From a virus: 46,345 bases of DNA. Both the position numbers and the translations under genes were made by a program. The notes under the pieces are model-generated. The model had not been told where the DNA came from, made no database searches, and was given only the letters and a program-made list of their open reading frames with translations. Position 1 is the stretch's first letter, and each line of letters opens with the position of its first letter. The stretch covers positions 1 to 46,345 of the IMG/VR virus record IMGVR_UViG_3300046003_004082; one strand, written 5' to 3'. Below are positions 1 to 46,345 of the stretch, one piece after another.

Positions 1-243
1 AAGAGATATAATTTGTCCCGACAGAACTTGATCAGAAACGGATATGTTTCTAATTATTAAACCATTTGCAATTAAATTGCCGGATGCTATAACATCGCCT
101 TTAACTACGTCAATCGTCTTATTGAGTAAAAATTTATCGCCAATGGTTGAGTATGCAAATGTAGTGTCAGCATCAGTAGCTGAGATGTCAACTCCATAGA
201 ATGCATCACCTGTGTCAAATACACCTTTGTTAATTATTGGCAT
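1..243 (-). CDS. Tail fibre protein, N-terminal part only (runs off the window)
   Basis: This is the first 81 codons of a gene that continues past base 1. It starts with MPIINKGVFD, the same ten residues that open the large fibre gene at 2109-5807, and the surrounding 45 bp of DNA are identical at the two loci. After the leader comes a hydrophilic, beta-rich stretch ending in TTIDVVKG/ASGNLIANG-like text (read here as LLNKTIDVVKGDVIASGNLI), the style of the other fibre proteins in the array. No Shine-Dalgarno is obvious, as in its paralogue. A late-promoter-like AATAAATA lies about 32 bp upstream, overlapping the stop codon of the preceding adhesin. The fibre role is inferred from the paralogue and location; the C-terminus cannot be seen. 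Confidence 0.8.
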   Translation of the reverse strand, partial: MPIINKGVFDTGDAFYGVDISATDADTTFAYSTIGDKFLLNKTIDVVKGDVIASGNLIANGLIIRNISVSDQVLSGQIISL

Positions 244-259
244 TTTTATACTTTACTTT
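215..259. repeat. 45-bp duplicated leader, copy 1 (copy 2 at 5779-5823)
   Basis: The 45 bases spanning the start codon, the first nine or so codons and the untranslated leader of this fibre gene are identical to 5779-5823. They include the leader, the ATG and the MPIINKGVFD coding region. A duplication of promoter plus N-terminus explains the shared baseplate-attachment end of two otherwise different fibres. Confidence 0.85.
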
Positions 260-274
260 GTTTTAACATTTTAT

Positions 275-282
275 TATTTATT
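275..282 (-). promoter_or_regulatory. T4-type late promoter, AATAAATA
   Basis: On the minus strand the octamer reads AATAAATA, one mismatch from the T4 late consensus TATAAATA, about 32 bp before the ATG at 243. The following bases (ATAAAATG) and the leader down to the start codon closely match the promoter region of the paralogous fibre at 5807. It overlaps the stop codon of the upstream adhesin gene. Confidence 0.55.
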
Positions 283-2107
283 ATATGTATGGGTAACGAA
301 TAATCACAATACCCGAACCTCCAGGACCACCTTGGCCGGTGCCGGATGATGCACCCGCGGAACCATTTCCTCCACCGCCACCGCCGGTATTGCCATCTGC
401 ATATCCTCCCCCGTCACGACCACCAGTATTCCTACCTATTGCATATGCACCGGATGGGGGTGAATAATAATTTCCGCCAGCTCCACCACCGCCATGACCG
501 CCGCGCACGTCATATGCCATCGCCACAGGAGAATTACCGCCACCGCCGCCCCCACCAAAATATCTTGCGCCTGGTGTAGGCCCAGGGGTACCATATGATC
601 CCGGAACCCAAGGTACACCTATACCATCTCCTCCGCGGGTCGCAGTACCAGGACTATTACTTGGTCCATCTGTACTAACTCCTGATTCCGCAGCACCACC
701 GCCCCCGCCACCTAAGTTATCTGCTATGCCGCAACTTATACCACCTGCTCCCGGGTATCCTTGCCCAGGAGTTCCTCCTCCCGCGCCGGCCACCGCATCT
801 GGTGCAGTACCACCGCCCGACCCCCCCGGAGATGCTGCGCCGGGTATGGGGCCTGGTGTTGGAACACCACTACCGCCACCTCCACCATATGCAAGTATTG
901 TAGATCCCCCAAATACCGCGATGGTTGTATCGGTACCATTAAATCCTGCTCTATTTCTTGGTGATGTCGCTGCGCCACCGCCCCCAACTACAATAACCGT
1001 TCCGCCTAACCCTACCGTAACATTACCAATAAATGTGCCACCAGCACCGCCTCCGCCACCACCGCCGTAGGGGCCACCACCTGAGTACGGCGGAATATTC
1101 GAAGTACCACCGCCGCCTCCACCACCGCCACCAGCAACAATAAGATATTCAATAGTAGTACTTGCACCTAAACTGGTAACATCTAAATTCGCAGATGATG
1201 TAAATGCGTGTGTTCTATATCCGTCCGCAGTAGTTACAGTACCACCCGTTGCTTCGATATATGAAATTGGTCCATAAATTACAACATTTGCACTAGGTAC
1301 AGGAGCAAATCCTGTTTGATTAACTTGTAAGGCAAACTGTCGTATTTCGTTCAACGGTATGCTGGTATTACTTTGCAATACAACTAACCCGCCTGTCGCA
1401 TTCGCAACAAAAGAACCGGTATTTCCACCTATGAAGTTTGTAGAATTTACGTTACCTGAAGTGGAATAAAATAAAGTTATTCCATTTGAATTTAGTGCAG
1501 AAACAGTAAATATTATATTTGCACCTTGATTTATAGATGCATTATTAGGCGTAACGCCTGTTATAGTAACTAATTTATATAAATCTACAATTGCAACATT
1601 TGCAGATGTGTAGATAATGTCACCTGTTACAGAATTAGTTCTTATTTGTACTTTAAATGTTTCGCCATCTTCATTTACATAACCTGCGTCGGTGTTTGCA
1701 TATAAAGAAATCGTTGCTTGATTATTAATAAGAGATACTGTACCTGTGTTCGCAGTATAAAAATCTGAATTGGTTACGTTAGCAGTAACCGGCAATACAG
1801 AGTAAAATACGTTTGCATTATTTGCAGCATTTGCGGTTGTAAGTGTAAAGCTTACAATACTTCCTTCAGATACGGATGCGGTATTTGCCGTTAAACTAAT
1901 AACTGAACTTAAATCCTGTAATGTTATTACTGGAGAAGTAGCAATGACGTCGCCGGAAATACTACCTTTTCTTAATTTAACAACGAAGTTTACGTTTCCC
2001 TCTAATGCGTAGGGTATCGTATCTAACATTATATTAGCAAACCCATTTTGGACGGAAGTCGTCCCAAAAAGGGAATTTGTTGCAAATTTACTTGGAGTTA
2101 ATGGCAT
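281..2107 (-). CDS. Glycine-rich tip adhesin with Calx-beta-like repeats
   Basis: A 608-residue protein in two parts. Residues 1-290 hold about three beta-sandwich repeats of Calx-beta/Ig type: ANTASVSEGS, then an acidic stretch with DGETFKVQIRTNS, then a third repeat at about 180-285. From about residue 320, after the turn IEYLIVAGGGGGG, the chain is dominated by glycine runs broken by Pro, Tyr, Ser and Asn, ending in SGIVIIRYPYI. That end (VAGGG... to ...GIVIIRY) is typical of glycine-rich phage adhesin domains; in T-even phages, glycine-rich loops of the gp38 adhesin contact the host receptor. It lies two bases after the large fibre gene and is probably co-transcribed as its tip. It is a clear paralogue of 5851-7632. 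Receptor binding is inferred. Confidence 0.75.
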   Translation of the reverse strand: MPLTPSKFATNSLFGTTSVQNGFANIMLDTIPYALEGNVNFVVKLRKGSISGDVIATSPVITLQDLSSVISLTANTASVSEGSIVSFTLTTANAANNANVFYSVLPVTANVTNSDFYTANTGTVSLINNQATISLYANTDAGYVNEDGETFKVQIRTNSVTGDIIYTSANVAIVDLYKLVTITGVTPNNASINQGANIIFTVSALNSNGITLFYSTSGNVNSTNFIGGNTGSFVANATGGLVVLQSNTSIPLNEIRQFALQVNQTGFAPVPSANVVIYGPISYIEATGGTVTTADGYRTHAFTSSANLDVTSLGASTTIEYLIVAGGGGGGGGGTSNIPPYSGGGPYGGGGGGGAGGTFIGNVTVGLGGTVIVVGGGGAATSPRNRAGFNGTDTTIAVFGGSTILAYGGGGGSGVPTPGPIPGAASPGGSGGGTAPDAVAGAGGGTPGQGYPGAGGISCGIADNLGGGGGGAAESGVSTDGPSNSPGTATRGGDGIGVPWVPGSYGTPGPTPGARYFGGGGGGGNSPVAMAYDVRGGHGGGGAGGNYYSPPSGAYAIGRNTGGRDGGGYADGNTGGGGGGNGSAGASSGTGQGGPGGSGIVIIRYPYI

Positions 2108-2108
2108 A

Positions 2109-5100
2109 TTATTCTATTGTGTAGTATAGTGATGTACCTTCATTGTCGGTTGTGAAGAATGCTAGTGACAATGTGTTTCCTGGGATAGCTGCGGCAGTAT
2201 AAGTACTTATCGTATAAGCGGCACCAATTCTTGCAGATACGAATACCGACATTGTTGCATTTGCTGCATTTGCATACGATGCATACAATTTATCATATTG
2301 CTCAATTCTTTTAGGCTTTTGCAAAATTTCTAAAGATGAATTTGCGGGTATTTGAACATTATATGCAAGATGTGCTTTAGGTACACCGTTAGCGTCGGCC
2401 CACATTAATCGAATAGGGGTATTTCCCGTAGAAAGATTAACAAATTTTATACTTTCAATTATACTATATGATTGCGATGAATCATATATCTGTGTTTGCG
2501 TGTTACTTGTTGCAATAGTTTGCCCGAGTCCAATATAACTTATATCAGTATCAAATGTTTCATAAGTATACATTACGGACATTAAGTTCGAGGTGGCTAC
2601 ACCCGACGAATTAAATCCTTGCAAATTAATTTTATCATTTGGTTGAAATATTTGGCCTCGTTTAATAAATTCTACGACACTTCCTTCCCCTACAGGAATT
2701 TTATTTGCAAATACTGCGGTATTACCTGTAGCATATAAAATGTTACCAGAAATTAAAGCTGTATCATTCGAAGTATTAACTAAATGAATAGATGACAATA
2801 AATATCGGTCATTAGTCACATTTGGAAATGTAATTAATGCCGACATTGCGCCTAAGACGTTTCCTCCACCCGTACCATTTATACTTAAATTGTATTCTGG
2901 AGGAGAACCTGTATTTTTAATGGTACCGTTATCTTGTATAACAATACCTTTACCTGCGGTAAATGCTGATCTAGCTCTGGTGTTAGTAAAATATAAATTA
3001 CTACCTTCCGCTAAATTCGCAGTAGTAAAGTTACTTAGAGATAAAACAGCATTCGCAAAATTTGTTAATAGTGCAATATTTGCAACAGCTGCAAGTAATG
3101 CAACATTGGCAGATCCTGCAGTATTTGCAAAATTTGCTCGTAATGCAACATCTGTTGCTCCGGGAACAAACTTTGTTCCATTCCATGTAAGTACAGAATT
3201 AACAGAAACATCTGTAATGTCAACATCGGCTAAAACATTGATACTCATCTGTTCTACATTTGCAAGAACTCTCGCATTTGTAAAATATTGATTGGTTAAC
3301 TCTGATACATTTGCAGTCGTTAATAATGGTGTTACTGCAGAAATTACTCTACTATTTGTAAAATATTGATTGGTTAACTCTGATACATTTGCAGTCGTTA
3401 ATAATGGTGTTACTGCAGAAATTACTCTACTATTTGTATAGTAAAGTTTTACTGATCCTTCTGCTAATGCGTCTGAATTATGATTACTTATACTACTTAC
3501 TTGCCCTGTAACAAAACCGGTTACGTTACCAAAATAATTTGTAGCCTGTAAATTCGCTAATCTAAAAGATACATTAGTAGTATCAATAAAAATATTTGCA
3601 TCTGGCTCAAGTGTATAGTTATCAAATACCTTAAATATTCCATCCGACGCATCTCGGAAAAATCCAGCGTGCTGATAATTACCGTCATTGTAATTGCCGA
3701 CCCAACCCATGTCGGGATTAGTTTGCGTAGATTCATTATTCAGATAAATCATATTATCTGAAATGGATAAATTATTTGCCCCGTATGTGGTTACGTCACC
3801 ATAGAATATAGTATTTGTATTTACTATAAGAGAATCAAATACTGCAGTAGTTGAGATGATACCGGTTGAAGTAATGGTATTTGCGTAAACTGCATCTGCA
3901 AAAATTATTCTTGCAACAATATTTCCTAAAGCATTTAAATTTTTTGTATTAGTAATATCTGCAAATGCAATTGCGTCTAATACTCTAGTATTTGTAAAAT
4001 ATAAATTGCTTGAAAGTTCTACAACATTTGCAGTCGTTAATAATGGTACAACTGCGGATATAACTCTTGAATTTGTATAGAATAAATTATTAAATTCTAT
4101 AACATTTGATGAATATAATCTATTCCATGTGTTTGCTGTTATTACATCAACAACTATATTCTGTGCATTAATATTGCCAGGATTAATTGTTGCTAATGAA
4201 ATTGCATCCAATACTCTAGTATTTGTAAAGTATAAATTACTACTTGCCTCTCTTACATTAGCAGTAGTTTGATTTTCTAATGAAAGTACTCTACCTGCAA
4301 TATCTGCTACATTTGCAACCTCGCTATTGACGAAAATTGGAATAAATGCATTAGCATTACTACTATAGACCAGGGCCTGACCTGTTTCTAAATTTCCGCT
4401 TATGATAACATCAAATAATGCGCCGACGGATAAATTGGATACGTTTGCAGCAACTCTATCGTCTGTATAATATAATTTTGTAGGAGATTCTATTACATTA
4501 GCAGTATAGATATTATTCCATACACTAGATGTTATAATATTTGCGGTAACTATATTGCCAACTAAATTTTCAGAAGAAATTGTAGCTGAGCCTAAAATGT
4601 TGCCGCTTGCAGGTAATGTTAAAGTACCATCTGTGCCAAAGGTCCAAATCTTATTGTTGGCCGCTATAGTTACAGGAGGATTTAAACCTGCACCCAACAA
4701 CACATGACTACTTTCGCCACCCAAATATAAATTTGCTTGACTATTATCCTGTGTTCCCCCAGCACGAATATGTATGTGACCAGGTACACCGCTTGTAGGG
4801 TCTATAATGATGTATTGGTCGGCTGATTCAAGTAAAATATCGGGTACCAACTTCATGGTATTGAAACCTAATCCGTCGCCCGATGAATTACCTACCCAAG
4901 ACATAGAACCATACCGGTCGCTAGCACTACCAGCACCAATACCGTATATGTTGCCCTCTCTTGGTAGTGTTAATGACCCACCCGCATCAAATTCCCACAT
5001 GCGGTTGGTGCCGCTAGTGTAAATTCTAACAGGATATACCCCAAGACCTCGTAGATTTAAATTTTGACTGGATCGTAAATCAAGATTGTTTGTGGTTCGC

Positions 5101-5807
5101 AGATCAATATCCATAGACTGAGCATCAAGCAGTATCTCACCGCCATAATAATCTATATTAATACTGCTTTTTGTTCGGTAGAAGAAATTTAAACTTGTAA
5201 TTGCGGTGGGGCTTGTTGGAGGAACGCCACTGGGTTGTCCATTGGCCAAGTCAAGACTAACATTCCCAGATACGGCATTACCACTATTATATTGAACAGG
5301 TATCCGTGAACCGCCATTGATAGACACTTCAATAACAATAGTTTCAAATGAGCCGACCCCAGTATTCCAAAAGTCATAAATGGTCTCAGCATTAGTAATG
5401 ACTGCAACACCGCCTTCTTCTGCGCTTTCAATCCACAATGCGTTGGCCCAACTGCCTTCAGAAAAAGCAGTATTAAGTTCACCGGACCACACACCCATGT
5501 AGGTGCCATTATTAGGGTCTAACTTTATTTCATTTCTTAATAAAGAATTGGCATCTTTAGCGTGTAAAGTGATGCTGTTGCCGTCTGAAGATGTTATATT
5601 GCTAACATTAACTATATTACTAGTTAACTTATTTAAAGAAACATTCGCGCCAACAAGAGCACCAATTACACGAACATTAGTAAAATATTGATTTGTAGTT
5701 TCAATTACATCAGATGTTGTTATCACCTGAGCAGTAGGCCAATCGTTACCTACTTCTCGTAGGTAAACTGAATCTATATCAAATACACCTTTGTTAATTA
5801 TTGGCAT
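2109..5807 (-). CDS. Large tail fibre protein
   Basis: This 1232-residue fibre opens with MPIINKGVFD, shared with the partial gene at 1-243. The middle carries at least ten copies of a short module of the form NLYFTNTRVLDAI or NQYFTNSRVISAV, each preceded by a TTANV[S/R/V]E turn, a repeat common in fibres of T4-like aquatic phages. Two of these modules are a perfect 78-bp DNA tandem duplication. A region near residues 700-760 (LSISDNMIYLNNE) resembles fibre knob-like segments. The last 290 residues match the C-terminus of the protein at 7637-8728 almost throughout (GNILYATGNTAVFANK, YTYETFDTDISYIG, terminal TDNEGTSLYYTIE), so the tip domain is shared between two fibre systems. It is followed two bases later by the adhesin at 281-2107. 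Host recognition is inferred. Confidence 0.85.
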   Translation of the reverse strand: MPIINKGVFDIDSVYLREVGNDWPTAQVITTSDVIETTNQYFTNVRVIGALVGANVSLNKLTSNIVNVSNITSSDGNSITLHAKDANSLLRNEIKLDPNNGTYMGVWSGELNTAFSEGSWANALWIESAEEGGVAVITNAETIYDFWNTGVGSFETIVIEVSINGGSRIPVQYNSGNAVSGNVSLDLANGQPSGVPPTSPTAITSLNFFYRTKSSINIDYYGGEILLDAQSMDIDLRTTNNLDLRSSQNLNLRGLGVYPVRIYTSGTNRMWEFDAGGSLTLPREGNIYGIGAGSASDRYGSMSWVGNSSGDGLGFNTMKLVPDILLESADQYIIIDPTSGVPGHIHIRAGGTQDNSQANLYLGGESSHVLLGAGLNPPVTIAANNKIWTFGTDGTLTLPASGNILGSATISSENLVGNIVTANIITSSVWNNIYTANVIESPTKLYYTDDRVAANVSNLSVGALFDVIISGNLETGQALVYSSNANAFIPIFVNSEVANVADIAGRVLSLENQTTANVREASSNLYFTNTRVLDAISLATINPGNINAQNIVVDVITANTWNRLYSSNVIEFNNLFYTNSRVISAVVPLLTTANVVELSSNLYFTNTRVLDAIAFADITNTKNLNALGNIVARIIFADAVYANTITSTGIISTTAVFDSLIVNTNTIFYGDVTTYGANNLSISDNMIYLNNESTQTNPDMGWVGNYNDGNYQHAGFFRDASDGIFKVFDNYTLEPDANIFIDTTNVSFRLANLQATNYFGNVTGFVTGQVSSISNHNSDALAEGSVKLYYTNSRVISAVTPLLTTANVSELTNQYFTNSRVISAVTPLLTTANVSELTNQYFTNARVLANVEQMSINVLADVDITDVSVNSVLTWNGTKFVPGATDVALRANFANTAGSANVALLAAVANIALLTNFANAVLSLSNFTTANLAEGSNLYFTNTRARSAFTAGKGIVIQDNGTIKNTGSPPEYNLSINGTGGGNVLGAMSALITFPNVTNDRYLLSSIHLVNTSNDTALISGNILYATGNTAVFANKIPVGEGSVVEFIKRGQIFQPNDKINLQGFNSSGVATSNLMSVMYTYETFDTDISYIGLGQTIATSNTQTQIYDSSQSYSIIESIKFVNLSTGNTPIRLMWADANGVPKAHLAYNVQIPANSSLEILQKPKRIEQYDKLYASYANAANATMSVFVSARIGAAYTISTYTAAAIPGNTLSLAFFTTDNEGTSLYYTIE
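3283..3438. repeat. Perfect 78-bp tandem duplication inside a fibre gene
   Basis: Bases 3283-3360 and 3361-3438 are identical over all 78 positions, with a further 7-base match (atttgta) on the flank. The unit is 26 codons and keeps the frame, giving two identical copies of the module NSRVISAVTPLL...SELTNQYFT. Neighbouring copies of the module are only partly similar, so this pair is a recent duplication. Confidence 0.95.
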
Positions 5808-5823
5808 TTTTATACTTTACTTT
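5779..5823. repeat. 45-bp duplicated leader, copy 2 (copy 1 at 215-259)
   Basis: Identical to 215-259. It contains the start codon and the first nine or so codons of the fibre gene at 2109-5807 plus its untranslated leader. Confidence 0.85.
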
Positions 5824-5837
5824 ATTTTATACTCTAT

Positions 5838-5845
5838 TATTTATT
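5838..5845 (-). promoter_or_regulatory. T4-type late promoter, AATAAATA
   Basis: The minus strand reads AATAAATA followed by ATAGA, 31 bp before the ATG at 5807. The extension ATAAATAATAGA is also found before the genes starting at 16856 and 28206, which strengthens the call. Confidence 0.65.
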
Positions 5846-5850
5846 GTTAC

Positions 5851-7632
5851 TTAACTAGAACGATATCTAACAATTACTATACCGCTGCCACCGCTTCCGC
5901 TAGGTACGCTGCCGAAACTTCTACCTCCGCCACCTCCGCCGCCAGTATTTGTTCCCCCACTTTGAGCAGCGCGATTCGATCCATTGGGGTCTCCGGGGAA
6001 ATAACCACCACCGTTACCGCCGCCACCCGTACCTCCAAGACCTAGATATCTTCCGCCGTCATTCGAGTCATAGTAAGCACCGGCGCCACCGCCACCTGCA
6101 AAATATTCACCCGAAGTAAATGGTGTGGTTGCGCCTGCACCACCAGCGGCACTAAATGATCCAAACAGAACCTGAGAAGGACTTCCCGATTCTCCAGCTG
6201 CCCCGGCACCTCCACCACCCCCGGCTTCAAGCGCGCTATCGCTATACGAGCCGCCGGGATTACCTTGCCCTGGTACTCCGGAGCCGGCTGAGCCAGTAGG
6301 TGAAGCAAATGGATTATATCCAGCGGCGCCACCAGATCCACCTGAGCCACCGTTCCAAACCGCGATGGGACCGGGCAAGGAGTAGGTATAACCTGCAGAA
6401 CCACCCCCAAACGCTAATATAGAAATATATGGAGATGCAATTGTTGTATTAGAACCATTGTCGCCTCGGGCCGCTGCGCCGCTGAATGTTAACCCGTTTG
6501 CTCCACCGCCAATTATAATATTACTAATTCCAGTATTAGTTGCAGTATAAGTACCGGTTAACATACCGCCAGCACCACCGCCTCCTGCGCCGATGTATTG
6601 GGGGGGGGACCCGACACCCCCGGCACCACCGCCAGCTACTGCTAAATATTCAATAGTTCGATTTGCAACAATTCCCAAATTTGTAATATTAAATGTATTT
6701 GAATCGGTAAATCTATGAGAGGTATAACCATTGGCAACAGTAACATTTCCGCCGGTGGCATTAATAAATGCCAATGCCGTATCCACAATAGATACAACAT
6801 TGCTAGTTGCTATAGCTACTCCTCCAACACCCGTTTGACTAAGATTCAATTGAAAGGATTGGGATACGTTGTTTGGTATAATTGATGTGGTCGGTAAATT
6901 TACAACTACGGGAGTCCCTGTAGATATTATAAAAGAACCAGTATTTCCGGACACAAAATTTGATGGTAACACATTACCTGAAGTATAATAATACAAAGTT
7001 GTGGCATTTGCATTATGTGCAGTAATTGTGAATGTTACATTCGACCCCTCTGCAATTTCAGTATAATTTTCAACAAAACTTATTACATTGACAGTTTTAT
7101 AGAAATCTAATATTTCTACATTTGAGGATGAATAAACGATGTCGCCTACTGCAGAATTTGTTCTTATTTGAACACCAAACTTTTCTCCGGTCTCGTCTAC
7201 AAGACCAGCATCCGTATTTGCCCTTAGAACAAATGTTGCTTGGTTATTTACTATAGGAAAAACGCCAGTGTTGCCACCTAAAAAATCAGATATAGTTAAA
7301 TTTGCTGTTACGGGATATGCGGAATAAAATATACCTGCACCGTTCATCGCATTCGCAGTAACAAGTGTAAAACTTACAAGATTGCCCTCTGCAACAGAAG
7401 ATACATTTGCAGATAAACTGACAACTGTACTTGTATCGTTAATAGTCATTTGTGGACTTGTTGCAACTATAAATCCACTAGTGCTATTTTTTCTTAATCT
7501 AACTACGAATTGTTTATTTCCTTCTAATGCATATGGATTGGTAGGAAGAAAGACATTTGCATGTCCGTTGCGCACAACGACCGATCCAGTAAAGGAATTA
7601 GATGCAAAGTTTTTAGGAAATATAGTTGCCAT
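5851..7632 (-). CDS. Glycine-rich tip adhesin with Calx-beta-like repeats (paralogue)
   Basis: A 593-residue paralogue of the adhesin at 281-2107. Both start with a P-x-x-F-A-[ST]-N-S motif and share the segment PYALEGN followed by FVV[KR]LRK. The N-terminal ~290 residues contain three Calx-beta-like repeats (SLSANVSSVAEGN; DETGEKFGVQIRTNS). After IEYLAVAGGGAGG the chain is glycine-rich to the end, closing with SGIVIVRYRSS. The glycine loops differ strongly from the paralogue in length and in the residues between glycines, while the N-terminal half is well conserved. This fits a constant attachment part plus a fast-changing receptor-binding part. It follows the tip protein at 7637-8728 by four bases and ends the operon. 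Confidence 0.75.
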   Translation of the reverse strand: MATIFPKNFASNSFTGSVVVRNGHANVFLPTNPYALEGNKQFVVRLRKNSTSGFIVATSPQMTINDTSTVVSLSANVSSVAEGNLVSFTLVTANAMNGAGIFYSAYPVTANLTISDFLGGNTGVFPIVNNQATFVLRANTDAGLVDETGEKFGVQIRTNSAVGDIVYSSSNVEILDFYKTVNVISFVENYTEIAEGSNVTFTITAHNANATTLYYYTSGNVLPSNFVSGNTGSFIISTGTPVVVNLPTTSIIPNNVSQSFQLNLSQTGVGGVAIATSNVVSIVDTALAFINATGGNVTVANGYTSHRFTDSNTFNITNLGIVANRTIEYLAVAGGGAGGVGSPPQYIGAGGGGAGGMLTGTYTATNTGISNIIIGGGANGLTFSGAAARGDNGSNTTIASPYISILAFGGGSAGYTYSLPGPIAVWNGGSGGSGGAAGYNPFASPTGSAGSGVPGQGNPGGSYSDSALEAGGGGGAGAAGESGSPSQVLFGSFSAAGGAGATTPFTSGEYFAGGGGAGAYYDSNDGGRYLGLGGTGGGGNGGGYFPGDPNGSNRAAQSGGTNTGGGGGGGRSFGSVPSGSGGSGIVIVRYRSS

Positions 7633-7636
7633 TTTT

Positions 7637-8728
7637 CTATTCTATTGAGTAGTATATAACTGTACCGTCATTTTCGGTAGTTGTAAATGAAGCTAAGAAC
7701 GTATTTGACGAAGAAGCGGACGGTGTGTATGTTGCGATTGAATATACTGAACCTAATCTAGCAGAAATAAATGCAGAAACTGCTCCGGCACCTGCATTTG
7801 TATAATTTGCATATAATTTATCACTCAATTCAATTCTTTTTGGAGCCGTTATTATTTCTACCGTAGAATTTGGAGGAATAGGTAAATTATGTGCTAAATA
7901 TGCTTTAGGATTTCCATTTGCATCGCCCCAATATACTTTAACAGGAACAGTTGAATTTACTAAATTTACAAGCTTAATGCTTTCTACAATACTAAAACCT
8001 TGCGCCGAATCGTATATTTGTATGTTTGTATTGGAATTTTCTAATGTGATTCCGTTTCCGATATAAGAAAAATCCGTCGCAAATGTTTCGTATGTATAAA
8101 TCGATTGTAACAGATTAGATGTGGCTGTACCATCTGAGGTAAATCCTTGAAGATTTACCGTATCACTTGGTTGTAGCAATTGCACATTTCTCATTAATTC
8201 AACAGCGCCACCAACTGGAACTGGTAGCTTATTGGCAAACAGTGCAGTATTACCCGTAGAATATAAAATATTGCCGGATATCAATGCATCTTGATTACTA
8301 ATATTTGTGATATGTAATGATCTTAATACATGTCTATCGTTTATTGGAGAATTCGGCATTGTTACAATACCCGACATGGTACTTAACACATTGCCATATC
8401 CTGAACCATCTATACCTAAGTTGAATTCAAACGAAGCCCCGGTGTTTATAATTACACCATCTCCGTTTATTGCGATACCTTTTCCTGCCGTGAATACGGA
8501 TCTAGCTCTAGTATTCGTAAAGTATTGATTAGTACTTTCTAATACGTTACCGGAATCTAATTGAATCCAACTTCGATATCCATTTAAATCTGAGGTAAGT
8601 ACATGCGCCCGTTCAGGCGGAAGGCCTAAATCTGGTTCTGCTTCTGATAAATCTAAGAATTGGTAACGATCCGAACTAACATTCGAGCTAGGAACTTTCG
8701 CAACTCTGCCGGATATTAGTTTAGTCAT
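7637..8728 (-). CDS. Tail fibre tip/connector protein (module A)
   Basis: A 363-residue protein. The first 60 residues (LISGRVAKVP, DRYQFLDLSEAEPDLGLP) match the N-terminus of the S74 fibre at 18136-20085 ([25 protein letters not shown]). The last ~290 residues match the C-terminus of the large fibre at 2109-5807, including GNILYSTGNTALFANK and a final ENDGTVIYYSIE. It is therefore a chimera of two fibre families. The start overlaps the stop of the preceding small gene by 8 bases, so the two are translationally linked. A structural role in the fibre is well supported; its exact position on the particle is inferred. Confidence 0.75.
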   Translation of the reverse strand: MTKLISGRVAKVPSSNVSSDRYQFLDLSEAEPDLGLPPERAHVLTSDLNGYRSWIQLDSGNVLESTNQYFTNTRARSVFTAGKGIAINGDGVIINTGASFEFNLGIDGSGYGNVLSTMSGIVTMPNSPINDRHVLRSLHITNISNQDALISGNILYSTGNTALFANKLPVPVGGAVELMRNVQLLQPSDTVNLQGFTSDGTATSNLLQSIYTYETFATDFSYIGNGITLENSNTNIQIYDSAQGFSIVESIKLVNLVNSTVPVKVYWGDANGNPKAYLAHNLPIPPNSTVEIITAPKRIELSDKLYANYTNAGAGAVSAFISARLGSVYSIATYTPSASSSNTFLASFTTTENDGTVIYYSIE

Positions 8729-9062
8729 TTGCTGATTCTAAGACACTCATTAATAATTGAACTGCATTATTTGCGCTAGCACTTGCATATACCTTTTGCC
8801 CAGTTTCTAAAACCAATTTAGAACCAGCACTAATAATAGCCATAGAGTCGTTGCCTGGGATTTTGAAATCTTTAGCAAGAGCAGTTTTTACATTAGCAGT
8901 GGATCCATGGTAAAAAGATATCTGTACCGTAGTATTGTTTAAATTTGCTGCCTGTACCGATAAGAAAATAGAAGTTTTTCTAGATGGGGCAGTATAAAGA
9001 ATTTTATCTTCAGTGGTAATATCTGCGGTTATTGTTTTAAATACGTTTAATGCGGTTGCCAT
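8721..9062 (-). CDS. Small fibre-associated protein (module A)
   Basis: A 113-residue beta-rich protein whose start is supported by AAGGAT ten bases upstream. It is a paralogue of the 120-residue product at 20092-20454: both begin MAT, then an NVF/NTF-[KR]TITA segment and T[TE][ED]xxLYT, and both end in a KVLLS/QLLMS-LE motif. In both modules it sits between a beta-helix fibre and a protein with the LSG/ISG leader. It may be a small joining or capping subunit of the fibre; no enzymatic motif is visible. Confidence 0.7.
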   Translation of the reverse strand: MATALNVFKTITADITTEDKILYTAPSRKTSIFLSVQAANLNNTTVQISFYHGSTANVKTALAKDFKIPGNDSMAIISAGSKLVLETGQKVYASASANNAVQLLMSVLESAND

Positions 9063-9069
9063 TTTTATT

Positions 9070-12000
9070 TTATCCTTCGATTGCTAATATATATGGTGTC
9101 ATAACTGCAAACAATGCTTTGTTAAATGTCCTGCCAGAAATTGTACCATCTACTCGATTAAATACTAATTCTGTACCAATTCTAAAGTCACCCTGTTGGT
9201 CTGTACTTGTAAAATATACTCTGCCGCCCTTTTCCTCAGTAACTTCATTTTCCTGAATAGGGAATCCGCCATTGTAAGGCAATGCCGTTTGTATATTTGT
9301 ACCTGAACCAATATATTCAAATGTATATCCTAGAGCAGAAATATAACTAGGTTGGTGGAAACTAACTGAAGAATTTGCCAATATTACAGTATCTGTGGCG
9401 CCCTCTAAAAGAGTAACCAACGATGTATTTGAAACCATCGGAGTACTATTTGCTACAGTATAAAACGCAACTGTACCATTACTAATATTTGCCCAATTTC
9501 TATTAATATATCCATTTACTTCAGCAACAATATAATCTCTATTTGCTAAAATTATTTTAGCAGCATTAATAACATTTGAACTTGTACTTAAAGTACTATA
9601 AGAAATTGGGCTTTTAACTGGGGCAGCATTTGCACCTAAAGTTATAATATCTGTAATTAGATCAATCTTTTGTAGTACAACATTTGCTTCAGCCAAACTT
9701 GCCGCCGGATATGACGTAGTATCTTGTGTATATACTGATTGGTAAGGCGGATCAAATAAGGTTGCATTTACAAACTCAATTGTTTCTGCAGCAATAAAAT
9801 CTTTATTCGCAAGTATTAATTTAACTGCATTTGAAACATTTGTAGATATTGTTGCCACATTCGCATCAATTGAAATTTTAGCTAACGCAACATTGGGCCC
9901 ATTTGTTATAATATTATTAATTAAACTAATTTTTTGTAGTGCAATATTTGCTTCCGCTAGAGTTGCGGCAGATGCTGCTGTAGTATTTTGTACAAATACG
10001 TTTTGTCTAACATTTGCAACAGGAATTCCTCGTACAATTTCATCGATTATAGTTCCGATAAAGTTATATGCTGCGCCTGTTTGCACAATTTGTTCGTTAA
10101 TTTGAGTATTTGCTGTACTAAAATTATAATAAAATACACCAGATTGAACCGATTGACGGTTACCATCGTGACGCAAATCAAATATGGTACTATCTAAAAT
10201 ATAACCAACATCTCTAGCGCATTTGGTTTGTGCATTCGCTACATCAATAAAGTTATTTGCATTTGCAAAAAATCCTGGATATGTTTGGTTAACGTATGCA
10301 ATAGTTTCTGCTTGAATAAATGATCTATTCAATAATACGAGATTTGCAGCATTATTAACAGCTACATTTGTATTTGCAGGAAATTTATTTGAAATAATTC
10401 TATCACTAATTCCCACTGTGCCATTATTAATGATATCAATAACTAAATTAAAATTATTAGTAATTATATTTGATTCATTAACAGTACCACCTGTGCCAGA
10501 AACTTGTAAAACGTTCGCTTGTTTTGGTGAAGCTATTGTAATATTCTGTGCAATATTTGCAGCTAATACTTTGACATGGGCAATTGCCGCCACTGTTTCT
10601 TCCGATTGATTCGGAATAGCAGAAGAAGTTTGCGCCCAATATTGCAATCCAGCAAAATTAGATTGCGTATTACTAGTATATCCTAAATCAAAAGCAATAG
10701 AATCTACAATTAACTTAGTATCTCTTTCACATTTTTCTTGATTATACGCAGCAACCTTTTTATTTCTAACAATGTCATCAATAATAGTGCCAATGAAATC
10801 ATATGCTGCAGTTGTTTGTACAACTTGGTCTTCAATTTGTGTAGAATTGAAATCATTAGTATAATAATATACACCCGATGTTATTGCCTGCCGATTACCG
10901 TTATGTAAGAAGTCAAATATTATACTATCTATTAGATAACCGGTGTCTCTTTCGCATTTTGTAATTGCATTTGCTGCATCAATAAAGTTTGTTGCATTCG
11001 CAAAAAATCCTGGATATTCTTGATTAACAAATGATATGACTTCTTTCTGAATAAATTCTTTATTAGCAATAACTAAATTTGCTGCATTATTGACAGCTAC
11101 ATTTGTATTTGCCGGAAATGTATTCGGAATAATTCTATCCGTTATACCTACTGTTCCTCCGGTAATAACATTTGCAACTAAATCAAATCCATCAGAAATT
11201 CTGGTAACCCATGCTCCAGCATTGCCAAATGTTTGATTTACATTTCCTTGTCTAGGAGCAGTTATATTAATATTTGCGGCAACATTTGTAGATAAATCTT
11301 TTGCATAATTAAATGCAGCAATTGTTTCTTCCGATTGATTCGGAATAGCTGACGAAGATTGAGACCAATATTGCAATCCCGCAAATGCGGACTGCGTATT
11401 ACTTTGGTATGCTAAATCGAAAGCAAGAGAATCAATAATTAATCCGGTATCTCTGCTGCATTTTGCCTGATCGTAGTTTGCAAATAAAATAACATCGCCA
11501 TAATTTGGACGAGAATTTAAATTTGTGATTAGATATTGAGTACCCTCATCTGTTTCAAACGATTCTGCATATTTACCAAAGTTTAATGGGCTACTAACTC
11601 CTCTTGCAAGTAGACCAAGCCTACCAAACGATGCATTTGAATTAGTAATGGAACAAAATCCGCCATTTTCACATAAAATTGCAATATCGCAGCAAATAGT
11701 AAATACCGATACTAATTGCGTATATCCTCTATTAAGCATGTGGATACCAATACCACCCTCATTCGTATTGGTATAAGAATCGCACACCATCGAGCGAAGC
11801 CCTGAAACATAATTGCCATCTACTCGCATACCTGTTCCGGTAGTTGTAATAGATGAAGAATTTTGAATATATGGGCTTGTACTAATAAATCCTGCCGATC
11901 CGTCCGGATTATATGAAAATACTGCCGAAGGACTTAAATGATCTCTAAATGTAATACCCGTTACATAAGATGCATTGTTCACATAGAACATATCCTTAGT

Positions 12001-13254
12001 TCGTTCAGCGGGTCGTATTGTGGTTGTTCGTAAATTATCGCCAACCAGACCAACGCGATTCTTAATGGTGACTGGTTGCTCATATAAAAGATAATCTCCA
12101 CTTTTAACAAAAACGGTAGTCCATGGTTGCGCTCTATTTAACGCAGTATGGATATTCGCTAATGCGTTAGCGAAAGAATGACCACTATTATTATCGTTAC
12201 CGTTGCCGGTGACATATAATACATTTCCCACTGGTTGATCCATATAGGATCGTAATAATGCAATACTTTGATTTAACGGATTTAAAGTTACAACCGGTTC
12301 ATCATGAACATATATGTCTCCACCAACAATTAAATTGCCCGCAATATATGCACCACCGGCAACCTGTAATGCTCCGGTTGTTTCGGTATTTGCAGCTAAA
12401 GTAATATCAGTGATATCTAACGCTTTATTAATTAATAAAGTGTCTGTTGATGATATGTATTTAATCTCCGCATTCGCACCTGCAATAGTAATGCCGGCGC
12501 CATTTGCTTGTGAAGCATTTGTTGCTCCATTCGCAAGTACAATATTTTTATCTTCAATCGTTAGTGTTGCGGTATTAATTGTTACCGTATTACCTTGTAC
12601 TTCTAAATCGCCAGACACTGTTAAATTATTAACAGTGACATTATTTCCCGCCAATGCACCAATTGCCCGTTGCGAAGTAAAATATAAGTTATTACCTTCA
12701 CTTAGATCACTTGTAGTAAAGTTATCTAATGTTAAAACAGTATTTGCTACATTAGCAGTCGTGGCAAATACAGAAGAATTTGCTACATTCGCAGTAGTTG
12801 CGGATTCCGCAAACTTAGCAGTGTTTGCCTGAAAAGACGCAATAGATTGTTGTACTATACCTAAAACACTATTGGCAACATTAGCTAATGCAATATCAGA
12901 AACAGTAATTACATTAGGTGCCCACTCTGAACCATTCCAAATTAACCCATATCCCATTAAAGGAGTTACGGTTACCGTGTTTACATCTGAAAGAGCATCG
13001 ATACTTGCTAATGTTAAATTTGCATATGCTCTGCTATCTCTATAATAAAGATTAGTGCCCTCAGCTAAATTTGCCGTAGTAAAATTATTTAAAGAACTTA
13101 CCGTGCCTGTAACATTTGCAACTAATTGCCCACCTACTGTTAAATTACCAAACGATCCGCTATAGGTAACAGTAATATTACCGGCAGTAAGGTAATTAAT
13201 TCCGTAAATATTTCCGGAAACTTGTAGTCCTGATTTTACTCTAAAATCTTGCAT
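9070..13254 (-). CDS. Long tail fibre protein with pectin-lyase-like beta-helix (module A)
   Basis: A 1394-residue protein. The N-terminal ~330 residues are fibre repeats (NLYYRDSRAYANL, NLYFTSQRAIGAL) and a segment VNTATLTIEDKNIVLANG seen in related form in the protein at 13257-16856. From about 335 to 560 comes a parallel beta-helix-like domain starting VLYVTGNGNDNNSG, with ALANIHTAL, VFVKSGDY, VGLVGDNLRTT and SPYIQNSSSITTTGTG, closely shared with the fibre at 20464-23367. After it lie four copies of a C-x-R-D-[TV]-x(3)-[IV]-[IL]-D-S-x-x-FD module, alternating a long and a short type. The C-terminus KGGRVYFTSTDQQGDFRIG...FAVMTPYILA also matches the paralogue. The start lies two bases after the upstream stop. 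Binding or hydrolysing surface glycans is possible but no catalytic residues can be assigned. Confidence 0.8.
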   Translation of the reverse strand: MQDFRVKSGLQVSGNIYGINYLTAGNITVTYSGSFGNLTVGGQLVANVTGTVSSLNNFTTANLAEGTNLYYRDSRAYANLTLASIDALSDVNTVTVTPLMGYGLIWNGSEWAPNVITVSDIALANVANSVLGIVQQSIASFQANTAKFAESATTANVANSSVFATTANVANTVLTLDNFTTSDLSEGNNLYFTSQRAIGALAGNNVTVNNLTVSGDLEVQGNTVTINTATLTIEDKNIVLANGATNASQANGAGITIAGANAEIKYISSTDTLLINKALDITDITLAANTETTGALQVAGGAYIAGNLIVGGDIYVHDEPVVTLNPLNQSIALLRSYMDQPVGNVLYVTGNGNDNNSGHSFANALANIHTALNRAQPWTTVFVKSGDYLLYEQPVTIKNRVGLVGDNLRTTTIRPAERTKDMFYVNNASYVTGITFRDHLSPSAVFSYNPDGSAGFISTSPYIQNSSSITTTGTGMRVDGNYVSGLRSMVCDSYTNTNEGGIGIHMLNRGYTQLVSVFTICCDIAILCENGGFCSITNSNASFGRLGLLARGVSSPLNFGKYAESFETDEGTQYLITNLNSRPNYGDVILFANYDQAKCSRDTGLIIDSLAFDLAYQSNTQSAFAGLQYWSQSSSAIPNQSEETIAAFNYAKDLSTNVAANINITAPRQGNVNQTFGNAGAWVTRISDGFDLVANVITGGTVGITDRIIPNTFPANTNVAVNNAANLVIANKEFIQKEVISFVNQEYPGFFANATNFIDAANAITKCERDTGYLIDSIIFDFLHNGNRQAITSGVYYYTNDFNSTQIEDQVVQTTAAYDFIGTIIDDIVRNKKVAAYNQEKCERDTKLIVDSIAFDLGYTSNTQSNFAGLQYWAQTSSAIPNQSEETVAAIAHVKVLAANIAQNITIASPKQANVLQVSGTGGTVNESNIITNNFNLVIDIINNGTVGISDRIISNKFPANTNVAVNNAANLVLLNRSFIQAETIAYVNQTYPGFFANANNFIDVANAQTKCARDVGYILDSTIFDLRHDGNRQSVQSGVFYYNFSTANTQINEQIVQTGAAYNFIGTIIDEIVRGIPVANVRQNVFVQNTTAASAATLAEANIALQKISLINNIITNGPNVALAKISIDANVATISTNVSNAVKLILANKDFIAAETIEFVNATLFDPPYQSVYTQDTTSYPAASLAEANVVLQKIDLITDIITLGANAAPVKSPISYSTLSTSSNVINAAKIILANRDYIVAEVNGYINRNWANISNGTVAFYTVANSTPMVSNTSLVTLLEGATDTVILANSSVSFHQPSYISALGYTFEYIGSGTNIQTALPYNGGFPIQENEVTEEKGGRVYFTSTDQQGDFRIGTELVFNRVDGTISGRTFNKALFAVMTPYILAIEG

Positions 13255-13256
13255 TA

Positions 13257-16200
13257 TTATATTTCAGTATAAGTTATGCCTGTTAGGCGAACGGTTGCTA
13301 ATGTGCCACCCAAAGTAGCTCTAGCTAATAATCTTACATTACTATTATTTATGTCGGTTGTTACTGTAACAATATCATCGGCAGATGAACTTAACAAAGC
13401 ATATTGAGTAATATATGTGTTGGCGCCATCGTGCATAACTAAAATTTCTCCAGATGCAAAATGAGGACCACCGCTTAAATATGCTGTGGTTTTTGCAGTA
13501 TAAAGATATTTAGCAGATCTATAAACTGTACTACCAAATAAATCTAATACATAATCTCCGGAGTTATCAACATTTTCTATTACCTTTGTACCGGCACTTG
13601 CGCTAATAAGTATCTTATCATCAGTAGATCTAGTAACATTAATTAAACTATCACCTACAATTTCAATAACATCTGTAGATACAACATTACCAGATTTGCT
13701 TCCAACTAATTTTAAATTTGCGCCATTTGTTGGAATGGTGCCGGCCTGTATAGAAATATTATACGTTACATTGTCATATTCTTCAGGCTTAGGGATATTG
13801 TAATATAAAGTACCATCATTAGTAAACTGCCATCTATCAACGCTTTCATCCCATTTTAAATCTACGTCTGTACTAGTTCCACGATTAACAACAAAACTTG
13901 CATTAGATGAAGGTGATCCGGAAACTGAAGTTAATACAGTTATTTTATCGCCCGATAATTGTATATTATCTGCAGAGATAGAATATAAACCGGTAATGTT
14001 ACCCCCGGTTCCCGAACCAATAACTATATTTCCAGCAACATCTAAATTCTTATTAACTACAAACTTATCGCCGGTATTCGAATATGTAAATGTTGCATTA
14101 GCACCATTTATTGTAATACCGCCGCCATCTGCTTCTGCAGCATTTATTGCATTATTTGCAAGTACAATGTTTTTATCATTAATTGATACGGTTGTTGAAT
14201 TTACCGTTGTTACGTTACCGCGAATAGTTAAATTACCCGAAACAATTAAATCGCCAGTTGCGGTAATAGTTGTCGCAGTAATATCATTACTATTTAATGT
14301 ACCATCCACGGTTACATTGTTAAATGTAACTGATGCAGTAGGATGGACATTTTGCCCAATTGCGATAGTAGGATTGCCTGCTTGGGCATCTCCATCTGTT
14401 ACATAAACACCTGTACCCGCTGCGATAGAAACCGCAACCAACGTATTTGTTGCTCCTCCAACTTTTGCAACAAGCCCATTAGAAAAATCTGAAAATATAT
14501 TTTGTCTTGCATCTGATCTAGTATTTGCAGCAGTACCGCCACGTTCGATTGCTACATCTTTAGTACCAAGATATGCATTACCAACAAAATTACCAAAATT
14601 ATCAATTAAACGAATGCCGTTAATTGTAACAAGATTTGAATTAAGTACAATATTGCCCGTACCTAATAAAGATAATCTTGCAGTAGAATCTACGGTGCCT
14701 TCTCTATCATTATAGAAATGGATGTCGCTTCTTACATTAGGGCTATTATCTTTTGTTTCCGTAATTCGCATACCTGCGAATTTGTTTAGTGTACCATCTT
14801 TTAATACACCAAAGTAAATATTTGCAGTTTGTCCCGAAGTAAACTGTTGTACGTTTCCACCAAAGTACCCGTTAATCTCGGAGGCGGTACCTGGCGATAA
14901 ACGATTTACAGTAACAAACTGCGTACTTACAAGATTTGCTAAATCAATGCCGGCTGGATTGCCAAATTGATCTTGTATTTGTATGCCGCCACCGCCAGAG
15001 TCACTTATAGCTAAATTGCCCAAAAAGATTGTCTGTGCGCCAACATATATTCCGCGCCACAATTTGCTAGGTGATCCAATATTATAAACACCGCTAATTG
15101 CGGGTAAAATGTTACCTAAAACTGTTAGATTTTTATTAAGACCAAATCCGTCATCTGTTTGGCCATATGTAAATCTAGCATTAGCGCCGTCAATGTAGAT
15201 CCCAGAACCTTCCGCACTAGAAGGACTACCTGAATTTAAAGCAAGTGTTAGTGTTCTACTTTCTGTTCTTACATTGGAAACATTTAGTAATACTGCATTA
15301 CCTTGTACTGTTAAATCCCCACCTAATATTAAATCATCTAATTCGATATCTTTACGATATATTGCAGATTGAATATCTGCTGCTAATCTGTTTGAGGTAT
15401 AATAAAAATTATTTGAACCTTCAGTTAAATTATCAGTGGTAAAATTCGATAAGGATAATACTAAATTTGCTACATTCGATCTTTCGGCAAATTGTGCAGA
15501 TTGTGCTGCACCTACCGTTGCACCCGAATACCAATTTGTGCCAGACCAGGTAAGAACTTCACCTACATTTGCTATGCTTGTACTAACGTCGTACAATGCA
15601 TCAATACTCATTTGCGATACGTTAGCAAATACTCTACTATCAGTGTAATATAAATTACTACCTTCTGCTAAATTCGTAGTAGTAAAATTCGATAAGGATA
15701 ATACTAAATTTGCTACATTAGATTTTTCTGCAAATACCGTAGAATTTGCGACATTTGATCTTTCCGCAAATACTGTAGATAAGGAAATATTTGCGACATT
15801 TGATCTTTCCGCAAATACTGTAGAATTTGATACTGCAGCAAGTGTTGCAAAATTTGCAATATTTGCTTGATTTGCAACTAAAGCTACATTCGATATACCT
15901 GCAAGATTTGCAAAATTTGCATTAGTTGCGGTAGAAATTACGCCTACGTTACCAACATTTGAAGCTCTAGGTTCCCAAACGGATCCCGTCCACGTTAATA
16001 CGTATCCCAATGTAGGTGCAGTACTAACAGTATCTACATCAGCAAATACATTTAAACTTAAATTTGCTAAATTAGATACAACTCTGCTATTTCTATAATA
16101 TAGATTATTACTACCTTCTAATAAAGCATCTGTATTTAAATTAGATAAAGCATTTGAAAGATCAGAAACAGTAGGTACAATTCGTTCTACAAAGAAAGCT

Positions 16201-16856
16201 GATGCTGCAGAATTATATACTAATGCCCCACCGTTCGGATGAGCATCTATGATGTTGCCGGAATTTGGATGACCGGCTGGATAAATTTCATCTGTTACAT
16301 ATACATCGCGCAATGAACCTAGATGCGCTAATTTTAAATTAGCATATGCGCGAGAATCGCGGTAATATAAATTAACCGCGCCTTCGGATATAGAATCGGT
16401 AGTATTTGCAAAATTTGCAATTGCAGCTAAATTTGCAGAAATGGTACCTAAATTCCAGTCAACTATAATTGAAGGGGTACCTGCGGTGAATGCTCTTCTA
16501 GCTAAGGCGTTAGAGAAATAAAGGTTATTTGAACCTTGTGCTATATCATCCGTAGTAAGTGTTGCAAGATTTGCTGCTACTTGTCCAGGTGTCCAAATAT
16601 TACCCGTCCAAATTAAACCATATCCAATACTAGCTAAACTATTACCAGTATTGCTTCTAGTTTCAACATCAAATAAATCATTAATACTAGTTAATGATAA
16701 ATTTGCAAATACTCTACTATTAGAGTAATAAAGATTTGATACTTCTCGTACGTTAGCAGTAGTAAGAAAGGCGGATAAGTCCGCCAAACTAATATTAGCT
16801 AAGGCATTTGCCGCTGAACCGCCGCCGCCCTGTGAAAATACTCTTGCTTTTGTCAT
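13257..16856 (-). CDS. Large tail fibre protein
   Basis: A 1199-residue fibre. The first ~540 residues are repeats of the type NLYYSDSRVFANLSLTSIN[D]LFDV and SLSNFTT[TD]NL[AT]EGSN, plus a run of short VFAERSNVAN units encoded by a 45-bp-period DNA repeat. A second half holds two SGDL/GGDLTVQGN segments with TVSINDKNIVLANNA, shared with the fibre at 9070-13254. The C-terminus (about 1040-1199) is unique in the window. It is the first gene after a perfect TATAAATA late promoter and has GGAAAAAG before the ATG. It heads the operon running down to 5851. Confidence 0.8.
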   Translation of the reverse strand: MTKARVFSQGGGGSAANALANISLADLSAFLTTANVREVSNLYYSNSRVFANLSLTSINDLFDVETRSNTGNSLASIGYGLIWTGNIWTPGQVAANLATLTTDDIAQGSNNLYFSNALARRAFTAGTPSIIVDWNLGTISANLAAIANFANTTDSISEGAVNLYYRDSRAYANLKLAHLGSLRDVYVTDEIYPAGHPNSGNIIDAHPNGGALVYNSAASAFFVERIVPTVSDLSNALSNLNTDALLEGSNNLYYRNSRVVSNLANLSLNVFADVDTVSTAPTLGYVLTWTGSVWEPRASNVGNVGVISTATNANFANLAGISNVALVANQANIANFATLAAVSNSTVFAERSNVANISLSTVFAERSNVANSTVFAEKSNVANLVLSLSNFTTTNLAEGSNLYYTDSRVFANVSQMSIDALYDVSTSIANVGEVLTWSGTNWYSGATVGAAQSAQFAERSNVANLVLSLSNFTTDNLTEGSNNFYYTSNRLAADIQSAIYRKDIELDDLILGGDLTVQGNAVLLNVSNVRTESRTLTLALNSGSPSSAEGSGIYIDGANARFTYGQTDDGFGLNKNLTVLGNILPAISGVYNIGSPSKLWRGIYVGAQTIFLGNLAISDSGGGGIQIQDQFGNPAGIDLANLVSTQFVTVNRLSPGTASEINGYFGGNVQQFTSGQTANIYFGVLKDGTLNKFAGMRITETKDNSPNVRSDIHFYNDREGTVDSTARLSLLGTGNIVLNSNLVTINGIRLIDNFGNFVGNAYLGTKDVAIERGGTAANTRSDARQNIFSDFSNGLVAKVGGATNTLVAVSIAAGTGVYVTDGDAQAGNPTIAIGQNVHPTASVTFNNVTVDGTLNSNDITATTITATGDLIVSGNLTIRGNVTTVNSTTVSINDKNIVLANNAINAAEADGGGITINGANATFTYSNTGDKFVVNKNLDVAGNIVIGSGTGGNITGLYSISADNIQLSGDKITVLTSVSGSPSSNASFVVNRGTSTDVDLKWDESVDRWQFTNDGTLYYNIPKPEEYDNVTYNISIQAGTIPTNGANLKLVGSKSGNVVSTDVIEIVGDSLINVTRSTDDKILISASAGTKVIENVDNSGDYVLDLFGSTVYRSAKYLYTAKTTAYLSGGPHFASGEILVMHDGANTYITQYALLSSSADDIVTVTTDINNSNVRLLARATLGGTLATVRLTGITYTEI
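15744..15824. repeat. 36-bp direct repeat, two copies at 45-bp spacing
   Basis: Bases 15744-15779 and 15789-15824 are identical over 36 positions and encode the VFAERSNVAN unit of the fibre protein. A third, diverged copy lies just below at about 15700-15743. Confidence 0.85.
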
Positions 16857-16880
16857 TCTTTTTCCAGAAATTCTCTCTAT

Positions 16881-16888
16881 TATTTATA
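16881..16888 (-). promoter_or_regulatory. T4-type late promoter, perfect TATAAATA
   Basis: The minus strand reads TATAAATA followed by ATAGA, 25 bp upstream of the ATG at 16856. It lies in the 153-bp gap after the glycosyltransferase gene. The rest of that gap shows no convincing terminator; it contains a short palindrome TTCATATGAA near 16967. Confidence 0.8.
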
Positions 16889-17009
16889 ATATTCCACATT
16901 TGGATACTAAATAGTATTACATGAAAAAGAATATCAAATTATTGCATCTATTATAGTTTATCCATTCATATGAAGTTATGCCTACTCACACTATAACTAT
17001 CTTATGCTA

Positions 17010-18086
17010 CTAAGGCATTTGATACCAACCATTGCCCGTATAAACATTCAACACATCTTGAAAATATTTCTCATATAAAGGAGCAACATTTTCTAATAAA
17101 AACTTCTCGCCGAATTTTCTACAATCCGAAGGTTTTATTTTATCAAGATTTTTTATAGCTTCAACGAAGTCTGCAAAAGTTCTGCATCTATAACCAGTTA
17201 CACCATTAGGATTATTTTCAACAAACGCTCCCCAATCTGTAGTAATTGTAGGCGTTCCAGATAATAAACTTTCTACTTGTACCCCACCAAACGGCTCAAT
17301 ATACATTGATGCAACAAAAAGCCCTTTGGCTTTAGACATTAATTTTTTTCTTGTTGCAATATCCGCATATCCCACAAATTCTACATGATCTGGAAATTGA
17401 ATATTATCCGGATTTTGCCCGGCAACAACTAATTTAACACCTGCCGCCTTTGCTGCTTGTACTGCAATATGAATACCTTTACCTTCATATACTCGACTTA
17501 GAAATAAAATATAATCTTCTTTTTCTTCGGAGTATTCAAAATCTTCAGAATCAAAGTAATTTGGAATAACTGTATCATACCAATCGGAACGACAATTACC
17601 GACGCCTTCCATACCATAATAGGCATGCATAATAGCATAAGACTCAAATATTTTCCAACGAGCCCAATGTCCACCTGCATATCCTATGCCCGGTTCAACC
17701 ACAATCATATCATGATTGTGTGCGTCACATACTGCTTTTACTCCACTTCCCCAAAAGGGTAAAATGAAATCGTTTTTTTGTTTTCTTTTTCCTACTTCGC
17801 GAATAGCATTTTTATAAAATGTTTGGTACGCATAATCATTGGTATCAAACTTAAAAAAGTTTTTTCTCCAATCATGATCACCATACGCAATTTTAAAATC
17901 TTCGTTAGTTAATACAGTAACATGCTCAGAACAAATTAAATCCGAATCTTCGTGTCCATAATGTATTACAGTATGACCTCGTTCAGTCATCATCTTACCA
18001 AATTTAACTACCTTTTGTGTATAAGCACATGCGTTATATTCTTTAGATGATACTGTATGCGGCAATCCTAAAATATGAAATCTCAT
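17010..18086 (-). CDS. Glycosyltransferase, GT4-like (GT-B fold)
   Basis: A 358-residue protein when started at the ATG at 18086 (GAAAG lies before it); an in-frame TTG four codons upstream is possible but less likely. The C-terminal half has the GT-B donor-binding pattern: [20 protein letters not shown] near 195-215, VVAGQNPD, a [19 protein letters not shown] helix, and [23 protein letters not shown] near 265-290 with the E-x(7)-E motif of GT4 enzymes. The N-terminal half ([12 protein letters not shown]) is not the classical acceptor domain. It transfers a sugar from a nucleotide sugar; the acceptor is unknown. It sits among fibre genes behind its own late promoter, so glycosylation of virion fibres or of a host surface sugar is plausible. 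Confidence 0.8.
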
Positions 18087-18121
18087 AATATCTTTCAAAA
18101 AATTTATTATCTAATACTACT

Positions 18122-18129
18122 TATTTATC
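18122..18129 (-). promoter_or_regulatory. T4-type late promoter, GATAAATA
   Basis: One mismatch from TATAAATA, 36 bp upstream of the ATG at 18086. It lies in the 49-bp gap after the S74 fibre gene, which argues that the glycosyltransferase is expressed late with the virion genes. Confidence 0.55.
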
Positions 18130-18135
18130 CTCATC

Positions 18136-20085
18136 TCACCTAGCCTTTAGTGCCGCTACTTCCAATTTAAGTTCGTCAACCATTTGTGATAATTCTTTTA
18201 CTGCTGCTGTCAAAGCGGGGACTACCTTACTGTAATCTACTGATTGCGGTTTAATTTTGCCGTTTTCATCTACTGCATCCTTTTCACCAAATACACATTT
18301 TGGTAAAATTTCTTGTATTTCGTGAGCAATAAATCCCGGATAAACTCCAATTTCCGGTTGATTTATCCAAGTATATGTAACGGGTCTAAGTTGATTAATT
18401 AATTGTAATCCATCGGACAACAACTCCACATTTTCCTTTTGCCTATAATCTGATGCAACAGTATGGCCTCCACCTGCGGCGGAAAAATATAGAACACCCC
18501 CAGCTTGCTTAGCAATCGCACCGTTATCTGCCGCTAAGGTCGGACCAGTATCACCAAACGTAATCCAATTTATTGCAGGTGATGTTACAAATAACGCCAT
18601 TGCTGTGCCGGCGGTTGTAGTAGTACTTGCTGCTATAGCAGGGTGCGCACCATTTGCAAGAAAATACGCTTTCCAATTAGGAGATCCGGGATTGGTTGCA
18701 GTACCTACAACCAATTCTCCACTGGAGTATACATATAATCCATTGCCTACGCCTGTTACCGCAACATCTGTAGTAAAACTTTTAATGCCACTAATAGTTT
18801 GAGTGGTATTCGTTGTTACAAACAACGAAGTATCCGGCGGGGCTCCTGTTGCGCCAGGCGGTCCTGCTATTGTGGATGCAGCACCCGTTGCCCCGGTAGA
18901 TCCTCGTATTCCCGTAGCGCCGGTTAATCCGGTTGCACCCGCCACTGTTGAAGCGGGTCCAGGTGAACCGGTTGCTCCAGTTGCACCGGGCGGACCTGCT
19001 ACCGTTGAAGCGGGTCCTGATGCGCCGGTTGCCCCTGTTGCACCCAACAGTCCTGTAGCGCCGGTTAGCCCTGTTGCTCCAGCACCGGTTGCTCCTGCGA
19101 CACCTGTCGCCCCCGAAGCACCTGTTGCACCCGCAACACCCGTTGCGCCAGCGCCGGTCGCTCCTTGAATGCCCTGAATACCAGTTGATCCAGTTGCACC
19201 TGCAACACCTGTTGCTCCAGTGGCACCTGTTGATCCTAATGAACCAGTTGCGCCCGTTGCGCCAGCAACTCCCGTAGCCCCTGCCAATCCTGTTGCACCC
19301 GTTATTCCGGTAGCACCCGTTGTTCCTATAGTACCTGTAGCACCGGTTGCACCCGTATCACCGCCGGTGCCAGTTGCGCCTGTTGTTCCGGCAGGTCCAG
19401 TTGCGCCTGTTGCGCCAATACCCGTTGACCCAGCCCCGCCTGTTGCACCGGTTAATCCGGTCGCACCCATATCACCTGTAGCACCCGTTGCACCTAAACC
19501 TGTAGAGCCCGACGGACCAGTTGCACCTGATGCGCCGGTTGCTCCCCTAAGTCCAGTTGCGCCAGTCGGACCACCTACAAGTAATGTTGCGCCAGTTGCG
19601 CCTTGTGGGCCGGGTGGGCCTGCTGGGCCGGTTTGTCCTGCTGCTCCACCTAATACCGGCATAATTGTAACAATATCATCTACATCGGTAGGTGTATATA
19701 GTGTTACTGAATTTGTACCTAAAAGATAATCTCCGAGTTCAACACCGCCGCCTGGAGAAATAAGAACACCATTTACCCATACTAATACTACGTCTGTATT
19801 GGAATTAAATGATAACGCATCTCCCCTTAAACTAACCGAAGAGCTAGTAAAAGTATTTGTGGGGCTTGCAGTAATATAATCATATCTAACAGATACCTCG
19901 GCGTTAGATTCAATCGTGTCCCAATATCGAGTACCGTTTGTATCGCCACGTAAAAAATATCGATTCCCGCCGGGTAACCCTAGATTTGGTTCAGCATTTT
20001 CGATATTTAAATAACGATAACGATCATCCGCGGCATTCGCGGGACTTAATACTTTTACTTTTCCACTTAAACTAGGGAGAGACAT
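18136..20085 (-). CDS. Collagen-like tail fibre with C-terminal S74 self-cleaving chaperone (module B tip)
   Basis: A 649-residue protein in four parts. Residues 1-50 are the LSGKVKV...[18 protein letters not shown] leader shared with 7637-8728. Residues 60-145 are a beta-rich attachment domain ([13 protein letters not shown]). Residues 147-416 are about 90 Gly-x-x triplets dominated by GAT, forming a collagen-like triple helix. Residues 420-545 are a receptor-side globule. From S545 comes an intramolecular chaperone of peptidase S74 type, with the dyad pattern S-D-Y-R-Q-K (S545, K550), [13 protein letters not shown] and a final coiled coil. In this family the chaperone trimerises the fibre and then cuts itself off at that serine. 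It is the last gene of the operon and shows no clear ribosome site. Confidence 0.85.
18838..19647 (-). repeat. Collagen-like Gly-x-x repeat region
   Basis: About 270 codons of nearly uninterrupted Gly-x-x triplets, mostly Gly-Ala-Thr, within the fibre at 18136-20085. The DNA is a degenerate 9-base-periodic repeat and much richer in G+C than its neighbours. A single three-residue interruption (LLV) lies near residue 169. Confidence 0.9.
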
Positions 20086-20091
20086 ATTTTA

Positions 20092-20454
20092 TTATTGTAG
20101 TGACGTTTCTAATAAACTTAAAAGTACTTTAAGTGTAGCATTTGCACTACCCTTAATTAATACTGCTTGATCTTCTTCCAAAACAATTTTACCAACGATA
20201 ACCGAAGATGCATCTTTTCTCGGAATATCAAAATCCTGAACCAACTCAGTATCAGTAATTATTTGACTTCCGCCAAATAAAATGTTTGACCTATGTATAA
20301 AAGTAACATTTGCGTCATTATTACTTATATTACTTACCTGTGCGGTCAAAATAATTGTAGCAACTTCTGGCGGAGTAGTATATAATAACGTAGACTCCGT
20401 AGTCACATTTGCAGTAATTGTTCTAAACGTATTTAAGGGAACTAGCGTTGCCAT
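20092..20454 (-). CDS. Small fibre-associated protein (module B)
   Basis: A 120-residue paralogue of 8721-9062, in the same place between a beta-helix fibre and an LSG-leader tip protein. Shared points are the MAT start, F[KR]TITA[DN][IV]TTE, the L[LI]YT turn, DF[DK]IP near residue 75 and the L[ML]SxLE end. GAGGATAAAG precedes the ATG. It carries an insertion near residues 55-65 that the paralogue lacks. Probably a joining subunit of the fibre, by position only. Confidence 0.7.
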   Translation of the reverse strand: MATLVPLNTFRTITANVTTESTLLYTTPPEVATIILTAQVSNISNNDANVTFIHRSNILFGGSQIITDTELVQDFDIPRKDASSVIVGKIVLEEDQAVLIKGSANATLKVLLSLLETSLQ

Positions 20455-20463
20455 CTTTATCCT

Positions 20464-23367
20464 CTATTGTAATGCTAATATATATGGTGTCATTACGGCG
20501 AACAAACTCTTATTGAATGTTCTTCCATTAATAGTACCCGTCGCTCTGTTTATTAATAGTTCATTACCAATTCTAAAATCACCTTTGTGATCTGTACTTG
20601 TATAATAAACTGCGCCGCCTCTAGATTCAATTACTTCATTTTCCTGAATAGGAATTCCGCCATTGAATGGGAAAGCAGTTGTTAAGTTATTTCCGGCACC
20701 AACATATTCAAACGTATGACTACTGGTTGAAAGATAACTACCTTGGTGAAAACTAATCCGCGAATTAGCAAGAGGTCTATCTATACGGAATATCTTTTCG
20801 TCGAAAGACACTATACAAGTATTGCTTGTTACATTGGTTGTTTCACCTACTGTGTAGAAATTTCTAGTTCCATTACTCAAATCTGTCCAATTTTGATTAA
20901 CATACTCAAGCACTTCTGCTCTAATAAAGTCTCTATTTGCTAAAATTATCTGAGTCGCAATAACTATATTAGAGTCGGTGTTTGCAGTTAAACTAATCGG
21001 CTCAATATTATATTGAACGTTTTCATATGTCGGCCCGTTGTTAATAATATTAGTAATATCATCCACTCTATTACGAACATACAAAATTTCACTAGGTGTT
21101 ACATTCGCAACAAACGATGTATTTTGCAAATATGTTGTCTGATATGTATTAGCAATTGGAGTTAATGTTAAAATATCATCTATAATTGTTTTAATATATG
21201 CAAATGCGCCGCTTGTTTGTACAGCTTGATTTTCAATTGCTGAAACATTTTGTAAGTAATCATAATACAATACTGCCTGTGTAATAGTTTGTCTATTCCC
21301 GTCATTCGAAATATCAAATGTCAATGCATCTATTAATTTGCCTACATCAGAAAATACCGTCCTATTCGGCATATACGTTGCATAAGAATAATTATTTGCA
21401 AAGAATGTTGCTGCCTCCGATTGCATAAAATTCTTATTTGCGATTAACAAATTCGCAGTATTTCTTAACGCAGTATCAACATTTGCAGGATACTTATTAG
21501 GTACTATCTTGTCAGTTACTCCATATATACCATTATTATAGATATTTAAAAATAAATCAAATATATTAGCAACTAAATTCGCAGTATAACCTGTACCGGG
21601 CGATGCTCCTAGAATAACTTGAGTATTTGTTCCTTGGAATGGTGTACTTACGCTATTATCCCACAATGTACTATTAAGCACAACATTTGTAGCAAGTGTT
21701 TTTAAATATTCGAATGTAGTACTTACTTCAACTTTTTGATCCAATACTCTATTCAAACCCTGCGAAGAATATTGTAATCCCGAAAATCTAGATTGTGTAT
21801 TACTTTGATATGCTAAATCAAATGCCAATGAATCAACAATAAGACCAGTATCACGGAAACATTTTTCCTGATTATAATTGGCCATTATTACTTTATCTTG
21901 TATATTTGGTCTCTTCGTGGTCTCAATTTCTACAGATCTACTAGATATCTGACGTATAACCTTACCGGAATATAATTTAGGACTTACTCCGTCAGCAACT
22001 AAACCAAATCTACCAAAAGAAGTATTTGAGTTAGTAACCGATGCAAACCCGCCCGACTCTGCAAGAATAGAATATTCGCAACAAATTGTAAACAATGAAA
22101 CCAATTGCATATATCCACTATTCAATAGATAAATGCCTATTCCGCCTTCGTTGAATTGTGTGAATGCATCTAAAACCATTGATCTATTGCCCGTAGCATA
22201 ATTACCATCTACTCTAATGCCAGTACCAGTAGTTGTAATTGACGAGCAATTTTGAATATATGGGCTAGTAGTAATATTACCAGCAGAACCATCTGGATTA
22301 TATGAAAATACTGCAGATGCATTTCTTACATTATTCGGATTTGCTGCTCGGTGACCTCTGAAAGTAAATCCATTTACATATGCGCCATTGTTTATATAGA
22401 ACATATCATCGGTTGGATTTTCAGGAATTATATCAATAGTACGTAAATCATTTCCAACTAACGATACTTTTCTAGGAATCGTTACTGGATTATTATGTAG
22501 TGTATATTGTCCCGGGAATACCTTAACCGACCAATACGCATTTACTCTACTTAGTGCCACGTGAATATTTGCAATAGCATTTGGCATTGTTAAGCCATCT
22601 AATCTATCATCGCCATTAATAGCAACATAGATTACATTTGCGTTTGGTTTTCTTAATTGATTTAAATCTGGAGCTAAAGCAGCAATTGCTCTAGCATTCG
22701 AGAAGTATAAATTAATATTACCTTCTCGTAAATTATCTGTAGTTACATTTGCTAAGCTAACTTGTGTTACGATATTGGATAAATCGCCTACTCGTATTTT
22801 ACCATTAGCCTCATCATAACTTATTGTTTCATTTCCTGCACTAATGGCTCGTCTAATTCGTTGATCGCTAATATTAGCTTCGGGCAATATTACACTTGTT
22901 TTTAATCCTGGACTTGTGCCCAATATGACCCATCCATTAGAATAACTATTGCTGCTATATATTAGCATAATAGTATCGCCTCTTGTATCAAATGTTACTG
23001 ATACGTTAGGAAATATTCTTGAATTTGCGGTAGTTAATTCTACTCTTCCGCCGGAAACATTGGCAAGTGTAATTATCTTAATTACCCCATCTATAGAAGA
23101 TTCAGGTAATTTTGGATATACTACAAGTGGCCCCACACTAAATTCTGTTCTAGATTTAGTTAAACTAATAGTTTGATTACTATCAGTTCCTTTAATCAAT
23201 TGAACGCCCTCTAAGATAACCCTACCTTTTAAAATAGGGTTATTTAGATTTTCTAGAATTACGTTCGCAGCATATTTCTTACTGATACCATTATCTATTC
23301 CGTAGAAAAAGGTGGTATCAGTAAGAGATGTCGCGCCAATTAAATCAGATAACTTTAAATCTGCCAT
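20464..23367 (-). CDS. Long tail fibre protein with pectin-lyase-like beta-helix (module B)
   Basis: A 967-residue protein. Residues 1-235 form an attachment region (LKLSDLIGATSLTDTTFFYG) and a single NLYFSNARAIAAL repeat. Residues ~245-480 are the beta-helix domain shared with 9070-13254: VIYVAINGDDRLDG, AIANIHVALSRV, VKVFPGQY, SLVGNDLRT and SPYIQNCSSITTTGTG. Only two C-x-R-D-type or related alpha modules follow (CFRDTGLIVDSLAFDLAYQ and VGKLIDALTFDISNDGNRQ), against four in the paralogue. The C-terminus AVYYTSTDHKGDFRIGNEL...FAVMTPYILA is conserved. The module B gene order (fibre, small protein, tip) repeats that of module A. AAGAGATA precedes the ATG. Confidence 0.8.
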   Translation of the reverse strand: MADLKLSDLIGATSLTDTTFFYGIDNGISKKYAANVILENLNNPILKGRVILEGVQLIKGTDSNQTISLTKSRTEFSVGPLVVYPKLPESSIDGVIKIITLANVSGGRVELTTANSRIFPNVSVTFDTRGDTIMLIYSSNSYSNGWVILGTSPGLKTSVILPEANISDQRIRRAISAGNETISYDEANGKIRVGDLSNIVTQVSLANVTTDNLREGNINLYFSNARAIAALAPDLNQLRKPNANVIYVAINGDDRLDGLTMPNAIANIHVALSRVNAYWSVKVFPGQYTLHNNPVTIPRKVSLVGNDLRTIDIIPENPTDDMFYINNGAYVNGFTFRGHRAANPNNVRNASAVFSYNPDGSAGNITTSPYIQNCSSITTTGTGIRVDGNYATGNRSMVLDAFTQFNEGGIGIYLLNSGYMQLVSLFTICCEYSILAESGGFASVTNSNTSFGRFGLVADGVSPKLYSGKVIRQISSRSVEIETTKRPNIQDKVIMANYNQEKCFRDTGLIVDSLAFDLAYQSNTQSRFSGLQYSSQGLNRVLDQKVEVSTTFEYLKTLATNVVLNSTLWDNSVSTPFQGTNTQVILGASPGTGYTANLVANIFDLFLNIYNNGIYGVTDKIVPNKYPANVDTALRNTANLLIANKNFMQSEAATFFANNYSYATYMPNRTVFSDVGKLIDALTFDISNDGNRQTITQAVLYYDYLQNVSAIENQAVQTSGAFAYIKTIIDDILTLTPIANTYQTTYLQNTSFVANVTPSEILYVRNRVDDITNIINNGPTYENVQYNIEPISLTANTDSNIVIATQIILANRDFIRAEVLEYVNQNWTDLSNGTRNFYTVGETTNVTSNTCIVSFDEKIFRIDRPLANSRISFHQGSYLSTSSHTFEYVGAGNNLTTAFPFNGGIPIQENEVIESRGGAVYYTSTDHKGDFRIGNELLINRATGTINGRTFNKSLFAVMTPYILALQ

Positions 23368-23393
23368 TATCTCTTCTTATAGAGGTTTAATAA

Positions 23394-24257
23394 TTAAGCG
23401 CCTGCTACGATCTGGGATGCATTAGATGTCGCAGTATCACTTGTACCAGTAGCACTTATAATTGCTCGTACATATCCGTTTACAACATTAGGTGTTGCGT
23501 AAATATTAGCAATAGTTACTTGTGCTGTAGCATTACTTGTATTTAACGGACCATTGTTACCTAACAATCCAACCCAAACAATATTATTTGGTGAGAATTG
23601 CCATGCATATGATACTGTAGGACCTTCCGGAATTACATTACCTAATACACTAAAGATTGAGCTAGGCGATGCGGTGTTACCCAATTTAACTGCTGTAGTT
23701 TGAACTTGTACAACTACACCATAATCAGGAATAACAGTATCATCTGCAGCATCAATTTGTAGTGCAGCTGAACCTGAAGTATTTGCATTAAAGTTTTTAG
23801 ACATCGCAACTAAAGTTTCTGCTCTTTGTCTTACAGAACCTTGGGTATTTGTCCAAGTACTATAATGTGTCCAACCTGTATGAACAATACCTTTAGCTTT
23901 AATATCCGGATTTTGAATTTCTAATCTATCCACACCGTAGACGTTACGCTTACCAACTTTCAGTTCATAATTTACATTTGCAGTTTGACCGTATGTAAGC
24001 AAATCCTTAGGGGATTGTTGAACTGCCATTGCTTTGCCGGCACCGCTAGCAGCAGTGTAGACATTACTTAATGTTAGTGTTACGTTAGAATCAATCGATG
24101 CTACTCTATATTTAACATTTGAGATTAAAAGAGCATCTCCTGGTCTAACATTTGCGGTAGTAAAACTACCGATCCCTGTGGTTATATTTGCGGCGCCTTG
24201 TACTACGGCACCCGTACCTAGTAACTCTTTATAATCTAAATTACCCCATTGTGACAT
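23394..24257 (-). CDS. Virion structural protein with C-terminal Ig-like domain
   Basis: A 287-residue protein. The N-terminal 100 residues follow the pattern of a structural protein of marine T4-like phages that I recognise only by style: MSQWGNLDYKELLGT, an alternating VQGAANITTGIGSFTTA strand pair, ALLISNVKYRVASID, then QQSPKDL. A central block has GIVHTGWTHY and RQRAETLVAMSKNF. The last ~90 residues look like an Ig-like domain (GPTVSYAWQFSPNN and a final TATSNASQI). A strong AAGGGG lies 8 bases before the ATG, which suggests high expression. An imperfect late-promoter match (ATTAAATA at 24311-24318) lies 54 bp upstream; the spacing is longer than at other promoters here. Capsid or tail surface role unresolved. 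Confidence 0.65.
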   Translation of the reverse strand: MSQWGNLDYKELLGTGAVVQGAANITTGIGSFTTANVRPGDALLISNVKYRVASIDSNVTLTLSNVYTAASGAGKAMAVQQSPKDLLTYGQTANVNYELKVGKRNVYGVDRLEIQNPDIKAKGIVHTGWTHYSTWTNTQGSVRQRAETLVAMSKNFNANTSGSAALQIDAADDTVIPDYGVVVQVQTTAVKLGNTASPSSIFSVLGNVIPEGPTVSYAWQFSPNNIVWVGLLGNNGPLNTSNATAQVTIANIYATPNVVNGYVRAIISATGTSDTATSNASQIVAGA

Positions 24258-24309
24258 TCTTATTCCCCTTGAAAATTATGAGCAAGCTATCGACCTTGCA
24301 CTGTCGGTT

Positions 24310-25290
24310 TTATTTAATTATTTCGCCAGTATGAATATACTGTGTAATATTGCCGTCTTTTTCAACGGTATATTCCACGTATGGCTTGTTGGTATCTGGA
24401 ATATAATTTTCGCCTAAAATATTATATCCTTCTTTACGATAGTTACTTAATTTATCTGCAAACCCTGCACGAATTAAGGATTCAATAATAATATCGGAAT
24501 ATCCTTCATTGAATGCTTCGGTTGCAATTGCGACAATCTCATGTTGGATATTTTCATTTGTACTAGGTACAATTGATTGAATAGCATTAAAATAATCTTT
24601 GAATGTCGGGTTATCAGTAACTTCAAGAACAAAATCATTGTGATTAATAATTGTCTGAGATGTACCTTCAGCCATTTTCTTAGCTTTTTTGCCTTTAGGC
24701 ATATCATCTGCATCATCAGGTTCAGCTTTATATTTCTTGGTATATATTGTACCGGTAGAGACCTTTTTAGTATCAAATTTGCTTTTATCTTTTTTAAGCG
24801 CATCTGCTACACTAGGAAAAGCCTCATCGACTTGCGTGTCTTCTTTCTTCATAGCTTTCTTTTTGCCGCCGTATTCATCTTTGCCTAATCGACCAGCAAT
24901 AACGTCGCCATGCGTTACTTTATTGTAGGGTTTAGCATTATTAGCTAAGTTACCATCATTTTCTTCCAATTCATCTTCTTCCTTCATAGCTTTCTTTTTG
25001 CTATGCATATGACTTTCTGATTGAAGAATATTTAATTGTTCTGTGTATATTTGCTTAGCTCCGGTATCGAATTGGACAGTGTACCATTCAATACTACCAT
25101 CTTCGTTTGGTTCTGCATGTTCTTCAGAAATGCAAGTACCTTTGCCGTATAAAGCATGCTCTACATGAGTAGCGCAAAAATGTGCCTTGTCTACATTGTT
25201 TTCTTCCACAGGAGCGGCTTGATCTATAGCACTTTCTCCCAATGTTATTTTTTGAATTGAATCAAATAAGTTTTGTGTTATACGAATCAT
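24310..25290 (-). CDS. Virion-associated protein with a KOW-like module, T4-like phage family
   Basis: A 326-residue, charged protein. Residues 1-25 (MIRITQNLFDSIQKITLGES) are helical and contain L-G-E, which fits the T4 gp21 prohead protease rule [L/I]-x-E. Residues ~35-90 are a small beta-barrel-like segment (HVEHALYGKGTCISEEHAEP, then WYTVQFDTGAKQIYTEQLNIL), a module I associate with virion proteins of aquatic T4-like phages. Residues ~95-215 are low complexity and Lys/Asp-rich. The C-terminal ~110 residues are mixed helix and end in a strand pair (YVEYTVEKDGNITQYIHTGEII). It has its own AATAAATA promoter. Function unknown. Confidence 0.55.
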   Translation of the reverse strand: MIRITQNLFDSIQKITLGESAIDQAAPVEENNVDKAHFCATHVEHALYGKGTCISEEHAEPNEDGSIEWYTVQFDTGAKQIYTEQLNILQSESHMHSKKKAMKEEDELEENDGNLANNAKPYNKVTHGDVIAGRLGKDEYGGKKKAMKKEDTQVDEAFPSVADALKKDKSKFDTKKVSTGTIYTKKYKAEPDDADDMPKGKKAKKMAEGTSQTIINHNDFVLEVTDNPTFKDYFNAIQSIVPSTNENIQHEIVAIATEAFNEGYSDIIIESLIRAGFADKLSNYRKEGYNILGENYIPDTNKPYVEYTVEKDGNITQYIHTGEIIK

Positions 25291-25315
25291 GATAGTCCTT
25301 TGTTGTTTACTTAAT

Positions 25316-25323
25316 TATTTATT
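25316..25323 (-). promoter_or_regulatory. T4-type late promoter, AATAAATA
   Basis: One mismatch from TATAAATA, 26 bp upstream of the ATG at 25290. It overlaps the stop codon of the 50-residue gene upstream, the same stop-overlapping layout as the promoters at 275 and 41220. Confidence 0.6.
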
Positions 25324-25471
25324 GCGGAAATAAAGGCTTTTTATTTGGTTTTTTCGAACCTATTTCCCTGTTTTTATTTAGATTAGATTTGCCTGTGGGT
25401 GTAGTATGTTTAACGCCCCTGGATATAAGTCCAGCAAGTAAATTTTCTCTTAGATCTTTTAAAGTTTTCAT
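25319..25471 (-). CDS. 50-residue basic protein with capsid-targeting-like start
   Basis: A short gene. It reads MKTLKDLRENLLAG at the start and then a basic, Lys/Asn/Pro-rich tail (KPNKKPLFPQ). Its ATG overlaps the TGA of the preceding gene as ATGA, so translation is coupled, and the reading frame ends in TAA. The start resembles the T4 capsid-targeting sequence MKTYQEFIAEA and has L-R-E at residues 6-8, matching the gp21 cleavage rule [L/I]-x-E, though two residues earlier than usual. If cut there, a ~42-residue basic peptide would be left inside the head, like small T4 internal peptides. The gene is inferred from coupling and the N-terminal motif; the packaging is a prediction. Confidence 0.6.
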   Translation of the reverse strand: MKTLKDLRENLLAGLISRGVKHTTPTGKSNLNKNREIGSKKPNKKPLFPQ

Positions 25472-25917
25472 ACTTTATTTTTACTACTTAATCGTTTTCT
25501 TTCAATGTCCCGTATCTTAGGCATTAACTTATCTGGTAAATTTTTAATACGTTTTAGTGCAGCTGATATTCTAGCTTCTAACGCATTCTTTTCCGAAGCA
25601 GATAATTCACCTTTAGTTCTGCCCTTTAAAAACTTATTCATTAATATTTTTCTTGCTGATACAGTTGCTCTACGTTTTAATACATTAGTTGCAGCTGATC
25701 TTTTTAATTTTACATTTCTTGCGATTGCAAGCATAGTTTTTCTAGAGCGCATTTTTTGTCCGCGTTTTAATCTTTCGGTTGCGGATAATGCTTCATCTAA
25801 AACAAAGTCACTTTCATCAAATAACTCAATGACATCTTCCCATTCTAAAGATTCAATTAAATTGTCAATTTCTTCTTCAGAAATTTCATTTACATCGTAT
25901 TCTCTAAAGCTAATCAT
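25468..25917 (-). CDS. Basic virion structural protein, T4-like phage family
   Basis: Started at the ATG at 25917, which overlaps the upstream stop as ATGA; an ATG eight codons earlier would lie inside the upstream gene. The 149-residue product has an acidic first third (ISEEEIDNLIESLEWEDVIELFDESD) followed by a strongly basic, helical rest: ATERLKRGQKMRSRKTMLAI, RRATVSARKILMNKFLKGR, LPDKLMPKIRDIERKRL. The motif set R-x-K-R-G-Q-x-M-R ... A-R ... P-x-[I/M]-R-x-[I/L]-E-R is one I associate with a structural or prohead-core protein of aquatic T4-like phages. The acid/basic split would suit a scaffold or DNA-contacting core protein. Flanked by Dps and the 50-mer in one operon. Confidence 0.6.
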   Translation of the reverse strand: MISFREYDVNEISEEEIDNLIESLEWEDVIELFDESDFVLDEALSATERLKRGQKMRSRKTMLAIARNVKLKRSAATNVLKRRATVSARKILMNKFLKGRTKGELSASEKNALEARISAALKRIKNLPDKLMPKIRDIERKRLSSKNKV

Positions 25918-26351
25918 TTTGCAGTCGCCTTTAACATCCAACCATGTTTCTGATGCATATCTATTCTATCTTGTAAGAAATTAGCTAGCCCCAATTCCGA
26001 TGCCTTGTCGGCTTCTTGATATGCTTGCATTAATGAAATAATAACAGTATTATTATCTACAATTAAATTATTTACCATCGATTTCGCATCCGGTACACCA
26101 GTTAATGTTTCCATTACAGTAGATAATCCTGTTAATTCTGCCAACGATACAGGGGTGTAACTATCCATTGCTCTAAGATGTTCGGCAATAGGGTCAACCG
26201 CATTGTATAATTCTTCATACAAGTTTCCAAAGAATTCATGTAGTTGCGGAAAAAACATTCCTTCTACATTCCAATGATATGTATGGGTTTTAAAATACAT
26301 TACAAATGTATTTGCCAATACTTTTTTAAGCGCTGTTTGCAATTCATCCAT
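25914..26351 (-). CDS. dps: Dps-like ferritin (DNA-protecting, iron-oxidising)
   Basis: A 145-residue four-helix protein of the Dps branch of ferritins. The intersubunit ferroxidase residues are present at the family spacing: H26 in TYHWNVEG, H38 in LHEFF, D53 and E57 in DPIAEH. The intervals 12, 15 and 4 are the same as those of E. coli Dps (H51, H63, D78, E82). Dps forms 12-mer shells that oxidise Fe2+ with peroxide and shield DNA. The basic N-terminal tail of E. coli Dps is missing, so DNA binding may be weak. The gene starts one base after the nucleotidyltransferase stop, with GGAG upstream, in a late operon. This suggests it is made with the virion proteins. Confidence 0.9.
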   Translation of the reverse strand: MDELQTALKKVLANTFVMYFKTHTYHWNVEGMFFPQLHEFFGNLYEELYNAVDPIAEHLRAMDSYTPVSLAELTGLSTVMETLTGVPDAKSMVNNLIVDNNTVIISLMQAYQEADKASELGLANFLQDRIDMHQKHGWMLKATAK

Positions 26352-26352
26352 C

Positions 26353-28206
26353 TTATGGCTCCAATTGATTCACTTTTTTCATCATTTTATATGAAGGAGA
26401 ACGGGTCGAACTAAATTCTAATTGATCTCTATGGACATCTTGTCTGTCTTTTTCATGTGCTACTGCCAATTTTTTATTCATCGGCTCGTTCATAAATGTT
26501 TTGAAAGATATCAAGCCTACCGGTTTTCCGTCAATGGTTTCATCATGTATAGGGTTATCTATTCCATGGAACACATCTTTAATGTCCGAAAAATTAATAT
26601 CTCTATTATGAGTAGGTGGATCCGGCTCATAAATCTCTTGTATCTTTTTGCGGAAGTTAGAGTAATTGGGTTTCATAGTTCTATTTTCTTTAACAACTTG
26701 TTTGTCGGTTATTATTCGGGCTGGATGCACTTTACGGTTATTTCCTTGTGCTTCTATTTTTATTGCATAGTCTGAAGTATCAACACCTTCAGATGTGTCT
26801 TCTGCCCCATAAGTATTAATAGTTGATCCAATCTCATTTGCAAAGTTTGTATCCTTATGCATACTTAAATTTGACATAATTGTCAAATGCTTTTCCATGT
26901 ATGCAAGGTCTTTATCCGGATAACCTAACATATTTAAAGTATCATGTGCAATTGCAAATTTCATTATAAAATTATGCACTGTTTCTTGATCTGCATAGCC
27001 ATTTTTCATTGCGGCTTTTTCTATTCCTAAATATTGATCTGTTGCTTGTATTGCCTGCAGTACAAATTTAGGATTAAGTTTAGAGTTTGCCATCAACTCT
27101 TTAAGTTGCTTAGATGCATCTGCACACATATGAAGATTTGTTGTTTTATAATCTTGATATGTTATTTCTTTTTGTGTACTTAACATTTCGGATAATGCCT
27201 CTTTAGACATTAGAAGAGCTGCTTTTTGCTCACTAAATCTTTTCTTATATGTTATTACCGGTTCAGATATTTTTGAGCTAAATGGTTTGCCAGTATGTTC
27301 AACAATGTCTTTTAACCAATGCTTAACTGTTTGTCCATTTTCTAATTTCATAGTAACATAGGTAGATCCTCTAAAAACAATTGGACCTATATCTCCATTA
27401 GTAGTTTCTACAACTTCATTTAATTTAAAAATTTCGTCATTAATATACGCTTCTCTAATAGAAACGCACATTCCCTTTTCTTGACTCCAAGTTTCCCCGG
27501 GTGTTACGCATTCCGTAGGTTTGTTAGGAGTTATATTTTGCATATATTTTGTACCGCCTGGAGTACCCCAATCAAATCTGTAAGGATTTTCATAATCCTC
27601 AGTTACCTTTTTCTTAGGTTGTAATCCCGTCTTTACATCATCGAATACTTCTTTTGCGTGCTCAGTATTTGCAGCAAGTTTTGTAGGAAGATTCTTTTTG
27701 AATTCTTTAAAATTATTATTGACTGCGTGATTCCGCATATCCGTTCCAGATATACCTTCAGTTCTTTCACCGGTACTTGCAGTAGAGATAGATTTAAAGT
27801 TGTAAAAACCATGTTTACCGTGTTTACCATTATATTCTTTAATTCTGTCGTAATCTTCTGTGCGATCTGCGCCACTAGCAAGAACTACATGCTTATATCC
27901 TTGATCGTGAATATTTGATAACTGATGAAAAATTGTAGGATGTTGCTTGTCTGAAGTTTTAATATTTACAGCAGGAAAGGCTCTCTGCAGATGTTTTAAT
28001 TTTTGTGCAGGAGCCAGCGGATTCTTTTTATTATCTTGCGAATGTGAAGCAATAACCAAATGATCCGCATTATGTTTTTTTGCGAAACCGGTCATTCCAT
28101 TGATATTCTCCTCATGACCACGGGTCATTGGATTCATGCGACCATTCAAGACGACAATCGTGTCTTTTTTGGTTGACTCTTCTTTAATGTAGTCTTTAAA
28201 TTTCAT
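26353..28206 (-). CDS. Capsid-targeted nucleotidyltransferase (HxGH/NMNAT-like) fusion protein
   Basis: A 617-residue protein. It begins MKFKDYIKEES, a capsid-targeting-like leader with I-K-E at 7-9. Residues ~15-175 are a Rossmann-type adenylyl/cytidylyltransferase domain: VVLNGRMNPMTRGH at 18-31 holds the HxGH-family motif as T-R-G-H, and GISGTDMR at 151-158 is the phosphate-binding [S/T]-x-T-x-x-R motif. Residues ~250-306 form a small barrel-like segment (VFRGSTYVTMKLENGQTVKH). The remaining half is helical and unrecognised. Such enzymes join a nucleoside monophosphate to a phosphorylated acceptor such as NMN, FMN or pantetheine phosphate; the substrate cannot be told. It follows a perfect TATAAATA promoter and heads an operon with Dps. 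Confidence 0.75.
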   Translation of the reverse strand: MKFKDYIKEESTKKDTIVVLNGRMNPMTRGHEENINGMTGFAKKHNADHLVIASHSQDNKKNPLAPAQKLKHLQRAFPAVNIKTSDKQHPTIFHQLSNIHDQGYKHVVLASGADRTEDYDRIKEYNGKHGKHGFYNFKSISTASTGERTEGISGTDMRNHAVNNNFKEFKKNLPTKLAANTEHAKEVFDDVKTGLQPKKKVTEDYENPYRFDWGTPGGTKYMQNITPNKPTECVTPGETWSQEKGMCVSIREAYINDEIFKLNEVVETTNGDIGPIVFRGSTYVTMKLENGQTVKHWLKDIVEHTGKPFSSKISEPVITYKKRFSEQKAALLMSKEALSEMLSTQKEITYQDYKTTNLHMCADASKQLKELMANSKLNPKFVLQAIQATDQYLGIEKAAMKNGYADQETVHNFIMKFAIAHDTLNMLGYPDKDLAYMEKHLTIMSNLSMHKDTNFANEIGSTINTYGAEDTSEGVDTSDYAIKIEAQGNNRKVHPARIITDKQVVKENRTMKPNYSNFRKKIQEIYEPDPPTHNRDINFSDIKDVFHGIDNPIHDETIDGKPVGLISFKTFMNEPMNKKLAVAHEKDRQDVHRDQLEFSSTRSPSYKMMKKVNQLEP

Positions 28207-28233
28207 GAGATCTATTAGAATATAATGTTCTAT

Positions 28234-28241
28234 TATTTATA
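28234..28241 (-). promoter_or_regulatory. T4-type late promoter, perfect TATAAATA
   Basis: The minus strand reads TATAAATA followed by ATAGA, 28 bp upstream of the ATG at 28206, in the 51-bp gap after the gene at 28258. Confidence 0.8.
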
Positions 28242-28257
28242 TGTTTTGATTGTTTGG

Positions 28258-29934
28258 CTATCTAGCTATTTGAGCTACGGATATACGAACAGATGGTATT
28301 GCTGGAGCAAAAGTAGTACTAGGAGGAGCATCCAATCTAACACTAGTAGAATCTGCCGCCCAATATATCTCAAATCTATCATTAAATACCATACTAACAA
28401 AAAAGTTACCAGCAAGAACTGTTTCTACTCCATTTCCAGTAATTGATACTCTTCTTGCGGAAAGAGGAATATCTAATCCGTTTTTTCTTGCCCAAACCCA
28501 TACGTCTTTTGCAGCTGCATTCGTAGATACTAATTGTAAATTATATTGAATATCATATAGGCCATAATTGCCATTCATTAAGATATTTGCCCCGTTTGCA
28601 AATATACCATTCGAAAAATTAACTATGTTATATGTAATAGCATACGGCGTGTTTATGACGTTTGCAGTTTGGGATACGTTGCTAGAGAACACGCCATATG
28701 GTCTTCGATATTCGATAGTTGGTCTCACTAACAGTATACCATCTCCCACATCTGCATGTATAACTGCCGCCACAGAAATAACTGCATTTGGAGAAGTTGG
28801 GCGGACTTTTGTAAGTGCACCGGGGATACCAGGATGTCCCCATAGTAAATCTCCGCTATACCAAACTTCATTAACTAAATTTCCGGTAGTATTAAGATTC
28901 CTAACTTCACCAAATGTCGTTGCTCTACCTATAGTATTGGGGAGTACGTCAGTTGTTAAAACTCCAACCGTGTACAGTTGATCTGCGGTAGTATTTGATA
29001 TATACGGTTTACACGTAACAACAAAATTACATGCCTCAAATTGCACGTTCGCCCCAGTATCAATGACTCCGGCAAATTCTACAAACGTACCATTGTATAA
29101 TACATTACTAGTATTATTATACACTCGTATATATTGTTCTAGTCCAACCTGCAATACCGATCCATCTTTATGATATATGTCTAAGCAATCTTGCACGGTA
29201 TTCCATGCAGTTAACCCAGGAACAACATTTGCATTTGCACCATACCCATTGGTATCATACCGCATTGATCTAATAGGTCCTTGATCTCCGCTAACTTGAC
29301 CAAAGAAAAATTTACCATACGCATCGCCGCGTGGATCAGGATTCCACCTAAGAACTTGATCTGTATTTCCTATAGATGATCTATCAACATCGTCCAACAT
29401 CCTAAATTTAGTTTCACCGGATCCTGGTCCAGCTACTGCGATTTTGCCAATTGTTGCTTCTAGAAATTTTAATTTACGTTGTATGTCTTCAAAATTCTTT
29501 GATACTGGATCAGGGTCGGGCTGTTGAAAACTGTCCTTCGGTGCCTCACTTATAAATTGGGCGGCTCTTTCGGCAAGAGTTTTTTCGATGGTTGGGGTGG
29601 GGATGGGTATTTCTTCAACAATGGAGGATTCTTCGATGGTGTTCTTTTGTACCAGCTCATTTAGTATCTCCGTTTCTGGTTCATTTAAAATAGACAATAC
29701 TTCATCTAACGTAGGCGGCAAGGGATATTCAATAATTTCAATTATTTCCTTTTCCAAATTAGCAGTCTTAAACGCTTCCATTAGGTCATTTAACGCATTT
29801 TTCTTTATTGACGCGTGCGCATCTTTTTTAATGGAATTAAATGATTCGACCTCTTTAATTAATGCCGGATCGATTTCTTGACCTAACGATTTGGCAAATT
29901 TAGCCAAAAGCTCTTTTTCTTTAATACTTTTCAT
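28258..29934 (-). CDS. Virion structural/fibre protein with C1q/TNF-like C-terminal domain
   Basis: A 558-residue protein. Residues 1-150 are helical and acidic with a Pro-rich hinge (EEIPIPTPTIEKTLAERAAQF), then a coiled coil (NFEDIQRKLKFLEATIGKI). A middle part (FRMLDDVDRSSIGNTDQVLRW) resembles attachment segments of marine phage fibres. The last ~130 residues (from about 425) look like a C1q/TNF-type jelly roll: YDIQYNLQLVS, VWVWARKNGLDIP, a central SVMVF-like strand, FEIYWAADSTSVRLDA. Such domains often form trimeric receptor-binding heads. It is separated by a 58-bp gap from the HAD gene and may share its transcript; AGG precedes the ATG. Whether it is a tail or head fibre cannot be settled. 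Confidence 0.65.
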   Translation of the reverse strand: MKSIKEKELLAKFAKSLGQEIDPALIKEVESFNSIKKDAHASIKKNALNDLMEAFKTANLEKEIIEIIEYPLPPTLDEVLSILNEPETEILNELVQKNTIEESSIVEEIPIPTPTIEKTLAERAAQFISEAPKDSFQQPDPDPVSKNFEDIQRKLKFLEATIGKIAVAGPGSGETKFRMLDDVDRSSIGNTDQVLRWNPDPRGDAYGKFFFGQVSGDQGPIRSMRYDTNGYGANANVVPGLTAWNTVQDCLDIYHKDGSVLQVGLEQYIRVYNNTSNVLYNGTFVEFAGVIDTGANVQFEACNFVVTCKPYISNTTADQLYTVGVLTTDVLPNTIGRATTFGEVRNLNTTGNLVNEVWYSGDLLWGHPGIPGALTKVRPTSPNAVISVAAVIHADVGDGILLVRPTIEYRRPYGVFSSNVSQTANVINTPYAITYNIVNFSNGIFANGANILMNGNYGLYDIQYNLQLVSTNAAAKDVWVWARKNGLDIPLSARRVSITGNGVETVLAGNFFVSMVFNDRFEIYWAADSTSVRLDAPPSTTFAPAIPSVRISVAQIAR

Positions 29935-29992
29935 TGACTACCTATTGACATGATGTTATCATTTGCTATGTATCCTATTAAATATTCTACTT

Positions 29993-30595
29993 TTATTCTA
30001 AGGGTTTAGATTCATTACCTTGTACGTGATGTGCATAAAACTGGGTTGAAGGATGTTTAGAACGTAGCTGTAAAAAAGTCTTTAAATTAGACTTACTGTC
30101 ATCGTACATATGAACATCGTTATACTTATGTTTATTGATGTAGCCATGAATAACGATTGCTTTTTTCTCAGCAGGAGTTCCTTCTTTATTGATGTTACCT
30201 GCGCGAATTACGTGTATCTTAGACATATTGATACCGTGTTTTTTGAATGTACCTAAAAACTTATTCTTATCGTCAAAATTTGCTCTTGCAGTGTTAAATA
30301 TTACATGGTGGTCTGTTTTAGATGTAACATCCTTTACCTTATTTATCATGCTATGTATAGGAGTAGATTCTTTACTAAATTTTTCAGCGTTTCTAAATTC
30401 GCCAAAATCATAGCTATGCCCCTTAGGTAGATGATGGTCGTTAAACTCTTGATTAGTTAGAGACTTTACCGTCTTACCTTGAGGATTTTTAACATGGATT
30501 TTTGCTGTTGTATGTAGTAGTGTATCGTCAATGTCAAAAATATGCAATGATTTTTTACCAACAGCTTCAGTTAAAAAAGACTTAAAAGTTTTCAT
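29993..30595 (-). CDS. HAD-superfamily phosphatase with capsid-targeting-like start
   Basis: The start is set at 30595, where TAATG joins the upstream stop to this ATG; an ATG four codons earlier is inside the previous gene. The 200-residue product begins MKTFKSFLTEAVG, an almost exact T4-type capsid-targeting sequence (T4 IPIII begins MKTYQEFIAEA), with L-T-E then Ala as the predicted gp21 cut. The rest is a HAD hydrolase: FDIDDTLL at 20-27 (nucleophile D21, acid D23), FNTARANF as motif II, a conserved Lys region PAEKKAI, and MYDDSKSNLKTF as motif IV. HAD enzymes remove phosphate from small molecules or nucleic acid ends. The substrate is unknown. Confidence 0.8.
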   Translation of the reverse strand: MKTFKSFLTEAVGKKSLHIFDIDDTLLHTTAKIHVKNPQGKTVKSLTNQEFNDHHLPKGHSYDFGEFRNAEKFSKESTPIHSMINKVKDVTSKTDHHVIFNTARANFDDKNKFLGTFKKHGINMSKIHVIRAGNINKEGTPAEKKAIVIHGYINKHKYNDVHMYDDSKSNLKTFLQLRSKHPSTQFYAHHVQGNESKPLE

Positions 30596-30891
30596 TAGCA
30601 ATTCCACTTACGCAGAGCTTTATTTATTCTTGAATCAGGATCATTTGCTGTTTTTGCAGAAGTCAATTTAGACTTCATTCCGCCCATACGAGCACAAAAA
30701 GACTTACGTCGATTTGCAGCTTTGCTACCAGGTTTTAGTTTCGACGGTTTAGTAGTAACGGCAGTTTGTAATTTACTACCCGGATTTTCTCGTCTATAAG
30801 CCATAACACCGGCCTTAGTTAATCCGCCTTCAGGATTTTTATACTTATTATCCTGCCAATCTTCGTCTAAATATTCTTTGAATGTTTTCAT
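30595..30891 (-). CDS. Small basic protein with capsid-targeting-like start, T4-like phage family
   Basis: A 98-residue protein starting MKTFKEYLDEDWQD with L-D-E at 8-10. After the leader comes a conserved basic core: GGLTKAGVMAYRRENPGSKL, then SKAANRRKSFCARMGGMKS and a final DPDSRINKALRKWNC. I recognise this core from many T4-like and other phages, sometimes without the leader; its function is unknown to me. Two cysteines (in SFCARM and at the C-terminus) and many Lys/Arg fit nucleic-acid or metal binding. Its ATG overlaps the upstream stop as ATGA, and its TAA overlaps the HAD start as TAATG, so the three genes are translationally coupled. Confidence 0.7.
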   Translation of the reverse strand: MKTFKEYLDEDWQDNKYKNPEGGLTKAGVMAYRRENPGSKLQTAVTTKPSKLKPGSKAANRRKSFCARMGGMKSKLTSAKTANDPDSRINKALRKWNC

Positions 30892-32060
30892 TTGTTTAAA
30901 TTCTGTCCAGAGAAACCTTCTTTACTTCTATTTACGACTTTAGCTACCGAACCATCTTTATAACCAACTACAAATCCTTCCGGATTCGTAGGCTTACCGT
31001 TAATAGTGTGTTTTTGATTTTGACCTGAGTTTTCTAAAGTCTTTAATAGAATATTTTTTGCTTTATCTAAATGTTTATGTGCATTAAATAATTCGCCAAA
31101 ATGTTCTTTATTCTTTTCTACATGATGTAGCATTTCTAATTTCTCATTAAATTTACGCATCTTTGTTTCTGGTCTTTTAACTTTTTCTACTTCTTTTTGC
31201 ATTGATTCATCTAAATGTGACGCATATCCTGCAGTGCTAGGAGTTGCGCCCGTTCGCACTGTTTTGTTTATATATGTTTGTAGATGAGGAGTGTGTCCTT
31301 CTACTAATTGATTATGCTGTTTAATATTTCCTAGATGTTCTTTTGCTTTGGAAAGATGTTTTGCAAAATCTTTTCTATCATTTAAATTGTAATCGACATT
31401 TTTTTTATTTAATTTATTATGAAAAATATGTACATCTGAACTATTGTGAAATTTCGAAGTATCTACTTCGTACTCTGGCTCTGGCGTATCAATTCTAGTA
31501 TGCAACGATACACTTATTTTTGCTCGTTTTACTGCCTTGCCTTCTTCCGAATTTGCAGGATAATGATATTTAATTAAATTTTCTTTATGAGTTATCTCAT
31601 CGCCTTCTTGATTAATTGTTTTATCTTTTTTACTGCCCATAAAGTCGCCCTGATACACACCATGTAACGGTGACAGAATCTTTTTACCGTGTTCTAATAA
31701 CTGACCCATTTTAGATTGCAATCCTGCAGAGTGTCCAAATTTCTCATTTACGTCATCTTGATTAAACGCATACCCCTTTGTAGCGCCTTTATATGCCACA
31801 CCAAATTCTTTACTACCGGATTTGGGATTTTTAACATATCCCATTTCGAAAGAAGGTGATCCATCTGCTTTAATGACTACTGCCTTGGTGGCGGATGGCT
31901 CTCCGGATAGATGTTTGTGTAATTCCTCTAATCTAGATACATCAGCTTCAGATTCTTTTTTGCCAAAGAAGTGAGCCTCGCCTCCAAGATGAGTTAAATG
32001 TTTTGTTGCTTTAGATTTTTCAGCAACTTCTTCTGATAGAAAATTAAGAAATGTTTTCAT
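30888..32060 (-). CDS. Capsid-targeted, ligase-like nucleotidyltransferase candidate
   Basis: A 390-residue protein beginning MKTFLNFLSEEVAE, with L-S-E at 8-10 as the predicted prohead-protease site. V-I-K-A-D-G-S-P-S at 62-70 matches motif I (K-x-D-G) of the DNA/RNA ligase and capping-enzyme superfamily, whose lysine (here K64) takes the AMP or GMP. H-G-V-Y-Q-G-D-F at 133-140 could be motif III, and near the C-terminus E361-G-F-V-V with V-A-K-V-V (K374) resemble motifs IV and V. A ~160-residue Lys/His-rich helical stretch separates III from IV, longer than in known ligases. The catalytic call is an inference from motifs. It starts one base after the gene at 32062. Confidence 0.6.
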   Translation of the reverse strand: MKTFLNFLSEEVAEKSKATKHLTHLGGEAHFFGKKESEADVSRLEELHKHLSGEPSATKAVVIKADGSPSFEMGYVKNPKSGSKEFGVAYKGATKGYAFNQDDVNEKFGHSAGLQSKMGQLLEHGKKILSPLHGVYQGDFMGSKKDKTINQEGDEITHKENLIKYHYPANSEEGKAVKRAKISVSLHTRIDTPEPEYEVDTSKFHNSSDVHIFHNKLNKKNVDYNLNDRKDFAKHLSKAKEHLGNIKQHNQLVEGHTPHLQTYINKTVRTGATPSTAGYASHLDESMQKEVEKVKRPETKMRKFNEKLEMLHHVEKNKEHFGELFNAHKHLDKAKNILLKTLENSGQNQKHTINGKPTNPEGFVVGYKDGSVAKVVNRSKEGFSGQNLNK

Positions 32061-32061
32061 A

Positions 32062-33075
32062 TTAATGCTTTAACAGAGATGCGCCAGGTTTAGCGATAAA
32101 TTCCGGTGTCTTTGTTGGTCTACCTTTATTTACTGCTTGGATATTTAATAAAGGTTTTCCACCTTTACCGGTAATAGACATAGTTGTGCCTTCGCCCTTT
32201 TTAACCGATAATTCGTCTTTGTGATCTGCTAAAATTTTATTATAGTGTTCTCTGGTATCAATTATACTATGTTTACCTTCTGAATTCGTACTTGCCATTA
32301 ATACTTTAGTATTAGTTGGTCCTGCAATATGATTTAACACTTGCTTATGTAATTCGCTTGGAGTCATTTTACTTAAATGTTTATGTAGCGTATTAATCAT
32401 CTCTACTCTAGATGAGTGTGAAGATTTTTCTATAGCATCCCCGACATCCGTGCCTCGCAAGGCTTTATATCTAGTGTGCATTTCTGCAGCAGATGTGGTT
32501 TTGCTTGCGCCCAAAACCTTTCTAACCGCCGCCATATGTCCTTCATGGGGATTGGCTAATTTAGTATGATCTACACCATATGTGTCGGACAATGTCTTTG
32601 GAGTTTTATTCTTAAGAGTAGGGGCATTATTCGCGTATTTCATACTAAAACCAAGATGCTCAACAGTACCTTTTGGTTTGGTAGAACCGGCACCGTGCAC
32701 CAAAGTAGTCATCAAATCCGATTCATTGTTTGGATCCTTTTTGCCGGTAAAATGCTCAATATCTTTAGTTTGAGATGTCCACGCAGTCTTATCTACTTTA
32801 CCTTTAAATCCGCTGGATTTTATAAAATTGTGTAAATGTCCTGCCATTTCCTTCGCATGTGTACTAATACGATCGTAGGTTTCGGGGCTAACCTCATCCT
32901 TTAATTTATTATGTATATCTTCAGGCAATTGTCCTTCTTCTCGATAGGATTCTACGTGCTTTCCTTTGTTGAAATGCATGCCTGTTAGTAGCTCATGTAA
33001 TTTACCCTCTGCGTCGGATGCTTTTCCTGTTTCTCTTGCCGCTTCTATGAGAAAAGATTTGAATGAAGTTATCAT
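32062..33075 (-). CDS. Capsid-targeted protein, possible PD-(D/E)xK nuclease
   Basis: A 337-residue protein beginning MITSFKSFLIEAARE, with L-I-E then Ala as the predicted gp21 cut site. A helix with EGKLHELLTG (E23 or E28), then NNESDLMTTL (D120) and HLGFSMKYAN (S144-x-K146), give the order E ... D ... [S/E]-x-K seen in restriction-endonuclease-fold enzymes of the type with G-[F/I]-S-x-K. The C-terminal part (about 150-337) is basic and helical with a short final strand pair (TTMSITGKGGKPLLNIQAV). It is the first gene after a perfect TATAAATA promoter and heads the run of capsid-targeted genes. Nuclease activity is a hypothesis; being a virion protein is better supported. Confidence 0.55.
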   Translation of the reverse strand: MITSFKSFLIEAARETGKASDAEGKLHELLTGMHFNKGKHVESYREEGQLPEDIHNKLKDEVSPETYDRISTHAKEMAGHLHNFIKSSGFKGKVDKTAWTSQTKDIEHFTGKKDPNNESDLMTTLVHGAGSTKPKGTVEHLGFSMKYANNAPTLKNKTPKTLSDTYGVDHTKLANPHEGHMAAVRKVLGASKTTSAAEMHTRYKALRGTDVGDAIEKSSHSSRVEMINTLHKHLSKMTPSELHKQVLNHIAGPTNTKVLMASTNSEGKHSIIDTREHYNKILADHKDELSVKKGEGTTMSITGKGGKPLLNIQAVNKGRPTKTPEFIAKPGASLLKH

Positions 33076-33103
33076 GATTGTCCATTAGAATATTAATCAA
33101 CAA

Positions 33104-33111
33104 TATTTATA
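33104..33111 (-). promoter_or_regulatory. T4-type late promoter, perfect TATAAATA
   Basis: Lies 29 bp upstream of the ATG at 33075, directly after the terminator at 33128-33153. It marks the boundary between the early/accessory region above and the late virion region below. Confidence 0.85.
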
Positions 33112-33127
33112 TTCTAAGTAATCGAGA

Positions 33128-33153
33128 TAAAAAAAGGGCGACCAAAGTCGCCC
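33128..33153 (-). terminator. Rho-independent terminator
   Basis: On the minus strand GGGCGAC-TTTG-GTCGCCC is followed by seven T. The stem is seven perfect base pairs (33136-33142 with 33147-33153). It lies 24 bases after the stop of the HNH gene and before a late promoter. Confidence 0.95.
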
Positions 33154-33176
33154 CAAAGGGGTAATGAAGTCTAGAG

Positions 33177-33743
33177 TTAGATTCTAGAGGCCCAGGCTTG
33201 CACCACGGGATGAATTACATCATCTGTATAATCCATTTTCATTGTATTCACAATAGCTAGCACTATTTGAATGTTGCCTTTAACGTAGCCTGCATTAGAA
33301 TTAATTCTATCTACGCTAGGCCTATACGGATTTCTCTTAGCCTTTGTACCGATTTCCATATTAAATGCTAATCCGGTTAATTGACATTTACCGTCGCAAG
33401 AATTAAAAATCTTTTGAATGTACTCAGGAGTAAGATTAAACTTAAGAATCTTACCTTTTTTCTCAAACGCAACAACCCGAGCTTTTAGTGATTTGAATTC
33501 AAGATCACCAAATTTACTTGGATCTGCCTTTTTCGCCTTATGCCATTCACGCAATTTTTTACGAATCTTCGCAGCTTTCTGAGGAGTTAAACTCTTCTTA
33601 TTCTTCTGATACTTCCAGCTAGAATATGCGGTTGCAATGTCTGCCTCTTCATCAGTTAAAGGTCTAGCTTTAAGTGCGCGAATTTTGTAAATACGATCTG
33701 CTTCTTTGCGGAATGCAACATCATCAAAATTGTAAATGCTCAT
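33177..33743 (-). CDS. HNH-like endonuclease
   Basis: A 188-residue protein. The first ~110 residues are basic and helical (KKNKKSLTPQKAAKIRKKLREW). The C-terminal ~75 residues have an HNH-like beta-beta-alpha-metal layout: C-D-G-K-C-Q-L-T-G-L-A-F near 115-126, PSVDRINSNAGYVKGNIQIV near 142-161, then NTMKMD. The D-R-[IL]-x(4)-G-Y-x-x-G-N pattern is that of phage HNH nucleases where Asp/Arg replace the first His. It cuts DNA; whether it is a homing enzyme or serves packaging or host DNA breakdown is unknown. No intron or intein boundary is visible nearby. It ends the early operon just before the terminator. Confidence 0.75.
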   Translation of the reverse strand: MSIYNFDDVAFRKEADRIYKIRALKARPLTDEEADIATAYSSWKYQKNKKSLTPQKAAKIRKKLREWHKAKKADPSKFGDLEFKSLKARVVAFEKKGKILKFNLTPEYIQKIFNSCDGKCQLTGLAFNMEIGTKAKRNPYRPSVDRINSNAGYVKGNIQIVLAIVNTMKMDYTDDVIHPVVQAWASRI

Positions 33744-33770
33744 AATATATAGGTAAGATTCTATCTAAGA

Positions 33771-34022
33771 TTAGCCGCGGCTAAATGCGTCGCTACCGTG
33801 CAATTGATACGCAGCTGCTACCATTTTGCGGCTAGGTGTACCCATGCGATAGGCAGTTTTGCCATTCTTAGTTGAGTTTGTGTAAATAGCAAACCCTTCA
33901 GCACGAAGTTCGCTAATACGAGGACGGACTGAATCTTCAGTAGTACCTGCCAACCCTGCGAGTTGCGAAGGAGTAAACTGACGACCAGACTCTAGTACTT
34001 TCAAAATACGATCTTTTAACAT
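33771..34022 (-). CDS. Small winged-helix DNA-binding protein
   Basis: An 83-residue protein. Residues 1-60 form a winged-helix: LKDRILKVLESGRQFTPSQLAGLAG, then TTEDSVRPRISELRAEGFAIY as recognition helix and strand, and a wing NSTKNGKTAYRMG. It resembles small helix-turn-helix proteins common in aquatic T4-like phages. It has its own strong sigma-70 promoter at 34075-34103 and GGAG before the ATG. Probably an early transcription regulator; the target is unknown. Confidence 0.75.
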   Translation of the reverse strand: MLKDRILKVLESGRQFTPSQLAGLAGTTEDSVRPRISELRAEGFAIYTNSTKNGKTAYRMGTPSRKMVAAAYQLHGSDAFSRG

Positions 34023-34039
34023 ATGATCTCCATTAAAAT

Positions 34040-34068
34040 AAAAAAAAATTATAGTAATTATTTACTAT
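34040..34068 (-). promoter_or_regulatory. A/T stem-loop plus U-tract at the 5' end of the winged-helix mRNA
   Basis: The minus strand reads ATAGTAA-ATAA-TTACTAT followed by AA and nine T. The predicted start of transcription from the 34075 promoter falls at about the first base of this stem, so the hairpin would cap the mRNA. It could protect the 5' end or act as a weak terminator for read-through from above; a seven-pair A/T-rich stem is weak for the latter. Confidence 0.4.
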
Positions 34069-34074
34069 ATTACA

Positions 34075-34103
34075 ATTATAACAGACTTCAATAAAGAAGT
34101 CAA
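34075..34103 (-). promoter_or_regulatory. Early sigma-70 promoter: TTGACT-17-TATAAT
   Basis: The -35 box is at 34098-34103, the -10 box at 34075-34080, and the spacer is exactly 17 bp. It drives the winged-helix gene and the HNH gene. Confidence 0.9.
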
Positions 34104-34114
34104 TTACAAGTTGT

Positions 34115-34375
34115 TCATTTATGACGGCGATGCTGACTAACAATATCTTTTTGATGTTTAATCAAATATTCTCGCCCTGCAATGCCATCCTCTACATCTG
34201 AAATTGCTGCACTAATTAAACTGCGAGCAGTATCTGCGGATTGATGTTTCTTTAATTCGCGAGCACGTGCACTTGCAATTAAAACCATATCATATAATCC
34301 ACCTGCTTTTTGAGCAGCAAGCTGAGACGTATAACGACCTTTGTCTACAATATTTTCTACGTTTAAAATTACCAT
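34115..34375 (-). CDS. RNA polymerase omega-subunit-like protein
   Basis: Started at the ATG at 34375, which has AAAGG eight to twelve bases upstream and lies 18 bases after the tRNA gene; a longer frame would overlap the tRNA. The 86-residue product follows bacterial omega: LYDMVLIASARAREL at 28-42 corresponds to NRFDLVLVAARRARQM of E. coli RpoZ, and ISAAISDVEDGIAG at 54-67 to the ALREIEEGL helix. Bacterial omega binds the beta-prime C-terminus and helps assemble and tune RNA polymerase. A phage copy could replace or compete with host omega. It lacks the long C-terminal tail of E. coli omega. Co-transcribed with tRNAs from the early promoter at 34593. Confidence 0.75.
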   Translation of the reverse strand: MVILNVENIVDKGRYTSQLAAQKAGGLYDMVLIASARARELKKHQSADTARSLISAAISDVEDGIAGREYLIKHQKDIVSQHRRHK

Positions 34376-34392
34376 CGTGTTACCTTTATAAA

Positions 34393-34471
<79 letters not shown>

Positions 34472-34492
34472 AAAACTATTTTACTACAAATT

Positions 34493-34576
34493 TGGTACCC
34501 GGAGCCGGACTCGAACCGGCACACCTTTCGGCGAGAGATTTTAAGTCTCTTGTGTCTACCATTTCACCACCCGGGC
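34493..34576 (-). tRNA. tRNA-Leu(TAA)
   Basis: Class II cloverleaf with a long variable arm, acceptor GCCCGGG/TCCGGGT (two G-U pairs), anticodon loop with TAA, T-loop TTCGAGT, discriminator A as for Leu, encoded CCA. It is the first RNA after the promoter at 34593-34621. Confidence 0.95.
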
Positions 34577-34592
34577 ATTAATTAATAAACAT

Positions 34593-34621
34593 ATTATATA
34601 ACATTCTATTAAAATTGTCAA
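34593..34621 (-). promoter_or_regulatory. Early sigma-70 promoter: TTGACA-17-TATAAT (perfect)
   Basis: The -35 box (34616-34621) and -10 box (34593-34598) are both perfect consensus with a 17-bp spacer. It drives tRNA-Leu, the CAT tRNA and the omega-like gene. Confidence 0.95.
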
Positions 34622-34624
34622 GCA

Positions 34625-34900
34625 TTAGTTATCCAAAATATGATCAGCAGGTTTAGCCCGCCGTAAATACGTTTCTTCATATCGGGTCTTTGAAGTAATT
34701 GGATCATAATATGTTTTTACTTTTTCATTAATTTCGTTTAGTAAAAAATGTAACAATTTTACTTGTATTCTTTTTGACATGGATTCTAAAACAATTTCTG
34801 CATCTATCCCTGTAGATATTTGTTTGATCGCAATGCCATATTCAAAAAGACGAACTCTCTCCGACCAATTTTCATATGATTCGTCTTTTTGTTTTCTCAT
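34625..34900 (-). CDS. Conserved small protein of T4-like phages, function unknown
   Basis: A 91-residue, mostly helical protein (ENWSERVRLFEYGIAIKQIS, then MSKRIQVKLLHFLLNEIN, ending in YEETYLRRAKPADHILDN). I recognise the style from aquatic T4-like phages but no function. Its ATG comes only four bases after the encoded CCA of tRNA-Gly, and there is no Shine-Dalgarno outside the tRNA. Processing of the tRNA 3' end would therefore leave a nearly leaderless mRNA. Confidence 0.6.
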   Translation of the reverse strand: MRKQKDESYENWSERVRLFEYGIAIKQISTGIDAEIVLESMSKRIQVKLLHFLLNEINEKVKTYYDPITSKTRYEETYLRRAKPADHILDN

Positions 34901-34904
34901 AAAC

Positions 34905-34978
34905 TGGAGCGGGGTAGGAGAATCGAACTCCTTTGACTAGCTTGGAAGGCTAGGACACAACCAATATGACAACCCCGC
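34905..34978 (-). tRNA. tRNA-Gly(TCC)
   Basis: Acceptor GCGGGGT/ACCCCGC, anticodon loop CTTCCAA, T-loop TTCGATT, discriminator T (U73, as in Gly) and encoded CCA. Confidence 0.95.
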
Positions 34979-34983
34979 AAATC

Positions 34984-35136
34984 TTACTTATTATACTCGC
35001 CAGTATCTTTTTTATACTGTTCTAGTTTATCCGCATATGCTTCTTCAGATAAATTATGCCAACCAATACAATACCCCGACGGGCTACGACCACATCCACA
35101 CTTAGGTCCATCTTCTTTTAGTAAAGTCTTTTCCAT
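34984..35136 (-). CDS. 50-residue CDGSH-like cysteine protein
   Basis: A short gene with AAGGAG before the ATG. The 50 residues contain KCGCGRSPSGYCIGWHNLS at 12-30: C13-x-C15-x(2)-S-x(4)-C23-x-G-x-H27. This resembles the 2Fe-2S binding CDGSH motif (C-x-C-x2-[ST]-x3-P-x-C-D-G-x-H) but with one residue fewer before the third Cys, and I-G-W in place of D-G-S. The Cys3His set could bind a 2Fe-2S cluster or zinc. A tail YADKLEQYKKD is helical. I recall similar short CGCGRSP proteins in aquatic T4-like phages. The gene lies between a membrane protein and tRNA-Gly in the tRNA/gene operon. Confidence 0.65.
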   Translation of the reverse strand: MEKTLLKEDGPKCGCGRSPSGYCIGWHNLSEEAYADKLEQYKKDTGEYNK

Positions 35137-35138
35137 AG

Positions 35139-35369
35139 TTACTCCTTATTAGTCTTAGTTGGTTTGATGTCATCAAATGTAGGTTCTTTATGGACACGAA
35201 CAGGGTACATTTTTGTGTCATTGAAATCTAAAAATTTAAACCAATTCAAAGGTTTCCAGAATTTATGGATTATGTTATTTAGAAAAATAACCACAACACC
35301 AATGACTGCAATTCCTAAACCAAAAAGAATTGTTGCTCCCAAAAAAGTTCCTGCTTCTACTAATCCCAT
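35139..35369 (-). CDS. Small single-pass membrane protein
   Basis: A 76-residue protein with one strong membrane segment (about 8-31, ATILFGLGIAVIGVVVIFL) and a charged C-terminal tail (VRVHKEPTFDDIKPTK). GGGAG lies before the ATG, 15 bases after the tRNA-Thr CCA. Unknown function. It ends two bases before the CDGSH-like gene. Confidence 0.55.
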   Translation of the reverse strand: MGLVEAGTFLGATILFGLGIAVIGVVVIFLNNIIHKFWKPLNWFKFLDFNDTKMYPVRVHKEPTFDDIKPTKTNKE

Positions 35370-35383
35370 ATTTATCTCCCAAA

Positions 35384-35457
35384 TGGTGCCCCCTAACAGA
35401 ATCGAACTGCTAATTGATGATTACAAATCAACTGTTATACCATTTAACTAAGGGGGC
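35384..35457 (-). tRNA. tRNA-Thr(TGT)
   Basis: Acceptor GCCCCCT/AGGGGGC, anticodon loop with TGT (TTTGTAA), T-loop TTCGATT, discriminator A and encoded CCA. Confidence 0.95.
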
Positions 35458-35462
35458 GTATA

Positions 35463-35933
35463 TTATACCGCCAGTACAGACTTTAATCTATCTGCTGCGT
35501 ATGATGCAGCAAACGCATTAGGTTTTACCAACGGAATCACATTACACATACCTTTAATGTATCCTATTGCTTGTTGTATTACGATGTTGCTATTATGCTT
35601 TTCATTTGGATTAATATCTAAATGAATTTCTACGTGTCGGTCACAAATTACGTCAATGAGTTTTTGATACAATTCCGCTACCTTATATACTTCATTCATC
35701 AAACGAAGCGAAGGTTTGCTACTTTTAGCGTCGTAGTCTATTTCTGTTTGAACTTCACCAAAAATTTTACATCCATGGCACCCATCGATGTGTATTACTA
35801 CTGCAATAGTGTAATCCGCATACCATTTACCGTTACGCTTATATCTTTCAGAATCTGCTCCTAGATAGATTTTAGTCTCTTGCGATTGCGTATCAATAAA
35901 TGCTTTAACTTCTTGGATATCTAATCGTTTCAT
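35463..35933 (-). CDS. YkuK-type ribonuclease H-like protein (DUF458)
   Basis: A 156-residue protein matching the YkuK/DUF458 family, which has an RNase H-like fold. Visible landmarks are I-Y-L-G-A-D-S-E at 22-29 (acidic D27), the strands YTIAVVIHIDG, the R-L-M-N-E-V-Y-K-V helix, H-L-D-I-N-P-N-E near 104-111 and the C-terminal signature VKPNAFAASYAADR. The conserved acidic residues would place metal ions for nucleic acid cleavage, but activity in this family is little studied as far as I know. It has its own early promoter (35961-35989) and stops five bases before tRNA-Thr. Confidence 0.75.
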   Translation of the reverse strand: MKRLDIQEVKAFIDTQSQETKIYLGADSERYKRNGKWYADYTIAVVIHIDGCHGCKIFGEVQTEIDYDAKSSKPSLRLMNEVYKVAELYQKLIDVICDRHVEIHLDINPNEKHNSNIVIQQAIGYIKGMCNVIPLVKPNAFAASYAADRLKSVLAV

Positions 35934-35960
35934 CGTTATCTTCTAAAAGAGTCTAATATA

Positions 35961-35989
35961 ATTATAACACCTTTTTTGCTAGGCGTCAA
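35961..35989 (-). promoter_or_regulatory. Early sigma-70 promoter: TTGACG-17-TATAAT
   Basis: The -35 box (35984-35989) lies inside the last codons of the carboxypeptidase gene, the -10 box at 35961-35966, spacer 17 bp. It drives the YkuK-like gene and the tRNA-Thr to tRNA-Gly stretch. Confidence 0.9.
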
Positions 35990-36899
35990 GCTCTTTTTTA
36001 CGGTTATCTATAATATGATTGTACATAATATCCTCTACTTTGCGTATACGTTCATATTTATCTTTGGCTCCAAGTATTACGACAGAATACATTTGTCCGT
36101 GTCGTTCTACTGCCAAAGCCAAACAATACCCCGCATGACTAGTAAATCCCGTTTTGCTAACAACAATTGTATTGAATTCAAAAAGAACAGGCCTATTTGT
36201 ATTATTCAAAGTAATTGTTCTAATTTTTTTCTTATAAATTGTTTCAATTTCAATCTGCTTCTTTGTACTAATCTCACGTATAATAGGATATGATGCAGCA
36301 TTTGCAACCATTGTTCCTATATCTATAGCAGTTGCTTGATTTTTAGCACTTATACCTGAGGGGTCATCAAACGAACTACTTATCATACCAAACTCTAAAG
36401 CTTTTCTATTCATTTGTTCTATGAACATTTTTCTTCCGCCAGGATATGCATTAGCTAAAGTTTCTGCAGCAGAATTATCACTCTTAACTAACATAGCACT
36501 CAAAATCTCATATCTAGTAAAATTCTTTTTTCTCGGTAATGATCCGCCGACATTTGAATTAATTTGCATTACTTTAGTTAAATCTTTATCATTATCAAGC
36601 GATACCATTGCTGTCATTAATTTAGTAACACTTGCAAAAGGCCTAATTTTATTTCCATTCTTAATATACTCATGTGTCTTTGTAGTATCATTGAATACTA
36701 AAATACTCGTAGTATCTGTACGAATTATTCTTTTCTTTTTAATATGCTTGTGTGGTTTAGCGTATGCACTCGCACAACATAAAATTAAAGATGTGAATAA
36801 AACTATGGCGCCCCGCCACGGAATCGAACCGCGACTAACAGTTTTGGAGACTGCTGTGCTGCCACTACACCAGCGAGACTTGGTTGTTGCAAATATCAT
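35979..36899 (-). CDS. Secreted D-Ala-D-Ala carboxypeptidase (peptidase S11, DacA-like)
   Basis: A penicillin-binding-type serine peptidase. From the ATG at 36899 the catalytic motifs are S90-V-T-K93 (nucleophile), S140-D-N142 and K249-T-G251. These enzymes trim the terminal D-Ala of peptidoglycan stem peptides in the periplasm. A signal peptide (IVLFTSLILCCASAYA, 32-47) lies after 31 residues encoded through the tRNA-Trp gene. The only ATG in frame before the signal is at 36899, with AGGAG seven bases upstream; no ATG, GTG or TTG lies between the tRNA and the catalytic domain's signal peptide. The 3' CCA of the tRNA leads directly into ATA-GTT. It lacks the C-terminal membrane anchor of PBP5. 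The catalytic call is firm; the start is not. Confidence 0.8.
   Translation of the reverse strand: MIFATTKSRWCSGSTAVSKTVSRGSIPWRGAIVLFTSLILCCASAYAKPHKHIKKKRIIRTDTTSILVFNDTTKTHEYIKNGNKIRPFASVTKLMTAMVSLDNDKDLTKVMQINSNVGGSLPRKKNFTRYEILSAMLVKSDNSAAETLANAYPGGRKMFIEQMNRKALEFGMISSSFDDPSGISAKNQATAIDIGTMVANAASYPIIREISTKKQIEIETIYKKKIRTITLNNTNRPVLFEFNTIVVSKTGFTSHAGYCLALAVERHGQMYSVVILGAKDKYERIRKVEDIMYNHIIDNRKKELDA
36806..36879 (-). tRNA. tRNA-Trp(CCA)
   Basis: Acceptor GTCTCGC/GCGGGGC (two G-U pairs), D-stem GTGT/GCAC, anticodon loop CTCCAAA, T-loop TTCGATT, discriminator G as in Trp, encoded CCA at 36806-36808. It lies on the same strand as, and in frame within, the first 32 codons of the carboxypeptidase reading frame. 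Confidence 0.95.
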
Positions 36900-36909
36900 T
36901 CTAACTCCT

Positions 36910-36917
36910 AATAAATA
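36910..36917 (+). promoter_or_regulatory. Possible late promoter, AATAAATA, plus strand
   Basis: One mismatch from TATAAATA and 18 bp before the ATG of the plus-strand J-domain gene. The spacing is shorter than for the minus-strand late promoters here (25-36 bp), so support is moderate. Confidence 0.4.
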
Positions 36918-36934
36918 CTTAAAAAATATTTAAC

Positions 36935-37504
36935 ATGAATCCATATATAGAATTAGAAATATCAATTGATGCGTCTGAAGATGAGATAAAAATCAAATTT
37001 AGATCTTTAGCGCAAATTCATCATCCCGACAAAGGTGGGGACGAGGAAGTATTCAAACGCATAAAATTAGCATACGAAATTCTGATTGATCCTATTCGCA
37101 GAAAAGAATATGATCTATTAGGTGAAGCGGATTCAAATCAAAATATTAAACAATCGGCATTAGATCATATCGCACAAATGTTACATGCAATTGTTCCAAA
37201 TTTTAATCCCGAAAACGATGATCTAATTACTATTATGGTTGGCCAAATTAATCAAATTAAAGTTGATATGGCTAACAATATTATAGTATGTGAGCAATAT
37301 ATATCACAACTAGAAAAAGTTATACGTAGAATAAATTCAAAAAATAAAAATCGCAATATACTGTTAGATGTTGTTCAACTTCAAATAAAACAACGTAAAC
37401 AGGAATTTGAAGATTTCAATACACGTATTAAAATTTGTAATCTTGAATTGGAAATACTTAAAGACTATTTTTATGGGCTTGAAGAATTAGTAGCAATCAA
37501 TTAA
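36935..37504 (+). CDS. J-domain (DnaJ-like) co-chaperone
   Basis: A 189-residue protein and the only convincing plus-strand gene in the window. Residues 1-65 are a J-domain: NPYIELEISIDASEDEIKIKF, the catalytic H30-P-D32 loop in IHHPDKGGDEE, and helix III-IV AYEILIDPIRRKEYD. The HPD loop stimulates Hsp70 (DnaK) ATP use. The remaining ~120 residues are helical and look like a coiled coil (LEKVIRRINSKNKNRN, QLQIKQRKQEFEDFN), with no zinc fingers, so it is a class C J-protein. It may direct host DnaK to phage replication or assembly. No Shine-Dalgarno is visible. Its TAA overlaps the stop of the convergent gene at 37501. Confidence 0.85.
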   Translation: MNPYIELEISIDASEDEIKIKFRSLAQIHHPDKGGDEEVFKRIKLAYEILIDPIRRKEYDLLGEADSNQNIKQSALDHIAQMLHAIVPNFNPENDDLITIMVGQINQIKVDMANNIIVCEQYISQLEKVIRRINSKNKNRNILLDVVQLQIKQRKQEFEDFNTRIKICNLELEILKDYFYGLEELVAIN

Positions 37505-37710
37505 GTTCTGCGTTTTTTAAAATCATAATTAGCATTAACTTCGCTTACACCTAAAAGGCTAGTGCAGTCAGGGTTCTCACTTACCATGGTAACAAATTTA
37601 CGCTGATACACGTTACGTAGATCTTGTGTAAACTTCAAAGCCTCTGTCATTTTTTCAAATTGTTTGCCATACGACGTGTCCTGATGATCAGTCCAATATA
37701 CTTTAAACAT
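37501..37710 (-). CDS. Small protein, function unknown
   Basis: A 69-residue protein (FKVYWTDHQDTSYGKQFEKM, ALKFTQDLRNVYQRKF, VSENPDCTSLLGV). The beta-alpha-beta pattern F-x-V-Y-W-T-D ... V-x-M-V-S-E-N recalls short proteins seen in T4-like phages that I cannot name. AAGG lies before the ATG, 16 bases after the upstream tRNA's CCA. It converges on the J-domain gene: the two stop codons share the palindrome TTAA at 37501-37504. Confidence 0.6.
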   Translation of the reverse strand: MFKVYWTDHQDTSYGKQFEKMTEALKFTQDLRNVYQRKFVTMVSENPDCTSLLGVSEVNANYDFKKRRT

Positions 37711-37726
37711 TAATTACCTTCTAATT

Positions 37727-37819
37727 TGGTACTCCGGGAAGGACTCGAACCTTCTCTAACCGCCTATCTAGCGAATCGAGGTTATAAATCTCGTCGTGCT
37801 ACCATTACACTACCGGAGT
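37727..37819 (-). tRNA. Class II tRNA-like gene with atypical anticodon arm; anticodon read as TAT
   Basis: Acceptor ACTCCGG/CCGGAGT (7 perfect pairs), D-stem GTGT/GCAC with loop AATGGTA, T-stem GAAGG/CCTTC with loop TTCGAGT, discriminator A and encoded CCA give a convincing tRNA. The anticodon arm is poor: CGAGA with CCTCG has an A-C mismatch next to the loop TTTATAA, which would put TAT (Ile, AUA) at 34-36 with U33 and A37 in place. A ~20-base variable arm makes it class II, usual only for Leu, Ser and Tyr. The identity is open. Confidence 0.7.
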
Positions 37820-37825
37820 ATATTC

Positions 37826-37913
37826 TGGCGGAGAGTATAGGATTCGAACCTATGCATCCACTTCTGAACGACAGTTTAGCAAACTGCTGCCTTAACCGCT
37901 CGGCCAACTCTCC
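37826..37913 (-). tRNA. tRNA-Ser(GCT)
   Basis: Class II cloverleaf with acceptor GGAGAGT/ACTCTCC, anticodon loop TTGCTAA, long variable arm, T-loop TTCGAAT, discriminator G as in Ser, encoded CCA. Confidence 0.95.
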
Positions 37914-37919
37914 TATACA

Positions 37920-38141
37920 CTATTCAACTTCTTTGTCTTTGATACTATCGTTATAATTCATTTGGCTCAAAATAACGGAATATACTAACCAAAAGTAAGA
38001 TGCGATTATTCCTATAATGATTGTCCATGCTACAAATTGAGCAGACGCTTCTGCAAAAAATCCAACAAGCAATAAAAGTACAGATATAATGATTGCAAAT
38101 ACTACAGCAGTACGTTTAACAGCTTTAACCTTATTACTCAT
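37920..38141 (-). CDS. Small membrane protein with two transmembrane segments
   Basis: A 73-residue protein with two hydrophobic segments: VVFAIIISVLLLLVGFFAE (about 13-31) and FVAWTIIIGIIASYFWLVYS (about 36-55), with a basic N-terminus and charged C-tail. AGGAG lies before the ATG. It sits between tRNA-Arg and tRNA-Ser on the same transcript. Too little is visible to call a holin, though size and topology would allow it. Confidence 0.6.
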   Translation of the reverse strand: MSNKVKAVKRTAVVFAIIISVLLLLVGFFAEASAQFVAWTIIIGIIASYFWLVYSVILSQMNYNDSIKDKEVE

Positions 38142-38162
38142 AATATCTCCTAATCAATAATT

Positions 38163-38237
38163 TGGTCCGGCGTGCAGGAATCGAACCCACATCGAGGGAG
38201 TAGAAATCCCCTGTACTATCCGTTGTACTAACGCCAG
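38163..38237 (-). tRNA. tRNA-Arg(TCT)
   Basis: Acceptor CTGGCGT/ACGCCGG (one T-G pair), D-stem GTAC/GTAC, anticodon loop TTTCTAC, T-loop TTCGATT, discriminator A and encoded CCA. It reads AGA, a common Arg codon in AT-rich genes. Confidence 0.95.
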
Positions 38238-38242
38238 GTGTT

Positions 38243-38326
38243 TGGTGCGGGAGGAGAGACTCGAACTCTCACGCCTTTCGGCACGGGCTTCTAAGACCCG
38301 CATGGCTACCATTACATCACTTCCGC
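38243..38326 (-). tRNA. tRNA-Leu(TAG)
   Basis: Class II cloverleaf with acceptor GCGGAAG/CTCCCGC (one internal A-C mismatch), anticodon loop CTTAGAA, long variable arm, T-loop TTCGAGT, discriminator A, encoded CCA. First RNA after the promoter at 38336. Confidence 0.93.
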
Positions 38327-38335
38327 TTTAAATAT

Positions 38336-38364
38336 ATTTTAACATAAAATTACTTTTCTGTCAA
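38336..38364 (-). promoter_or_regulatory. Early sigma-70 promoter: TTGACA-17-TAAAAT
   Basis: Perfect -35 box at 38359-38364, -10 box TAAAAT at 38336-38341, spacer 17 bp. It reads directly into tRNA-Leu(TAG), ten bases below the -10 box, and on through the tRNA and small-gene cluster. Confidence 0.92.
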
Positions 38365-38382
38365 GCATTTTATAAGGAATTC

Positions 38383-38634
38383 TTAATCTTTTGAATTTAC
38401 GCAATACCCGCCTTTGAATTGATATACATTAGAATCGAATGTCATCTTTTCATAAATTTCACCATTGAAACATTTATACGGATCCTTAGAATTTGTTATG
38501 TAATAATAAATTCCGTAACCTATTACGCCCACAACTGTCAAACCTAATAGTATCATTGGTAGCATCTTAAGCAACCTAACTACTATACCAAAGTTAGATA
38601 AAATAAGTGGTAATACTTTGAGTAGTTCTTTCAT
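38383..38634 (-). CDS. Small membrane protein
   Basis: An 83-residue protein. Residues 1-26 form an amphipathic helix (LLKVLPLILSNFGIVVRLLKML), followed by one clear membrane segment (about 27-49, PMILLGLTVVGVIGYGIYYYI). The C-terminal ~34 residues contain two cysteines (YKCFNGEIY and GGYCVNS) that could form a disulfide outside the cytoplasm. Function unknown. It follows the UDP-glucose dehydrogenase-like gene by 19 bases. Confidence 0.55.
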   Translation of the reverse strand: MKELLKVLPLILSNFGIVVRLLKMLPMILLGLTVVGVIGYGIYYYITNSKDPYKCFNGEIYEKMTFDSNVYQFKGGYCVNSKD

Positions 38635-38653
38635 TGCATTTTACATTCTTTGA

Positions 38654-39451
38654 CTATTTGCTACCAATTTTTCTTAACTTTTTGTTGACTTCAATAGTAT
38701 GCCCTAACAGTTCCATATCAATGCCATTTGCTTTTGCAAAAGAATAAAGCGCACTAGTATCTTTAGGAAAACACATTCCGTCAAATCCTAAACCATCTTG
38801 TCCTGGAACTTTCATATGTGTAGATCCAATACGAGAGTCTAGCTTCATTAGTGAAGAAATGTTATTATAATCTATTTCAAGTTTACTACATAGCATAAAC
38901 AATTCGTTCATGAAAACAATTTTAGTTGCGAGAAAAGTATTGATTCCATATTTCATCAATGCCGCTTCCTCAATTGTAACATGGGCAACACTAATTAAAT
39001 TTCTTTGTCCAATACGAATAATACTTTCTGCCTTATTCATATGTGTGCTATTAGATCCACCTATGACTGCAAATTTACCATACTGATAATCTTGTTTTGC
39101 ATTTGCGGCAGTTAAAAATTCTGGGGCGTGGATCAAATTCGAATACTGTTTGGATAATTTAGTATACACCGTGGGCGGTGCGGTGCATTTACTAATAATT
39201 GGACCGGAGCAATCCTTCAAATTATCTAATACTTCTTCCAAAATTGAAGTATTACACACTCCATCAAAACTCATAGGAGTAGGTACACATACAAAGATGC
39301 CATCGCATTCTTTAAGTTCAGCATATGTATGCGTAGATTTAGTTAGGTCTTTATCTACGATGCGAATTTCACAGGACATATTTTGTGCAATTGCCCCACC
39401 AACAAAACCTAGCCCAACGATACCGACTTTAGTTATATTTTCATTTAGCAT
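38654..39451 (-). CDS. Short UDP-glucose/nucleotide-sugar dehydrogenase-like protein
   Basis: A 265-residue protein. V-G-I-V-G-L-G-F-V-G at 9-18 is an NAD-binding Rossmann start; VCVPTPMS near 53-60, ISKCTAPPTVY near 85-95 and IHAPEFLTAANA near 107-118 are landmarks of the UDP-glucose 6-dehydrogenase family. The catalytic cysteine is C227 in GFDGMCFPKD, followed by TSALY. Family members have 390-450 residues; here the chain ends about 38 residues after the cysteine, so the third, UDP-binding domain is missing. The nucleotide-sugar substrate may differ, or another protein may supply it. AAGGAG precedes the ATG. Likely modifies a sugar precursor for surface polymers or DNA modification. Confidence 0.8.
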   Translation of the reverse strand: MLNENITKVGIVGLGFVGGAIAQNMSCEIRIVDKDLTKSTHTYAELKECDGIFVCVPTPMSFDGVCNTSILEEVLDNLKDCSGPIISKCTAPPTVYTKLSKQYSNLIHAPEFLTAANAKQDYQYGKFAVIGGSNSTHMNKAESIIRIGQRNLISVAHVTIEEAALMKYGINTFLATKIVFMNELFMLCSKLEIDYNNISSLMKLDSRIGSTHMKVPGQDGLGFDGMCFPKDTSALYSFAKANGIDMELLGHTIEVNKKLRKIGSK

Positions 39452-39470
39452 AATTACTCCTTAAAAGACA

Positions 39471-39492
39471 TAACAGCGCCCGAAGGCGCCGT
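39471..39492 (-). terminator. UUCG-tetraloop hairpin, probable terminator
   Basis: The minus strand reads GCGCC-TTCG-GGCGC (39476-39489), extendable to an eight-pair stem with ACG and TGT on the flanks. A C(UUCG)G tetraloop is very stable. TATGTCTTTT follows, a poor U-tract. It sits between the gene at 39516 and the start at 39451, so it may end the first transcript or slow polymerase before the dehydrogenase gene. Confidence 0.6.
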
Positions 39493-39512
39493 CACTCACG
39501 TTCATTGTCTAT

Positions 39513-39520
39513 TATTTATG
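39513..39520 (-). promoter_or_regulatory. Possible late promoter, CATAAATA
   Basis: One mismatch from TATAAATA, followed by ATAGA as in the promoters at 5838, 16881 and 28234. It overlaps the stop of the upstream gene. It is 62 bp from the ATG at 39451, farther than the others, with the UUCG hairpin in between. Confidence 0.4.
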
Positions 39521-39902
39521 CCGCCAATTCTTTGATCTCTGTAATTACAAGATCCTCTTCCTGCACTTTATGTGCAACAACTTTAATCGGCTTAGACTTT
39601 GCAGCAGGTTTTGCTACTACTTTTACTGGCTTAGTTTTTGCTTTAGCTTGTACAATCGGCGTACCATTTTTCTTACCCATTGTCTCTGTAATAAGATCAA
39701 CATCGCTAGCAAACACTCCACCTAGATCAAGCAGATACTGACAAGCTTCTGCCTTCGTCATAGCATTTGGCAACTGTACGAGCTCTAGAGGAGAATGACC
39801 GCCCTTCGCAAGCAGCTTAGTACGGGAAACAATATCGTTCGCAAAACGAACTTTGGTAATACCATTTTGAGTAGAAACACCGGCAACTGTGAATTTAGAC
39901 AT
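39516..39902 (-). CDS. Conserved phage protein with Lys/Pro/Ala-rich tail, function unknown
   Basis: A 128-residue protein. Residues 1-80 are folded (FTVAGVSTQNGITKVRFAND, then LVQLPNAMTKAEACQYLLDL, GGVFASDVDLITETMGKK). The C-terminal third is a basic Ala/Pro/Lys/Val-rich linker (KTKPVKVVAKPAAKSKPIKV) resembling flexible histone-like tails, ending in an acidic strand. I recall related proteins in aquatic T4-like phages without a function. It has a strong early promoter and GGAG before the ATG, so it should be made early and at high level. A nucleic-acid-binding role is a guess based on the tail. Confidence 0.6.
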   Translation of the reverse strand: MSKFTVAGVSTQNGITKVRFANDIVSRTKLLAKGGHSPLELVQLPNAMTKAEACQYLLDLGGVFASDVDLITETMGKKNGTPIVQAKAKTKPVKVVAKPAAKSKPIKVVAHKVQEEDLVITEIKELAA

Positions 39903-39955
39903 AATTTAAATCTCCATAATAAAATAATAACATCAAATTTTTACACCACAACATA

Positions 39956-39984
39956 ATTATATAGCCTTTCGGATAGAAAGTCAA
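39956..39984 (-). promoter_or_regulatory. Early sigma-70 promoter: TTGACT-17-TATAAT
   Basis: The -35 box (39979-39984) overlaps the stop codon of the SWIM gene; -10 box at 39956-39961; spacer 17 bp. A ~50-base A/T-rich leader runs to the ATG at 39902. Confidence 0.9.
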
Positions 39985-40370
39985 GCATTTGATTCATCTT
40001 TTTGGATAAATTGCTTAACTTTGTCAGAATGGCTACATTTTCTACGGAATTGATATCCCGTACAATTACAGGAAACTGTTCCGTTTTCCGACATGACCAT
40101 ATATGTCTTGCCAGTTGATTTGGATTTGACCTGAAATATTCGTTCACTTGTTCTAGCTTCTGAGAACGTATGCCCCACAATAAATTTTTTATGAATGACG
40201 GAGGTAGGGTGATTCGGATCACCTGTAAAAACACAGACGTAGTCGGTATCTACCCATTTTGGGTTCGGCACCACCTTGCCCGTAAATGTTACAAATTTGT
40301 AATCCTCTCCAAGAAGCACCGACCGCATCTTAGTTTGAATTGCTACCGTCTGTCCTATTGTAAAATTCAT
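39981..40370 (-). CDS. SWIM-type zinc-finger protein
   Basis: A 129-residue protein. The C-terminal half carries a SWIM zinc finger: C101-x-C103-x(8)-C112-x-H114 within VSCNCTGYQFRRKCSH, preceded by the usual strand pair (RIFQVKSKSTGKTYMVM). The N-terminal ~70 residues form a small beta-rich domain (VTFTGKVVPNPKW, YVCVFTGDPNHP). SWIM fingers bind DNA or proteins in bacterial, viral and eukaryotic settings. GAGGAG precedes the ATG, driven by the strong promoter at 40394-40422. An early host-interaction or nucleic-acid-binding role is likely. Confidence 0.75.
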   Translation of the reverse strand: MNFTIGQTVAIQTKMRSVLLGEDYKFVTFTGKVVPNPKWVDTDYVCVFTGDPNHPTSVIHKKFIVGHTFSEARTSERIFQVKSKSTGKTYMVMSENGTVSCNCTGYQFRRKCSHSDKVKQFIQKDESNA

Positions 40371-40393
40371 ATCTGCTCCTCCACTATACCTCT

Positions 40394-40422
40394 ATTATAG
40401 CATATTTTGGACAAGAAGTCAA
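40394..40422 (-). promoter_or_regulatory. Early sigma-70 promoter: TTGACT-17-TATAAT
   Basis: The -35 box at 40417-40422, the -10 box at 40394-40399, spacer 17 bp, 18 bases below the terminator of the replication block. It drives the SWIM gene. Confidence 0.92.
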
Positions 40423-40439
40423 GCACTATTTTTAGCCAA

Positions 40440-40474
40440 AATAATACCCCAGAATGTTTCTCTAGGGTATTATT
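40440..40474 (-). terminator. Hairpin terminator ending the replication block
   Basis: Ten perfect base pairs (GGGTATTATT on 40474-40465 down to AATAATACCC at 40440-40449 read from the plus strand) with a 15-base loop, followed on the minus strand by TTTT. It lies nine bases after the stop of the 58-residue gene. The A/T-rich lower stem would serve the plus strand too. Confidence 0.8.
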
Positions 40475-40483
40475 AACAGATTG

Positions 40484-40660
40484 CTATTTTTCTTCTTCGA
40501 TTGTATCTTCTGTAGGTATGTCAATTACTCCATTTGTTTCAAAGTACTCAAGTGTTTCTAAAATTCCCTGTTGATATCCGTATGCTTTGCAACAATAGCA
40601 AGCTAACAACATCAACCCTATTTGTATGAGATCATACAACGAAAAAATCATTTCTCCCAT
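40484..40660 (-). CDS. 58-residue membrane-associated protein
   Basis: A short gene with GGAG seven bases before the ATG. It begins MGEMIFSLYDLIQIGLMLLACYCCKAYGY, giving one membrane-like helix (about 5-24) with a Cys cluster C-Y-C-C at its end that could be lipid-modified or bind metal. An acidic tail follows (EYFETNGVIDIPTEDTIEEEK). Function unknown. It is the last gene before the terminator at 40440-40474. Confidence 0.55.
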   Translation of the reverse strand: MGEMIFSLYDLIQIGLMLLACYCCKAYGYQQGILETLEYFETNGVIDIPTEDTIEEEK

Positions 40661-40685
40661 ATTTTACTCCTAGTTAACTACATTT

Positions 40686-41192
40686 TTAATCCCTATTTTC
40701 TAGATCATCATACACAAACCAATCTTCTTGGCGCTGTCTTAAATTTTTAAATTGATTATGTTCTGTTAAAAACTTAGCAACTAAACTTTCCTGTAGTCCA
40801 TATGCTTCGAACTCCCAAGGTTGATCCCAATAGGACACGTCATCCTCATATGTTTCGCCTCTCCAAACAGTAATGTATTTAGTTTTTCTTATCTTTTCCT
40901 TCATTTCACCTTTGGCCCATTGTTTAAGATGAACCATTTCATGCGCAAGTGCGGTAAACATATGAATTTTTTTTCTTGTTCTATGAATCTCTACTAAAAA
41001 TTTTCTAGGTATTGGCAAATCGTCGGCAATATTACAATATGCGCCTGCAGATAACTTATCACATATATGTACTTCTAGTGTTATATGTTTTATCATTTGC
41101 GGGGTTAGTAATTTGTGTGCGAAGGATTTTGCTGCCATCCTTAGCATTTTTGTCAATTTTATATCTTTTGCCCCTAGTATAGTAAGATTCAT
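40686..41192 (-). CDS. SprT-like zinc metalloprotease
   Basis: A 168-residue protein with the zincin motif H84-E85-M-V-H88 in ALAHEMVHLKQW, a third-ligand region PWEFEAYG near 137-144, and a helical surround typical of SprT-like proteases. The eukaryotic relative Spartan digests DNA-protein crosslinks. The C-terminal zinc ribbon of E. coli SprT is absent. A late-promoter match lies 28 bp upstream, though it is also reached by read-through from the helicase gene. A role in clearing crosslinks or in lysis cannot be told from sequence. Confidence 0.75.
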   Translation of the reverse strand: MNLTILGAKDIKLTKMLRMAAKSFAHKLLTPQMIKHITLEVHICDKLSAGAYCNIADDLPIPRKFLVEIHRTRKKIHMFTALAHEMVHLKQWAKGEMKEKIRKTKYITVWRGETYEDDVSYWDQPWEFEAYGLQESLVAKFLTEHNQFKNLRQRQEDWFVYDDLENRD

Positions 41193-41219
41193 ATTACACC
41201 TTTCGAATATGCTATCTTT

Positions 41220-41227
41220 TATTTATT
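41220..41227 (-). promoter_or_regulatory. T4-type late promoter, AATAAATA
   Basis: One mismatch from TATAAATA, 28 bp upstream of the SprT-like ATG at 41192, overlapping the stop of the gene at 41223-41441. Confidence 0.5.
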
Positions 41228-41441
41228 TAGTATTTTTAAGGATTTCCTGCCATATCATATCATTTTTAAATTTTTCTGATACCTTAGATTCTTGCGTATT
41301 CTCTACATAACTAATTTTTTTACCCATTGGTATAATATCATTAATACTTATAGCAATTGGACTATCTAATTGTACTAATACTTCGGTTTCCGCATTTTGC
41401 AACCTAGTAGAAGACAACCTAGTATTTTTTAAAGATTTCAT
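41223..41441 (-). CDS. Small basic protein downstream of the helicase, function unknown
   Basis: A 72-residue protein (MKSLKNTRLSSTRLQNAETE, then VLVQLDSPIAISINDIIPMG, ending in WQEILKNTK). Its ATG overlaps the helicase stop as ATGA, so it is translated with the helicase. The basic first 20 residues and one central strand pair are all that can be seen. Helicase-loader identity is excluded by size (T4 gp59 has 217 residues). Confidence 0.55.
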   Translation of the reverse strand: MKSLKNTRLSSTRLQNAETEVLVQLDSPIAISINDIIPMGKKISYVENTQESKVSEKFKNDMIWQEILKNTK

Positions 41442-42871
41442 AATCTAATCTTTGAAAAATCACGCTTGTTGGCTGTAAATATATCCTTGTTTACTTGCAT
41501 ACTATCTCTAGACTGCGGAGGCTTATCATATTTCGGCAAAGACTGTCTTTGCGGATTTCCAGAATCTGAAATATTTTTCTGTGCAGATTCTTCGAGATCA
41601 TATAACTTCATCTTTGCTCGATCAACACCAATTACAAATCTTTTATTTAATGTAGGATCATTGTATCTATTCTTCAATTGCTTGACCATCAATTGATTCA
41701 TTTTCTCAAGGTCTTCTGTGGAAATTAACGCAAACATAAAGTCAACAGTAGCAGGTAAGCCAAATGATTCTGAAGTGTCGGTTAGCTCTACATCTGTATT
41801 TCCAAAACCAGTTCTTGTAGTTTGTGTCGCACTTAGAATAGGTACATTTTCTTCAACCGCCAATCCGCGAAGTTCTTCCGCAATAGATTTAACTAACGTA
41901 TAAGAATTAACACCCGAGCTTGCTTTTAATCTTGAACTGGCACAAATATTTAAATAGTCGATAACAATAAGATCCGGTTTAAATTGACGTTTTAATTGTA
42001 ACTCATTTAACAGTGCTTTGAAATGACCTACGTGTGCGCCAGTAGTAGGATATTCTTTAATAATTAGATTACCCTGTGTCTTGCCTTTAATCTTATCCAT
42101 TCTATTATCGAATAATGCCTTCGGCAATTCTTTTAGCTGATCCATCGTAATGTTCATTAAATTTGCGTCAACACGTTCCGCAATTCTTTCTTCCGCCATT
42201 TCAAGTGTAATATACAGAACATTCCTACCTTGACTTAGTGCAGCTGCTGCTACATGGCACATGAACAAACTTTTACCTACGCCAGTTCCCGCCAAGACTA
42301 CATTTAAAGTCTTATTAGGCATGCCACCGTTTGTGATCTTGTTAAAGTATTCTAAATCAAACGGTATGCGAGATTCTACTTTATGATAGAACTCATACCG
42401 CTTATCTGCATTTAGAATATAATCATGCCCTACATTATTGTCAAAGCATACTCCTAACGCATCTTGCAGTAAGGAGGGGATTCCATCTTCGGATTTGGAT
42501 TTATCTCTGCCATCTAAAATAGCAACCGATGTTAGAATTGCATTATAAACAGCCTTATCCTTGCAGAATTTTTCTGTCTCTTTATACAACCAGTCTTTAT
42601 TATGATCCGTTGCTTCTAAGTGTTGCACATAATTGAATACATCGGTATATTGATCTTCATTTAAATTTTTATCATTTTGTATGGCAATGACTAGAGCATC
42701 TTTAGATGGTAAAGAATTGTAGTCTTCGATATATGCAGTAATTTTGTCGTAAATGATTTTGTCATTTGTATCTAAAAAATAATCCCGCTTAAGAAACGGG
42801 ATTACCTTCCTCATATATTCATCATCATGTATTAAGTTTTGCAGTATTACTGTTTCTATTTTCGTGCTCAT
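41438..42871 (-). CDS. 41: Replicative DNA helicase, gp41/DnaB type
   Basis: A 477-residue RecA-fold hexameric helicase. Residues 1-110 are the primase-interacting N-domain; the start VILQNLIHDDEYMRKVIPFL aligns with T4 gp41 IILSHLIFDQAYFSKVWPYM, which fixes the ATG at 42871 although it overlaps the previous gene by 47 bases. Walker A is A194-G-T-G-V-G-K-S201, LYITLEMAEERIAERVDA carries the catalytic Glu, Walker B is DLIVIDYLN (~300), and DVELTDTSESFGLPATVDF near 375-393 contains the sensor region. It unwinds DNA at the phage replication fork. Downstream of UvsX, in the standard T4-like neighbourhood. Confidence 0.95.
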   Translation of the reverse strand: MSTKIETVILQNLIHDDEYMRKVIPFLKRDYFLDTNDKIIYDKITAYIEDYNSLPSKDALVIAIQNDKNLNEDQYTDVFNYVQHLEATDHNKDWLYKETEKFCKDKAVYNAILTSVAILDGRDKSKSEDGIPSLLQDALGVCFDNNVGHDYILNADKRYEFYHKVESRIPFDLEYFNKITNGGMPNKTLNVVLAGTGVGKSLFMCHVAAAALSQGRNVLYITLEMAEERIAERVDANLMNITMDQLKELPKALFDNRMDKIKGKTQGNLIIKEYPTTGAHVGHFKALLNELQLKRQFKPDLIVIDYLNICASSRLKASSGVNSYTLVKSIAEELRGLAVEENVPILSATQTTRTGFGNTDVELTDTSESFGLPATVDFMFALISTEDLEKMNQLMVKQLKNRYNDPTLNKRFVIGVDRAKMKLYDLEESAQKNISDSGNPQRQSLPKYDKPPQSRDSMQVNKDIFTANKRDFSKIRL

Positions 42872-43121
42872 TCATAGCCTTTACTAAAATGTCTTGGATA
42901 ATAAAAGATAGAGTATCATTGAATTCTTGACTTTCAGTAACTTCTTCTATGGGTAATAGAGAGTAAATAATGTCATAGTCTACAGAAACTCCATCGTCAT
43001 CTGCCATTTTAACATCATTTATTGCAAGAGCCAATTCATTGAATTTTCCTTCAAGAATTCTTACTCCCCAATGTTCTTTGTCATCTCTTACTACTTGCCA
43101 GGGTTCATACTTCACTTGCAT
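42825..43121 (-). CDS. Conserved small protein between uvsX and the helicase gene
   Basis: A 98-residue acidic protein (YEPWQVVRDDKEHWGVRIL, then LALAINDVKMADDDGVSVDYD and LSFIIQDILVKAMNEHE). It overlaps uvsX by 17 bases and the helicase start by 47 bases. I recall an open reading frame of this size in the same place in aquatic T4-like phages, without a function. Its last 15 codons double as the start of the helicase gene, so their sequence is constrained in two frames. Confidence 0.65.
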   Translation of the reverse strand: MQVKYEPWQVVRDDKEHWGVRILEGKFNELALAINDVKMADDDGVSVDYDIIYSLLPIEEVTESQEFNDTLSFIIQDILVKAMNEHENRNSNTAKLNT

Positions 43122-44166
43122 TTGTAAACTCCTCTTCTAAATCAGTATCATCAAATGAGCTAGACATCAGATCACCGGTTGCCATCTGATAACGATTTTC
43201 TATAAATTCTCTAAAGTCTTTTGAGGTTAATACCGGCATCCAAAAATCTTTAGTATAAGTATCTACTTTGCGATATTTCTTTTCTTCGCCTTTAAGTGAA
43301 TACCAACCATTAGACGGCTTAGTTACAAATCCGCCTTCTAATGCCACATCCAAAAGACCAGACCACTTACTGATACCGCCTTCATATAATACTTCTACAG
43401 GAATTTTAGATTTCTCTCGAACAAACCTAGATTTCTCAACATTAATAATGAAGTTATAACCTGTAACTTCAGTACCATCTTTTTCTTGCTGACGACCAAT
43501 AATAAAGATGTTGTCGGCGGAATAATAAATTCCTGTCCCGCCAGAAACAATCTGCTTAGGATAAAGACCAATCTCTGCATAGGTATGGTTTACAACTACC
43601 ATAGGGATATCTTTAATAGTTAAATGAGGTGTAATCATTCGGAACAAAGATTTCATCTGTTTTGCTCGAGTCATATCTGCAACAGACTTTCCTTCCAACG
43701 CATCATCTACTTCTTTCTTAGAAGCAAGATTACCTACAGAATCCACAACAATAATTATATGATCTCCGCGCTCAAGATTGTTAATCTGAGACATGATATC
43801 AAACTTTAGTTGCTCAATGTCCGTAATTGGAGTATGTAAAACTCGGGAGGTGTCAATACCGAAAGAATCAAAGTAAGACTGAGGACTACCAAACTCAGAA
43901 TCATAAAACAGTACAATAGCATCTTCATATTTGTCCAAATAAGACTTCGCCAATAGCAGAGAAAATGCAGTTTTAAAATGCTTAGATGGCCCTGCAAACA
44001 CCGTCAACCCCGGAGTCAAACCTCCTTCTAAGCTACCCGAAAGGGCAACATTTACCATAGGAACAGATGTTTGAATCATATCCTTCTTACCAAAGAATTT
44101 GGATTTATTCAAAACTTCAGTTTCTTTAATTGTAGAATTCTTTTTCAATTTTTCAAGTAACGACAT
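43105..44166 (-). CDS. uvsX: UvsX recombinase (RecA-like)
   Basis: A 353-residue strand-exchange protein. Walker A is G59-P-S-K-H-F-K-T66 (RecA has GPESSGKT); Walker B is IIIVVDSVGN at 137-146; MTRAKQMKSLFRMITPHL and VVNHTYAEIG are conserved segments that bind DNA in loops L1/L2, with GGTGIYYSADNIF typical of UvsX. It pairs single strands with homologous duplex in recombination-dependent replication. The start has a strong AAGGAG and a promoter match at 44188-44216. The acidic C-terminus (SSSFDDTDLEEEF) is as in T4 UvsX. Confidence 0.96.
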   Translation of the reverse strand: MSLLEKLKKNSTIKETEVLNKSKFFGKKDMIQTSVPMVNVALSGSLEGGLTPGLTVFAGPSKHFKTAFSLLLAKSYLDKYEDAIVLFYDSEFGSPQSYFDSFGIDTSRVLHTPITDIEQLKFDIMSQINNLERGDHIIIVVDSVGNLASKKEVDDALEGKSVADMTRAKQMKSLFRMITPHLTIKDIPMVVVNHTYAEIGLYPKQIVSGGTGIYYSADNIFIIGRQQEKDGTEVTGYNFIINVEKSRFVREKSKIPVEVLYEGGISKWSGLLDVALEGGFVTKPSNGWYSLKGEEKKYRKVDTYTKDFWMPVLTSKDFREFIENRYQMATGDLMSSSFDDTDLEEEFTNASEV

Positions 44167-44187
44167 ATAAACTCCTTATAATACTAC

Positions 44188-44216
44188 ATTATATATTCTA
44201 AATTTGCGCTTGTCTA
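44188..44216 (-). promoter_or_regulatory. Probable sigma-70 promoter before uvsX: TAGACA-17-TATAAT
   Basis: The -10 box (44188-44193) is perfect and the spacer is 17 bp; the -35 box TAGACA (44211-44216) has one mismatch and overlaps the stop of the preceding gene. No clear MotA box is visible, so it could serve as an early or a middle promoter. Confidence 0.65.
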
Positions 44217-44441
44217 TACTATCTGTACTAAAACAAAGAGTGCGGTTACCAAAGCTGTTTTTAATTTCATATCAGAAGAAACCTCATCCAACGATTCCAT
44301 TCTTGCCATATCTTTGATCAATTCTACATATTCATCTTTAGCAATAGTTTTAGCTTTATATTGCTCCTGTAATTCTAATGCAATTTTAGCCTTTTCTTCC
44401 GCCCAAGGTTGCCCGCATTTTGCAATTTCTTTCAGATCCAT
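44214..44441 (-). CDS. Small protein with C-terminal hydrophobic helix, function unknown
   Basis: A 75-residue protein. Residues 1-55 are charged and helical (CGQPWAEEKAKIALELQEQY, KDEYVELIKDMARMESLDE); the last ~17 residues (LKTALVTALFVLVQIV) are hydrophobic and could form a tail anchor. The ATG follows the stop of the lipoprotein gene with no gap (TAAATG). The pairing with a lipoprotein gene suggests an envelope role. It is too short for UvsY. Confidence 0.55.
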   Translation of the reverse strand: MDLKEIAKCGQPWAEEKAKIALELQEQYKAKTIAKDEYVELIKDMARMESLDEVSSDMKLKTALVTALFVLVQIV

Positions 44442-44825
44442 TTAAAATCTCCCATGTATAGTTTCTGCTATTAATTTTGCTTGAGCAGACATTATTTTCT
44501 TTTTAATGTTACAATAAGCTTCGCTACCTTCTTTTTCCTTACTTCTAGTATAAAAATCACCCACAGTCTCCGACATAGGATTTAGTAATTTTAATACATC
44601 TTTAGTTTGTTTGCTTTCCGAATATAATAAGAACCACTCTATCTTACTTTGAATTTTTTCGATTTGGGGTAGATGCGGCTGCGAACAATCCAAATGATTT
44701 ATTTCTTGCCTAATATCTATACTTATTTTACTTTGATTGTCATCCCAGAAACTGGGAACTTTATCTTTAATTGATGTACAACCAATCATAGATAAACTTA
44801 AAAATAACGTAATTAGTAATTTCAT
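44442..44825 (-). CDS. Predicted lipoprotein
   Basis: A 127-residue protein with a signal peptide ending in a lipobox: KLLITLFLSLSMIG then C16, followed by TS. The mature part is helical with two cysteines (LDCSQPHLPQ and EAYCNIKKK) that may pair in the periplasm. GGAG lies before the ATG, inside the end of the nuclease gene, and the ATG follows that gene's TAA with no gap. It resembles outer-membrane lipoproteins used in superinfection immunity or lysis only in general form; it has no Pro-rich o-spanin character. Confidence 0.65.
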   Translation of the reverse strand: MKLLITLFLSLSMIGCTSIKDKVPSFWDDNQSKISIDIRQEINHLDCSQPHLPQIEKIQSKIEWFLLYSESKQTKDVLKLLNPMSETVGDFYTRSKEKEGSEAYCNIKKKIMSAQAKLIAETIHGRF

Positions 44826-45584
44826 TTATTGTACTCCTGACCATTCTGTTAAATTGGGTACTGCGGTTTCAACTGTATCGTCTTTCAACTTCGGATGAAA
44901 ATTTAGTCCCGTCTTTTGTTCAATTGCTCTAACAGTCGTAGCATACTTAGGCAAATCTTTTACTGGCAAAGGAGCATTGGGAAAATCAAATGCAATTGCT
45001 TTATTAGTTTTTGCATCTATAATTACTTTCCATAAGCCAGTCGGCACCCCAACTTCGCCTTTACCTATTTTAAGATATTCCGCTGAATATGTTGTTCCGC
45101 TTACAACATATATGTCTTTACCTTCTCTGACCCAACTACGTACTGCGGTTTCTAATTGTTTCCAAATGCCTCGATTGTGGTTCGGAACTTGCGGAACCAT
45201 ATTACTTAGAAAGAAACTTTCGCTCATGTAAATATCATTTGCGTTGTTATCTGCTCCTGGGGATAAATGTCCTCGGTCATATGGTTGCCCCGCATAATCA
45301 GATAATACACTTCTATGTTTTTCAGGTAATTCTAAGTCCGGTCTAAAATCATCTTTACGTTTAGCAGGACCGGTAATGTTTGCCAATGTAATATGTTCTA
45401 CAACATACTCGGCAGTCTTAGTATTGTATCTATAATGAATAGCATAATTCTTTTTGCATAAGTATTGTGTCTCTGTTAGTTTACTAACAGGTGCGCCGTT
45501 GAAAACAAATTGCGGACACTTATCGTCGATAGGGTTTGCTAATACTGCAAATGGTAATAGCAAAAGTAAAAATAGTTTTTTCAT
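44826..45584 (-). CDS. Secreted DNA/RNA non-specific endonuclease (DRGH family)
   Basis: A 252-residue protein when started at 45584, where ATGA joins it to the polymerase stop and GAAGGA lies eight bases upstream; a longer frame from 45626 would put 14 residues before the signal peptide. Residues 1-16 (MKKLFLLLLLPFAVLA) are a Sec signal peptide. The nuclease core has D103-R-G-H106-L-S-P-G (general base H106), then LSNMVPQVPNHNRGIW with the metal-binding Asn near 137 and E145. This is the NucA/NUC1 type, which cuts DNA and RNA with Mg2+. It is predicted to act in the periplasm or outside the cell. Two cysteines lie at C23 and C43. Confidence 0.85.
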   Translation of the reverse strand: MKKLFLLLLLPFAVLANPIDDKCPQFVFNGAPVSKLTETQYLCKKNYAIHYRYNTKTAEYVVEHITLANITGPAKRKDDFRPDLELPEKHRSVLSDYAGQPYDRGHLSPGADNNANDIYMSESFFLSNMVPQVPNHNRGIWKQLETAVRSWVREGKDIYVVSGTTYSAEYLKIGKGEVGVPTGLWKVIIDAKTNKAIAFDFPNAPLPVKDLPKYATTVRAIEQKTGLNFHPKLKDDTVETAVPNLTEWSGVQ

Positions 45585-46345
45585 CCAAATAATCCTTCTA
45601 GCGTTGCTTGTGGTTTTGCGGTCCAACCAATACCATTTAAAATTGTGGTTAATGGTTCTAAGAAAGATTTCTGAAACATCAAATCATAATCTGAATATTT
45701 CTTTAAATCCATTTCAGAAGGTATAACGGTATTAAATGCTATACAGTTTTCACCTATAGTATTGGGTTCTTTGAGATAGATAAATTTAATCTTATCTCCT
45801 TCCTTTATACGTTCATATTTTTTACCAAGATTAAACTTGTCAAGATAGAAATTATAAAGAAGGGCGCCTCGGACGTGCATAGGAGTCGCTTGCTTATATA
45901 TATTTGTTCTGTCAGAATATTTTCCCAGACCATTTACCCCTCGAGGAAATGCAATTAATTCTGGTGCATGTTGTTTATATTCTTTCTCAAAATCCATAAT
46001 ATATTTCTGCACTACTTCTTCATCTGTAGTTAAAATTAATTTAACCGCGCCTCGTAGAGCATCTCGCACAGGTTCGGGGGTAGATGATCTAACAATCTCC
46101 AGACCCATAACCTTTAATTTGGGTTCTTTATATTGTACACCCTCATTATTGGAAACATTTAACGCATACCGCTTCTTTGCAACCCAGACACCCGTCTCCG
46201 CAATTGCTTCTCGCTTAAAATTAATCTTAGTGTCAAACGCATGCGTGTATTCTGAAATTTCATTACATACTTTATTAAGTACTTCCTGAATTTTATCTTC
46301 GCAAATCTTATCAAGTAGTTCTACAATTTTCTCGGAAGGTTGATT
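45581..46345 (-). CDS. 43: Family B DNA polymerase, C-terminal part (gp43-like; runs off the window)
   Basis: The frame is open from base 46345 and encodes the last 254 residues of a family B polymerase of gp43 type. Seen near the upstream end is VWVAKKRYALNV, the K-K-R-Y motif of the thumb/palm that holds the primer-template. KLKVMGLEIVRSSTPEPVRD follows, the segment after it in T4 gp43. The chain ends LEGLFG, which matches the C-terminal sliding-clamp-binding tail of gp43 (L-x-x-L-F-G). The exonuclease domain and the other catalytic motifs lie beyond the window. Its TGA overlaps the nuclease ATG. Confidence 0.93.
   Translation of the reverse strand, partial: NQPSEKIVELLDKICEDKIQEVLNKVCNEISEYTHAFDTKINFKREAIAETGVWVAKKRYALNVSNNEGVQYKEPKLKVMGLEIVRSSTPEPVRDALRGAVKLILTTDEEVVQKYIMDFEKEYKQHAPELIAFPRGVNGLGKYSDRTNIYKQATPMHVRGALLYNFYLDKFNLGKKYERIKEGDKIKFIYLKEPNTIGENCIAFNTVIPSEMDLKKYSDYDLMFQKSFLEPLTTILNGIGWTAKPQATLEGLFG

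Follow-up and report, generated by a model that had tools for sequence, protein, structure and literature searches.

Predicted T4-type capsid-targeting leaders on enzyme-like proteins of an environmental T4-like myovirus

Proteins injected together with the DNA are known for very few phages, hardly any of them uncultured. In a 46,345-nt viral fragment (IMG/VR record IMGVR_UViG_3300046003_004082, positions 1 to 46,345; hereafter the window), several genes of one late block start alike. Is this shared start a capsid-targeting sequence (CTS) like that of the internal proteins (IPs) of phage T4, and what would it carry into the head?

Leader pattern and gene block in the window

In T4, residues 4 and 7 of the leader function in capsid targeting and residues 8 and 10 in gp21 processing (PMC9026906). 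The core pattern M-x(1-4)-[FY]xx[FY][LI]xE covers all four of the T4 IPIII positions whose role has been demonstrated. It was found at the start of 5 of the 51 window ORFs, all in the late block (33075, 32060, 30891, 30595 and 28206), and in no other window ORF when any start within the first 40 codons was allowed. As a positive control, T4 ipII and ipIII fit the same expression, and ipI starts with MKTFKEF. With conservatively chosen starts, four core leaders were counted, against a mean of 0.01 when residues 2-30 were shuffled; four or more were reached in 0 of 2000 shuffles. Many codons differ among the window leaders and the amino-acid pattern is held. A loose [L/I]xE within residues 6-11 occurred 7 times in the window (2.0 expected); it showed no clear enrichment in longer relatives and was therefore dropped as stand-alone evidence.

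An earlier note on this DNA had assigned a T4-type leader to six genes. All six N-termini were recovered, each with an [L/I]-x-E triplet, and five fit the strict pattern. The sixth gene, starting at 25471, has neither aromatic residue and its relatives are near-identical only; its leader is thus not established and it was excluded. The same note placed all these genes behind late promoters, with a Dps gene in the operon. The T4-type late promoter -10 element TATAAATA occurs three times in the window against 12 expected, always on the minus strand (33111, 28241 and 16888) and each time 32-36 nt upstream of an ATG. Two of these promoters head the two leader-gene strings, but there is not one per gene. 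The Dps gene does belong to the second string; it was rejected as leader cargo because the leader is lacking in the window gene and in all 16 relatives. The block adjoins fibre-like structural genes.

Table 1. Features of the leader gene block (a slash in a leader marks the predicted gp21 cut)
Coordinates	Strand	Feature	Leader or start	Remarks
33104..33111	-	T4-type late promoter -10 element TATAAATA		36 nt 5' of ATG at 33075, first leader string
32062..33075	-	PD-(D/E)XK-nuclease-like protein (HinP1I/MspI-like), 337 aa	MITSFKSFLIE/A	
30888..32060	-	DUF6267, predicted ATP-dependent RNA-ligase-like fold	MKTFLNFLSE/E	Pfam E 1e-49
30595..30891	-	DUF6321, small, very basic	MKTFKEYLDE/D	pI 10.6 without leader; DUF6321 E 5e-20
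29993..30595	-	HAD-superfamily phosphatase (predicted)	MKTFKSFLTE/A	Weak Pfam HAD match; PHROG 'polynucleotide kinase' E 7e-9
28234..28241	-	T4-type late promoter -10 element TATAAATA		35 nt 5' of ATG at 28206, second leader string
26353..28206	-	Nucleotidyltransferase, cytidylyltransferase-like (HxGH-family), 617 aa (predicted)	MKFKDYIKE/E	CTP_transf_like E 2e-4; PHROG cytidyltransferase E 5e-48
25914..26351	-	Dps/ferritin-like, second gene string		Acidic (pI 5.1); Ferritin E 1e-22
25468..25917	-	Basic protein, 149 aa	MISFREYDVNE (degenerate)	pI 9.9
25319..25471	-	Basic protein, 50 aa	MKTLKDLREN	L-x-E present, targeting aromatics absent

Cargo proteins

The enzyme assignments of the earlier note were borne out at the level of folds and motifs. 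The DUF6267 model (pLDDT 90) was compared with known structures by VIA-align, and all 50 matches listed were RNA or DNA ligases, the best being NgrRnl (Z 9.6), with T4 Rnl1 at 8.8. K64-x-D-G67 (motif I), E361-G362 (motif IV) and K374 (motif V) are invariant in 23 sequences. The KxDG, EG and K motifs and the modelled adenylation-domain fold thus fit the ATP-dependent RNA/DNA ligase superfamily. Every distinct close relative of the window DUF6267 keeps the core leader.

The nuclease-like protein was modelled with a pLDDT of 86 and a disordered leader end. VIA-align scored it at Z 9.4 against HinP1I and 8.0 against MspI, and many lower rows belonged to the same superfamily. E28, D105, D120 and S144-x-K146 are invariant; this S-x-K stands where most of the PD-(D/E)XK superfamily has E-x-K, and the replacement of E/D by S before x-K makes nuclease activity uncertain. 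The leader was present in 21 of 34 distinct relatives, which were found without using it.

In the HAD protein, motifs I-IV (D21-x-D23-x-T25, T102, K144/K145 and D165-D166) are complete and invariant in 7 sequences, 5 of which have the leader; Pfam whole-protein scores were under the curated cut-off. The nucleotidyltransferase likewise has a complete invariant motif set (GR-NP...GH plus the S153/R158 motif), and most of its relatives carry the leader. In relatives, DUF6321 forms the C-terminal part of bigger proteins that start with the leader, such as leader-HicA-DUF6321.

No isolate phage gave a match when the HAD and nuclease-like proteins were searched directly by tblastn. When alignments of the DUF6267, HAD and nuclease-like proteins were used for sequence-profile searches in the PDB, no relatives were found, including no solved ligase or Pnkp; that of the nucleotidyltransferase returned only weak matches to phosphopantetheine adenylyltransferase and UPF0348. 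Foldseek with the DUF6267 and nuclease-like models gave none under E 0.001, and these two fold assignments are based on the second aligner, VIA-align, together with the invariant motifs.

The 149-aa basic protein, a gene absent from the earlier note's list, has an acidic N-terminal part in which [L/I]xE recurs several times; it also weakly matches a head scaffolding PHROG (E 0.0055). Its start is degenerate in the window; orthologues start with MISFKEFIKEE, MINFKDFIEEE and MKQFKEYLEEG, so that some bear a full leader.

The leader in relatives and collections, and virion evidence

Among 1712 ORFs of ten T4-like phages or long contigs, the core pattern was found in 32, nearly all clustered with homologous genes. 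On the same ORFs, control patterns with E replaced left 0 matches (by K) or 1 (by Q), moving the E left 7, and the reversed pattern and one with an added residue gave 2 each. When viral contigs were scanned, the leader pattern turned up in at least 120, and 120 of the 125 matches listed opened frames of at least 60 codons; 98 of the 120 leader contigs listed had two or more T4-like ORFs. A shifted-pattern control scan gave 21 contigs, 9 of them with two or more T4-like ORFs. An E-to-K control scan gave 51 contigs (12 with two or more T4-like ORFs), a number inflated by 21 copies of one family and partly contaminated by likely true leaders cut one residue later (e.g. MKTFKDYLIKE/S).

The search for the same leader on unrelated cargo in relatives, which the earlier note had proposed, succeeded: the at least 120 loci fall, among those listed, into 68 unrelated cargo clusters. 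Cargo elsewhere included anti-CBASS Acb1, a SpoT-like hydrolase domain, Pnkp-like P-loop kinases, HicA-like proteins and lytic enzymes, and one leader protein (L126) had a weak ART match. When further Acb1 genes with the leader were sought, only one other homologue came up, 34% identical, with the match starting past the leader region. A PADLOC scan of leader cargo gave one marginal match. Cargo is strongly basic: 56 representatives had a median pI of 9.4, as against 6.0 in non-cargo phage proteins (p 3e-10), and the window cargo ranged from 8.6 to 10.6.

In leader orthologues, letters and linker vary and the pattern of aromatics, L/I and E is kept. Its retention despite letter changes, the unrelated flanking DNA and the basic cargo indicate, as read from the sequences, that the leader is under selection. 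Some orthologues have no leader, namely HAD in L150 and DUF6267 in L056, L087, L113, Syn1, S-SM1 and S-PM2; packaging is therefore not essential to these families.

The window, a 46-kb fragment, does not contain gp21. The protease gene is present in near relatives G001, G002, G038 and G039 (E below 1e-34) and in all 8 contigs holding gp23, whether leader-bearing or control. The nearest relative, G003, begins ~1.3 kb before gp23, so that the expected place of gp21 is cut off. In this lineage, gp23 too has retained an L-x-E site (LFE/T).

Virion evidence came from cyanophages. The cytidyltransferase of S-SM1 (T4-GC190) was found by MS in virions (Sullivan et al. 2010, PMC3037559), and it starts with a perfect leader, MKKFSAFLNE/A. 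The S-PM2 homologue has no leader and was undetected in virions, a contrast from a single pair measured in different studies. S-SM2 and Syn9 cytidyltransferases also carry the leader, and the isolate C48C1 has five leader genes and one near-match. In openly licensed PMC papers we found none linking the virion location of a cyanophage cytidyltransferase with a CTS; the CTS idea was found for T-even phages, with no survey in environmental phages. The leader offers a simple explanation of the cytidyltransferase in S-SM1 virions.

Thus, the claim of a T4-type leader on enzyme-like cargo survived the tests of chance, of two control scans and of orthologue conservation, with further backing from gp21 in near relatives, basic cargo, the T4 control and S-SM1 virion MS.

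Proposed role and comparison with known systems

As predictions, packaging of the leader proteins and cutting of their leaders are well supported. We consider it highly likely from the sequences that the five window proteins represent a new, enzymatic kind of T4-type internal head protein, belonging to an environmental T4-like myovirus of freshwater type. They might instead enter the prohead and serve head assembly only, as scaffold core, and not be delivered as enzymes. T4 core proteins are gp21 substrates too, and the 149-aa protein has both a weak scaffold-family match and several [L/I]xE sites. However, complete HAD, ligase and nucleotidyltransferase motifs are kept in distant relatives, and Acb1 and the SpoT-like hydrolase domain as leader cargo are hard to explain as scaffold; we regard a purely structural role as improbable. 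It is less probable still that the leader only resembles a CTS and sends proteins elsewhere, for instance to a replication complex, the baseplate or the membrane. A short helix is predicted for the leader, and the fibre-like genes lie next to the block, as such a destination would allow; against it stand the exact fit to the T4 functional positions, the [L/I]xE site common to gp23 of the lineage, the late promoters, the basic cargo and the leader-bearing homologue found in cyanophage S-SM1 virions.

The shared start could also be a recombination scar or a translation-initiation cassette copied among genes, with no function in the protein. This would suit G012, where five consecutive unrelated genes start with [MV]KTFK[EQ]Y[LI][ER]E and have 22-29 of 30 leader nucleotides in common. 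However, these copies have synonymous differences and unrelated flanks, the window leaders diverge in codons yet hold the pattern, orthologues swap most leader residues while retaining the aromatics, L/I and E, and changing E to K or altering the spacing abolishes most of the signal. Of the readings weighed, a copied scar or cassette is the one to which we give the least credence.

On the preferred reading, capsid targeting of internal proteins, each leader protein would be made late in infection with a CTS of about ten residues, whose two aromatics would dock it to the prohead core. There gp21 would cut after [L/I]-x-E and free a basic mature protein; we infer such cleavage in the window phage as well. 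The mature cargo would remain with the packaged DNA and exit the head with it, so that the window phage and many related environmental phages probably inject ready-made enzymes with their DNA. The leader may be a movable address label, which the same lineage would fuse to many unrelated cargo domains. The window cargo could form a nucleic-acid end-processing set (PD-(D/E)XK, RNA-ligase, HAD and nucleotidyltransferase proteins, plus basic DUF6321), delivered most likely for the first minutes of infection, e.g. for mending the RNA or DNA ends that host defences leave by cutting. Injection of the cargo and an anti-defence role thereafter are what we infer; a specific role in end repair is a tentative proposal that we hold with some doubt. 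We give slightly less than even odds to a wider reading: that environmental T4-like phages use the CTS as a general, transferable label, fused to almost any small enzyme, to carry a changing arsenal that acts before phage gene expression. In the window phage this arsenal would heal and seal RNA or DNA ends in defence against host nucleases.

If this is true, the injected proteins of any such phage could be listed from leader sequences alone, and a ten-residue, sequence-readable tag would make the discovery of injected proteins a database search. Leader cargo would then comprise candidate first-minute counter-defence enzymes, with one known anti-defence family (Acb1) and many uncharacterised families.

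The window leaders resemble the CTS of T4 IPI, IPII and IPIII in having ten residues, of which 4 and 7 are aromatic, 8 is L or I and 10 is E; A often follows at 11. As in T4, the cargo is basic, and gp21, in the T4 genome itself, is here read in near relatives. One leader on non-homologous cargo is likewise a feature of the T4 IPs (Rao and Black 2010, PMC3012670). T4 IPs are small proteins that act as inhibitors or have no assigned function, whereas the window cargo is larger and enzyme-like, and its lineage is distant from that of the T-even phages. T4 Alt is an enzyme (an ADP-ribosyltransferase) that enters the T4 head, is processed there by gp21 and is injected, as is predicted here from sequence for the window cargo; however, its propeptide is different, shorter and off-pattern, and no window cargo is an ADP-ribosyltransferase. 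The DUF6267 RNA-ligase fold and the HAD match to the PHROG named polynucleotide kinase recall Pnkp/PseT and Rnl1, which T4 makes after infection and which are not known as head proteins. Cyanophages S-SM1, Syn9 and S-PM2 share with the window the gene order gp41, DUF6267 (T4-GC71), cytidyltransferase (T4-GC190); within the regions examined their leader is on the cytidyltransferase only, in contrast to five genes in the window. Polyvalent proteins and MuF-type injected effectors are virion-packaged, enzymatically diverse and used in early host conflict (Iyer et al. 2017, PMC5512222), as is proposed for the leader cargo. They are, however, portal/MuF fusions or long proteins of several domains, whereas the window proteins appear to be single enzymes with a detachable ten-residue address.

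Probable capsid-targeting leader in the window genes

The earlier note attributed a T4-type capsid-targeting leader to six minus-strand genes starting at 33075, 32060, 30891, 30595, 28206 and 25471. All six N-termini were present at these coordinates. The loose criterion used there ([L/I]xE anywhere in residues 6-11) is uninformative by itself. A strict pattern, M-x(1-4)-[FY]xx[FY][LI]xE, was built on experimental results from T4, in whose IPIII residues 4 and 7 determine capsid targeting and residues 8 and 10 gp21 processing (PMC9026906, section 2.6). With any start within the first 40 codons allowed, exactly 5 of the 51 window ORFs matched; the gene at 25471 did not, so that the claim stands for the other five. 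With conservative starts, 4 strict leaders were found vs 0.01 in residue shuffles of the window ORFs. T4 ipII and ipIII, the positive control, matched the pattern; T4 ipI starts MKTFKEF and lacks a cut site at position 10. Dps, encoded in the same gene string as 28206, had the leader in no relative examined.

Across 1712 ORFs from ten phages or long contigs, the strict pattern occurred 32 times, and control patterns far less often (E-to-K, 0; E-to-Q, 1; reversed, 2; one extra residue, 2; E moved, 7). Orthologues of the DUF6267 protein (gene 32060), with 52-65% identity to it, had most leader residues replaced and [FY]xx[FY][LI]xE kept (MIKFESFLLEA, MISFFQYLTEA, MIEFSEFLAEA, MKSFIEFLSEE), and the linker after the leader varied in length. 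Relatives of the nuclease-like protein (gene 33075) were gathered by a pattern blind to the leader; 21 of 34 distinct relatives carried it, and several had a second [L/I]xE immediately upstream of the conserved domain. In contig G012, five unrelated consecutive genes start [MV]KTFK[EQ]Y[LI][ER]E. Their leaders were identical at 22-29 of 30 nucleotides, whereas the flanks were unlike (3-10 of the 24 before, 3-15 of the 33 after).

Cargo of the leader

The earlier guess that the cargo is enzymatic was borne out by predicted folds and motifs. The AlphaFold model of the DUF6267 protein (pLDDT 90) has a disordered leader end; the best 50 listed structural matches were all RNA or DNA ligases (NgrRnl best, Z 9.6; T4 Rnl1, 8.8), and the ligase motifs are invariant. 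For ORF 32062-33075 (pLDDT 86), the top hits were HinP1I (Z 9.4; 212 residues) and MspI (Z 8.0), and many of those ranked lower were PD-(D/E)XK enzymes as well; residues E28, D105, D120 and S144-x-K146 are invariant. The HAD protein has all four HAD motifs, each invariant, and the nucleotidyltransferase has a complete motif set. DUF6321 is small, very basic and frequently C-terminal in larger leader proteins, and this recurrence may point to a module of the head or one that binds DNA. Leader cargo was basic overall (median pI 9.4 vs 6.0 for other phage proteins, p 3e-10); the five window proteins had pI of at least 8.6, and the leaderless neighbours Dps, 24310 and 28258 about 5. T4 internal proteins are basic too (PMC9026906).

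The collection was scanned with an exact DNA pattern encoding MKTFxx[FY][LIFM]xE[ADE], which was found in at least 120 contigs. Among the matches listed, 120 of 125 hits lay in open frames of at least 60 codons, and 98 of 120 contigs had two or more ORFs resembling T4-like references. When, as a control, the second half of the pattern was moved by one codon, a complete scan found 21 contigs, and 9 of the 21 hits had open frames of at least 60 codons. An E-to-K control gave 51 contigs; 21 hits belonged to one family, and only 12 contigs had two T4-like ORFs. The leader occurred on unrelated cargo: among the matches listed, 123 proteins of at least 40 aa, trimmed of the leader before clustering, fell into 68 clusters with no detectable similarity. 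Aligned, 63 representatives had a mean column identity of 6%, and invariant columns were confined to the leader, where the search pattern itself had fixed M, K, T, F and E. Recognised cargo included nucleotidyltransferases (some fused to P-loop kinases), DUF6267, HicA plus DUF6321, HD (SpoT-like), GNAT, lytic transglycosylase, lysozyme, Pnkp-like kinase, HAD and Acb1; most cargo had no known function.

Loci bearing on the leader and its cargo (| marks the predicted gp21 cut)
Feature	Locus	Details
Run of five leader genes (L296)	G012:84750-87622	includes DUF6267 and HAD phosphatase
Acb1, anti-CBASS phosphodiesterase	L133:2104-2571	Pfam E 3e-23; two H-x-T motifs; perfect leader MKTFREYLAE|A
HicA-like toxin domain with C-terminal DUF6321	L086:12007-12630	behind leader
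C48C1 cytidyltransferase	L193:13448-14857 (OQ984149.1 63448-64857)	GTG start at 63448 restores leader MIKNFSQYLLEE and N-terminal part of domain
S-PM2 fusion of DUF6267 C-terminal part and cytidyltransferase	L366:43632-44804	leaderless; separate short DUF6267 gene upstream

Phage background and virion data

The window comes from IMG/VR and covers 46,345 bases of a T4-like myovirus; its nearest relatives are IMG/VR contigs, two of which measure 190 and 222 kb. Peptidase S77 (gp21) was present in relatives G001, G002, G038 and G039; the nuclease-like proteins of the last two were 76 and 74% identical to that of the window. Of a further 29 contigs, 28 taken from the leader scan and one from the control scan, exactly the 8 with gp23 also had gp21. 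The gp23 N-terminal segment reads LFE|T in G001-G003, FLTE|T in phage C48C1 and FLTE|A in T4; the L-x-E site is therefore retained in the window lineage.

TATAAATA occurred at 3 window sites vs 12 expected, all 32-36 nt upstream of ATGs. Late promoters had been proposed for all the leader genes; the motif does head both leader-gene strings, but as two sites for two strings, not one per gene. The large structural gene at 13257-16856 has the third site (16881-16888) 32 nt upstream; elsewhere the motif is depleted. By eye, ORF 35979-36899 is D-alanyl-D-alanine carboxypeptidase-like (SVTKL motif, signal-like segment). A tRNA-Trp gene (36806-36879) overlaps the start of its longest frame, so that the true start is probably further downstream. 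ORF 36935-37504, with a J-domain-like start (HHPDKGG), lies on the plus strand, opposite to nearly all other genes.

Sullivan et al. 2010 (PMC3037559) report that mass spectrometry of purified S-SM1 virions detected T4-GC190, a putative cytidylyltransferase, but that in S-PM2, which also encodes it, it was undetected in virions. S-SM1 SSM1_190, a homologue of the window nucleotidyltransferase (29% identity, E 2e-33), starts with a perfect leader (MKKFSAFLNE|AERSF). No leader was found anywhere across the open frame of the S-PM2 gene. These virion data, a single contrast between studies, support the leader hypothesis and played no part in framing it. Other cytidyltransferases bear the leader in Syn9 (MKKFSAFLSE|A) and S-SM2 (MKSFFQFLSE|A). 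In the complete genome of C48C1 (Kyanoviridae), five ORFs bear the leader and a sixth has a near-match; gp21, gp22 and gp23 are encoded as well. The start annotated for the C48C1 cytidyltransferase (63514) is internal and hides the leader.

Proposed delivery route and comparison with T4

In the best-supported chain of events, leader proteins would be synthesised late and dock to the prohead core; gp21 would then cut after [L/I]xE, and the cut protein would be packaged alongside the DNA. These four steps are backed by exact correspondence with T4 and by the S-SM1 proteome. We infer that ejection would follow when infection begins, because injection brings T4 internal proteins into the cytoplasm, where IPI acts against GmrSD and IPIII on ECOR17 (PMC3012670, PMC9391042). 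A specific role of the window cargo in nucleic-acid end repair against host nucleases is a tentative suggestion, made because the leader is found on a protein with a ligase fold and on a HAD phosphatase, with Pnkp-like kinases bearing it elsewhere.

T4's own Acb1 (gp57B) starts MMEFKDFSTG, without [L/I]xE, unlike the leader-bearing Acb1. Rao and Black described T-even internal proteins as diverse cargo with only the targeting sequence in common (PMC3012670); judged by the literature that could be searched, what is new is that the cargo in environmental T4-like phages is enzymatic and so broad in range.
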